Assembly (NCBI GenBank): GCA_004369045.1 | Contig: ML213505.1 | Location: 410,591 to 474,590, forward strand | DNA: 64,000 nt | Direction of reading: 5' to 3' | DNA from: Heliocybe sulcata | Lineage: Eukaryota; Basidiomycota; Agaricomycetes; Gloeophyllales; Gloeophyllaceae | Shown: in pieces, positions 1-64,000 of the stretch | Layout: every line of letters begins with the position of its first letter | Position numbering within the stretch: the stretch's first letter is position 1 | Notes under the pieces: model-generated | Database searches by the model: none | Told to the model about the DNA's origin: nothing | What the model saw: only the letters and a program-made list of their open reading frames with translations | Translations under genes and position numbers: made by a program

Positions 1-230
1 CTGCCGTGTGTGACTGTACTGGGCCGATGCAGCATCGGTCTTCTCGCCATCTCCTTCGTCTGACATAACATGCTGAATAACCTGTACCCAGTCTGGAACC
101 ACCGCGATTGCGGCTGCCGTCGGAGCGGGCCTCAGACTCAGCTGCATTGCGTCAGACTAAGGTTCCGACGCCATAAGTACATCAGGAGATATCACGGTGC
201 ACCTCCAGTTCTTACATTTGATCTTTCATC

Positions 231-1189
231 ATGTCTCAATCCAAGCCGAAAAGCCTTCAAGGAAAAGTGGCTCTCATCACCGGGAGCAGCCGTGGTATGG
301 GCAGACAGATCGCGCTCGAGTTGGCCGCGCGAGGCGCATCCGTGGTGATCAACTATGCGAAAAGCGCAGGACCCGCTCAAGAGGTGGTCAAAGAAGCGGA
401 GTCCTTGGGTGTGAAGGCGGTCGCGATACAGGCGGATGTATCCAACCCTGTGGATATCGAGAAGTTGTTCACGAAAGCGGTGGAGGCGATGGGGAAGCTC
501 GACGTTGTGATGTCAAACTCTGGTGCGCATGCTGATTTCTGCACACCTTGTGCCTTGGGACTGAGATCGATGTCGAATCTGGAGGCATCGAATTCTTCTC
601 CAAGATCGAAGATGTAAAACCAGCAGACTTTGACCGTGTCTTCAACATCAATACCCGCGGGCAATTCTTCGTGGCCCAGCAAGCCTGGAAACATGTCTCC
701 GAGGGCGGACGACTGATCCTCATGTCCAGCATCTCTGCGCAGTCTAAAGGCGTGCGCAACCACCCACTTTACGCCGGGAGCAAAGCCGCCGTCGAGGCAT
801 TTGCCAGGTGCCTTGCCTTAGGTTCCTGCGTCCTCCTTGCACCACGATAGTATCTCACCAGCTCGCCGCCAGATTTCGGTCCGAAGAAGATCACAGTCAA
901 CGCACTAGCTCCTGGAGGGGTGAAATCCGACATGTACCGCGAGTCTGCACCAAAGTACATTCCCGGAGCGGAGAACTGGTCGGATGAGCAGATTGATGCT
1001 GCCATTGCGAAGATGAGCCCTCTCAATCGTGTGGCTGTTCCTGAGGATATCGCCAAAGTCGTTGCATTCCTAGCAAGTGATGACAGCGAGTGGGTGAACG
1101 GTGGGTTCTCCTTATCTGAGCTCGCTGATTAAGCTGACGATGTCAATACAGGGCAAACGCTGACTTTGGGCGGCGGTGCTGCGTTGTGA
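231..1189 (+). CDS. Short-chain dehydrogenase/reductase (classical SDR)
   Basis: NAD(P)-dependent oxidoreductase of about 264 aa in four exons (introns 523-584, 822-872, 1101-1151). The Rossmann glycine motif TGSSRGMG sits at residues 17-24, the NSG strand follows exon 1, the catalytic YxxxK is seen as YAGSK in exon 2, and the PGG turn after the active site is in exon 3. The last exon ends GQTLTLGGGAAL. Family knowledge: this pattern is closest to fungal 3-oxoacyl/trihydroxynaphthalene/versicolorin-type reductases; the substrate cannot be read from sequence. The ATG at 231 gives a normal short N-terminus before the glycine motif. A truncated, ~86% identical copy with matching upstream DNA lies at 35.08-35.61 kb on the other strand. 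The gene appears intact. Confidence 0.9.
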
Positions 1190-1259
1190 GAAGTAACACA
1201 TACAAGAAACGAGAAAAGCTGTTGTACAAACGAACACAATGTAATGATACAATAATTGA

Positions 1260-2684
1260 TCACTTGCACCGAGATTCTGGTAATGACGCACTGTCCAACC
1301 GATCGAACTCGCCGAACTCCCACTTGAAACAGTCCTACACCCGAGCGTCAGTGACTGACAGAGAGACGGGGCAAAAATATAACTCACGATACACCCCTCC
1401 TCTATGACTCTAGGCGGGACCTGTCTTCCATGCTCATTCCACTCTACTCCTTCCCTCTCCAGCATGCCGACGACCTCTTTAATCGTATGCCTTCTGATAT
1501 CCACTCTCCACCCGAGCTTCATGACGCTATCAAATACCACACTCCCGCCTAGATGGCATCTCGTCTCCAAGGCATATCCAGCCTGCACGCACGGCGACAG
1601 AGGACCTGTGCATGCGCCCTGTGGGATCGGGTCGGCTGTGTGGTAGACATGAGTCACTGGAGCATGCCATGGTATGGTGGAGACGAGATCTGAGCCGGGT
1701 ATGGGGAGGTGCAGACGGTTAGCTGCTAGACGTTCGCCGGGGGACTCGAAGGCGACGGCTGGAAAACCAAACGTTGTGCCCAGAAGAGAGGCGAGTGCGC
1801 CACCGAGAGAATGGCCGACTAGCCAGATGTCGGCGGTTGGGTACATGGCTGTTAAGTTATTAACGAGATTCTGATATAGACCGTCAGAGACTTGAAAAAC
1901 TATCCCATCCCACTGTAAACCTACTCACAACTCCAACTGAATAAAATAGACTGTCCTGCGCGACTGCTTCGCTTAGGCAACCGGAGTCGCATTTCCAGCC
2001 ACACCTGTAGCATCCGCAAACCGTCTTGAATACCCAGCTTATGTCCACCCTAGCACAGCAGCAGGAAAAGAGGAGATTATCATTATATTTATCGAGCTTC
2101 GACGTGGGTCCGTTGATGGTTGTGCCCTTGATAGACAGGACGGCGATGGAGGAGTCTGACGAGACAAAGACGTGTCCGCGGAAGCCTGGAGAGTCGGGGT
2201 CCCATCCAATGGGAAATGACTGAAGACGTGAATTACGGTCACATAGGGGATGCCGCAATCCACGTACTGTGTTCCATTCGGGGTCGATGTCATACCAGTT
2301 CTTCCAGCCGGGCATGGCGTATGCATTGCCAGTCATACGAGCAAGCTGAGCCAGTGTATGTTTATCATCTACGTCTGGTCCTAACATCTCCACTTCGTCC
2401 CATTCGACCTTCTCGTTCTGATTGTGCCGCAGGGATCTAAGCCGGGCGCTCTCGAAGGCAGCTTGCGACCGGGGGCGGAAGACCGTAGTCGGCCTCGCAG
2501 CTAGAGTATACGTCGGTACTGACGCATCATAATCACGTAGCTTGATAGTGGACTTGATGTACGCTTTATCGCCCTCACCCTCGAGTCTAACGCCATAGTC
2601 ACCCTCTAGACCGAGAGTGACCCGTGAAGCCCGCGAGATGGATATGAATGTGGTTAAGACGAAGCAGACGTGTCCGAGCCTCAT
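1260..2684 (-). CDS. ATG15: Autophagic lipase Atg15
   Basis: Vacuolar phospholipase/triacylglycerol lipase that lyses autophagic and Cvt bodies. About 421 aa in four exons (introns 1335-1387, 1870-1927, 2220-2267). The N-terminus MRLGHVCFVLTTFIS is a signal-anchor. Family blocks seen in order: NWYDIDPEWNTSFPIGW, FRGHVFVSSD, the cysteine-rich CCCARVDISW stretch, the lipase nucleophile motif GHSLGG, HVYHTADPIPQGACTG and RCHLGG. The gene ends in a short CIDCFKWEF exon, which matches the CVDC tail of the family. The active serine lies in GHSLGG. It is divergent from the 3070 gene. Its start codon overlaps an ATG on the opposite strand at 2683. Confidence 0.93.
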
Positions 2685-2706
2685 GGTCGCCCAAGAACGT
2701 TCATAA

Positions 2707-2979
2707 CAACGTCGAGAGAAGGCAGGAACAGCACAGATCGCGGCGCTACTTGACGGACCAAACCATAGCAGTCGATGCGGGGGCGCCTGCGATCCGACGG
2801 CAGCGACGCACGTGTGCCCAAATCAGGCTATTGCTCCCGACAACGCCCAGGCACTCGTCCTGCGAGAGGTCTGCATCCCCAACGACTTGCTCTCGTCGTC
2901 CGTCGCGTCCGCCGCCTCCATTTCGCGCCTCCCGCAGGCCCTAGTATCCGGCGACGCGCTCGTTTATCTCTTCAAGTAA
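2707..2979 (+). CDS. Possible small gene or terminal exon, unknown product
   Basis: An open frame of 90 codons runs to a TAA at 2977-2979. It has the high GC3 of local exons and reads like protein (for example QIAALLDGPN, DNAQALVLREVCIPND, SGDALVYLFK at the C-terminus). It contains no ATG. The same frame holds an ATG at 2683, overlapping the ATG15 start codon, but a TAA follows after seven codons unless a very short (33-nt) intron is removed. I do not recognise the family. It may be a real short gene with an unresolved first exon, or chance openness in the divergent ATG15/3070 promoter. Confidence 0.3.
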   Translation, partial: QRREKAGTAQIAALLDGPNHSSRCGGACDPTAATHVCPNQAIAPDNAQALVLREVCIPNDLLSSSVASAASISRLPQALVSGDALVYLFK

Positions 2980-3069
2980 CGACCTTGCACGCTTAATTTA
3001 CGATTATCTATTGGCTTCCGGCTTACGACTATTGAAATATTGACGATCCATTCACGAATCTGACGAACC

Positions 3070-5079
3070 ATGTATTCAAGCCATCGTCTCGATACCCCAC
3101 CTCCGCAGTCCCAATTCCGCCGCCCTTGGTCTCCAGATCCGTATGACCCACTGCCCCCCGTTTCAAGAAACCGCCCGGCGCTTGGACGCGACGATTCCTG
3201 GAATACCCTCACCACTCAATACGACCGCTACCAGATCCGCAGGGAAGCTTCAGACGTCTCAGTAGAGGCTCTGGACCTCGCGGACTATGCAGCGGATCTT
3301 CGTCGGGGTCAACATTATCAGGTGGACCCGACGCCTTCCAGTCCTTACGAGTATGGATACCCGCCCTTTCGCCCCCATGATGAATACCCACCCTCTCCCT
3401 TGCCGCTCCGCCCTTTCGCTAGTCGAGACTCCTTTTCGCCTCCGTCTCTTGTACCTGCTAGTACTGGGAGTACATCGACGCAGACGCATTCCTACTCGAG
3501 TCATGCGAATTCGCGCTCGCCTCTCCGGAGACCCTTTTCCCTGCCACCACCTTCGCGAGCCCACATTCCACATGAGGCTGACTATTTCCAGCGGATGCCT
3601 GGGATTTATGAACAACACGATGCATATGCGTCCCCTCCTGCATTACCCCAAGATGAAATTGACATCGCCAACTTTCCTGCTTGGTCACGAAATTGGTACG
3701 GGGACGCTAATCGTTCCAAGCCCAGTACCAAGTCCCGTAATATCGGCACCCTGCATTCGAACTCCTCCGTACCCCAAGTGTACCCTTCATTAACATCGCC
3801 AGAGGAAGAGAAAGTGATGTCCCCATTCGACCCCGCCTTCCCTACGCACAAATACCATACCTCTCCCTACGGCTACTCCGATCCGAAGATCGCGACAGCG
3901 GGCCACTCCGTCCCGTTCTCCGACTCTTCACGCACGCTTCTTCCGTGGTCTAACGACCCGCCAGACTATGGGCCCCCTGTTGACGATGAGATGAAGGAAG
4001 AGAGGATGAGGATGCTCGAGCGCGAGTTTGGTGGGAAGGGGACTGGTAAAGGTGGTTATGCGGATGAAGATGGGGAGGAGAAGGTGGTGGGGAGTGTTGA
4101 TGAGAAGGGGAACCTTGTTACGCAGGGTCCGAAGAAGAGAGTTGCGACGAGGTGGATCCAGATTTTGTTTGCGTTGGGGGCTGGGATTGCGTCCATTTAT
4201 GGCGCTGTGGTGAGTGACGCTTTGCTTGCCTCTTTAAGTGAATGAGTGGCATCCCGAGCGCCCTGTACCTGACCATTGGAATCTCCTCGTATAGATCCTC
4301 AAACCGAATCCACCTGCGCCGCCTGAAGGCAAAGCACCTGCTTACCTTCTCTACATCCTCTCTGCCGTCACGTTCCTTGCCCTCCTTTTCCTGTTCGTCT
4401 TTTACCCATGTTGTTGCGCAGGTCGCGGGAAAGACAAAGGCTCAGCACAGCAGCCCTTCGGTCCTACGGGCGCTATGGTCCTGCCCGTGCAGCACCTACC
4501 CGGTGGTAAGAAAGCCAAGGGAGCAAAAGGAGGACAGAAGGGTGGGAAGAAGGGACAACAGGGTATGGGCGATGTCCAAGTCAATTTGATCGTGGACCCG
4601 AGTATGCTCATGCCCGGAGGGATGGGGAGGGACGCAGAGGAGGAAGACCATTCTGACGAGGATGTGGAGGGCTCGATGTATGGGTCTCAGGCGGGCAAGG
4701 GGAGGCCGAGTAGGAGGCCGAAGCGACGCGGGGTGTTTGAGGGACTGGCCCTGGAAGAGCGGTGGAAGGCAGCGCGGAAGTGGGCGCGCAAGGTGATGCT
4801 GTTTGATATTGGGATGCTGGTGCTTTGGGGCGCGGAGTTTGGGTTTGTGATGTGGGGGAAGAGGTGTCCGAGTGGGGCGTATGATGGGTGGTGAGTGCAG
4901 GTGTTTCTCGTCGCTGGCGTTTCTCTGACAAGGTGGATGATGTTTTGGATTTTAGGTGCGACTCGTATAATGTTGCGACGGCGTGTGCGTTTTTGTTGGC
5001 TCTGGCGTTTTGTCTGAGCTTGTTCTTTGATGTGAAGGACTTGCATGCGAGCAGGCAGAGTCCTCGTACACGGACGTGA
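3070..5079 (+). CDS. Four-TM membrane protein with long disordered N-terminus
   Basis: About 619 aa in three exons (introns 4210-4294, 4891-4955). The first ~350 residues are Pro/Ser/Tyr/Asp-rich and look disordered. Four hydrophobic segments follow: WIQILFALGAGIASIYGAV (split by intron 1), YLLYILSAVTFLALLFLFVF, VMLFDIGMLVLWGAEFGFVM and a final one in exon 3 around ATACAFLLALAFCLSLFF. A Lys/Gly-rich basic loop (KKAKGAKGGQKGGKKG) and an acidic patch lie between TM2 and TM3. Similar uncharacterised proteins are common in Agaricomycetes; I know no function. Topology suggests cytosolic N-terminal tail and basic loop. The short last exon is needed to supply TM4, which supports the intron model. 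Confidence 0.8.
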
Positions 5080-5863
5080 CCGGGATATCTTGCAGTGGTG
5101 TTGTCCCCCGGACGGTGCTCAGGACGCTGGGTGATTTATATTATTTACTTGCTCTTTGTCCTTGCTGTTGTGCTGGATTTCCATCTAATGAAGCTGATGC
5201 GGAGCGGGAGCAATTTACGTGTAAACGTCGGGTACTGATGTTGGCTTCTTGAGCACGGATCGTAGTCAGATCTGACGGGTGCCTGTCGCGGGTTCTTGCG
5301 TCCAATCGTCTGGTTCTGCAATTGTCAGGGGAAATGACGCAGTTAACGTGATATATAAGTATTAGAGTGTATTCGCTACGTTATTTACCAGGATTTCGTA
5401 GTTATGGAATAGAGTGGGGCTCTTCCAGAACTACAGCCAGCCGGTGCGTCATCTTATGCCAAAACTCGTGCAGCCGTATTCCACAAATTCTCCGGTAAAT
5501 AACCTAGCGAATACACTCTATTTACACCTTTACTAACAGCTTTCTGTCTTTTCCAACACTTCCACGCAAGTACTGGGAACATTGATACTAAAGCAGCTGG
5601 TAGGTGCCTTTGACTCGCTTCGCGTTGATCTCTGGCTTATCGGACGTTCGCTGCCCAGGATAACGCCTCGGTGGTTATACTTGCTCAGATACGGCCAGGT
5701 GCCGTACTTTTATGACAGTCTCATTGTGCAAGCGGATGCCGCTGAACTCACGACTTGTCTCTATGTCAGCGAGCTCCTTCTACTCTGATTAGCTGCCACG
5801 AATACTTGCCCCTCAAAAATCGTCCTCTTTGCCACTCTGGTCGGCTATATCTCTACCGATGCC
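5080..5863. other. Intergenic stretch before MFS transporter gene, holds a MITE
   Basis: No credible reading frame. It contains the 3' end of the four-TM gene transcript, the MITE at 5364-5519 and the presumed promoter of the MFS gene. A 5' leader may start near 5864, where an ATG is followed by a good donor (GTGAGT). Confidence 0.6.
5364..5519. mobile_element. MITE, 156 bp, TIR AGAGTGTATTCGCTA
   Basis: The two ends are inverted copies: AGAGTGTATTCGCTA followed by CGTTATTTACC on the left, and the complement with GGTTATTTACC on the right, so the terminal repeat is about 26 bp with one mismatch. The flanks read ATT on both sides, a possible 3-bp target-site duplication. There is no coding capacity. 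The same 11-bp end (AGAGTGTATTC) and an inner GCCGTATT motif recur in the 125-bp elements at 32986 and 37253, so this is a small non-autonomous DNA transposon family. The superfamily is unclear. Confidence 0.85.
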
Positions 5864-6165
5864 ATGTCTCCAACTCCGGTGAGTAACCTCCGGTGTTTTA
5901 TCTCGGTCAAAAATTGATTTCGGGGTGGAAACGGCAGATAGGATGTATAGCCGAGCAACAGACTCGCGAGAGCCGTCCATCCGCCGCTGGTGCTCACTTT
6001 GATGGCTCTACTTTCTGATGACGCACGTGCAAAGGTCCAATGTTACAGGGTTCTATATTTTACTTGGCGCCCAATGCCCGCCCCAAGTGCGAGGCCAGCG
6101 CTCAGCGGCTATCTCGTGCTCTTCCCGCCACCCTTCGTTACTACCCCAGCTCAAGGTGGCTCGTC

Positions 6166-8115
6166 ATGCCTTACTACCTGAACCCGTTCGCGAAGCATGA
6201 CTTGCCGGACTTTCCTGGCGTCCTGATCTCGCTGGAAGAGGCCCAGAGCTTATATGCACCTGGCCATCCCAGCTCGGACGCGAAGGGGGACCTCAAGGCC
6301 GCAGAAGCGGGGACGGAAAGCGTTGGCGAATATGCCGCATACACCCTCGAAGGCCTCCGCGCCGAGATTGATAACGACGTCTCGACGTCCCAGTTCGACA
6401 GCATCTATGATCGTATGTGCCTCCCTTGGCTGTAGACTGATAACAGTTCTGATCCTTTCACAGGCAAGTCCAAGCTTATCAACAAGGCTATACAGGATAT
6501 TGGCATGGGACGATATCAGTACGAGTTGTTCTGCCTTTGTGGCTTTGGCTGGACAGCGGACAAGTGAGTCTCGGCGGTGCCCGCTCCTTTGCAGCGCCTG
6601 TACTAACAAATATCCAGTCTTTGGCTCCAGGTACGCACGGCACCCGCGACGACGATGTGGAGGAACTCTAAAAGTTGACGATGCGGATTAAACCCTAGGC
6701 CGTTGCATTATGCCTGCCACAATTCAGTGCCGAGTTCGGCGTCGACTCCGTCACCGTACGGTATACCACCTGCGCCACGTTTGTCGGCCTCTGCATCGGC
6801 GCTAGCTTCTGGGGTATAGCTTCTGATATCGTCGGGCGACGTCTCGCATTCAATTTCACTCTGCTCATCTGCGCTGTCTTTGGCATCGCCGCTGGCGCTG
6901 CACCGAATTGGATTGGAGCCTGCGGCTTGTTCGCTGCTATGGGCTTCGGGGTAGGCGGGAATCTCCCGGTGGATGGTGCCCTGTTCCTCGAGTTCTTGCC
7001 TTTCGAGTCGGGCAATCTCCTGACTCTCCTCTCCGTTTGGTGGCCAGTCGGACAATTCATCGCATCTCTTGGTGAGTGCTCCATTCGACGATATCACGGG
7101 CGACCCTAACCCTGATATCACGTAGTCGCGTGGGGCTTCATACCAAATTATCCGACCAACGAGGGCTGGAGATACTTCATTTACACCATGGGGGCATTGA
7201 CGTTTGCGATGTTCGTCTGTCGTTTCTTCTTCTTCCACCTCTTCGAATCTCCGAAGTTCTTGCTCGCGCGTGGACGACAAGCCGAGGCTGTTGCGGTTGT
7301 TCATGGGATTGCGTACAAGAACAAGTCGAAAACCTGGCTCACGGAGGAGATTCTCAACGAGGTTGGGGGCGACCCGGAGAAGCCACAGGAGTCTACGAGA
7401 CTTACGAACGTCGAGATCGTACAACGCTTTTTCGCACGGTTCTCTAAAGACAGAATCGCGCCTCTCTTCGGTGACTGGCGTATCGGTATGACAAGTGAGT
7501 CCACAGCGCTCTACCTCTCACCCTAGCTCAACTGGTTGCCTTCTAGCCGCCTTAATCTGGTTCTGCTGGGCGACCATCGGCATGGGGTACCCCCTTTTCA
7601 ACGCGTTCCTCCCGCAATACTTCGAACACGCCGGCAAAAGCGGGGCGACCCAAAGCACATACCAAGTGTACCGCAACTACGCCATCGAGTCCGTCGTCGG
7701 CGTCCCGGGCTCCGTCATCGGCGCGTACACGGTCGACATCCCGTACGTCGGGCGCAAGGGCACGATCGCGCTCTCCACGCTCGTCAGCGGGATCTTCCTC
7801 TTCCTGTTCACCGTCTCCGCGAACGCGGAGTACCAGCTCGCGTTCTCGTGCGTGGAGAGCTTCTTCCAGAACATCATGTACGGCGTGCTGTACGCGTACA
7901 CGCCCGAGGTGTTCCCCGCGCCGAATCGCGGGACGGGCACGGGCATCGCGTCGTTTATCAACCGCGTCACGGGGCTGTGTGCGCCGATTGTGGCGATCAA
8001 TGCGGGGAGGGCGAACCCGAATGGGCCAGTGTATGCTGCTGGGTCGCTCATTCTGGCGGCGTTTGTGGCGATGTGCTTGTTCCCGATAGAGACGCGGGGG
8101 AAGATGAGCTTGTGA
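6166..8115 (+). CDS. MFS transporter (sugar/SV2-like)
   Basis: Plasma- or vacuolar-membrane major-facilitator transporter of about 556 aa in six exons (introns 6413-6463, 6564-6617, 6631-6698, 7072-7125, 7495-7546). Exon 3 is only 13 nt (6618-6630) and restores the frame through NLWLQ. A cytosolic leader precedes KAIQDIGMGRYQ. MFS motif A is seen as GIASDIVGRRLAF after TM2. Twelve hydrophobic segments can be counted, with the sugar-transporter-like PESPKF equivalent (ESPKFLLARGR) after TM6. The late YTPEVFPAPNRGTGTG block is typical of the SV2/Pho84-like branch. Substrate unknown. The start at 6166 is tentative: an open frame continues upstream and could join an ATG at 5864 through two more introns. 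Confidence 0.85.
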
Positions 8116-8505
8116 GTTTGTGTAGCTTCTTGTATATATACTGTCCACAATGCATAGCTTTTCGGAGCGAGGACGCGGGAGGAAGGGACTGGATATCATT
8201 TTTGTGGAGGAAGCAAGACAAGATCGTACATGCCAGATACACTGATCTAAGGAAAAGAGGAGACAGCAGGAAAGAGCCAATGATACAGTGGGTGTCGAGA
8301 GCACGAATACTAGCGTAACTGAGATATGCAATAGCACGACGAGATCATCAGAGGAAGGGAAATATGGAGATAACGAGAGGAGAAGGGAGAAAGAAATCAC
8401 AGCACAGCACAGCGATCGTAACGTAGATATGAATAAGAAAACAGCACCACCGAAGCAGAACGCCACGCATCCCGGATCAAAACCGTCCCACCAAATCACC
8501 TCCAC
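8116..8505. other. Convergent intergenic region
   Basis: 3'-UTR space between the MFS gene and the minus-strand gene at 8506. Purine-rich, and I see no gene or RNA feature. Confidence 0.5.
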
Positions 8506-10322
8506 TCACATGAGCTCCAGCACGCTCGTCTCAAGGACCCTAAACACGCCCTCCTCCGTCGTCTCCGGCAGACCCACGACCGCGCGCCAGTTCATATTGA
8601 GCGCCTCCTTCTCGCCCGCGCCCGCCCAGTTCAGGAGGTCGTCGTCGGACACGCCGCGGAACATGAGGAAGAGCCGGTTGAACACGCATGCCTCGGCGGT
8701 CACGGAGATGTCGATCGCAGCGGCGATGCGCGACGGCGAGAGGAAGCGGTACGCGATGTTGCGGTGGTTCGCGAATTGCGCGAGGTTGTTGCTGCGGCGG
8801 GGAGGGTCAGTGAGAGATGATATAAGACGAGGGGGACGCACTTGATAAAGTTGCTCCGCGCGTGCATGGTCAGCCCGAGCTTGTCGAGGACTTCTTGGAG
8901 GTTGTTTACAAAGTCGCGGAACGGCATCGCGTAGCTGTTCCGCGGCGCCAGGAGCTCGTCCGGGTCGAGCAGGTCCGCCTCGGGTCTAACACAGTCAGAT
9001 ACTCCAATAGCGGGATGACCAGCACTCACATCGCCTCATAGTAAATACTCGTTGCCACCATCATGCTCTCAAAATGCTCCATCGCGCCCCCGGGGTGCAC
9101 CCGCAGAAAGTACTTGATCTTGTTATCCTCCACCATTTCCGCGGGCGGCCACGTCAGGCCCATTTTCCAGTACTGGCTGAAGGTGAGGTACACATCGCAG
9201 TACTGCTGCGCCGGCGGCAGGAGGCTCAGGTGGCATTTTGCCGTCGCGGGCTTCGCGACGACGGCGAGCTTGGTGAGGGCTTTGGTGTTGACGACGAGGT
9301 CCGTGATGCTGACGCCGTTGGTGATGGCGGCGGGGTTCGGCGCGGCGGACTCGTCCTGCGCGGGGAGGCGCGTGCCGGAGAACTCCATCTTGTGCGTGTC
9401 GCCGGCGTGCACGATGCTGAGCTTGCCCCAGAACTGACCGTCGACCATGGTGCCGTCCTCCATGCGCGCCATGTCGAGGTCGCCGTCCGAGGCGACGATG
9501 GTTTCGAGGGCGACGGTTTGGCCGGGGACGAGCTCGAGTGAGAAGACGGCGGGCATTTCGAGGACGGGGGGAGGCCTGGGGTGGGGTGAGAGGGGGCTGG
9601 TGGTCTGCGGGAGGGGGCTTACGGAGGTGTGGGCGGGCGAGGCTCTTCTTCTGGTGGCGGTGGTGCGTCGCTGACAATCTCCACTCGAAGACCTTGTACA
9701 CCCATGATAGCGATTTGGTACGAGTCTTCGCCGGTCAGCTGTGATATGAAGGAAGTTAATACACGACTGATCGACAGTCGCGGGATCGCCTACGTAGATG
9801 TATGGGCCCGATACCAGTCGCTGTGATAGGATGAATGTAAGCTGGCGACCAGGCTATGCAGTGGATGGACATACGGCTGCGTGGAGGGAAGCATATTCGA
9901 CCGGGACTCGTAGACTGAAGATGGCGTCTGGTGGGGGTTTTGCCCAGTCCCTTGCTAACGCTTCCAAGTCCTGGTCGAAGGGTCACAACCAAGCCACAGC
10001 TATGAAAGCAGGACGCCGGCATACCACGAAGCTGTTAGGAAGCTGTGCATTGTCAACCTCATCCGGCGCGCTACAAGTACCACAGCGCACTCACCATCCG
10101 CACCGTCTCCATGTCGCCGAACGACAGCGTCAGCAACCGCTGGCGCGCCAGAGCCATCTGCTGCTGCCTAAGATCGACGTCCTTTGCCTTTGGTGTGCCT
10201 CCGCCGCCTTTGATTTTTCCCCAGAGAGACCCGGGGAGGCTCCCGCTGGTAGAACTGCGAGGACCGAGTCAGCAAACCCAATAGGGCGGGGTCAATGAGA
10301 CTCACGCAGGCGAAAGAAGCAT
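8506..10322 (-). CDS. Uncharacterised basidiomycete protein, eight or so exons
   Basis: About 480 aa. All junctions can be placed with GT-AG introns of about 48-55 nt. The first exon is tiny (MLLSPA, ATG at 10322) and is followed by blocks such as LPGSLWGKIKGGGGTPK, RLLTLSFGDMETVRM, DAIFSLRVPVEYASLHAA, GEDSYQIAIMGVQGLRVE, a proline-rich linker and FSLELVPGQTVALETIV. The C-terminal part (KLGLTMHARSNFIK to AYRFLSPSRI to FNRLFLMFRGVSDDDL to RVLETSVLELM) is the most conserved-looking section. I do not recognise a Pfam domain. No signal peptide or TM segment. It is followed, convergently, by the MFS gene and lies divergent to the SAP protein at 10644 (321 bp apart). Confidence 0.75.
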
Positions 10323-10643
10323 GGCGCGATAGCAGGGCTGGCGGTGAAGTCTGTGAAGTGCGGGGATAGAGTTGGGATATGTATAAGTCGAGAGCAAGAG
10401 TCATTTTCCTCGAATGCGATTAGATCCCGCACGCGGGGAAACACGAGGCCAAGCCTGCACTGCATTCCCTCTCTTCGGGGCTCTATTAACTGCTGTCAGC
10501 GATGCCCTAGCCCACTCCCCGACTACTCACCGATCGATACCCATCAATTAAACATTCCAAAAAAGGCAGTCAGAGTCGACGTCACTCCACGTGGCTGCCC
10601 GAATAATTTCGAATCGCGCTCGACGTCAATCCTTTCTCTGACC

Positions 10644-11591
10644 ATGTTGCGCATCGCATCTCTCGCCAGGCCCGCCGTCGCGCAGCGCAGGACACTCGTC
10701 TCCGCCGTACTTCTCGACCGCGACTGGCAGAACAAGTCTTCCGCCGAGCTCAAGGCGGAGCTCAGCAAATATGGTCTCTCCCAGTACGCAGTCATCCCCG
10801 ACTTCGTCTTCATTGGCTGATCCGTATGTAGGAAGGGAAACAAGGCTACGCTAATCACGCGCATACAGGAGTACGAGCAGAAACACAGAGCAGAGGTCGT
10901 TGTCCCTACCCCTTCTCCCGCCTCGCAAGCCGGTCAGGTCAGGCAGGCGTCGACCACTACGGATGTCCCTGGTATCCCGGAGACCGCTCAACCGCCGCCA
11001 CCCCCGCTCCCTCAAGACTTCATTGCCGTGAAGCTCCCGGACCTTTCTGGCCCTGATCCTCAGCCTCCCATCCAAATCGTGAGTCTGGCTTCCAATCCTT
11101 CGCTCGCATTCACTTAACACCGCCCCTCGCAGCCCTCTACGCCCGACTTTTGGGAATCGTCGCTCGAAAAGACGCCACATGCCGCGGTAGCAGAGCCTTT
11201 GGAGCCCGGGTTACCCAAGCTCCTCGTCGTAGGCGGGTCCGAGACGCACCACGGCGGCGGGCCCTCCTCCCAGGCGCACGAAATCGAAGACCCGTCTCGA
11301 GCCCCACCTCAGTCCTATCCCTCCAGCAGCCCATCCTCTTCCTCGGGCTTCGCGTCATTCTTCCACAACCTCGCCGGAGTCCTCGGTATTCCTCCCGGGG
11401 GCCTGAAGCTCCCCCAGCGGGCAGAGGAGGCGAAGAGGGTACTGAGTGAGATGGGTGTGCCCGAGTCAATGGAGACGAGCAGCGCAGGGAAGAATTACGA
11501 GAGGAAGCTGGATGCCCAGGAGAAGCGGGGGGTGTGGGTGCTTCTGGGGCTGCTTGCCGGAGGCTGGTTGATTGGAGGCGTGAACAGCTAG
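10644..11591 (+). CDS. Mitochondrial SAP-domain protein with C-terminal TM
   Basis: About 281 aa in three exons (introns 10784-10831, 11079-11132). The N-terminus MLRIASLARPAVAQRRTL is a classic arginine-rich mitochondrial presequence. A SAP-like helix-loop-helix follows (residues ~32-65; ELKAELSKYGLSQKGNKATL), then a Pro/Ser-rich linker. Near the end, basic residues precede one TM segment (WVLLGLLAGGWLIGGV), so the protein is probably anchored in a mitochondrial membrane. SAP motifs usually bind nucleic acid; a role at mtDNA would be inference. Similar small proteins are known in fungi but, as far as I recall, unnamed. Confidence 0.8.
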
Positions 11592-11981
11592 ATAATGAGG
11601 TGTGATTCGTCTCGCATGTTCTCCTAGCTTATACTACCACAAGAATGGACGCCTTATTGCGTCTTGTCTATATCGTCTACTCTCCTCTCGCTGGTGCGGT
11701 CATTGTTAGTCGAGACTCGGGTTTTATGCCGAACGTGAGGCGCCGCACGCCAATATGGAATCCCGTATGTCTTGTTTCCCAAGGCCGTATTGATGCTTTG
11801 GAGATATTTTCTGAATGCAATGCTAGAGAGGATAAAGTGCGGGGGAACGCGGGAAAGAACATGACGCGTGACGTCACTGCAATTAGTGGCGTGACGCGGC
11901 GCGACATCGCGTCCGCGCCTTGACTCGATTACTCGTCTCGCATAACAAACTACCGCTTATTTCTCTTGGATTTCTTGCATA
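11592..11981. promoter_or_regulatory. CMR1 upstream region with MCB and CRE-type sites
   Basis: No gene seen. It carries ACGCGT at 11864-11869 directly followed by the palindrome TGACGTCA at 11869-11876, then further ACGCG-type repeats near 11893-11912, about 70-120 bp before the CMR1 start codon. ACGCGT is the MluI cell-cycle box bound by MBF in fungi; TGACGTCA is a CRE/ATF site. Function is inferred from motif and gene class. Confidence 0.45.
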
Positions 11982-14510
11982 ATGCCTAAGACAGCCTAGT
12001 AGGCATTCAAAACCAACTCGCAGTGAACTCTGGTGCTGACTCTAGGGTGACCGATTTAGCGAACTCGAGCGTGAAGCGAATATCGCGAAAAACAAGGCGC
12101 TGCTGGAGGAGCTCGACTTGAAGGGGGCGGTGGCGGATCTGGGGCTGCCATCGTTTGTCTCTAAGGAGAAGAGCAAGGCGAAGCCTGTTGCGGCGGCGAA
12201 GAAGAGGAAGAGGGAGGAGGAGGAGGGGGCTGTGCCGCGCAGGCAGAGTACGAGGCTGAGGAGGGGCGCTGTGGTGGATCCGGATGAGACGCCGGAGGAG
12301 AGGAGGGTGAGGGAGGTGAGTGGTGAGATTCTGGTGGGTGGCGAGTGCGGGGCTGATTGGGAGTGTACTTAGAAGGAGGAAGAGGAGAGACGGAGGAAGG
12401 AGGAGGAGGAGAGGTTGGAGGCTGAGGAGCGCGCGAGGGAGGCTAGGAGGCCTCGGCATCAGGATTTGGATTTGGGAACGCTTTTGGATGGCGAGGAGCC
12501 TGAGGAGCTGGCTGCTTTGGAGGCGACGCTGCAGGAGGTGACGAAGACTTCGTATGTTAAGCGGGTTGCGGCGCAGGATGCGTTCTTGTTTGGTAAGGAC
12601 GAGGGAGAGGAGGAGGAGAGGGAGCTCGCGGATTTGAAGAAGAGGATGCAGAAGATGAAAGTTGTTGCGAGGGCGAAGGTTACCCAGGACAGGGTCTATA
12701 GTGCGACGTATCATCCGGAGGTTAGGAAGGATATTATTTTGTTTGGAGGTACGCTAGGGCCCGCAATTCACTTCCTTTCTGACCTCAAGATCAATACTTC
12801 CACCTACCCTGTGCGCCAATGCTGATGTTTCTCTTCTGCAGATAAACACGGCCAGCTGGGCATCTGGGACGCGCGTGCGGCGCGTGACGAGGATGAAGAA
12901 TCGGAGGGGGATAACGCCGGCGATGGGAGGTATTGGCGTATGCAGGTCCACTGGCCTGCCACGTCCAAGAGCTCAATATCAACCGTCAAACTGGACCCAT
13001 TGGACTCGAATAATGTGAGCGAGGTATTTATTTGAGTTGCCGCTGCCGGTCGAGTCCTTCACTACGGACCCGATGGCCGAGTGTCTGGGTTGTTGATCGA
13101 CGAGAAAGGATTCGTGGTCGTAGGGAGAAGCACCGTCGAGATGGAGATGATGCGCACGCCTCTGTACATGTCCATCTGATGCCCACACTTCTCCTTCACA
13201 GGTCTATACGAGCGCCTACGACTGCACGATCCGGCGGCTCGACCTCCCGACGGGCGTGTCGCAGGAAGTCCACGCGGCGGAGGGCGCGCTCATCTCGAGC
13301 ATCGACCTCCCGCCCACGGGGCATGAGATGTGGGTATCCGACGCGCTGGGCGGCGTGAGCCACCTCGATCTCAGGGAGGCGCCCTCGCGGGCGCGGTGGT
13401 ACGGCTTGTCGGACACGAAGATCGGCTGCGTCAGCGCGAACCCGGCGAACCCGCACTATCTGCTGACGGCATCGAACAGCAGGGCCCTGAGGTGCGTGCG
13501 CCGCTCCCCGCCGGGGACCCACAGTGATGCGAGAAGCTGATGGGGCACTTGGCTTGCTGACAGATTGTGGGACGCGCGGAAGCTGCAGCGGGCGGGCGGT
13601 GCGCTGCTCACGCCCCCGCCGTCCTCGCCGGTCTCGTCGCGCAGGGGGGCTGATGCTGCTTCCCCCGAGGAGCACGGTGCGGAGGAGGTGGAGACGTTCG
13701 TCAAGAGCAAGGCGGGGAAGGGGTGCTTACGTGCTGAGTGGGTCCACGGCAAGTCGGTGAGCTCCGCGTACTGGGACCCGAGGGGCCGGAGTATTGTCAG
13801 CACGTCGTACGATGACACTCTACGCAGTACGTTGTGGTTAATCTTCTCGGCCTTTGTGTATGGCTCATGCTATTGTCGGGGTTAGTCTGGGATATCAGGC
13901 CGTCGGTGCTTGATAAGAGTACGACGCTACCCTCGTTCCGGCCGTTTACGCAGATCCGACACAATTGTCAGACGGTGCGTGGTCGGCTCCTAGCGACGTC
14001 CTTGATCGAAGCACTATAATTAGGCGCTCAACTGATATTGAATTCATTTGTTTGGTCTAGGGCAAGTGGTTGACCATCCTGAAGGCACAATGGACGCCGA
14101 ATCCAGACGTCTACCCGCATTTTACTGTAAGCGCGTTGCCGCGAGCATGCTTTTCCACTCTCACGGTTTGTATTTCAAAAGATTGGAAATATGGATCACT
14201 CCTTGAATATCTACTCTTGCAAGGTACGTTCTTCGGACCTTGTCCTGCTCCCGTTCTCTCGTAATCCAAAATTAACGTTCCGTTATAGGGAGATCTAGTT
14301 GCTAAACTCTCCGATCGTCAGAAGTCAGTGCCACCGCCTTTCACGCTTCCCCTTTAAGCAGACTTACTAACCTTGGCACGCACCTGAATCTCTAGGATCT
14401 CGGCTGTGCAGGCGGTAACTTGCTCCCATCCCAGCATCGTCGAACGGGCCGCGAGCGGCAACGCGAGTGGCCGCTGTGTTCTCTGGGCCTTGCCAGAACG
14501 ATCATCTTAG
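11982..14510 (+). CDS. CMR1: WD40 DNA-damage-binding protein CMR1/WDR76
   Basis: Chromatin-associated WD40 protein of the CMR1/WDR76 family, linked to replication stress and damage response. The start is MPKTA, then a first intron with acceptor at ...GATTTAG, giving YELEREANIAKNKALLEEL, the family's usual N-terminus. A Lys/Glu/Arg-rich region follows, then the WD repeats: DRVYSATYHPEVRKDIILFGG, DKHGQLGIWDAR, YTSAYDCTIRRLDL, YLLTASNSRALRLWDARK, SAYWDPRGRSIVSTSYDDTLR and LWDIRPS. Several short 3' exons encode GKWLTILKAQWTPNPDVYPHF, GNMDHSLNIYS, a GDLVAKLSDRQK exon, and a tail ending WALPERSS. About ten exons and 600+ aa. The upstream region carries an MCB site. The order of repeats and the YELER start make the assignment firm. 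Confidence 0.88.
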
Positions 14511-14939
14511 CATCCTAGTAACGGAGCACCCTATTGTCTGTGATGTAATCGAGTCGCTGGAACGTTGAACGAGTGAGTTATAAGGAATGTTGATCGAGGT
14601 TTTGATGTTTGAACAAGTCTGGGTTTGGCGGATGTCGTGACTGACGGATTAGACTGAATTTGACGCGGCGGGAGCTGTCCGGGGCTTCAGATAGATCAGC
14701 GATGGACGTTCTCGAAGTTCATAAATGGGTCCTTATGCGAATAAACGGATCGTATATCAGTGTTCTGGTAGGGCCTCTGCATTGTCTGCAGTGTTTCGGT
14801 CCTTCCCTTTAGAGCCCTCGGTCGTTGTGCGTCTTCGCTCTTCAAGCTTCAAGACTGAGACACGATCGGGCACCTGGTACGACCGGTAAGACCGTATTCA
14901 CTTATAACGAAGTGTGGGTTTGACTTCGTATCGCGCTAG
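14511..14939. other. Intergenic, promoter of zinc-finger gene
   Basis: Contains the CMR1 3' end and the presumed promoter of the 14940 gene. I see no open frame or RNA gene. Confidence 0.5.
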
Positions 14940-16378
14940 ATGAATATGAACGCCGCTTTCGCCTCATCGCCCGATACCAATGGCTCCAGCCGGAGTTTCC
15001 GGTCGCCGATGGCGTATAGGTCTTCACCTGTAGGACATCAAACCTTCCAGGACTTGGTAGCTGCTCCCTACAACGTCGACTGCCAGTCTTCCTCGACCTA
15101 CACGGCAGAATTATTTGGCCAGCTCGGTCATGCTAATCACAGCACGCACTACGGACCTGTCTCGCAGCCCATATGTGGCGTCGGTACTGAGGTAAGTATG
15201 TTGTCAAGCAAGTGGCGGTCTACTGAGATTAATATCGGCAGGGTCAGGATGCTGCATATCGGGAGATGATTGAAGGCCCCACGCAATCTTCACTGTACCA
15301 AGGGGACGTCGCTACAACCTCAGCGACGGAGAATTGGTGGCCTCCCAGCGAATACGGATTCCAAGTCGCTACTGCGGGCAACGCTGTCGATAATCCGGCC
15401 CACGAGTGCAGCCACGGGCTTAGCACGGCCCTGGCGCATAGCTCTTATGCTCCGTCCTTGGCGCCGCATAACTTGGCCGACCACCGTATCCAGGGAAGGT
15501 CGCAATATGCGCCCCAGACAAGTACCTGTCAGCCAGGGTGCAGCCCGCGACACATTCATCCCGTTAGGACGCATACATCTCGCCTTTCGGGGGATGCATA
15601 TATCCAAGAATATCCGAGGCACCAGTCCCAGACCACAGTACAGGGAGCTTCGTTCCACACAGAGTTCCAAGCGTCTGCACCCGCCACGCAGTCCATCTCC
15701 ATCAGAAAATCGTCCCTCCTGCCTCGACGTTCGTCGACATTACCAAACTATATGGATCCGCCCTCGCCCCCTGTGTCAGACTACTCTGACTCCAGCGTCT
15801 CGTCCAGCGGGGCCCATAGTTCGGGCGGTTGGGTCAGAATGTCATCTACACCCGGCAGTCCTGGTATGCGCGCTCCTTGGGACCGCTCAGTGCATTCTCA
15901 GCGCACGTCGCCGGCGGCGCGGACAGAGAGCCGTAAATCTATTCGTCCGAGCAAGCAGCAGGAAATGGCGAAGCTCTACCCATGTGCATATGTCAACCCC
16001 TTTACGAACCAGATGGACTGCCCGGAAACCTTCACTCGGGCATCCGATGCTCGCCGCCACATCGCTACCTCTCACGCTCAGGTTGAGGAGAGCTGGGTCA
16101 ACGCTGGTCTGCTCAGCCCTTCGAGAGCGCTCGCATTGCAGCGCTCCACAAGGGTGACTTGCGAGCGCTGTGGGAAGACGTTCTCGCGTCTCGATGCTCT
16201 CTTTAGGCATAAAGAAGGAATCGGCAAAAACGGTAAGTATTGTAATCCCGAAAGGGCAGGCGTTCATTGGCACCATACGGTGATGTGAACGCTCTCGCGT
16301 TCTTGCGATATTCTGCTGGCAGGATCATGTCGCATTCCATACCTACCGCATTCGAACGGAACCATAGTCCAATCATGA
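14940..16378 (+). CDS. C2H2 zinc-finger protein, putative transcription factor
   Basis: Ser/Thr/Pro/Gln-rich protein with two C-terminal C2H2-type fingers. The first is atypical, starting LYPCAYVNPFTNQMDCPETF with long spacing and ending RRHIATSHAQ; the second is CERCGKTFSRLDALFRHKE. The intron at ~15192-15241 joins GTE to GQDAAYREMIEG. A strong GTAAGT donor at ~16233 and an acceptor ending at 16322 give the tail GSCRIPYLPHSNGTIVQS, stop 16376-16378. If that intron is retained, the frame ends at 16288. Finger arrangement (degenerate finger plus normal finger at the extreme C-terminus after a long disordered arm) is common in Agaricomycete regulators. Nuclear function inferred. Confidence 0.8.
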
Positions 16379-16502
16379 TAGAAATAGGTTGTATGGGTAT
16401 TATTGTAACTTAGGCCTCTCTGAAGCCCTGATGAAGGCAATTCAAATCACTATGACTACCAATCATGATATACATCGCAAGAAGACTGTTAAACGTTCTC
16501 AT

Positions 16503-18061
16503 CTAGATATACATATCATCCCAATCATCGGCGTTTGATATCCTCCGCTTCTTCTGGGGAGAAGCCATCGCAGAAAACTCCTCAGGACGACCATTCACGG
16601 GTCCGACAGAAGGTTCTGGGACGGATACTGCGACTTGCGGCGGTGAGGCTGGGCCTCGCGATTCCATCTCCATCTCTCGGACAATATCCCACATATCTTC
16701 GTCATTCACGGCATTGCTTCCCTCCATGCTATTGCTCTTCTCCACTTGCAGCTCACCGGGTTGCGATAGCGGCGGGCCAGGAAGATCTGGATTTGCACTA
16801 GTAAAGTCGTCCATCATCATTTGGTCCCACATAGCTTCCTCGTCCAAGTCCATAGCATCCTTATCCTTGGAGACGGGTCTTGGGGCTTCCTTTCCGTTGG
16901 CAGCTCTGGCCAGGGTTTCTCTCGACGCAGAAACCTGATCCGCTTCCATCTCTTCCTGTTCGCGGATCATAGCATCGATATCGAAATCATCGACATCGGT
17001 GGCTGGGCCGACAGATGGGGATGACGGCGGTCGACTCGCCTTCGTCGGCGGAGGGTGACTCGCGGCAACATCTCCGCGAACATCATCGATTGATGCTGCA
17101 CGCGTCTGACCCCTTGTTTGCTCGCCATCATCAGCGTCATCGTCCTCGCTGTCAGAAGCCAAATCGATCGGGTCGTCCGGTTTCATGCCATTGATGAGAT
17201 CCTTTGCTTCATCACGCCAAACGCTCAAAGCGACCTATGAGTGCAGACTTGTTGAGAAGACATGATAAGCCTTACGCAGGATACACAACTCACATGCATT
17301 CGTTTGGTGTGGCAGAGTTTCTCGACCCTGTTAACAGTATCTCGAAACTGCATTTTGGGGTACAGTTTGTGCGTCCAGAATTGATACAGTTGGATTACTC
17401 TGTTGAGATCTGCAGTCTGCTCAAAATAAGGATTATTGGGAATATAATATCGCTGTTGCATTCTCACCTCTTGGCCCTTACCACGCGGTTTGAATTTCTT
17501 CGCCTCAGCTATAAGTGCCGGGAATCCGTCAGGACCCAGCAGTCTAGCTTCGTCCAACTTGGGCAAGACTTTCCGTTCCTTAGGGCCATCTTTAGAGGAT
17601 TTATTGTTTCCCTGGCCTGCAGTATTTGTAACGTTGTCTTGATCTCTCGACGGTGAACTGCTAGGCAGGATCGCATGTAGGTTTGATTGGCTAGACCCAG
17701 CATGGCGTTGTTCTGCCTCTCTTTGCAGGGCGTCCATGTCGAGGGACGGTGCCAAGCCTTGAAATGCGTCTGCATCGTCGTCTAGGTTGTCGAACATCGC
17801 ATCGATGTCTGGTCGAACTGACGGTCGGGCTTGTGCGGTGCCTTTGCTGATCTTCGGCTCATCCCCTTCTGAATCGGAGTCTAGGAAAAGAGGTCGTCTC
17901 GAGGGCCTCGGAGGGTCTCCATCGTCACCACCAGAGCTCCGTCGACTGGCTCGCACTGGTGTGGTTGGTTCGACTGGTGTATCCCAGATATCCTCCAGCG
18001 CGACCGCGGACATGGTGGCTGAAGTGGACGCGTTATTTACAGTTATTGACGTGTTTCTCAT
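16503..18061 (-). CDS. CSM3: Replication fork protection subunit Csm3/Swi3 (TIPIN)
   Basis: Partner of Tof1/Swi1 in the fork protection complex; stabilises stalled forks and supports checkpoint signalling and cohesion. The Swi3 domain is clear: LPKLDEARLLGPDGFPALI, KKFKPRGKGQE, LNRVIQLYQFWTHKLYPK, FRDTVNRVEKLCHTKRMH, continuing over the single intron (17235-17293) into VALSVWRDEAKD. Acidic, disordered regions lie on both sides. The C-terminus KKRRISNADDWDDMYI is basic then acidic. Length is 499 aa from 18061, or 483 aa from the in-frame ATG at 18013 (MSAVALEDIWDTP), which I find equally likely as the start. An ACGCGT box lies at 18076-18081 just upstream. Confidence 0.9.
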
Positions 18062-18075
18062 CTCTAATAAGCAAT

Positions 18076-18081
18076 ACGCGT
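18076..18081. promoter_or_regulatory. MCB (ACGCGT) upstream of Csm3/Swi3
   Basis: Perfect MluI cell-cycle box 15 bp from the first possible start codon of the Csm3 gene. The hexamer is expected by chance roughly every 4 kb, so a single site is weak evidence. It gains weight because RPA2 and CMR1 in this window also have one. Confidence 0.35.
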
Positions 18082-18339
18082 GAACGCCACCCGCAGTAAA
18101 ACCCTGTCAGGATTACATCTTCTTCGCGCCGCAGCATGTCCCGATGCTACAAGGCTGCGAAAGGACCTCCGCATGGGCGCGAAGGGCACAAGGTACATCC
18201 TAATGTTTCTAGATCCTTTCTTCACTGATGCCTCGTCGCCACGGCAGTCTAGGTACGACTTACCAGAGCATGCACCTTAGCAGCCAAGCATACTATGGCA
18301 CGGTCATACTATTGATAGCATATGGAAGGCCGTAGCATT

Positions 18340-18960
18340 TTCCATCATCAAAGCCTCCAGTTGCCTTGACACAAAATCGGCCGATGGGCCTCGTTTCATC
18401 GTGAATGATACCACTATACCAATCCGAAGGTCCAACGCGTGTACCGCGAGAGGAAGATGTCTGTCATTGAGTCTGCGAGTGCTCGGAGCACTGTAGGATC
18501 ATGGCGGCTTTCATGACTTCCTACTCTCCGCTCTCCCTATACGACTCTGCGATAGGGAGGCTACCATATTTGTTCACTGTGGTTCCTACAGATCGTCTTC
18601 ACGCATCCAGACTTCGCGTCGACGAATGTCATTGTCAAGGGCAACAAATATGTCGTAGCTTTGATTGGGCGGTCTGTTGGATGTTATTTGAAGCATGTAT
18701 ACCAAAGGGTGCCGATGTACGGCTGTGGCCTCTCGGGTAAGCAACGTCTTTGGGAGTTGATGGTGTATTACTTACAGAGAAACAAGCGCAGAAACGCGAT
18801 GGTGGCCTCGCCATGAACAGCCTATGTGGTCTGACGATGCAGACTATGGGCAGTCCTGCGCAGTCTGGCCTAAGGGTTGGCATCGAAAAGCGGGCTCATA
18901 CCATAGGAGTATGGACTGGACTCTACTACTATTTATCTCTCAGATCGATCGTGTGGATCT
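18340..18960 (+). pseudogene. Decayed aminoglycoside-phosphotransferase-like kinase
   Basis: Two pieces of the APH/fungal choline-kinase-like fold are readable in different frames. GFHDFLLSALP (18506 on) matches the usual FxDFLLS block. FTHPDFASTNVIVKGNK (from ~18598) matches the catalytic loop HGDxxxxN, with D and N kept but G replaced by P. The second metal-binding motif, normally IVDWE, reads ALIGRS, so the Mg-binding Asp is lost. A canonical donor/acceptor pair follows (GTAAGC ... TTACAG near 18738-18779). No complete frame can be read. It lies in the gap between Csm3 and the 18929 gene. Probable relic of the large APH family that is common in Agaricomycetes. Confidence 0.5.
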
Positions 18961-19498
18961 GACTAGGCATGCTGATTGGTATGTAACCCGCGCCAAACCG
19001 TTTCTTCGTTCCTTCATCTCCTGCTTTGTTCATCTTAGCCTCTACTTCACCGCCAGCCACGACATCTGGGATAGTGCTCCAGTTACCGCCCCTGACCTTC
19101 AGTGAGTGCATTGCCTGCCAGGCCCAATGGTGACACCTCCAAGAACCGTCTTCTTGGACAAGGGGGACGCCCTCAAGCATCTGAGATATATCCGCAGCGC
19201 AGTCCGGAAGTGTGGTAGACGATGGAAGCTTGGCTATTAGGACCCTGGCAACGATATTCTCCACCCGAATGGTGTTAACCGGCTCATGTTCGTAACGCCA
19301 CAGCGGCTTCCCATCGCTTCCGATCACTGCACCAGGGGAGAACGAGTTGGTGACGTGGAACCGGTGAGCCTCCCTTGTATCCGGACCTGCCGTCTCATTC
19401 TTTGGTGCGAGGAGTAAGGCTATATGGTAGCCCGGAGGCCCAGCGCCGCGATACTGGAGTACAATATAGAGCCGATGTTTTCCTCGATCGGCTAGCAT
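18929..19498 (-). CDS. Small conserved fungal protein (DUF6914-like)
   Basis: Single-exon frame of 189 aa. It begins MLADRGKHRLYIVLQYRG and has PGYHIALLLAPKNE, a short HRFHVTNSFSPG stretch, WRYEHEPVN, and a later GSWRCHHWAWQAMHSL motif. This order (Y.H.ALL..PK then RFHV.N then W.YE) is what I remember from Agaricomycete proteins grouped as DUF6914; the name is from memory and not checked. No signal peptide, TM or catalytic motif that I can name. No intron is needed, unlike its neighbours. Confidence 0.65.
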   Translation of the reverse strand: MLADRGKHRLYIVLQYRGAGPPGYHIALLLAPKNETAGPDTREAHRFHVTNSFSPGAVIGSDGKPLWRYEHEPVNTIRVENIVARVLIAKLPSSTTLPDCAADISQMLEGVPLVQEDGSWRCHHWAWQAMHSLKVRGGNWSTIPDVVAGGEVEAKMNKAGDEGTKKRFGAGYIPISMPSQIHTIDLRDK

Positions 19499-20059
19499 TG
19501 CTGGAGTACTTGCGACTCGCGAACTTCAAACTCTTCTTATTACAGTCGATATAAGGAATCTATCTTCTAGTACTCACCAAATGAATGAGACTGTCACTCG
19601 TCAGAAAGGAGAACCGACGATGATCGATACTAAGAAGGCAATCTGTGTGCTACTTCACTCAGCCACTGCAACACGGAGGAAGAAGAGAAGCACTGTATCA
19701 CCATAACTTTACTGAGCGCGGATAAGGGCGTCGTTCCTATGAGAATTATGGGCTAAGAGCGGATGAACTGGATGCATTTCAAGTTCTAAGGCAGAAACGG
19801 AGGAGGAGTAATGATCGACAGAGGCGGCCACGCAAGTCGATATGACCTAGAAGTATTCCTACAATCTCACAAAGCAAAGGGGGCTGTCCAGAGTCCAGAC
19901 AGTAATAGATCGCTAGGGTCAGCGATGCGCCCAAGCAGCCAATCACCGCACGGCAAGCACCGAACCGTACGCGTTTCCGCATTCAGCCGCTCGAGTTTCA
20001 ACAACCTTCAGCACGATTCTTTTTTACAAAGAGCACAAGGACTCCGAATTCCTACAAAT
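19499..20059. other. Divergent intergenic region
   Basis: Promoter space between the 189-aa gene and NTM1. The NTM1 frame is open upstream to an ATG at 19811, but those residues do not resemble the family, so I treat them as leader. Nothing else seen. Confidence 0.45.
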
Positions 20060-21219
20060 ATGTTTGAACAAGGAGAACCAGATGTCGTCGCTGGCATCAA
20101 TTACTGGAGCAGTCAGTCCGCGGATTATGATGGGGTTTTAGGTGAGGCCGGTGCAGGGATTGCCCACAGCTCAAAACAAACTTCACTGCGCTGATATATA
20201 TCACATTTTGCAGGTGGTTTTGGCACTGGGGTACATTATCCTTGTACCCTGATATTACTGAGCGTTACTGATGCTTCACGAAGAGCCTGCCAAGGATAGA
20301 CGCTCTGGGATCTCGCCAGTTCACTCTTTATTTACTGCCGGAAATCAGCACTGTTCCGTCTGCTGTCCAACCACTGTGTAAGCCTGCAATCGATCGGCGT
20401 ACACGGGCGTTAGATGTCGGTGCGGGCGTGGGTCGAGTGACATCTGATGTTTTACTTCACCTATTTTCGGATGTTGTCCTTGCTGAGCCGGTCGAGAGCT
20501 TCATCCTCGAAGCGGTGGCGCGAGGACGCCGCTCTGAAAATGACACCCTCGAATCGGCAGAAGACGCAGATCCCTTCACACCCTGGAGAGGCATCAAGGA
20601 GAAGACGAAGAGCGTTACTTTCATTCAAGCCACGCTCCAGTCGTTGGACCCTTCTCACCCTCGAAGATCAGGCAAATACCTTGGGCGGGTAGGCTACCAA
20701 AATACATCCAATGATGACTCCGAGAACCAGCCGGCGGCCATCCCTGAAGATATGGACTCGGGTTTCGACGTGATTTGGTGCCAGTGGTGCTTGGGTCACC
20801 TGTCCGACCCAGATCTGGTATCCTTCTTGAGGCGCTGCCAACCCGCCCTTCGGAACCCGACGAACGGCTTTATTATTGTGAAGGAGAACACGTGTTCCGA
20901 CACTCCAGACGGCGGACCACGGAGCCACTTCGACGAAGAAGACTCCAGTATAACAAGGTTAGTACGATTTTGGCTCCGCTGTCGTGGAAAGATGGGAGAT
21001 TGACACTAATAATGTGAACGCATTCAATCTCGCGCTCTATGATCCAGATCGGATATGGCCTTCAAGCAGGTGTTCCGAGACGCTGGGCTCAGGGTCGTGC
21101 ATGAACAAGTACAGGAGGGCTTCCCAGCCGGCCTCTATGTAGTGAAAATGTCAGTTGCGCGGCAGACCACGAAGATTTCCCCTTTCCTAACTCTGTTACT
21201 CAGGTATGCTCTGCAATAA
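20060..21219 (+). CDS. Alpha-N-terminal protein methyltransferase (NTM1/Tae1)
   Basis: SAM-dependent enzyme that methylates the alpha-amino group of proteins starting X-Pro-Lys/Arg (ribosomal and chromatin proteins). About 296 aa in five exons. Family signatures: YWSSQSADYDGVLGGFGTG, LPRIDALGSRQFTLYLLPEI, motif I as LDVGAGVGRVT, VVLAEPVESFI, FDVIWCQWCLGHLSD, FIIVKENTC and the final FRDAGLRVVHEQVQEGFP followed by LYVVKMYALQ. The intron inside GGFG is supported on both sides by the family motif. An insertion of ~45 residues sits between motifs II and IV. Start at 20060 fits the family length; an in-frame ATG at 19811 would add 83 odd residues. Confidence 0.9.
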
Positions 21220-21501
21220 TGACGGTAGCGGCCCGTTCGAGGGTATGGTCCACCGACGGGGAGTATCTTGTTCGATGGTATGGGACATAGCATAAACGCA
21301 TATCGGCAATTCAAAGTTGGGTACATGCCAAAAGTATTGCTACAAGGGGTCGAAAATACGAAGCTTAGCATAAGCTTTCACTACAAGACAACAGTCGGGA
21401 CAGGCAGACAGATCAGTTGTACCATAGGAACAAATCAGGATAAGCAAGAAGAATGCGAAAGAATAGCGATCACCGGTTAGCATCTAGTTGAGCAGGGAGA
21501 G

Positions 21502-22706
<1,205 letters not shown>

Positions 22707-23138
22707 AGGGCCGGCAGGAGAAGGGTGTCTGTTTATCCTGTTTTTTGCACTTATAGTGCGATCTTTTCAAATGTTTTATCTGTCGGACTACTGCGAAATC
22801 ACCGAGTCAGTTCATCGCGGAATTAGACGGGTCTAGACGGCCGCTTGTCTCACCTCCGTCCCTCCGAGGTCGTCAACGTCGGCAGTCAGCTCGAGCAGCT
22901 CAGAACGACGTCGACGGAGACGAAGAGAGAACTACCAAAGGGCAGGAGGAGCCCAATGGATCACTTGACGGTCGGCCATCCAGTTGACGTCTTCCGGGCT
23001 TGCGCGCCGAGCTTAGGTGGGGCTCCGGCGTCAGTAGAGGCTGTGCAAAAGGCGTGCCTTAGAATAGTTAGGAGACGGCCGCAATCCTCCGCCACATTAA
23101 TGTTGCTCAAGATGTCTACGATACTTCTAATACAATGT
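22707..23138. other. Adenylate kinase promoter / COQ11 3' region
   Basis: Both neighbours are on the minus strand. The plus-strand open frame here (22845-23195) lacks an ATG start and runs antisense into COQ11, so I do not call it a gene. Confidence 0.4.
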
Positions 23139-24403
23139 TTATGTATGCTGCTCGAGAGGCGCAGGCTCTTGGCCTTTCTGCGACCATCCAATTAGCTGTC
23201 GCATCTTTTCGACACCGTATGGACCCCGGATATCGATACGGGCATTATCAGCAGCAATGACAGTAGCTTCAGCTACATGCTCGACGTGGATCGGAGGTAT
23301 GGTCATCGCGTTGGCAATGGAATCAAGGGAGGAAGGTGCGACACCCGATGGGGCAGGTGTGGGTTGAGGGAGGAGGGGCGCGACTGCACGGAGGATCATG
23401 GAGGGCGTCGGAAGTGTCGGTGGGACCTTGGCGTGGATGGTGGCGGATAAATCTAGGAGAGCAGCGAGAGGGGAGATCAATGGGCGCAGATGAGCGTGGT
23501 ATACGAGACCTATAAATGCGAGTAAGAGACATAAATACAATGCCGCGGAGGAACCTACTTGGTCGGATATAGACCGCTCTGACATCAGGTCTGGTGGCGA
23601 TCATCCGCTCAATACCTAGCTCGGCTTCACGCTTCGTCTCGATGTATCTAGACGGAACCCATGGACGCAGAACGTCCTCCGCGGACAGGTACACGAAAGC
23701 GCGTGGAACTTCCAGCTTTATCTCCGATTTTGATGACAAGAAAGCGTCGCAGACCTGGAACGCTACGCAAAGATTAGCTATGGTCTAACTTATCAACAGG
23801 AGCACGCAAGACATACCGGCATCACGGTTCAACGTCTCGTAACTGCCAGGCCTATGCTGCCCGCTCTCCAACGGATTCCGCCCACCAAGGCTCTTAATGA
23901 AACTACTAGCCAGGCCCAAAACGTCTCCCTCCCTCACAGCAGTCTTGTACGACCCGTCCTCCAGCAACGTTCCCAGAGTATGCACGACCGCTGTCACGCC
24001 TGGCAGGATGTGCGCATACGTATCTGGCTTTAGTGCATTACCCTTCTGCCAGTACCTAGATGAATGAAGGGCAGAGGGCACGTCAGCAGGGAGACAAGCG
24101 AGAATGAACACAGCGTGGAATCTGCACTTTGGATGCCCAAGCCGGAGTGTGACCCTTAGGAGTCCTATATGGTCTTCCAGACGAGCTATAAGGTGCAAAT
24201 AGTCAGTCATACTTAGAAATGAACGACGTTCATTACATGCCTTATGCTTGTCACTTGCATACCGCGGGCCAACGCTGCCTTGCAGACCGCGGAACCTTAA
24301 GATCGTCCATATTCAGATACCAAACGGCACGCCGTATCACATAGACCATACCTATGAAACCATTGCCCCCGACGACAAGGATCTTCTGAGCGCCTTGCTG
24401 CAT
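23139..24403 (-). CDS. COQ11: Atypical NAD(P)-binding epimerase-like protein Coq11
   Basis: Extended-SDR-like mitochondrial protein associated with the coenzyme Q synthesis complex (yeast YLR290C). It starts MQQGAQKILVVGGNGFIG, the N-terminal Rossmann GGNGFIG. Further blocks: SAVCKAALARGMQVTSI, HTPAWASKV, WQKGNALKPDTYA, VVHTLGTLLEDGSYK, AFVYLSAEDVLRP, RYIETKREAE and the conserved C-terminal IRGPYGVEKMRQLIGW. About 330 aa, six exons. Exon 2 can only be joined to SSSGRPYRTPKG in frame through a GC-AG intron (AG|GCATGT). The next junction (…AAAGT|GCAGAT) also seems to need a GC donor and is less sure. Frame is open upstream of 24403, so the start could lie further 5'. Confidence 0.85.
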
Positions 24404-24905
24404 GTATGACGGCGAGGAGCAAGCGAGGTCTCCAGTTAACCGTCGGTATTCTTCTAGGTTGCCGAGTTCACAATGATCGCCGAGAACAACCTTATTTCTT
24501 TTGAGACTTCCTACACACCAGTACTCACGAGGTTCTGTCTGGGTATATACATTCCTCCTACGCATGATCACATTGCCAGAGTCCGTAAAGTTTAGCTAGC
24601 TACAACAATAAGGACTAAAATGCGTGCATATACATAGAAATAAAAAGGACTGGAGCCCAAGAAAGAGAAAAGAAAACACCACAACGCAGTGCAGAAGAGT
24701 AAAAGGCGTCAAAGGGCGTAGACACAGCGAATTTTCAATCATGGAGAGGAGTTTCCCGCCACCAGGGTCGTTAATCTCGTTCAGATGATCTTCACTGCCG
24801 TTACGTCGACGCCACCAGACACCCAAGCGGAGTCCGGCCCCGAATTCAACAAACAAGCAACAGCAGTCAATGCATGCACAAGAATCAAAGCGACGGTGAT
24901 CGGAT
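24404..24905. other. COQ11 promoter and 3' end of secreted-protein gene
   Basis: Gap of 500 bp between two minus-strand genes. The short minus-strand frames are low-complexity or lack support. No feature called. Confidence 0.45.
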
Positions 24906-25995
24906 TTAGTTGATGAATTTCCAGTCGACTATACGCGGGATCGATCAGTATAAGGGGCAAGGGCAGAACGGCAGAGAAAATGAGACTAACTGTTTACCAT
25001 ACCCTCGGCCTCCGTGGCGATCGAGGTGAAGGCACCGTACGACAGATCAATGGAGTCGGAGTTTTTGCAAGTGGGGCAGTCATCGGCAATGGTGACCGTG
25101 ACGGACTTGCCGTTGGCAGGGTTGGTGATCTGGACCTTCTTACCGCACAGAGACGACTGAACACCGGAGTTGCCATACCGGTCCTGGTCAATGGCAGCAA
25201 TCAAGTCATTGTCGGAGTGCACGGTACCGCAAGCACCGGCAACGCCGTTCTGGTAGAAGAAAGTGGCACTGGGGCCAGCAGTCAGCCTAATTTCCGAGAA
25301 AGGAGCGGAAACTATCTTACAATCCACCAGTGATCAAACCACTGGAAGAGGAAGCAGCAGAAGTCGCGGCGGGAGCCGACGAGTGCGTCGAAGACGGGGT
25401 AGCCTTGGGGGTAGGCGAGGCCTTAGTGGATGAGGGGGAGGGGGCGGCGGATGAAGAGGAGACAACCGGAGCAGGGGCAACGTTCACTGGCGCAGCAGGA
25501 GCAACGTTCACTGGCGCAGAAGTCGCGGAGCTCTGAGCGGATGAAGAGGAGGAAGCCGGGGCAGCAGTAGACGAAGGGGCGGCCGAGGAGCTCTCATCGT
25601 CGCAGTCGTCATCATCGTCATCACCGGGCGTTGCGACGGTGGAAGTCGGCTCGGCAGCGCTCGCAGACGAGCTGGCGGATGCAGAGGGAGTGCATTCCGC
25701 CGGACGGGATGATAGACTTTCGTTGGCCTAAGAATATAACATCAGTTACCTGATGGTTGTTACGATCAAATCAAAAAGGTTAACTCACAAGAAGGGGGTG
25801 GCAGCACTCGTCGAAGAAGGCCTTGCCGTGCTGGGACTGGCAACCAAGAGCAAGGTACCGGGTGTGGTACGTCTGGTAGGGCTCGAGGTAGTCTGTCGCC
25901 CAACCTGCGGGAGCGTCACGGCGAGGAACAAGGTAACCGGCGACACCGGAGACGGCGACGAAAGCGACAGAGGCGGAGGCAAGGAGCTTGAACAT
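24906..25995 (-). CDS. Secreted RlpA-like double-psi beta-barrel protein
   Basis: Extracellular protein with signal peptide MFKLLASASVAFVAVSGVAG, then a Cys-containing N-domain (YLALGCQSQHGKAFFDECC), a ~130-residue Ser/Ala/Thr/Pro linker likely O-glycosylated, and a C-terminal double-psi beta-barrel: ATFFYQNGVAGACGTVHSD, DQDRYGNS, LCGKKVQITNPANGKSVTV, IADDCPTCKNSDSIDLSYGAF, ending VDWKFIN. Four exons; the introns restore GGF|ATFFY and E|VDWKF in frame. It belongs to the expansin/barwin-like group abundant in wood-decay basidiomycetes; polysaccharide binding or loosening is inferred, and the catalytic Asp of endoglucanase 45 is not established. The linker contains a tandem APVNVAPA repeat at 25476-25524. 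Confidence 0.88.
25476..25524. repeat. Tandem 24-bp repeat in linker of secreted protein
   Basis: Two copies of GCAACGTTCACTGGCGCAG with slightly different spacers encode APVNVAPA twice in the Ser/Ala-rich linker. Likely a recent slip duplication. Confidence 0.75.
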
Positions 25996-26048
25996 GGTTG
26001 TCTATTTGGGTGTAAAGAGAGAGCCTTGGGTTTGTAGGTAGCGAACGA

Positions 26049-27849
26049 AGGCTTGAGAAACAGGCCAAGAGAGAGTGCTATTTAAGAGAATGACTGCAAA
26101 GCAGCAAAGATGCTGAAGAGGAAATCAGGGTCAGCACATGTCAAACTACGTTAGACTGCTCGAACAGAAGCCGAGGAAACTCACCGACCAAGGAACGCAA
26201 GGAAAGGGTGCGTGAGCAGGGAGGAGGAGGTAAGAGATGAAGTGTGTCCGGATGCCGTGCCCCGTTTTAAGAGCGCCGGCGGTTTGTAGGCACGTTCCCA
26301 CGGCCGGCGTCACCACCCCGAAAACAAATAGAAAGTATTGTTCCTTTCTCGACGTCCTTGGCCATTTTCCGTCCTAAAGGCAACTGCGGATTCCCTGTTT
26401 CTTCCACCCACCAGGGCAATCGCATTCCCGTCCTCAACTCCTTCGAATCAATACTGTCCGGTCTCTAACTCGTTGACAGGCCCCTTATCTCGTCGTTGCT
26501 TCAGGCATTGTGCTTCACTACTACAGAGCTACCTCTACCGATCCGCGGGCAATCCGCCCTGCATCCGCGGGCCCGCTGGAAACCAGCGAATCCTGCGGAA
26601 AGTACTCCGAATAACACCAATTTGTTGTTTGTTGAAATCCGTCGTGATTCCCCTGTCAGCGCTTCAGCAATTGTCACCGCCGCTCGTTCGTTGCTGTAGC
26701 TGCGGTCTTGAGCGTAAATATAGCCCTTCTCCCATGCTGCATCACCTCATTCCGCACCATCAGACTCGACACTTCATCAGCACTGCCTTTGTGGAGGTAC
26801 CAACGTGCTTGCCCGAGTGCAACGGTCTGGCCCACTCCGGTCAACTCTAATCAGTCTGTTCCTCAGTTGCTGCCCGAGGGCATTCCGCAGCAGAACTGCG
26901 CATCGGCCCCTGTCTATGATGGAATAGACTGGGCTCACATACCTTTCTCCGATCCCATGAAGTCTTGGCTCAGTCTCTCTCAGTCTGCGGGTTGGTGCGT
27001 GAGCTGAAGTCATCACCGCGCGCGCGTCGGTACGATCCGTGGCCGGTAGTAAAGGTTGTTAGTGGCCGCTTTCCCGGTTGTAAGATAATCTGAGCTGTCC
27101 CGATATGCAGACCCAACCATTGCAGGCGGGACTGGCAGTCAAGCTGCAAGTCTAAGTGAGAGCCAAGGACATGAAGGGCGTTTCGAGAAGGAGGCGATTA
27201 TAGCAAGAGCCATGTCGATATTGACGGCGTCCATAGCACCAGCGGGGCAACCGAGAAACTTCGGCCTGATCTACAACCGTTTTACTGGGACGGGTACGGT
27301 TGATGTCGTCGGATAATGCAATTCGTCTGGACGTCTCGATCGTTGCGACGACCCCCAGGAATTTGCGCCCTAGGATACCGAGTGCATATAGATCGATGGA
27401 ACGTGCATGCGTGCGAGCTCAGCGACATCACTTGACTGGACAGTTTATTAGTGTCACCGAAAGCAATATAGGTCTCGCAAAAGACGTAGACATGCGTACC
27501 GAAGAGGTGTCAGAGACGGGCGAGCCCGAGGAACTCTGTCAAGCATTCCATGCTGCCTGAACGAAGCGCACTTTTGATGGAGCCCGAGGCGGACGTTCAT
27601 AAACGCTTTAGCGCATGATCTATGGCTATGAATGTGCTACCAGGCGGCGAGAGTCCGCCTGCCGGCTCGGAGGCAGGAGGCCATGATATGGATAATGGAT
27701 GAGGGTTCCGCAAGTCGCCGTCCGCCACCTGGAAGTCATTTCGGCAAACTCCTAAAGCACAGATCCGAATTACACGATGTCCCGCAGCCACAGCAACTGC
27801 TCTGCACTGCGCGTCACGACTGCACGCCTAGTTATTCCTCCGTGCCAAT
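26049..27849. other. 1.8-kb gap without a convincing gene
   Basis: Contains the promoter of the secreted-protein gene and that of SCAMP. Several overlapping plus-strand frames (26338-26850, 26708-27007, 27300-27560) start at non-ATG codons and change frame often. One stretch near 26850-27006 (LLPEGIPQQNCASAPVYDG...) reads like protein, but I cannot attach exons to it. It could be a decayed gene, a lncRNA or a long leader. Confidence 0.4.
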
Positions 27850-29206
27850 ATGGGTGAGCGATTACAAATTCTCTGTCAATACTTGCGGCCAGATTTACAC
27901 TCAGTGGAATAGCGGAGTTGACTGAAAATCCCTTCGCCTCCACGCATTCTCTCGAACAAAATCCCTTTGAGGATCCTACCGAAACCCATGCCCAGTCGAA
28001 CCAGTATGGCACGCGTATGCAAGAGCTCCAGCAACGAGAGCAAGAGCTGCAGAGACGAGAGCAGGAGTTGAATCAGAGAGCCGAGCATATCAGGACCCAT
28101 GGGCGCAACAACTTCCCTCCATGTGAGCGCTTCCTTGTAATGTGACTCTGGACTCGACTCATCCCCCAGGTGGCCCATCCCTTTGACAGTCTATCCTTTG
28201 GTTTACCACTCAATACAGGATGAAATACCAGAGGCTTCACGACCGCTCATTACCGATTTATTTCGGCTGTGGCTGCTGCTGATGGCTACCCTGCTGGTCA
28301 ACATGATTGCTTGTATATTTGCCACCGTTACTGGCACAGGAGACGGGGTGAGGGACTTGCTTGTGAGCCTTATGTGAGTGTTACTTTGCGTCGAATAAGT
28401 GTAAGAGGGATGTTTGATTTTTGCATCGCTAGGTATATCGTGGTCATCGGGGGCCTCGCATTCTTGACGTGGTATAGGTAAGTGTTAGTATAGGACGTAT
28501 GATCCGATCCTGATTTTTATCAGGCCAATATACAATGGCTACATGAAAGTAAGCACCTGAGGAAGCGTATGGAATTCCAGGATTGACCCGCGACCCGTTT
28601 CCAGGAGCAGGCGCTGTATTACTGTGAGTAGTCCGTCGTCTAGGAGGGGTGCTGACACTCATTGACGCTTCTCGAACTCTAGATTTGTATTTCTTCTTCT
28701 GCGGTTGGCACATCCTGTTCAGCTTGTACATGTAAGCGCTGGACGTAATGGCCGGGTTCCTGTAACTAACCTATTTTCAGGGCAGTCGGTATTCCAGGGT
28801 AAGGCTTGTTTACAGGGTCGCGTGGGGGCACTTACGTATCTGTTTATTCCAGCACTGGCTCTGCGGGTATCATCCAAACAATCAGGATGTACGCTCATGG
28901 CGGCGTAGGCATAGCGGGAGGCGTGCTGGGCACCATCGCTTCAGCAGGATGGGTTATCGAGGGCTTCGGTAACCTATGGTTTTTCCGTCTCGTACGTTCT
29001 GCTCTTGTCTTCAAGCAATCGGTGAGCTAAAATGGTATCTTCTGATACAGATTTGGGCGCACGGCAAGGCGGCAGGCCATAGTTTGGACAAGGTGTGTGG
29101 CCAATTTGGTACCTCTGCAGCCCCATTTCGCTGATCTACATATTCGCTGCAGGCTAAGGGCGAGTTGACGACTCACGGTGCTAAGGCGTACTTCACGAGA
29201 GGGTAA
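27850..29206 (+). CDS. Secretory carrier membrane protein (SCAMP)
   Basis: Four-TM protein of post-Golgi and endosomal recycling membranes. The first exon is only four bases, ATGG at 27850-27853; intron 27854-27912 then gives MAELTENPFAS. Two NPF repeats (ENPFAS, QNPFED), which bind EH domains in endocytosis, are followed by a coiled coil (LQQREQELQRREQELNQRAE). The SCAMP core follows: WPIPLTVYPLVYHSI, four hydrophobic segments with the signature YNGYMK...FFFCGWHILFSLYMAVGIPG, then GSAGIIQTI and the C-terminal AKAYFTRG. About nine short exons. The two-part NPF head, coiled coil and core order are exactly those of the family. Confidence 0.9.
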
Positions 29207-29609
29207 AATGGATATCAATGACAGACTCCAGGCTTGCAATATCATATGTTTGTTGTCACGATCGCAACTTACTGTCGATGGATGTGCTGTTCTTGTTGTA
29301 TGTAGGACATTGTACAGCAGCTTGACTGGAGTTGAATAGTATTCGGCGCTCAGCGCTCAGCCATGGGTTCTGCGCTTGGGTTGCAATAATTGGGGATCCG
29401 GGGATAACGCGAATATTATTTTGTCAGGCAAGCACCAACCCGACGTCACCGGCGAGGACTTCTCGTAACATGATTGTATCAGGACGGCCACTAGTATCAC
29501 ATCATGATGCCACTTCATATTCATACAACTCTGCGATCTTCTATGTTAATTTGGTTCCACTTGGGGAGTGACTAAATATTCATCTATTCATTATCTCGCG
29601 CGAGAAGCC
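29207..29609. other. Edge of accessory island, no gene
   Basis: 3' flank of SCAMP. It contains 29274-29338, similar in the same orientation to 40822-40876 on the far side of the island, and 29583-29617, a fragment of the island gene (see findings). Confidence 0.4.
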
Positions 29610-29617
29610 AGACATAC
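29583..29617 (+). repeat. 35-bp fragment of the HAD-CK1 gene
   Basis: Matches about 32 of 35 positions with 37853-37887, the part of exon 1 that encodes NLFIISREKPD, in the plus orientation. It lies just outside the outer edge of the left arm, so it is a third, minimal footprint of the gene. Confidence 0.65.
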
Positions 29618-29717
29618 ATGTGCTCCGAAAGACCAACGGGTGAGTATTCATCGTAGGAGATACGGTCTAGCGCGGCGACCCATGAGGCATCAACGGATTT
29701 GGATGCGAGGGACGACC

Positions 29718-32700
29718 TCATAAAACATCCTGGCGATGTCGAACTGGTTGGACGAGGCCCATATCAAGCTTATACTCGTTCGGCAGGAGCGTGCCACGTT
29801 CTCCGGGCGACCACCAATCATACTCCCAGTCATACTCCCACCCATGGTCTTTCATTGTTCGTCGGAGAAGGTTCCTCAGATATGCATAGTCTGGCTGCGT
29901 GTCGAAGTCCAGCGACCGACAATGTTTGAAAAACGGGTCGAAGAAAGCCGGCGACTTGGTGAGCAGGTCTGCGAAAGGTTTACCTCGCTTCATCTCCCCT
30001 ATTCGCAGGAGTTTGGAGGGTATGTCCGGTGCGACGATGCCTTGCCAAGGAAGGCGGCCATGGCACAAGTAGAGTAGAAGGATGCCGATTGCCTCGACGT
30101 CATCTCGTCGACTGGGTTCTAAGAATGTATGGTAAGCGCAGCATCTCGAATGCACATCAAAATTATTCACCCAAGCCGAAATGAACGTTGTGGCTCGCAT
30201 AACGCGGTGTGCCGATGCCTCCCCTGCCCTCGCGAAAAGGCATGTGTTTCCCTGTCGTCGGATCAAGGTAAAGTTTACCAAGGCCCAGATCTAACAGATG
30301 GAGGCATTTGTACTCTTCCACTAAACCCATCGCAAAGTTCTCGGGCTTGATGTCACGAACAATTATTCCGCGAGCATGCACCTCTTCAATTATCGTGAGC
30401 TGTATCGCATATTAGTCTGGGTTCATCGAAGACGAGGAGGTTTCATGACTAACCATTTGCTCCCCGAGCATGAGAACTGTCCTTAAAGACAGCGCTCCTC
30501 TGCAAAACCGACGCAGTTCTTCGACGTTCGGTCCAAGCTTGTCCATCACAAGGACGTATGCGCCGTGCTCTGGACCTGACCAATGAATTCTTGGGATACC
30601 TGTCACTCCCTCGAGTTGTGCATATATGGCAGATTCGTACGGCAGACTCTCTCGCACATCCGGGTGTATGGGCTCGAATTTGACAGCCACCTCGGCTCCG
30701 GTATCCATTTGGACGCCATTCCACACATCCGCTGCACGACAGGTATATAAGCAAACGGAGAAGAACAGTCTCATGTAGGCGTACCGTAGGACCCGGAACC
30801 GATCAAACGAGTGAGCTGATAACATCCGTGAATCCTGAAAGGGGGGCAATCGGGTGTATAGGGTGGATGCAGGTTCGGTACTGGTGCAGGCGGTACGGAG
30901 TCTGGGTCCCGTAACACCATAATCAAGTCCCCCCAGGAGCTCAAAGAGTAGGTGGGTGAAACATTGGGTAGTGACAGGTTAGCGCTTCTGGTTCCCGGTG
31001 GCTTGATGAAGGCGGTGGGGTGTCCCGCCTGACCAGCAGGTTCCGCGAATCCTTGCAAATTGGATGTTGCTACTAGGATCTGATTGGCTGATACACTGGG
31101 CCGAGACCGTCTGACGAAGTCGAGTACCTCACTCCAAGTTAAGGATGACTCGTCCGCACATGCATCGCAAAACGCAAAGGAGATCCCAGGAATCTTTTCG
31201 ACAATCTCGCGAGACCTAAGGCCCGGTAAGGCGAAAATCATATAGCCACTATCAACGAGCAACGAGATGACGGACGGTACGTCTTCGTAGATCCTGGTTT
31301 CCTCAATGAGGTGCAGTGACGCCTGAATCTTGGACTCGGCCACAATTATGCCAAGATATCGCGCGACTCTCTGGATGACAAGAGCAGGCCCTTCAAGACC
31401 TTCGGCCCGCAGAAGAGCCTCGTATTCGACGTAGAGGTATAGCAGTTCCTCCGCTGTGAAATGGTGTGTGGAGGGAGGGAAAATGGCTACCAGTGCCTCT
31501 TGCAAGGGCCTATCGGTATCCTAGAGCGCTCTCAGAACCATACAACACTGCGAAGACAGAATAGATGCTTACAATAAGGGCATTACAGTCAAGCGCTATC
31601 ACCGTGACCTCTTTCGCAGGGATCGCGGGCACAGCAATGGCCTCCTCCAGGACGATCGCGTTTAGCGGATCATCCTCTTTAAAATCATCTGCTATCTCAT
31701 CTTCCTCCGAAACATTACTCGCAGGGTCTCCGTCGTGTGGGATGGGAATTGATAGCAAATGATGGACGGAGGGCCTCAGAGACTCGACGCCGGGGTCACA
31801 CACCCGATCTGGATTTTCCAGCATAGACGGATATCTCAGCACCCTTCCTGAAGCTATCAATGGAGGAAGAGCCTGCCCAGAAAGTCAGTCGCTGTTTGAT
31901 CCAACTTAGGCGAAACCACCGACCTCCCGCATAGTCTTGATATATGCCATGATGGAGCCGCATCCTTCCCATGTGTAATCAAGATATAACCTAAGATGTG
32001 TCACCGAGAGCACAAGACATAGGAACCTGGGGCTTACTGTCGGTACAAAGCTGTTTCTTTGAGTACTGACATGTCGAAATTGTCCGAAAGCTCACTGAAC
32101 GAGACAAGATCGAAGGAGAGGGGAACGTAGCGGCGCATCTCTAGGACCCCTGGTGCTTCCCGTGGCGATTCCCCACTCAATGTATCCCAGTCTGGTGCAG
32201 GTTCGTCGTCGCCCCCCGTTTCTCGGATACCAGGAATGGAGGGACCTGCTTCTGCAATGGCTGCCATGAGACGGTCGAGACTCGACTGCTCCAGTTGATA
32301 TGTTCCCATTTTGCCCAGCAACTCGTAAGTCTCCGAGTACGAGAAATCGCCGCGTATGCGAGGCGTGACAGAGAGATACAGCGGATGTCGAAATGGAAGC
32401 GGTGGCACAACCGTCAAAATCTCTGCTTGAGCTTCCGCTTTGGATTGATTAAGGGCAAAATATTGGTTACCGGGCAAGTCTGGCTTCTCGCGGGATATAA
32501 TGAATAGATTTGGGAATGCTTGAGCAGCCAACGGGTCCGACGCAGTCTCGTAGAGGTGAAGCGCTAAGAAGGGCGTTGTAACTAGCGAAGTGGCCACACG
32601 CTGACCATAGGAAGCCCATACTGGTAGACGAGGCAAGAGTTTTGCTGCGACAAAGCTGTGTAGCATTATGGTGGATGCGGCGGATTTGTGAACGGCGTGG

Positions 32701-32726
32701 CTGGTCCTTATTATACGAGAAGCCAT
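29718..32726 (-). CDS. HAD-like / casein-kinase-1-like fusion protein, copy 1
   Basis: About 890 aa, seven exons. Residues 1-~340 form an unknown domain (MASRIIRTSHAVHKSAAS..., FIISREKPDLPGNQYF, EMRRYVPLSFDLVS). A HAD-like domain follows (~340-500): strand VTVIALDCNALID, helix EELLYLYVEYEALL, YEDVPSVISLLVDSGYMIFALPG, SFAFCDACADE. A linker leads to a CK1-like kinase (~585-830): loop IGSGSYADVW, VAVKFE lysine, YESAIYAQL glutamate, VRDIKPENFAMG, DLGLGKLY for DFG, GTPRYASHNVHFG and EPSRRDDVEAIG...LPWQG. Catalytic K, E, D and D are kept, so activity is possible. The tail has WEYDWEYDW. All splice sites are canonical; I see no break. Compared with copy 2, the patches DDPLNAIVLEEA and the segment around the glycine loop differ. 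Function unknown. Confidence 0.85.
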
Positions 32727-32985
32727 GCCCGGTAGCGCCGAGAAGCTGAGTACTGGAGAGCGGCGTTCTCGGATGCTTCCACGCACCTCGACTGGCCTCG
32801 AGCATTATGCTACATGCGAAAACCAAACTTGCAGGGCACTATTGAGCTGCAGTACTAGTCGGGCATCAATATCACCTTGTTCCCTCTTAGCGAAGCGTCC
32901 AGAGAACCGCAAAAACAATACTACCATCATTCATGGTACGAATACCTGCTCCCACATCTCACGTTGCCAAGCTTGGCAAATCATT

Positions 32986-33110
32986 AGAGTGTATTCGCTA
33001 TGGGATGTCCTAAAACATGGAGTGTCTTTAAGCCTATTAGAGCCTAAATGCGTAGGATACCCCCGTTTCAAGCCACCCTCCTGCCGTATTTCCCGTGGTG
33101 AATACACTCT
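32986..33110. mobile_element. MITE, 125 bp, in left arm
   Basis: Ends are inverted: AGAGTGTATTCGCTATGGGA on one side and the complement of AGAGTGTATTCACCACGGGA on the other. No coding capacity. Shares the terminal 11 bp and an inner GCCGTATT with the 5364 element. The copy at 37253 is identical, so insertion predates the arm duplication. It lies ~260 bp upstream of the HAD-CK1 start codon. Confidence 0.85.
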
Positions 33111-33260
33111 GTTACATTCGGAAGGTATTGTCTGTATTATTCTAGCGTCGCCAGAAGTACCAACCACTGATCGCTTCTGATTTCATATCAGCGTTAGCGC
33201 CGGACATGAAATGCTGCTGGGCGCGACCCCTGGCCCAGTCTAGCGATGGATGAACAACCC

Positions 33261-34173
33261 TGCCAAACTACGGACCCCAGCAGTTCTTTATCGACGACTA
33301 ACAGTTCGGGCTCTCAACTCTCTGTAGTAGTGTGAGCAGCTTCAGAACACACCCTTTACGTTGTTGATACGGACGTGCAGCTACCATCCTACGCGTCACC
33401 ATCGACATGTTGATGGCTGTCCATTTATCCTAAGTACTACCATGGATCATGCGGTTTTCGCGCCTTATTGGATTAAGTTCCTTACGCCAGGACGGGAACG
33501 AAACAGTATCTGGTTTAGCGGCTCAGAGACTATCTGCCGCGTAAAGCACGGAGCAGACTTTGATGGAAACGCCGAATTGCCCGGTATACCGTGGAGTCGC
33601 CGTTCAGCGCAGTTAAGACAAGATGCCCTGAAACGTCCTGGTTCACCTCTTATTACCTTCGCCCTTTCTTCCATTTTCGTGACTTGACTGCATTAGACGA
33701 ACGAGGATACGCGACCTGAAAGCGATCCGAATCCCCCGATGTGCTGGGAAGTCGTCGCTCACCGCCGCTAGTGAGACTCATTCCCGCTTTTCCTTGTCGT
33801 CATCACTCACTTTCATTTTTGGCAGCTTGATTTCCTTCTACAAACCTTGCTATGTGCACTGGAAGCGATGCCAAATTTCTTGATGTTTTCTGAAGTCGGC
33901 GCTCGCCGTCCCTATACAATGGGCCCGGCACCTCTCTGTGTGCTTTCTTGTTGTCTGCAGCCGTTCTTCCATTTCACAAACTAATCGTTTTAGACAGACC
34001 GCAACACGGATGCTGACAGCAAGTCCGAGCCTCCCGAGATGTCCTAATGTCACCGCTCACAGTCTCTACTACAGCCCCTCCGGCTATTGTTCTCAACTGT
34101 CCTTCCATTCTTCTCGATCTGACCACCTCTGCCTCAGTTTTGACCGGACTTGGGAGATGCAACCACGACAGGG
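33261..34173. other. Island spacer, left part
   Basis: One ATG-started frame of 81 codons at 33442-33687 (MDHAVFAPYWIKFLTPGRER...) has no recognisable domain and no good splice extension. I do not call it a gene. The rest looks non-coding and ends in the promoter of the 34245 gene. Confidence 0.4.
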
Positions 34174-34181
34174 TATATAAA
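34174..34181 (+). promoter_or_regulatory. TATA box of 34245 gene
   Basis: TATATAAA lies 64 bp before the ATG at 34245, followed by a CA-rich initiator-like stretch (GAGCACCAACAATC). Most genes in this window lack such a clear TATA, so this suggests an inducible or strongly transcribed gene. Confidence 0.6.
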
Positions 34182-34244
34182 GGTTGCGATAGGAGCACGT
34201 TGAGCACCAACAATCATCCATTCCAACCTTTGAGGATCACTTTT

Positions 34245-34908
34245 ATGGCTAGCAATCTGCTCGGGAAATTCGTCTTGTACAAGCCCACTCGCAAAGCCTT
34301 TGCGGTTTCGTCGGGTTCATGGACGGGCAATCCAGCAAACAAAGTGCGACCATGCCTAGTGGTTGGCCTCTCGCTTGCCGGTAATCCAGTGCTTGCACCG
34401 TGCCTCGGTGCTCGGTATCAGTCCCCCGCAAAGGCGTGGGGCCGCGTCGCAATGTTGGTTCTTCCCTTTCGATCCATGTCCGTTTTGTCATTGACCTGTA
34501 TGAGTAGATGATCCATGAGCATTGGGGCCCGCTGAAACTTAAGAACCGATCGGCTGTTACTGTGCCTCACAATCCTAAGACTGGCACCGGCACCATGCTG
34601 ATTGAGACGAATGATGACACATCCGTTCAGACGCCCATCATGTCCTTCAAGCCCTGCTTCGTGTGGACTGCAGACGAAGGGGAAGAGATAATGCCGCAAA
34701 ACCAGGCTAATCTTGTCGTCCACACTGCACTAGGACACGTTGATAAGGCTGTTCTCCAGCAAATGAGAGTGGTGATGGCGCAGAGTACGTCTGGATGCTG
34801 CATCACATGTCATTCCGAATTTCTGAAGCGAGTTCTTGACTAGTGAAAGCCTCCAGTAAAGCTGCAAAGCCTGCCTCCTCCGTCACCCTCCAGCCCCTCC
34901 AAAATTAG
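34245..34908 (+). CDS. Small unknown protein in island spacer
   Basis: Probably three exons. It starts MASNLLGKFVLYKPTRKAF and includes NKVRPCLVVGLSLAGNPVLAP. The second exon includes HWGPLKLKNRSAVTVPHN and IMSFKPCFVWTADEGEEI. A strong donor (A|GTACGT at ~34793) and acceptor (TTGACTAG) add a short tail MKASSKAAKPASSVTLQPLQN, stop 34906-34908. The first junction (~34455-34508) has a weak donor but a good branch site and TAG acceptor. I do not recognise the family with confidence; the KVRPCLVVG...GNPVLAP strand pair is faintly like the SH3-like barrel of PemK/KilA-type folds. A TATA box sits at 34174. Confidence 0.6.
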
Positions 34909-35076
34909 CTATGGGGTGCTGCCTTGGAGTATCGGCATATACCTGTGCTGAATAACCTGAATTTCGTGGATGAAGAATTGAATGCTATGTGGACCGGTTT
35001 CTCTCAACTAGGCTCATTGTAAAGTCTGCTAAAGTATATATGCCCTTTGTGTCTTGGTACTTCCTACTAAGGGGCG

Positions 35077-35365
35077 AGTTCGACATCACAACGTCAAGCT
35101 TCCCCATCGCCCCCACCGCTTTTGTGAACAACTGCTCGACATCCTCAGGGTTGGATACGTCCGCCTGTATCGCGACCGCCTTCGCACCCAATGACTCCCC
35201 TTCTTTGACGACCTCTTCAGCGGGTCCTGCGTTCTTCGCGTAGTTGATCACCACGGATGTGCCGAGCGCGGCCAACTCGAGCGCGATCTGTCTGCCCGTA
35301 CCACGGCTGCCCCCGGTGATGAGAGCCACTTTTCCTTGCAGATTTTTCGGCTTGAGTTGAGACAT
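35077..35365 (-). pseudogene. Truncated duplicate of the short-chain dehydrogenase
   Basis: Exon 1 of the gene at 231 is copied here from MSQLKPKNLQGKVALITG to MGKLDVVMSNS, about 83 of 97 residues identical. Similarity stops exactly near the end of exon 1 and is replaced by unrelated DNA (frame continues PLSRKYQDTKG...). The catalytic YxxxK half is absent, so it cannot be an active SDR. The TGGSRGTG cofactor motif is intact. Confidence 0.85.
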
Positions 35366-35610
35366 GATGAAAGATCAAAAGCAAGAACTGGAGGTGCACC
35401 GTGATATTTCCTGATGTACTTATGGCGTCGGAACCTTGGTCTGACGCAATGCAGCTGAGTCTGAGGCCTGCTCCGACAGCAACCACAGTCGCGGTGGTTC
35501 CAGACTGGGTTCAACGAACAGATTATTCAGCATGTTATGTCAGACGAAGGACATGGTGAGAAGAGTACTACTGATGCTGCATCGGCCCAGTACACACGGC
35601 CGACTTTTGT
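35077..35610 (-). repeat. Segmental duplication of window positions ~1-522
   Basis: Not only SDR exon 1 but also ~230 bp of upstream DNA is shared with the start of the window in reverse orientation, including CATAACATGCTGAATAA and GGGCCGATGCAGCATC. Divergence of ~12-15% suggests a much older event than the inverted repeat. The homology may extend left of position 1. Confidence 0.85.
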
Positions 35611-36057
35611 GCATCCCGATCATCGCCTACACAGCCACTGTGAACTGATCGTATCTCGATCTGAGGGCGCAGTCGAGGTTCAATATGTTTCAGCCCGCTC
35701 GCTGACCATCCTCGTACGACGGACTAGCCGTCGTACTAGGACACGCTTGCTAGTATTGTCTACCGTCTAGGCTAGAGCCGAACAAGTACGTGTGGCGTGA
35801 CGACAACCAACATAACAACGGTCATTGTAGGCTGTCCTTAAGTCCGCTGGTCTCGCAAGTTCTTAACATATTTAAGAACAAAGGTAGCGGGTCGCCGGAT
35901 AGAATGCCGCCAACGTACTGACTGTAGAATACCTTGCGCCGATGACGTCCAGTCTTCCCGCTGTGGGTGTGGCTTGCGAGAAGGACGGCAATAAGTAGGA
36001 CCCTGGATAATACTAATGGAGGTCTGATCCGTCAGTTGTGTCGGAAAAAACTTACCT
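35611..36057. other. Island spacer, non-coding
   Basis: No gene seen. It includes a perfect 9-bp hairpin at 35714-35736 (GTACGACGG stem, ACTAG loop, CCGTCGTAC). Confidence 0.4.
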
Positions 36058-36205
36058 CAATTATAATCCAATGTGATTGGATAATAATGCAATTGTAATC
36101 TAAGAGGCCGGCTGCATTACAATCTAATTCTGACAAACAAGAAATTATTCTAATCAGATTGCAATCGCCTTCCCATCCTGATTGTGATCCAATTATAAAC
36201 CCATT
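36058..36205. repeat. AT-rich cluster of ATTGYAATC/GATTRNAAT motifs
   Basis: The stretch holds repeated and inverted copies of ATTGTAATC-like words (ATAATCCAAT...ATTGGATAAT palindrome, TTGTAATCTAA, TTACAATCTAA, GATTGCAATC, GATTGTGATCC) and TTATAA at both ends. It may be a degenerate MITE or the body of a SINE whose head would be the tRNA-like unit next to it on the minus strand. Confidence 0.45.
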
Positions 36206-36268
36206 ACATAAGGGCCCAAAGCCGAGCCTGGGCTTCAATCACGGCCTAATAATGGGTCAAAAATAGCA

Positions 36269-36380
36269 TGCTCCCGCTCACAATCGAACCGACAATGTCC
36301 AGAGTGCTGACCGCAATCGGCCGAGGTCGAAGATGACATCTTAGATTGCACGCAGCGCATACCCGCTGCGCTACATTTGC
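36269..36380 (-). tRNA. tRNA-like unit (tRNA pseudogene or SINE head)
   Basis: On the minus strand an exact A box TAGCGCAGCGGG (36362-36373) lies in a perfect 4-bp D stem (GCGC...GCGC). A B box GGTTCGATTGT (36280-36290) follows ~84 nt later. The 3' end CGGGAGC-A is followed by a T5 run (36259-36263), a Pol III stop. The spacing leaves ~40 nt for an intron. The 5' acceptor half (GCAAATG) and the T stem pair poorly, so a functional tRNA is unlikely. I cannot assign an anticodon. Confidence 0.45.
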
Positions 36381-37102
36381 TATGGAAGTAAAGAGGCTTC
36401 AAATAATATGATAAGCTACATCACATGCATGATGTGACACAAATCGCAACTGTACTCATGCCAGCCCGGGCTATTCTGGTGTGTTTCAACTTAGTACTAT
36501 GGTTCCATATGTGCTGTATATAGCTGATCAGGTCCTGAGCCTTTTGAAGTGCAGTGGTGGATGTAGGCAGCCATTTACATGCTGGAGCTGGACGCACTTG
36601 TTGTGTAACCACTTATTTATATCTGTACGCAGCTAGATTCCATCATTTGGCATGGCTACTGCGCGACGGCTCGTAGTCTGTCTTCTTTAGGAACTGAGCC
36701 TTCTGAATTGGGATATGAGCACGTGGTTCGGGTGGCGTTAATGGCCTTGCACCGAAGACCGAAGGTTAGAGTGCATTCGACGCCCTATGAAGATTAATCT
36801 ATCATATGTTCCATGGCGGCTCGGACCCGCGGGCTGTGTTCAAGCTTGAGGATTGACTCAGTAAGAGTCGACGAGGCGCTGCTGGCTTATTAAGAGCGTA
36901 GTCGGTAGATACCCGATGCCCAAGCCCTGTAGTATATAAGGAGCGTCGCTTGTCGCTCAAATATCATCTAACTTTTACATCGTCAAACCAGACCATCCTG
37001 CTTAGTCAGATTTAAGAACTTAGAGTTATTGCGAAACGCTACTCGATTGTTCAAATATACTTAGGTATTGCGAAAGCTACCTACGTATATTGACTACGCG
37101 CT
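36381..37102. other. Island spacer, right part, with orphan TATA promoter
   Basis: No gene seen. At 36768 TTAGAGTGCATTCG resembles a MITE end. TATATAAGG at 36933-36941 is followed by a CT/CA-rich initiator region, as in a normal core promoter, but no start codon with a gene follows before the right arm begins at 37103. Confidence 0.45.
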
Positions 37103-37252
37103 GGGTTGTTCATCCATCGCTAGACTGGGCCAGGGGTCGCGCCCAGCAGCATTTCATGTCCGGCGCTAACGCTGATATGAAATCAGAAGCGATCAGTGGT
37201 TGGTACTTCTGGCGACGCTAGAATAATACAGACAATACCTTCCGAATGTAAC

Positions 37253-37377
37253 AGAGTGTATTCACCACGGGAAATACGGCAGGAGGGTGGCTTGAAACGG
37301 GGGTATCCTACGCATTTAGGCTCTAATAGGCTTAAAGACACTCCATGTTTTAGGACATCCCATAGCGAATACACTCT
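37253..37377. mobile_element. MITE, 125 bp, in right arm
   Basis: Base-for-base the reverse complement of the element at 32986-33110, including the imperfect terminal repeats. Confidence 0.85.
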
Positions 37378-37636
37378 AATGATTTGCCAAGCTTGGCAAC
37401 GTGAGATGTGGGAGCAGGTATTCGTACCATGAATGATGGTAGTATTGTTTTTGCGGTTCTCTGGACGCTTCGCTAAGAGGGAACAAGGTGATATTGATGC
37501 CCGACTAGTACTGCAGCTCAATAGTGCCCTGCAAGTTTGGTTTTCGCATGTAGCATAATGCTCGAGGCCAGTCGAGGTGCGTGGAAGCATCCGAGAACGC
37601 CGCTCTCCAGTACTCAGCTTCTCGGCGCTACCGGGC

Positions 37637-40600
37637 ATGGCTTCTCGTATAATAAGGACCAGCCACGCCGTTCACAAATCCGCCGCATCCACCATAATGC
37701 TACACAGCTTTGTCGCAGCAAAACTCTTGCCTCGTCTACCAGTATGGGCTTCCTATGGTCAGCGTGTGGCCACTTCGCTAGTTACAACGCCCTTCTTAGC
37801 GCTTCACCTCTACGAGACTGCGTCGGACCCGTTGGCTGCTCAAGCATTCCCAAATCTATTCATTATATCCCGCGAGAAGCCAGACTTGCCCGGTAACCAA
37901 TATTTTGCCCTTAATCAATCCAAAGCGGAAGCTCAAGCAGAGATTTTGACGGTTGTGCCACCGCTTCCATTTCGACATCCGCTGTATCTCTCTGTCACGC
38001 CTCGCATACGCGGCGATTTCTCGTACTCGGAGACTTACGAGTTGCTGGGCAAAATGGGAACATATCAACTGGAGCAGTCGAGTCTCGACCGTCTCATGGC
38101 AGCCATTGCAGAAGCAGGTCCCTCCATTCCTGGTATCCGAGAAACGGGGGGCGACGACGAACCTGCACCAGACTGGGATACATTGAGTGGGGAATCGCCA
38201 CGGGAAGCACCAGGGGTCCTAGAGATGCGCCGCTACGTTCCCCTCTCCTTCGATCTTGTCTCGTTCAGTGAGCTTTCGGACAATTTCGACATGTCAGTAC
38301 TCAAAGAAACAGCTTTGTACCGACAGTAAGCCCCAGGTTCCTATGTCTTGTGCTCTCGGTGACACATCTTAGGTTATATCTTGATTACACATGGGAAGGA
38401 TGCGGCTCCATCATGGCATATATCAAGACTATGCGGGAGGTCGGTGGTTTCGCCTAAGTTGGATCAAACAGCGACTGACTTTCTGGGCAGGCTCTTCCTC
38501 CATTGATAGCTTCAGGAAGGGTGCTGAGATATCCGTCTATGCTGGAAAATCAAGATCGGGTGTGTGACCCCGGCGTCGAGTCTCTGAGGCCCTCCGTCCA
38601 TCATTTGCTATCAATTCCCATCCCACACGACGGAGACCCTGCGAGTAATGTTTCGGAGGAAGATGAGATAGCAGATGATTTTAAAGAGGATGATCCAATG
38701 AGCGTGGTTGCCCTGGAAATTGCCATTGCTGTGCCCGCGATCCCTGCGAAAGAGGTCACGGTGATAGCGCTTGACTGTAATGCCCTTATTGTAAGCACCT
38801 ATTCTGTCCTCGCAGTGTTGTATGGTTCTGAGAGCGCTCTAGGATACCGATAGGCCCTTGCAAGAGGCACTGGTAGCCATTTTCCCTCCCTCCACACACC
38901 ATTTCACAGCGGAGGAACTGCTATACCTCTACGTCGAATATGAGGCTCTTCTGCGGGCCGAAGGTCTTGAAGGGCCTGCTCTTGTCATCCAGAGAGTCGC
39001 GCGATATCTTGGCATAACTGTGACTGAGTCCAAAATTCAGGCGTCACTGCACCTCATTGAGGAAACCAGGATCTACGAAGACGTACCATCCGTCATCTCG
39101 TCGCTCGTTGACAGTGGCTATATGATTTTCGCCTTACCGGGCCTCAGGTCTCGCGAGATTGTCGAAAAGATTCCTGGGATCTCCTTTGCGTTTTGCGATG
39201 CATGTGCGGACGAGTCATCCTTAACTTGGAGTGAGGTACTCGACTTCGTCAGATGGTCTCGGCCCAGTGTATCAGCCAATCAGATCCTAGTAGCAACATC
39301 CAATTTGCAAGGATTCGCGGAACCTGCTGGTCGGGCGGGACACCCCACCGCCTTCATCAAGCCACCGGGAACCAGAAGCGCTAACCTGTGTCTACCCAAC
39401 GTGTCACCTACCTACTCTTTGAGCTCGTGGGGCGACTTGATTACGGCGTTACAGGACCCAGACTCCGTACCGCCTGCACCAGTACCGAACCTGCGTCCAC
39501 CTTATACGCCCGATTCTCCACCTTTCAGGATTCATGGATGCTACCAGCTGACTTATTGGATCGGTTCCGGGTCCTACGGTACTGTCTATATTTGACTCTT
39601 CTTTCAGTTTGCTTACATGTCTCTCGTGCAGCGTTTGTATGGGGTGGCGTCCAAATGGATACCGGAGCCGAGGTGGCTGTCAAATTCGAGCCCATACATC
39701 CGGATGTGCGAGAGAGTCTGCCGTACGAATCTGCCATATATGCACAACTCGAAGGAGTGACAGGTATCCCAAGAATTCATTGGTCAGGTCCAGAGCACGG
39801 CGCATACGTCCTTGTGATGGACAAGCTTGGACCGAACGTCGAAGAACTGCGTCGGTTTTGCAGAGGAGCGCTGTCTTTAAGGACAGTTCTCATGCTCGGG
39901 GAGCAAATGGTTAGTCATGAAACCTCCTCGTCTTCGATGAACCCAGACTAATATGCGATACAGCTCACGATAATTGAAGAGGTGCATGCTCGCGGAATAA
40001 TTGTTCGTGACATCAAGCCCGAGAACTTTGCGATGGGTTTAGTGGAAGAGTACAAATGCCTCCATCTGTTAGATCTGGGCCTTGGTAAACTTTACCTTGA
40101 TCCGACGACAGGGAAACACATGCCTTTTCGCGAGGGCAGGGGAGGCATCGGCACACCGCGTTATGCGAGCCACAACGTTCATTTCGGCTTGGGTGAATAA
40201 TTTTGATGTGCATTCGAGATGCTGCGCTTACCATACATTCTTAGAACCCAGTCGACGAGATGACGTCGAGGCAATCGGCATCCTTCTACTCTACTTGTGC
40301 CATGGCCGCCTTCCTTGGCAAGGCATCGTCGTACCGGACATACCCTCCAAACTCCTGCGAATAGGGGAGATGAAGCGAGGTAAACCTTTCGCAGACCTGC
40401 TCACCAAGTCGCCGGCTTTCTTCGACCCGTTTTTCAAACATTGTCGGTCGCTGGACTTCGACACGCAGCCAGACTATGCATATCTGAGGAACCTTCTCCG
40501 ACGAACAATGAAAGACCATGGGTGGGAGTATGACTGGGAGTATGATTGGTGGTCGCCCGGAGAACGTGGCACGCTCCTGCCGAACGAGTATAAGCTTGAT

Positions 40601-40645
40601 ATGGGCCTCGTCCAACCAGTTCGACATCGCCAGGATGTTTTATGA
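37637..40645 (+). CDS. HAD-like / casein-kinase-1-like fusion protein, copy 2
   Basis: Same seven-exon gene as at 29718-32726, head-to-head with it. Exon 1 is identical in protein. Differences: DDPMSVVALEIA in place of DDPLNAIVLEEA before the HAD strand, TVTESK for IVAESK, RWSRPS for RRSRPS, and about 15% nucleotide change in 39385-39650, covering the linker, the glycine loop (IGSGSYAFVW) and the following intron. Kinase catalytic residues are the same and intact (VAVKFE, IVRDIKPEN, DLGLG). Both copies therefore look like genes, not relics. The protein lacks a signal peptide and TM segment. CK1-like kinases normally act alone on Ser/Thr; the HAD fusion could oppose or regulate that, which is speculation. 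Confidence 0.85.
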
Positions 40646-40821
40646 GGTCCTCTCTCCTAATCAAATACCGCTGATGGTTCATGTATCGCGGGGCTAGACC
40701 ATGTCTCCTACGACGAACCCTCACATAATATTAATCTTTCGGATCGCGTCTACAACCGGTACACATCCCTGTATATTACAAAGTGAACTCTGTATTCCTT
40801 GCAATTAAATCCCAGCTAGCA

Positions 40822-40876
40822 GTCGATGGATGTGTTGCGAGTGTTATTGCACAGCTGCCTGGCTGGAGTTATATAA
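40822..40876 (+). repeat. Degenerate direct repeat flanking the island
   Basis: GTCGATGGATGTG ... ACAGCTGCCTGGCTGGAGTT resembles 29274-29338 (GTCGATGGATGTG ... ACAGCAGCTTGACTGGAGTT) in the same orientation. The two lie on opposite sides of the inverted repeat. Confidence 0.4.
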
Positions 40877-41099
40877 GTTGGCAAAGATCGCGGACACTCG
40901 ATGCGTTGTCCTATTGAGATGAACATATCCGGATAAGGTTTGCGGTGAGCTGATTGTGGCCGGTCGGAGTTGGATTGCCTTTATCAAGAGAGTGTTAAGC
41001 TCATACCCTTTTTCTTTCAACCTCCATCATCGAAAGGTCTGTCCGCACTCCTCGTCGCTCTTGCTCCAGATCTCCGGCGCTAACACTGCAGATGCTGTA

Positions 41100-41312
41100 G
41101 GTCAAAAAGCTTTTCAAAAAATCAGAAAAAAATACTGTTTAAAAAGGCAGTTGTTATTTTCTCTATCCTGTGTGCGCACGGTCCATCCTCATATGTGGCG
41201 GCTTGGTTTACTGACATTCGCCCTTGTGATTCTTCCTCTCGCATTTGCTGCAGCCGCAGAAAAGTTCACAAAGCAGTAACGACCCCATAAACCCTACATC
41301 AAAAAAATCAGA
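41100..41312 (+). promoter_or_regulatory. A-rich leader of poly(A)-binding protein gene
   Basis: Oligo-A runs lie at 41104-41108, 41116-41121, 41126-41132 and 41141-41145, and an A7 run at 41301-41307 ends nine nt before the ATG. In animals PABP represses its own mRNA through an A-rich 5'-UTR; a similar loop here is inference. Confidence 0.45.
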
Positions 41313-43732
<2,420 letters not shown>

Positions 43733-44083
43733 AGACGGCGAGAGGAAGCTTGTGGTTGCCCGTTGCGGGGGCTTTCGGTTGTGGGGCTGTGGCATTGTCT
43801 GTCACTTCATTGCTGTCCTTGTTTCGTGTTGTCAGTCGGATGACTTTGCCGTCCTGTTCTGCTTCATCTCTCTACCACGATGGGGTCTTACTTTTGTGTA
43901 CTTGCGACAGAATAGAGACTTTCAGCTGCTTCATATGTCTGCGCCTGAGAGAGGGTTACGCGCATTTACTTCTTGTTTACTTCCGAAGATATTCGAGCAT
44001 CGCCACTGCCATGACGTACTCAGCTGTGGCGTCCATGTCCTGCCGCAGTTTCATGTGTTCTGCACGCCTTCCACATCTTAATC

Positions 44084-44869
44084 ATGGCTACCGCAGACAT
44101 CGAAATGGAGGAGCTTCGAGACAAAGATCCTCGTAATGCAGAGAAGCCCATATACAATTCGCAAGATGCACGAGAGAACACGGTATCAGTTTGGGTATGG
44201 CTGTCTTCAGCGATGTGCGTGTCATAATTCGTCTCTTGACTTGGCGAACTCGCTGAGGCCTTGTCGACAGACTGAGCCTCGCCTCAGTACTCCTACTGAT
44301 ATTTCCACGGCTGCTCCTCTTCACCGCTGAATCATCCACGGAGGCTCGGACGCTCCTCACACCCTTGGAGACCTTCATATGCACCCACTTTGGGATTCTC
44401 ATCGCTTCACTGGTAGTGACTCTGATATTGAACGTATGATCTACCTTATGATGAACATCTAGTCTCCCTCTAACCCCTTTTTCTTGAAGATCCCTTCGTT
44501 TGCTCCAATCACTCCGAGGGAGGAGATGACGAACATCCAGACTCACCCTCTGTTGGGGCCACTCACCGGAGGGTGCATACTCTCAGCATTCCTTGCTTGG
44601 AATACGTCGACCGTGGGCCCACTGGCCATACTAGTCTTCCTCGGTTCGGGGTCTATAGGGCTATTTGGTCTTTGGGCGGTGAGTCTTTTCGTTCGGTCAC
44701 GAGAGCCCGATTGCTCATAGCTGCCACCGAGTAGATTGCTTTTGCAGGATCTGCTCGGATATCGAGGAAGACAGGCGCAGACAAGCACACTTCAACGTTC
44801 ATCTTTGGTAATAAGAGTGCAGCTTCGAAACAAAAGAAGCAGTGGAAAAAGGAGCAGAAATCCCGCTAA
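44084..44869 (+). CDS. Conserved fungal four-TM protein
   Basis: About 205 aa in four exons. It starts [20 protein letters not shown]. Hydrophobic segments are [32 protein letters not shown], a third around [16 protein letters not shown] and [17 protein letters not shown]. The last exon reads [20 protein letters not shown] then [20 protein letters not shown]. This FAGS..SxKTGADK..S.F.FGNKxAAS tail is conserved in many fungal proteins that I remember only as hypothetical. The correct acceptor is TAG before ATTGCTTTT, not the later TTTTGCAG, because only that choice gives the conserved tail. Likely ER or another endomembrane; function unknown. Confidence 0.8.
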
Positions 44870-45060
44870 CGTTCTTCAACGGATAGAATACACGCATGTA
44901 CCATTAGCTTCTTGTATCCTTACACACTTACACATGCCACCACGTCCTGCTCCCGATGTACGCTTAGTCGCCCCGGTATTGTATATATTGATCACTATCT
45001 TGAGAAAGGGTAAAATCTACGCTACATGAAATATATTATATTATACAGCACCTGGACCCG

Positions 45061-47216
<2,156 letters not shown>

Positions 47217-47302
47217 AGCGGTGGAAGGATGATGGGCGTGGGAAGCCTGACTTGGCGTTCTTGTCCTGAATCTCGATCTACAACTGTGGCTGCAGCTTCA
47301 GC
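47217..47302. promoter_or_regulatory. 86-bp shared SRP54/SPT8 promoter
   Basis: Only 86 bp separate the two divergent start codons, so both 5' leaders and core promoters must overlap or be very short. No TATA is visible. Confidence 0.6.
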
Positions 47303-49693
47303 ATGGTAAACAGTGACCTCGACGAGGATGATCTGGATTTCGACGGGAATGCCGACGTGGACGCAGACGCCGATGGAGACGAGGACGTAGATGACGACCT
47401 ATTGGACGCCGTGGAAGCTGAGCTAGGCGCTGATAATGGCACGGAAGGGGATGAGGTACGCCGCCTATTGCGGTCCTCGGCTTGTCGCTAGTGCGCGCCT
47501 CATTGGTAGGACTTAGGAAGGATACTACGACGAATCGGACGAAGCGGATGAAGACGAGGATGAGGATGAAGAGGTTGAAGCTGCTGTCACACAGACGCCA
47601 GTGCTCGGCTATGAACCTACTCCCTTGCCCGCCGAGAAGCTAGTGCCTCCAGAGCAGATCGCCCATGCTTCGATAGCAGGTATGCCTCTATCGTCTCCTC
47701 CTTTTGTCAACCAAACAACGTCTGTCAGAATCTCCGATCACGGCGCCTTCACCTCCCCGCGAACGTAGCCCGGGCCCGCTGTCTGCAGCACGACAACGCC
47801 GGGCTAACATTATCTCCACATTCAATCCTCGCTCTCCTCGGTCATATACTGTTGAAGCAATCTGTGCTATTCCGCAGCCAGCGCCGACTCACGCCCTCGC
47901 CTCATCTCTATGCATGTCCCATCTCTTAACCGGCGGCGATGATGGGTACATTCGGGACTACGACGTATTTGCCGCCGTGAACGGCAAAAATTTCCTGACG
48001 GCACCGCAACGACATCATTGTGGCGTTATAGAAGGCACCATGAAAGCCGGTCAGATTCGATTTTGGTGGGAGAACCCTGGTGACCCAGTAAAGTTAAGTG
48101 GCACCGAGGGGGAAGAAACCTCATTATCTCCGGTGTATAGTCTGGCAGCGCATTCGGATGCGTTATGGGCGCTAGCGGGCACCGATGTGAGTCCTCTCCT
48201 ATTCAGCTGTCGCGTCTAGAATTCCATTCATATTTCAATAGCAAGGCCACGTGAATTTGTTTACCGTCCGTCATGATCCCGGACGGCTATGTCATGTAAT
48301 GCGTGGCCATATTGGCAATGTATCGGCATTATCTATCCAGGATGACGAGAAGGGATTCCTCAGCGCTGGATTGGATGGAGACACTATTGTAAGTTCAATC
48401 CCTGATTCCGCTTGCTCCTCGATTATACTGTATCAGCACTGGGATTTGAATACAGGACAAATGACTCGCAGGTTCACATCCCACAAGTCACAGGTCGCAA
48501 GTGTCGCATTCCGTCCTACTGCAATGCATTCGTACACATTGCCTGCATCTAATACGCAGTTTGAAGGTTCCTCTTGGGCAAAGGAAATACTAAAAGACGA
48601 AGTGGACACCAAACCCTTGGATCTCGGGACCTCCCAGTTGGACAACGCTAACGGTGATCTAGTTCCCCCGTCTCAGCTAGCTATGGGCGAATCTGGTGGC
48701 TCGGGCCCAGTGGAAAGCGACGCTAAGTCCGAAGCGTCATACGATCCCCTTTTCGACGACGAACCGGATGCAGACGGAGATGAAGACGAAGAGGAAGCTA
48801 CCGTGTCTCGTAACCTCTCCCTGGCACCGCCGGCTGGTCAAGGATATTCCTCGATGTCTGCCATGGGCTTCCCCTCTCCGTCGGCTTCTCAATCGCAGCC
48901 GGTACGACTAGCCGGCGCTCCTGCTCCCAAGCATGCGCCGCCGCTTCTGGATTCGCGTGAATATGCGGCGTTTTCACCTGACACGTTCTTGACGGCGTTC
49001 ATAGACGGGCAGGTGATACTGCGGGATCGAAGAGCACCGGCAGGCCGTGGTGTGGGACGCCTGTGGATGAACGAGAAGACGCCGCCTTGGTGTCAATCGG
49101 TACTCCGTCTCATAGTGAATTTGTCCATTATCTTATCGGTTGGCTCTTCTAGGCTTGCTGGTCTGCTAGTGGGGATCAGATCTACGCTGGCCGGCGGAAT
49201 GGGACAGTCGATATCTGGGATGTGCGTCAGATAGGCGGCTCTGGGCCTGCCGGTACTCCGCGTTTACTCAAAACCCTACGCAACCCTCCGTCTTCTGGCG
49301 TGGTGTCGAGCGTTGTGGCATTCCCTGACGGCCGGCATCTTGCGTGGTGAGTGGATTGTCTTCAAACTTTAGAACCGTGTCCCGACAGTATGGCGCAGTG
49401 CCTCAAATGACAATATTCGACTCTGGAATGTGGCGGAAGCGGGCGAACCCGATTCTTCTGGTCGAGTCAGGAGCGGTGCACAGTTCAAAATTATCCCAGG
49501 CCACCATGGCGGTATGATTTCCCAGATGCGTGAGCTATGTCCGCAGAATACCCCTGATTGGTTCACTGATCCGCATTCCCCAACAGTGGTAGATCCAGCA
49601 GCGCGCTTTCTAGTGTCCGCAAGCAGCAGTCGAGGCTGGCACGGCGATTCAACACGTACAGTCTTCGTGCACGAAATCAAACATATTCAATAG
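47303..49693 (+). CDS. SPT8: SAGA complex WD40 subunit Spt8
   Basis: TBP-interacting subunit of the SAGA coactivator. An acidic N-terminus (MVNSDLDEDDLDFDGNADVD, then DEADEDEDEDEEVEAAV) is followed by NIISTFNPRSPRSYTVEAIC and WD repeats: HLLTGGDDGYIRDYDVF, YSLAAHSDALWALAGTD, GHVNLFTVRHDPGR, HVMRGHIGNVSALSI, HWDLNTGQMTRRFTSHKSQV, then a long acidic/Ser-rich insertion with SYDPLFDDEPD, FLTAFIDGQVILRDRR, NGTVDIWDVRQIG and IRLWNVAE. It closes RTVFVHEIKHIQ. The SYDPLFD block and the acidic start are typical of Spt8. About 640 aa in eight or nine exons. Confidence 0.92.
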
Positions 49694-50050
49694 GACACCG
49701 GCATTATCCTGGAGAGCAACGGACGGCCTCGCAAGCATACACCATATTTCCCTTGTAGGACGGTGTATATAAAGATGCTATGTATTGGGCGGAATGTATT
49801 TGTAATGTAAGAATCTTGTCTGGCGGAAGCGTCTCGTCCTTGGAGACGGATTAGGACACGAAGAGGCTAACTTTGACCATGAGGTAAGCGAAATATTACA
49901 ACCCCCGGGAATATGAAATTCAGCGCGTCCGTCCATTCGATCGTCGACCTGCCTTTCCTCTGGTTATGGCAGAACGCGCTACTCATGAATCGTGCTCCGG
50001 ACTAGATATGAGCTCTCCGTCATTCCCTCACAATCCAACCACACTCCCCA
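49694..50050. other. Intergenic, promoter of methyltransferase gene
   Basis: No open frame or RNA gene seen. Contains the SPT8 3' end and the presumed promoter of the 50051 gene. Confidence 0.45.
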
Positions 50051-51383
50051 ATGTCTGACGACGATACTTTCGTGGGCGACGATGACTCTGAGTTCTTCAC
50101 TGTCTTACAAGGTCGCCGCCGCAATGTCTTGAACGACCGCTACATGCTACCCGCCGACGAGGACGAGATACGGGTAGATCGCGGCTCGCCCTCTGCTAAT
50201 CATCGCAAACTCATGCCGTTCCCAGCGATACAGCTATCACCACCGTATTCTCCAATTCATCTTCGGAGGCCGTAACTATGTCGGGCCGGTGAAGGAGGTG
50301 CTGACGTACCCGGGTGTGAAGCACAAGAGGCGTGTGCTAGACGTCGGCACAGGCGGGGGATTATGGTACGCAATCTTGCTGCTATCAATGCGCATACGTC
50401 TAAGTCCTGGAACGCAAGGGCTATTGAGATGGCAGATGAGTTCCCGCGAGTAGAGGTCACGGGCGTTGACCTCGCCCCCATTCAACCTAGGTACGCCGAA
50501 GGACTCATTCCACGCATTCGAAACACTCATTGACAGCGCTCCTATAGAGAAGTGCCTCCAAACTGCTCGTGCGTCCTGCCGTTGGCCTGCGCCACAGTAA
50601 CTCCAATTCCTTGCTTCCAGCTTTGAATTGTGCGATCTCGACCACCCGAGCCTACCATATACGACCCTAAATTACGACGTTATTCACGCGCGATCGATGC
50701 ACACAGGGGTATGTCTCATGACCTGCGTATATGCCGTGCCTAGACGGTAGACCGACCCATCCCATCATTTCTCTTAGATCGGCAATTACCAGCAGTTCGT
50801 CAAGGAACTGACGAGAATGTTACGTCCCGGCGGTATTCTCATTCTCATCGAGCCTGACTCCCAGCCCGTGGTTGATGGCCACCTTCTCGGTATCCCTCCC
50901 CACGACCCATGCAGCACCGTGACGTCCACTTTGGGTAAGCGGCCTCACACGTCCTATGCCTCGGGTGCGCCAGGCTGGTTCGCGCTATGGGAGGCGTACA
51001 GGACGTGCTTGCAAAGGAAAGGTATCGACGTCAACGTCCCATCACACCTCGGCGCGATCATACGGCAGACGGGAGCCTACGACCACATACGCGTGCAGGA
51101 AGCTACCATCCCCATCGGTTTCTGGCCAAAAGGTCGGTCTCCTCGGTTCGGAGCTTCTACGTGTTGACCGAAGTCTCGTTTAGATGTTACTCTTCTCACC
51201 ATCGGCCAGCTCGCCTGGATGGAGTACGATCACCTCCTTCCCGCAATGCGGCCGATGCTGCTGGAGGCCGGCATCCCGGAGTGGAAGGTGAAGGTGCTTA
51301 TTGAGGACGCACACCGAGACATGTACGAACCTGTTATGCCGCCTTCTGTGCGCATGCATGTCGTGCATGCTATCAAAAAATGA
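50051..51383 (+). CDS. LaeA-like SAM-dependent methyltransferase
   Basis: About 335 aa in seven or so exons. Start MSDDDTFVGDDDSEFFTVLQGRRRN (quoted in part), with NDRYMLPADEDEIRR joining YSYHHRILQFIFGGRNYVGP across a 51-nt intron. Motif I is RVLDVGTGGGLWAIEMADE, then VTGVDLAPIQPREVPPNCSF, YDVIHARSMHTGI and MLRPGGILILIE (motif III). The DEDEIRR...H...Q block and GGGLW motif are those of the LaeA/UMTA family. LaeA itself controls secondary metabolism through the velvet complex, but the many basidiomycete paralogues have unknown substrates, so the name LaeA should not be used here. No frame break. Confidence 0.85.
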
Positions 51384-51822
51384 GGCCCGGAAGTCTCCAA
51401 AGCTTTGCTCTTTGCCTATTCCTTCGAAATCACTCATCTGCAATTTCTTTTTGTAATCAGCAGCATTTTGGCAGGACTCGCATACACGGACTTATGGACA
51501 CTGTATGACACTGTAGCATAACTATCTTCTTATACTACTATATCATGACAGGCTCCTGCACGGAGATTTAAGATACACATGGACTTCCAGTGACTAACTC
51601 AACGCCCGCACACTCGCTGCGCGACGATAGCTGCCAAGAAAGATGGTCCAAGCGGACATTTTATAAGGTAATACATGGAGGAGCATAACGACGCTCAAAT
51701 GACGAGTATGACGGCGAGAAGCTAATAATGCATTTGGGATATGATTATAATAAGCTACACGGGGGAGCATCGACAACGCAGCAAGACTGAAGTGTCTTGG
51801 GATATAAAAAGCAGGGTACAGA
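51384..51822. other. Convergent intergenic region
   Basis: Shared 3' space of the methyltransferase and RPA2 genes, AT-rich. No gene seen. Confidence 0.5.
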
Positions 51823-52973
51823 TTAAGATAAATTGAAGTGAGACTCATCAGTCGTAGTGTAGATGAGGCCCTCATCCATGAGCTCATCGATTGCGGTGCT
51901 GTGGGGCGGAATCAGCGAGGAGAAACAACAGAGATAGCACTTCGCATACCTGATACCGTCGACACTTGTCACACCTGCCGTTCCCTGCACCGCGCGGGCG
52001 ATGGCACCGACGTGAATGCCCTCGTCGTTCTGGCCGGCAACAGAGGCCATATATTCCAGGATCGCACGCTGCGCAGGGCTGAGGTGCGCCCATTCCTGCC
52101 TCTGGCCGGACGACGCCTGGGCAGTATAGTTCGACATATTCGTTGTTTGACCATTGGTGGATGCCACTTCGTTACCCTGCCCGGGCTATTATGGTTCGAG
52201 CAAGGATGATGTTAGACACCCTTACTATGCGAATAAATATGGAACTTACTGGTCCGTTTCTGAAGAAAAGAGTAGCGTATACGCATTCTAGTTCATGGAA
52301 GTGTATCTCCATGGGATCGTTTATCAGTCGGATGTGCGTCGCATTGATGTGTCGCTTATTGCTGAAAGTCTTCAGCGTACCCGTTACGCGTACGAACGTG
52401 TCTTCACTACGTGAGGGCACATCAGGACAAGGATTGTAGACTGTGCGATCCACCTACGAAATATCTCCCCATTTCTCGTTATCTTCATCACCTCCGTTCC
52501 AATGGCGCGCCTCGAAACGCCCAGTCCCGTCGTCCAACCAATACGTGCTATTTGTTGTCGCAGGTTGTATCGTGATCAAGTGGGCAACAACAGTTATCTA
52601 CACACAATCAGTACGGAGAAACATTAAGTAGATCTTAGCAGCACCTGCCCGATCTCTATGTCCTCTATCTTCCATTCCGCATCTGCATGAGCCTGCGTGG
52701 CAGCGATGAGTTGTTTTATTGTGACGGGCCGCAGTGATTGGGCCGCAGCACTCCGCTAAACACAGTTTGATCCTCACTACCCTACAGCGAGCAACTTGCT
52801 TGGTATGGGACTCACTGTCCTCTGCCCGGGGCTATTTGGGCTTCCCCCAAGCGGCGAACCCGTCAGGTAACCACCTCCGGTATTGTTATTTTGGTAATAC
52901 GGGTTACTGCCAACTGTAGGCACGTAATGAGCCCTAGCCAGCCCAGTTAAGAGCACTTACAATTTTGACTCAT
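51823..52973 (-). CDS. RFA2: Replication protein A 32-kDa subunit (Rfa2/RPA2)
   Basis: Single-stranded DNA-binding subunit for replication, repair and checkpoint. About 274 aa in seven exons. The first exon encodes MSQN, then FGSNPYYQNNNTGGGY (the Gly/Ser phospho-rich N-terminus), RPVTIKQLIAATQAHADAEW, the OB fold VTVVAHLITIQPATTNSTYW, DDGTGRFEARHWNG, EDTFVRVTGTLKTFSNKRHI, FHELECVYATLFFR, then a linker and the winged helix (LSPAQRAILEYMA, GTAGVTSVDGI, AIDELMDEGLIYTTTDESHF). The 51-nt intron between GDIS and EDTF hides an in-frame TAG and explains the short spurious frame there. Winged-helix end is at NLS-stop. Confidence 0.93.
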
Positions 52974-53085
52974 GGCTTAGCAATGAACAAAGACCAGTTG
53001 AAGCTCAAAGAAGCGTATGCGAGCAGTACTTGTGTCCAGTGGAACCCGTTATACATAAACGCGTTACATAACGCGTAGCGTGACA
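52974..53085. promoter_or_regulatory. 112-bp RPA2/F-box promoter with two MCB boxes
   Basis: ACGCGT occurs at 53059-53064 and again at 53071-53076, 12 bp apart, so both lie on the same face of the helix. The MBF factor binds ACGCGT and drives S-phase genes, RFA genes among them in yeast. The region is 112 bp between divergent start codons. Confidence 0.7.
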
Positions 53086-54702
53086 ATGAATAACCGAGAT
53101 CAGTCTTTCGAACTGCCGTCCCCTTGTAAGCAGACGGTACAGGCCTCTTTGCTAGTTAACATGGCCTCTAGTTTGGGTAGCAAGAGTGCCCGAGCCGCTG
53201 ATAATGACAGTGATACTGAGAAACATCAGCAGTCCCCGTCGTCTCAAGGTCAGGACTCAGACTGGTAAGTCGAGGTCGCATCACTAGACAGATCAGTGAA
53301 CGGCGTCTGATACTGATAGGTGTGGGATCGAGTCTCTTCCTACGGAGCTTCTCTTGAAAATCACGGAGCACATCGCAGAAGATATCGATGACCTCAGAAG
53401 CTGTTGTCTTGTCTCGCACCGATGGCTCGAATGTGCCCGCCCTTTGCTATACCACACGGCAAACATCTCAGAAGAGAAGCATCTCCTGCGATGGCATAAT
53501 CTCATTAAATCATGTCCAGTGATTGGAATGCAGTACCTGCGGACTGTCCAGTTTACCCCTTGGATGCCGGACGACTGGCCCAAGTCGTTTCCTGACCTGG
53601 GACCGCTGCCGAAAGTCACCAGATTGGACTGGACAAGCAACCTGGGCCATCACGTCCAGGTCGACAACCAGCTGCGAGGGTTCCTCAATTCCCTATCCTC
53701 AGTCACGGAATTGTCCCTCTCTGGCGCTTTCCGCAACTCGGGGGAACTAGCAGTGATGCTCGCGTCTTTCCCAAGGCTGACAAGCCTTCGCATCGACTCG
53801 CTTGTCTACCGAGAAAGGGATATCTACGATGATGTAAATTATATGGGTCCTGGGCTCGAAAAGCTCGAGATAATGTACCCGCACTTCCACGGATACGATG
53901 ACATTGTCCAGTGGCTGATGCGAGGTCGCGAATCCCTACACACCCGCAAGCTCACGGTTCGCATGGACGCGTTGTGGGACTCCACAATACAGAAGCTCAT
54001 AGACTCCTCCGCGGACTCGCTTGAGAGTCTCTCCCTTATACCCAAGGACGAACAAGGTTGGTTCCCGACTGGGTCATTATCATCGTGACTACTCACTGGC
54101 GGTCCGCGCAGCTGAACTGAACAAAACGTACATATCGGAACCTCTCCCTCGCCTACGGCATATTGAGTTCAAAACCTTCGAATCTTTCCGAGAGGCTGGT
54201 GTATGGACGTCATTACACTTCATCATGCAGTTCATCGATCACATGCCCATCGCGCCGACAGTCACCACCATGCAACTGGGATTCTACGTCGCAAACGAGG
54301 ACTCCCTGGACACTCTCTTCGAGGACATGGACTGGGAAGAGATTGTGCAAGAGCATCTGGACAGGAGCTTCCCAGGAATTCGCCGGGTCATCGTTGAGAT
54401 AGAGACGGACATGGACTGCGGGGACGAGGAATTTCGGGAAGGATACGAGCAATACGTCGGGGATCGTCTATTACTCTTAGGAAAAGAGACGAAGGTCGTC
54501 TGGAGTACGTCCTTACGTCAGTTCTGTATTGTGTGACAGGCTTATAACGGAGAACAACATTTCAGACGATGCTTCAGCTCGACGGCTCCGGGCTTCAAAA
54601 GGAAAGGCGAAAGTTGACTCAGGGAGGCTGGAGAAGTTTCGCAAGCTTTGGGAGGCTTTTGTGGCCGCGGATGGCGGCGAAACCTTCCTAAGTGATGGGT
54701 GA
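53086..54702 (+). CDS. F-box protein with leucine-rich-like body
   Basis: About 480 aa in four exons. After a Ser/Asp-rich leader the F-box reads ESLPTELLLKITEHIAEDID, then LRSCCLVSHRWLECARPLLY. The remainder has LRR-like spacing (LPKVTRLDWTS, SSVTELSLSGAF, FPRLTSLRIDS, GLEKLEIMYPHFHG, LPRLRHIEFKTF, TVTTMQLGFY), typical of the very large family of Agaricomycete F-box proteins of the SCF ubiquitin ligases. The exon 2 end is at LIPKDEQ and a 55-nt intron leads to AELNKTYISEP. The last exon encodes NDASARRLRASKGKAK. Target unknown. Confidence 0.85.
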
Positions 54703-54895
54703 TGGGTGATTTTGTTGATTTGGTATCTTCTGAGGAGACACCGTGCTAATTTGATCATGGCTCAAGTAGATAAATCCGCGGCGCGATGTGGTTGGATTAG
54801 GAGTATGCTACATACAATGCAATGAGACAAACAGAATGACTATCAACATAATTTGGACATAGACCGCAATACTCTACTATATGCCGGGCGCCGGA

Positions 54896-57800
54896 TCACC
54901 AGCCCCCACCAGCCCCAGTTCCCCACCCACCGGACTGCTGGATCATAGCCGCTCTCGCGGGATTCATGCCAGACGAAGGCGCAGGTTGCTGTGGATAACT
55001 GGGTGTCCGAGGCGGGTACGCGGAAGGCGTCTGGAACCCGTACGTCGTTGCGGCAGGCGGTGCACCGTATGAAGGTGTGCCAGAACCGAACCCTGGACTG
55101 GCGGCAGGCTGAGCCTGCGTCCCACCATAGGGATTAGGCGTCCGGGCAGTCTGTCTGACGGATGCATGCCCTGGAGTAATATGGCCAGGTGTTCGCGCCG
55201 GCGTGCGTCCAGCGCCATAGGGAGTTTTCCCGCCAGCGCCACCGGAGGCCAGATTTTGCGACTCGTGGAGATGCCTGCGATAGGGGTGTATCAGAGATGA
55301 AACATCTACTAGTATTAGGGACAGACATACCGGATTTTGAAGGCATCACACAATTCTTGCACACCGGGAGCAGCGGTATCGAATAGGTAATAAGCTTCTG
55401 GAGCAACGCGGATGGGCCAGCTTTGGACGGTCGAGTTCTTGTTCGCAAGGAAGCAAAGATTGAAGTGACCAGGCCTTTTCCGGTTCAGAGTGAATCCGTA
55501 TGCGCTCTTTGATGGATTGGCTGCTACGAAATTCTTTAAGAACAGATCTGATAGAAAAATCAGCTGAAATGATTTCAAGACTCATTGGACTCTAACTCAC
55601 GCAGATCTTCCTCCGTTCCTTGCTTAAATTTCTCATGGGCCATCAGCTCCTCCACTCTCCTGGCCATTGCTTGCACATGATTGACAATCAGCTCGTCCAA
55701 GTCAGCGAATTCGTATTTGCCGTCCACGATGAAGCGAGTGCCAATCGCCTGACCAGTGGGGTCAGCATTCGGCTCGACCACGTCTGACATAACAAGTTAG
55801 TCTTGTCTGCTGTAAATTGATATGGTGATGCCATACCTATATGTTGGAAGAGCTTATCGTCCACTTTCCAAGTGACAGCGAGGTGGTTGAAGCCCTTAGA
55901 TGATGGACGTATCACGACATCACCCCTTTGCTGCTTGTCCAAGTACACCTCAGCTTGAGAAGCATTGAAGTTGTGAAAGTTGGGGTGCTTGATGACGCGT
56001 CTGGTACGGTCCACCTCCGCTCTTTTCTTTCTTGCTTGCAACTCCTTGTCGCGTTCCTCTTGATGTAGATTCCAGTCGTCGTCATGTTTAATCCGCCGGA
56101 ACTGAGCATCGCCAGCTTGGACGTCAGCAGGGCGGGCTGACAACTCCACGAAGAACTGGTCTTCCTGTAGATTAAGCTTGACATCGATGATGACGCCAGG
56201 GATAGTCTGGCCCTTCTGCACGACCAGTGCTGTGTCTTCGACCGGAATGTCCGCGATATACTGCGAGTTAATGGTGCCTTCGATACCGGAGTCAAGTCGC
56301 ACAGCAGCGAAGTTTCTTTTGGCCCGCAAGACCATTACTGATACGATCAGACCCACGCGTAGAGTCCTTGGAGTTTCACCGGTCAACATCGTGAGGACTT
56401 CCCAAGCGCTGGGAAGCGGGAACTTCGATCGTTGTTCTGCAAAAGGGTGAACCAACTCTTTGCGGATGACGTTCAGGGTATGCCGTTTCCTGTCCTTGTT
56501 GCTCTCGTACATGTTAACCGCGAAGTCGTCCAGATTCAGTTCATCGAGCTTCCGTTCGCTGTCGTCGTCCTGCATGATGAGAGATACGACATGAGATGGT
56601 GACTCCTCCTGGATATCCTCCTCATCTAACTCGAGTGCATCGGTAGCCATCTTGCGAGCCAGCTCGTAGTCTTCCGGATGGATACGAGTGTTGTCCAAAG
56701 GATCAGGCAGGTCAACATCGTCGTTGTGCCGGTTCTTTGGCAATTTCGTAGTCTCGATCTCGTTGGTGATCCGTAAGAAGCCGGCCCCGTTGAGGAAAAT
56801 CTTGGTCGTAAGGAGGCTGTTCTTGACGAACTGCTCACGATTCACGAGGTTACCACCCTACAAGGGAATGAGCATGCCATATGCGCAGATGAGGACACTG
56901 GCCACGTACCATAGCTGCGATCTTCTTCACAACGAGCTGAGCTTTACGTGGGCCAAGTCCACAGATAAAAGGCAGCAGGTGCTGATAATAAGAGTCCGTG
57001 ACTGCTCTGTTGATATCGACACCGACTTTGTTGACTATATCGACGAGCACACGTTCGAAAGTTGTTAACAGTTTGTCTCGAGGAATCTGGGTATGCGAGA
57101 TTGGAGTAGTTCACGCGCATGGATTGCACAAGACTCACCATCTGTTGAAAGTCCTCTTCGAACGTGACCGCAGTCACGTCCCCACCCAAGGCTGCAAATT
57201 CATTGAGAGGGCTCTGGGTATAACGCGCCAAACCGACACAGTACTTCGCGATCTCCGACAACGATCCAAACTCTTCAGAAGCTCGGGCGCTGTGTTGATA
57301 CAGGCGAGCCACTTCATCGAACATATAGATGACAGGAGTATCGAACTTCTCAGTTTCCGGAGCGCCCCAGGCACCAGCAGTCTCAGCTTCGTTCCCAGTA
57401 ACCGAGTTCGAGAGTACTTCCTTAACTCTCTGAGCAAGCTTGGTGGTAGCTAGACTGAAACCGCCAATGGCAATGACGTCGGGTTTGCGGCGCTTGACAA
57501 GGTCGCGGAATTCCTGCGCGTTTCCGCTCTCTATAAGGTTGTCCAGCCTCGTATGTTCACGTAGCCTTCCGGCCTCATCCAAGAAGACCATGGTAATGTC
57601 ATCCTTCTGCGGATCACCCTTGCCCCAGGACATGGAGAGCACTGCCGGTGTGTCGCCAAACTCCATGTCGGACGTATTGTAAGGTGCCACATCGACGCGC
57701 TACTACAAGGTTAATCGGACGGATAGATAGCAGAGGAAAAATACCGACCTCTCGCAACGCTTCGCCGCAACGTTTCGCAAGGAAGTCCTCCACCTCTTCT

Positions 57801-60198
57801 CTCACCCACTCCTTCGTCCACTTAACCCCCAGAGGAACCAGATGCTGCTCTATTGTCTCCTGCACGACCTTCGACCGTTCCTCGTTCCATGCCTTCGCCG
57901 TGTCACTGAAACTGTCCGATGCGAACGCCTCGTTCAATCGGCGTTCAAATGACGACTTCGCTTCTGGCGGCAGGAATACGGTGACGGTGACGAGATGCTC
58001 AGACTCTGCCGCGAGGATGTGTAAGAATTGCGGTGACTGGAGCATATCCGTGACTCGCTTCCAATGAAGGTATTTGAAATTCTAGAGAAGGTATGAACCT
58101 GAGCGCCTGGTAGTTAACAATATTAAGAGTAGGCACGTACGTAGTAGGGGTGATGCTCGTCAATCTTAGTAACTCCGCGTTCCGTGGGTGACACTGAGAC
58201 ACGGGCCTCGGCTTTGAACACGGTGCGTATCTCCTGCCTAAGCAGAGGATCTTTCCCCAGCTCGGTAGAGATGATGAGACGCGCGCGCCGTAGCAACTCC
58301 TCGGGAGACTGGACCTTCGAAGGATCGGAGTCCGCAAACTGCTCCGCATAGGCAATAGGGTTGACCTCTTGGTCCTCCACAAAATGTGCATTGTTCCCAG
58401 CCAAGAAGTTGAGAACAATCTCATGCGGTTGAATGCCAAAGCCCTACATGTAGTACGGCATCGACATTTGCCGACAATGGATTCAGACGGTACGCACCTG
58501 AGCTAAACGGGAGACAATGCTCTTCTTAGCAACTTCATAGGCGGACGTTCGGCTAGGGTTCTTCCGCTTGGGAGCTTCGAGCTCCTCATCATCATGGAAG
58601 TGCAGATCGAACTGATCCTTTTTCTGCTCCTTGTACTTCATTCCCAACCACTCCGTGGCATCAGCCACAACTTCCACGCTGTCCAACCTCCGTCGAATTT
58701 CGTTCTCGAAATAATCGTCAGAGGCCCCTAGGCGAGTATACAGAGCATCGAGTGTCTGTCGTCTCTCAGTCAATGATCGGTACTTCTGCCCAAGAGTGTA
58801 CAATCGCCAGAGCTCATCCAGACTAAGCAACTCGACTCGTGTCCGCATGTCATTAGGGTTGAAATAGGAGATGTAATCCCGTTTGTGCGTCCAGATGTAG
58901 GGCACCTCGAACTCGTGCACAAAGAGATATCGCAACGCGTAAGAAGCAGCCTGGACCAGGTCGGCGAGCAAGTGATTGTATTGTCCATCGCGACGGAAGA
59001 AGTCCCTTTCCTTGCGGGCGGATAGACGAGTTAATACCCACTGCGCAGCATCGTCGATGTCGGTGTCGGTCAGTGGCTTGTGTGATGAAAGAGACGAGTA
59101 TGGGGACAAGGATGAGGTTGCCAACTGCATTCGTTCTGGAACATCTTGTGCTCGGATTAAGTCGTCGTCCTCGGTCAGCATACGAGCACGGATTTCCGAG
59201 GGTTCGAAGACCTAAGACAATCAGTATAAGGTTTGGCACGGTATCTGGACACTTACATCCTGATATCTCATTTCTGGCTTCTGCTGTTCTTCATGGTATT
59301 CCGTCTCATCCTCATCGACTAGGGCCCAGTCGTAATCATGACCATCACCAAAAACTTCATGGATCTCATCCCATGCACTACGAAGCAAATCCAGTTCCAG
59401 TTCAGTAGCTGACAGTATAGGTAGATAACTGCAAACATACTTGGCGTCAATACCAGCAAGTTCTGGCCGGCCGAGAGCCTTCCGTCTTTGTTTCTCCAGT
59501 CGCCGTCTCTCCTTCCGCTTCTCTTCCCGTTGTCTCTCGTCCATCTGCTCAACGCCTTCATCCTCATCCTCATACTCGATGAAGTTATCCATGTCATCCA
59601 TGTCTTCGTCCTCGTCCTCCCGTCCTCCATCGTCCCATATACGGTGGATGTCCTGGACCCGTGGCAGTTCAAGATCATCGTTGTCGAGATCATCTTCCGA
59701 TGACTCCTCCACCACCTTTCGTTTGGACGAGGACGCGGCGGGTGGAGATTCGTCGTCTCGTCCGCGACGCAAACGCGTGAGGCGGTTTTTGAATGAAGCA
59801 CCAGTGTTCTCTTCGAGCAATTCAAGGTCCTCATCCTCAAGCACCTCCTCGTCATCATGCTCTGCTCATGGCGCGCGCACAATCAGACTAGCATTTTTAG
59901 AAGCGATGCAAAGAGGCATACCTCTGCGATGCCGCCGCTTCCTCCGCTTCCTTCGCCGCCGCCTCTCCTCCTCCTGATCCTCTTCTCCTTCGTCCTCATC
60001 CTCATCGACAATAAATCCTTCTCGTATTCGCCTGGCCTCCTCCTCATCTTCCTCCTCCTCTTCGGAACTGTCGTCATCTGAGGCTCCGTTGGGTCGAATC
60101 TCCTCGCCCTCACCCTCCTCATCTAGACCGGCTCCTTCCATGGGATCATCTTCCTCTGGGGGGTTCGCCGCCACCGGATCCTGGACAGGGGAGGACAT
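54896..60198 (-). CDS. SPT6: Transcription elongation factor Spt6
   Basis: Histone chaperone and RNA polymerase II elongation factor, about 1,500 aa in more than ten exons. Acidic, then highly basic N-terminus ([31 protein letters not shown]), a second acidic region with the Spn1-binding type DRIW-like stretch [14 protein letters not shown], then the core: [27 protein letters not shown], the HtH and YqgF-like domain ([17 protein letters not shown]), [20 protein letters not shown], helix-hairpin-helix [18 protein letters not shown], the S1 domain ([18 protein letters not shown]) and tandem SH2 ([53 protein letters not shown]). The Gly/Pro/Thr-rich tail carries TP repeats. End GTGAGGGW. Confidence 0.95.
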
Positions 60199-60452
60199 GG
60201 TGGAACAGAGTACAAGCCGTACGCGCGGACTGGTACTGTATGCAGCGTATTGTTGTAGTTGGTCCTTAACTTAGTGTGGCTCATTTGGCACTGTTTGGCG
60301 CCACACATACTAAACGCATCTGTGGTCTCAAGAACTTGAAATGATTCACTTCATCCTTTCCGCATCCTCTAGCAATCTCTACTTGAGCTTTCTTTAATGA
60401 CTTGTGGTCCGTCAGTAATACTAGTTGATCTCATTCTGGGCTGGCGAGCTGA
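60199..60452. promoter_or_regulatory. Divergent promoter SPT6 / RIB2-like gene
   Basis: 254 bp between start codons. No TATA or clear motif noted. Confidence 0.4.
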
Positions 60453-61004
60453 ATGCAAGCTATAGAGACCAACAGAGACCTCGAATTCCTTCGGCAGGCT
60501 CTACTTGAGGCGAAGAAATGTCAGCCTACCCCTACAGCCTTCTGCGTCGGTTGCGTTCTGGTTGTTCGATGGCCATCTCCTGAAGGGAACCCCTTTGTCT
60601 TGGCTCGAGGATTTTCGCGCGAAGTTCCTGGAAATACACATGCGGAAGCCAACGCGCTCGCGAAGGCCAGGGCATTATCGCAAGACCAGCTTTCTGCGAT
60701 GTTCAATGTCGACAAACCAGAGGAATGGGATGTCGAGTCCCTTCTCAAACATGCGGATGTATACACGACGATGGAACCATGTTCAATCAGGACGTCGGGC
60801 CTAGCGCCTTGCGCGGATGCGTTAATCTCGGCAGGTGTCAGGCGCTGCTTCATCGGCGTCGGCGAACCAGATGATTTCGTGAAATGCGAGGGTGCAGATA
60901 AGCTCAAGCAAGCGGGCGTTGAAGTAATGTGGTTGAAGGGTTTAGAGGAAGAGTGCTTGAGCGTAGCTAGGAGAGGACACGATGGATCGAGTTCGTATCA
61001 CTAG
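60453..61004 (+). CDS. DRAP deaminase, stand-alone Rib2 deaminase domain
   Basis: Single exon, 183 aa. Matches the C-terminal domain of fungal Rib2, which deaminates the diamino-ribitylamino-pyrimidinone phosphate intermediate of riboflavin synthesis. Signatures: TPTAFCVGCVLVV, ARGFSREVPGNTHAEANAL with zinc ligand H63 and catalytic E65, VYTTMEPCSIRTSGLAPC giving ligands C110 and C120, and FIGVGEPDDFVKCEGADKL...GLEEECLSVARRGHD. In yeast Rib2 this domain follows a tRNA pseudouridine synthase domain; here there is none, as an ATG begins only ~20 residues before the deaminase fold and SPT6 lies just upstream on the other strand. Confidence 0.87.
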   Translation: MQAIETNRDLEFLRQALLEAKKCQPTPTAFCVGCVLVVRWPSPEGNPFVLARGFSREVPGNTHAEANALAKARALSQDQLSAMFNVDKPEEWDVESLLKHADVYTTMEPCSIRTSGLAPCADALISAGVRRCFIGVGEPDDFVKCEGADKLKQAGVEVMWLKGLEEECLSVARRGHDGSSSYH

Positions 61005-61077
61005 CTCTTATTGTATGGAAGATATGAGAGGTACGCTTGTAGACATGTAAAACACGCTGACGGACGTCGGTCTTCAA

Positions 61078-61343
61078 TCAAGTATTTCCCCCTGAGTTCG
61101 TTAGTTCCGCTGAACTCAGCGTTCCCTCTCTCTCCCTTCTCCACTTAGACAACTTCCAACGCACAAGCTTCTGGAGACGCTGGTCTGGCGGGGGAGCTGT
61201 GCGCGGGTGCGTCTCGTAAAGATAGTATGCCAGGACGCCTGTGAACACCCCGAGTACAGGATCGAGCCCCCTGGTATACCTTCAGTCGCTTATAAAGTAG
61301 ATACAGAATAGACTGCTGACCGAGATAGCAGGACTGGCGGCAT
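61078..61343 (-). CDS. NCE101: Non-classical export protein Nce101
   Basis: 71-aa single-TM protein, easy to miss because its first exon is only 23 nt (61321-61343). Exon 1 encodes MPPVLLSR; intron 61271-61320 (50 nt, GTCAGC...ACCAG); exon 2 reads GLDPVLGVFTGVLAYYLYET followed by HPRTAPPPDQRLQKLVRWKL and a basic tail to the TGA at 61078. The LxRxxDPVL..FTG..AYYLYE..PR pattern is that of yeast Nce101, implicated in export of leaderless proteins. Convergent with the RIB2-like gene and divergent from MDM20 (212 bp). Confidence 0.88.
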
Positions 61344-61554
61344 AATATAGACTTTCCGCACAGTCAGGAGACAGTGGTCGATAGTGGCAAGAGCGTACCC
61401 TAATAGTTAAACGGAAGTAAGCTTCGGCGCGCGACGGAAGCACGCGTCCGACGCACTTCAACCCAAATTTTCTAAGCGGCCCTTTGTACCAGCTCTGTAC
61501 GCAACTCTCCAACTGGTTCGTCCTTAAGCTTTCTGTGGTGGACTTTGGTGCGCG
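61344..61554. promoter_or_regulatory. NCE101/MDM20 divergent promoter
   Basis: About 211 bp between divergent start codons. ACGCGT at 61442-61447 is present but may be chance. Confidence 0.35.
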
Positions 61555-64000
61555 ATGGATGTCGCAGCTTGGGAACGTCAGATTCGTCCGATTTACGGTG
61601 CGTTCGTCGCGTATAGGGAAAGGACGCGTCGAGTCTAACCTACCATTACAGACGCTCTCGACACGGGCTCCAATAAGTCGGCTATCTTGTCATGTAATAA
61701 ATTGTTGAAGAAATATCCCAATAATGACTTGGCCAAGGTGAGTGATACATATATCCAATATGACATGAATCCGATGCGGGTGATGGCAGGCCCTCAAAGC
61801 GTTAGCTATGGTTCGCTCCCAGAAGGTGGAGGAATCCTTGATACTCTGTGATGAAGTCCTAGCGCGTAAGCCCACGGACGATGCCACGCTGTCCGCCATG
61901 TCCCATGTTCTCCGAGGTCTTGGCCGTCGTATGTACCCCACTGCTGTATTGAGTTCTTCGTCGGCTGAACTCGGAATGAAGACACGGACGTCGTCAAGAT
62001 GTTCGAGGACGCCTTCAAAGCGCAGCCCGGGAATGAGGAGTACGCGGCGCAGACTTTCTTCGCGAATGCCAGGATTGGGAACTGGAGAGCCGCCCAGCAG
62101 GTCAGTTATCAATAATGTGACTGCAAATAGTTAATCTAAACTTCAGGATAGATAGCTACCAAAATGCACAAGACATTCAGTGAGGACCGGTATGTGCATT
62201 GGTATGTCATGGCCGTCCTACTCCAGGTGTGTTCCCCGGGATAGTAACCATATCATGTACTTATGGTGAGTTCAACATAGGCAAAAGATCCAGCAACGCC
62301 AGAGAAGATGCGCGATTTGCTTCACGGGCTTGCACACAGACAGCTCTTGGCTTCCCCGTCACCTTCCTACGTCTTGGCCGACCGATTATATCAGCACCTG
62401 ACTGTGCTACGTGAACTCAAGCTGTATGACGACGCGCAAAAGCTGCTGGAACATGATACCGGTAAGGTAATGTACAACAACAGCTTGGTTGTCGACGAGC
62501 TGCGGCGGGAACTCTGGCAATCGTCTGGGCGGTGGACGCAGGAGCGCGAACTCGCGGTGCAACGAATAACGGAGAAGAAGTAAGTTTGTTGGGCTGGTGG
62601 GATAAGCTGAGGGCTAATGGATGCTGGTGTCAAGGGATCGGAACTGGCTTGAGTTCCTGTCCGTTCTGGATGGGACGTTTGCGGGAGTCGCTTCATCCGC
62701 AGAGACTAGCGAAGAAGCTCGGGCAGACTGCAAAGAGCAGATTTACAAGACTAGCGAGCTGTTCACGCGCGTCTCAGAAGAGGATGGTCTGAAGGATCGA
62801 TCGGGCCTGCTGGGCCTGCTCGAGTTAGCGAAGCGATCCAAACAGTACGGGTTCTCACCAGGTGATTACGAAGCCTTTTCCCTCAGAGATCCTGCTGACT
62901 CGCGTCAGACTTTACGGAGTTGGTGTTGCTCCTCCAGAAGTACTGGCACAAATTTGGTGATAAGGCCTGCTTCTACGAGGACGTGAAACCGTATCTCGAT
63001 CTGGATGCCGATGACCTCAGCCGCTGGGTTTCTTTTCTGGACTCCCAGCAACCCTCATATGTGAGCTTCCTTTCCCAAGTCCGCGTTTTTCATATTCACG
63101 ATTCAAGTCTTAGGATACAGAAGCACACCTGCGCCGCGCAATTAACTGGCATAAGACCCGCCGCTTCACGATCCCTGAGACTGAAATCACTCCCGAACTT
63201 GAGTCCGCCCGTGCCTCGCAGTACATCAAAGCGTATATCGCTGGTTTACCGCTAGGGAATAAACTTCCTGAGACTGAGCTACAACCCGCGGATGATCTTG
63301 CCATCCTCGCTGCCCATGCTTTCATATCTTCCTGGAGTGTCGGGGGTAGCGAGAAGCAACTGTACAATGCTTCCGTCATACTTGAATACGGGCTTACGAA
63401 GAGTCGTCACTCATACCACATGCGACTCCTCCTCATCCAGATATACCGGTTACTTGGTGCGTCAACTTTTAGCTAGGTCGCTCGGATTCACGGTTTTGAT
63501 GTCTTCCCCAGGGGCCTCCAGCCTTGCTTTAGAACATTATAGAGACTTGAACGTCAAGCAGGTCCAGAATGACACACTCTCGCATTTAATCTTGGCGAGA
63601 GTTTCGACTTTCTCCCTTGCTGGATCTGGCGACATAACGTACTCAAATGAATGCCTTGAGTCAAGCCACATATATATGAATAATTCGCAGGAGGTTGGCG
63701 TCCAATGGGTTCACTTCATATCATGGGGTGTGTCACTCACGAGCACATAAAGACGTCGGACTGGATTGTCAGGGCATTCACTCAAGAAAAGTACTCGCAG
63801 GTGAGTTCAATTGATCCTCGCTTATGCTGTATCTCAACGCCGTCGGCATCAGATTCCAGACCTGATTGCCTTGGAAGAGCGGCTCGATAATTCGCTGCAG
63901 AGGGATCTTGTGAAACTGGAGCACGTTCGGATGCGATTTACGCACGAACCCATAAACTCGGAATTGATCGACATGGAGCTCATCGAGTTGAAATTCAACT
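61555..64000 (+). CDS. MDM20: NatB auxiliary subunit Mdm20/NAA25 (5' part, runs off window)
   Basis: Non-catalytic subunit of the N-terminal acetyltransferase NatB, which acetylates proteins starting Met-Asp/Glu/Asn/Gln; anchors the Nat3 catalytic subunit to ribosomes. Start MDVAAWERQIRPIYDALDTG across the first 53-nt intron, then TPR-like helices: KSAILSCNKLLKKYPNNDLA, ALAMVRSQKVEESLILCDEV, KMFEDAFKAQPGNEEYAAQT, ANARIGNWRAAQQ, DRYVHWYVMAVLLQ, LADRLYQHLTVLRELKLYDD, the family block KYWHKFGDKACFYEDVKPYL, AHAFISSWSVGG and HSYHMRLLLIQIYRLLGA. Coding continues to base 64000 in frame (LIALEERLDNSLQRDLVKLE). At least nine exons in the window. Gene is truncated by the window edge only. Confidence 0.92.

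Follow-up and report, generated by a model that had tools for sequence, protein, structure and literature searches.

A gene of Heliocybe sulcata, located in the 64,000-nucleotide stretch of contig ML213505.1 analysed here (the window), probably encodes an active-looking Ser/Thr kinase of the casein kinase 1 (CK1) family, with an N-terminal extension that ends in a degenerate type II haloacid dehalogenase (HAD) domain. It has an inverted duplicate with which it appears to have been homogenised in patches, and the pseudo-HAD would steer the CK1 domain. To this reading as a whole we assign a probability of roughly 0.6.

Gene structure and N-terminal region

The gene (copy A) lies on the plus strand, begins with an ATG at 37637, ends with a stop codon at 40643-40645 and encodes 899 aa. 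A preliminary description of this DNA had already placed both ends there; its view of the gene as one continuous frame had to be given up, since the model needs six introns and seven exons. The introns measure 47, 51, 52, 53, 54 and 52 nt, all six are bounded by GT-AG, and the reading frame is continuous after splicing. The exon borders are also intact in copy B, as revealed by alignment and translation. The following features were assigned:

37637-38325, 38373-38439, 38491-38790, 38843-39578, 39632-39909, 39964-40192 and 40245-40645, plus strand: copy A gene, 7 exons (manual splice model)
37637-38736, plus strand: N-terminal region, residues 1-334, with introns 38326-38372 and 38440-38490; no family match
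37637-37813, plus strand: presequence-like segment, residues 1-59 (composition and hydrophobic moment)
38737-39457, plus strand: predicted pseudo-HAD (type II haloacid dehalogenase-like) domain, residues about 335-557, with intron 38791-38842 (hhalign; AF2 and Foldseek of the exon 4 part)
39458-39532, plus strand: Pro-rich linker from HAD to kinase, residues about 558-582 (from sequence)
39533-40552, plus strand: CK1 kinase domain, residues about 583-869 (phmmer against PDB, E 6e-75; Pfam Pkinase)
39579-39631, 39910-39963 and 40193-40244, plus strand: introns within the kinase domain stretch (splice model)

Exon 4 (38843-39578) is open throughout; it covers most of the HAD-like region, beginning just after strand 1, then the Pro-rich linker and the first part of the glycine loop of the kinase. 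As no Met occurs between residues 446 and 606, an ATG-started, kinase-only product in the same frame would begin past the glycine loop. The kinase domain (Pkinase) was the sole Pfam match of the whole protein.

About 334 residues precede the HAD-like domain, in agreement with the earlier figure of about 340 residues of no known family. For residues 1-323, Pfam and NCBIfam gave no match and PDB a single non-significant one (E 0.31). An AF2 model of residues 1-229, computed without an alignment, reached a pLDDT of 34 and is meaningless. Residues 1-59 contain no Asp or Glu, 6 Arg or Lys and an amphipathic stretch that ranks within the top 2% of all windows of the protein, a composition that suggests an organelle presequence.

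The HAD-like middle domain

Over the HAD region of about 220 aa, no match was obtained by Pfam hmmscan, a PDB sequence search or the NCBIfam HAD models, and NCBIfam returned for this region and the N-terminal part together one non-significant match (E 0.27), which is not to a HAD model. No relative turned up in viral contigs when the HAD region, the kinase or the N-terminal region served as query. The first lead was a weak tblastn match (E 1) to a plasmid-borne haloarchaeal HAD, the other of the two matches having an E of 4. Since a match at E 1 is a lead only, it was tested with a profile (A1) built from 12 plasmid-encoded type II haloacid dehalogenases, drawn from the best 40 of 93 matching records. 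One member, L010, is a manual in-frame cut (251-985) without a normal motif I and was included in A1, though not in A3 or A4.

Compared by hhalign with this profile, the only family tested in this way being the dehalogenases, the domain gave a probability of 89-90, an E of 2e-6 (2.2e-6) and a score of 46.2 over 215-216 columns. Scores in the controls stayed lower: no higher than 20.7 for forty column shuffles of the query, 16.5 for its reversal, no higher than 16.0 for ten other proteins of the window and no higher than 15.0 for four stretches from the N-terminal or kinase parts of the protein itself. Homology to the type II family profile was thus found against shuffled, reversed and natural controls alike. 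Leaving out four of the 12 members one at a time gave scores of 214-346, which, set against 46.2 and the low controls, marks the HAD-like domain as a true but distant relative.

The exon 4 part was modelled with AF2 at middling confidence (pLDDT 65, pTM 0.56), strand 1 lying outside the model. The alignment used (A6) held 17 bacterial HAD rows, from 80 of at least 569 confirmed loci, mostly of Rhodobacteraceae or kin to judge by their titles, and copy B. Because HAD rows guided AF2, the fold model is consistent with the profile result and not independent of it. Foldseek listed 482 matches at E <= 10, and all nine at E <= 0.001 were 2-haloacid dehalogenases or L-azetidine-2-carboxylate hydrolase. 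The best had an E of 2.8e-4 and a TM of 0.50, and the nine spanned TM values of 0.46-0.56 (query length) at an rmsd of 5.6-7.8 A. HAD phosphatases came lower: human HDHD4 ranked 19th (E 2e-3), and others had E values of 0.04-0.09.

Judged by this sequence homology, the middle domain belongs, in diverged form, to the type II (2-haloacid dehalogenase) HADs, and the HAD-like fold proposed beforehand is supported by both the hhalign value and the dehalogenases heading the Foldseek list of the HAD-guided model. With the type II haloacid dehalogenases (TIGR01428; PDB 3um9, 7qnm, 1jud) it shares profile homology over the whole domain and the order of elements; it differs from them in being fused to a kinase and in keeping, among the catalytic positions, only the nucleophile Asp.

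In HAD enzymes, catalysis involves the nucleophile Asp, a Thr, a Ser-Asn pair, a Lys and a second Asp. In the HAD profile these are invariant or nearly so, the Thr following the nucleophile by four residues. D347 aligns with the nucleophile and is the sole survivor among the five catalytic motif positions: the Thr of motif I falls on a gap or Leu, the Ser-Asn of motif II on Pro451-Gly452 or a gap, the Lys of motif III on Val or a gap, and the Asp of motif IV on Gly509. The type II catalytic set (Asp / Thr / Ser-Asn / Lys / Asp) is therefore incomplete. Motif I of HAD phosphatases reads DxDx(T/V); the domain has DCNAL, in which the second Asp is missing, and so lacks this motif as well. The losses are identical in copies A and B. 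Because only the nucleophile Asp is kept, in both copies, the domain is predicted to be inactive as a dehalogenase and as a phosphatase, that is, catalytically dead.

The CK1 kinase domain

The C-terminal part aligns nearly end to end with solved CK1-like kinases (phmmer E 6e-75, PDB). It retains Lys615, Glu630, Asp706 and Asp727, which we take to be the catalytic Lys, the alpha-C Glu and both catalytic Asp residues. The deviations, named on the same understanding of the motifs, are VRD for HRD, DLG for DFG and Ala598 at the third Gly of the glycine loop. A CK1-type domain is thus present together with the catalytic Lys, the HRD Asp and the DFG Asp. The preliminary description of a CK1 kinase with all catalytic residues was right in substance, the Lys, the alpha-C Glu and both Asp being there, while their neighbours (VRD, DLG, Ala) are non-canonical.

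The two copies differ in the glycine loop, where ADVWNG of copy B is nearer to CK1 than AFVWGG of copy A, in which Phe599 and Gly602 are changed. Given these two residues, kinase activity is less certain for copy A.

Like the CK1 family of the CK1 delta/epsilon and yeast Hrr25 type, the domain has the catalytic Lys/Asp/Asp and the SRRDD and PWQG motifs. Unlike it, the protein carries an N-terminal extension of about 580 residues with the pseudo-HAD, shows VRD, DLG and the Ala at the third glycine-loop Gly, and has a short C-terminal tail.

The inverted gene pair

The gene is part of an inverted repeat, whose arms are separated by a spacer of 3.8 kb and whose second gene copy the preliminary description had overlooked:

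37100-40724, plus strand: right arm, about 3.6 kb (blastn 97.5% over 3626 columns; repeat search)
29640-33263, minus strand: left arm, about 3.6 kb (blastn 97.5%; repeat search)
29718-32726, minus strand (32726..29718): copy B gene, intact, 899 aa, with the exon structure of copy A (tblastn; alignment and translation)

The match between the arms stops about 80 nt past the stop codon and about 540 nt ahead of the ATG, beyond which the flanks differ. Over 2700 coding nt the copies show no indel, and 45 codons differ, with 23 amino-acid changes and 22 silent ones (dN 0.014, dS 0.041; dN/dS about 0.35, a moderate point estimate). Neither 899-codon frame contains a stop or a frameshift, and at all six introns the splice borders are preserved in both copies.

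The glycine loop is split from the remainder of the kinase by intron 4, where 12 of 53 positions differ between the copies (two as 1-nt gaps); exons 4 and 5 together differ at 41 of 1014 (Fisher p 3.7e-6). Introns 1, 2, 5 and 6 show no differences between the copies (converted tracts) and intron 3 only 2 in 52, no more than the exons, so the argument from intron versus exon divergence is that of intron 4 alone.

The differences are clustered. Over 37103-40649, a range that excludes the diverged arm ends and holds 69 differences, none falls in 37103-38551 (1449 nt: upstream region, exons 1-2 and introns 1-2) and one in 39754-40649, while dense islands occupy 38697-38721 and 39390-39644. A difference-free gap as long as 1449 nt was reached in none of 20000 permutations (maximum 672). 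The islands include the HAD/linker region and the kinase glycine loop. This patchy identity points to gene conversion between the arms as its simplest account.

Other repeats and genes were recorded nearby. Just outside the left arm, an exon 1 remnant of 32 nt at 29582-29613 (plus strand) is 94% identical to 37854-37885 and may be a relic left by the duplication or by a third copy. A further inverted repeat, 15-520 / 35076-35594 (519 nt, 90% identical), has its second part in the arm spacer; by eye, we take it for a short-chain dehydrogenase gene and a fragment thereof, and its ORF 35217-35510 gave no Pfam match. Pfam assigned RRM repeats, an SPT8 propeller, Spt6 domains, Swi3 and F-box to ORFs of the neighbourhood, the RRM-repeat ORF being presumably of the poly(A)-binding-protein type; with this gene content the window is eukaryotic and resembles fungal DNA. 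A one-frame, deaminase-like ORF at 60453-61001 matched Inv-AAD and dCMP_cyt_deam_1 of Pfam.

Alternative explanations

The HAD-like domain had previously been regarded as a phosphatase-superfamily partner that could make signalling self-limiting. Such an active phosphatase opposing its own kinase could build on a genuine HAD homology with the motif I Asp kept, and some HAD phosphatases do occur among the weaker Foldseek matches. We nevertheless give it almost no credence, as the closest profile and fold matches are dehalogenases (the sole profile tested being a dehalogenase one) and four of the five catalytic positions are lost in both copies, namely the Thr of motif I, the Ser-Asn of motif II, the Lys of motif III and the Asp of motif IV. 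It is also very improbable that the splice model has mis-joined a HAD-like gene and a neighbouring CK1 gene. Exon 4 alone covers parts of both domains, the protein has no Met between residues 446 and 606, and the exon 4/5 splice sites are intact in both copies, though intron 4 diverges faster. The joining of HAD-like and CK1 domains in one gene, proposed from the start, is backed by the gene structure as well as by the profile and fold comparisons.

Other doubts concern the pair. Few-percent divergence between alleles is possible in a dikaryon, and an allele placed in inverted orientation by the assembly might look like a duplicate; this seems quite improbable to us, since the two arms cease to match about 80 nt past the stop and about 540 nt ahead of the ATG, their flanks being distinct, and since the differences are so strongly clustered. 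We consider it unlikely that the two genes are pseudogenes in decay, or silent duplicates, whose likeness is due to recent conversion. In its favour, the patchy identity points to conversion, the glycine-loop changes of copy A are odd, and a dN/dS of 0.35 is only a moderate point estimate. On the other hand, both 899-codon frames are free of stops and frameshifts, no coding indel has arisen and the borders of all six introns have been kept.

Proposed role and significance

A CK1-family kinase steered by a pseudo-HAD remains our preferred reading. A former type II haloacid dehalogenase domain has lost most of its catalytic motif and would have become a non-catalytic module for the binding of a ligand or partner, or for targeting. 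Such a module may position or regulate the fused CK1 domain, and the positively charged N-terminal segment may help to localise the kinase. Both copies would have evolved via duplication and then conversion between them, and it is these two partly homogenised copies that may argue for a conserved fusion. A more far-reaching version is improbable in our view: a fungus-specific kinase whose ex-dehalogenase senses a small molecule or partner and controls CK1 allosterically, in a conversion-coupled inverted pair with divergent islands diversifying specificity.

Among the matches listed from the open literature on such architectures and on fungal CK1 kinomes, the titles and opening lines of abstracts held no description of a HAD-CK1 fusion, most subscription papers being outside this scope. 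As far as such titles and opening lines go, the idea of a catalytically dead enzyme fold in phospho-signalling is shared with the pseudophosphatases STYX and MK-STYX, which have the fold of the protein tyrosine phosphatase family and not of HAD. To our knowledge, no CK1 fusion of STYX or MK-STYX is known.

A kinase-phosphatase fusion would be mechanistically striking; the gene described here is better read as a case in which an enzyme fold may have been recycled as a non-catalytic CK1 module. The inverted pair would offer a natural case of paralog conversion with islands that escape homogenisation. Conservation of the architecture in mushrooms would make it a lineage-specific class of CK1 with a testable regulatory domain.
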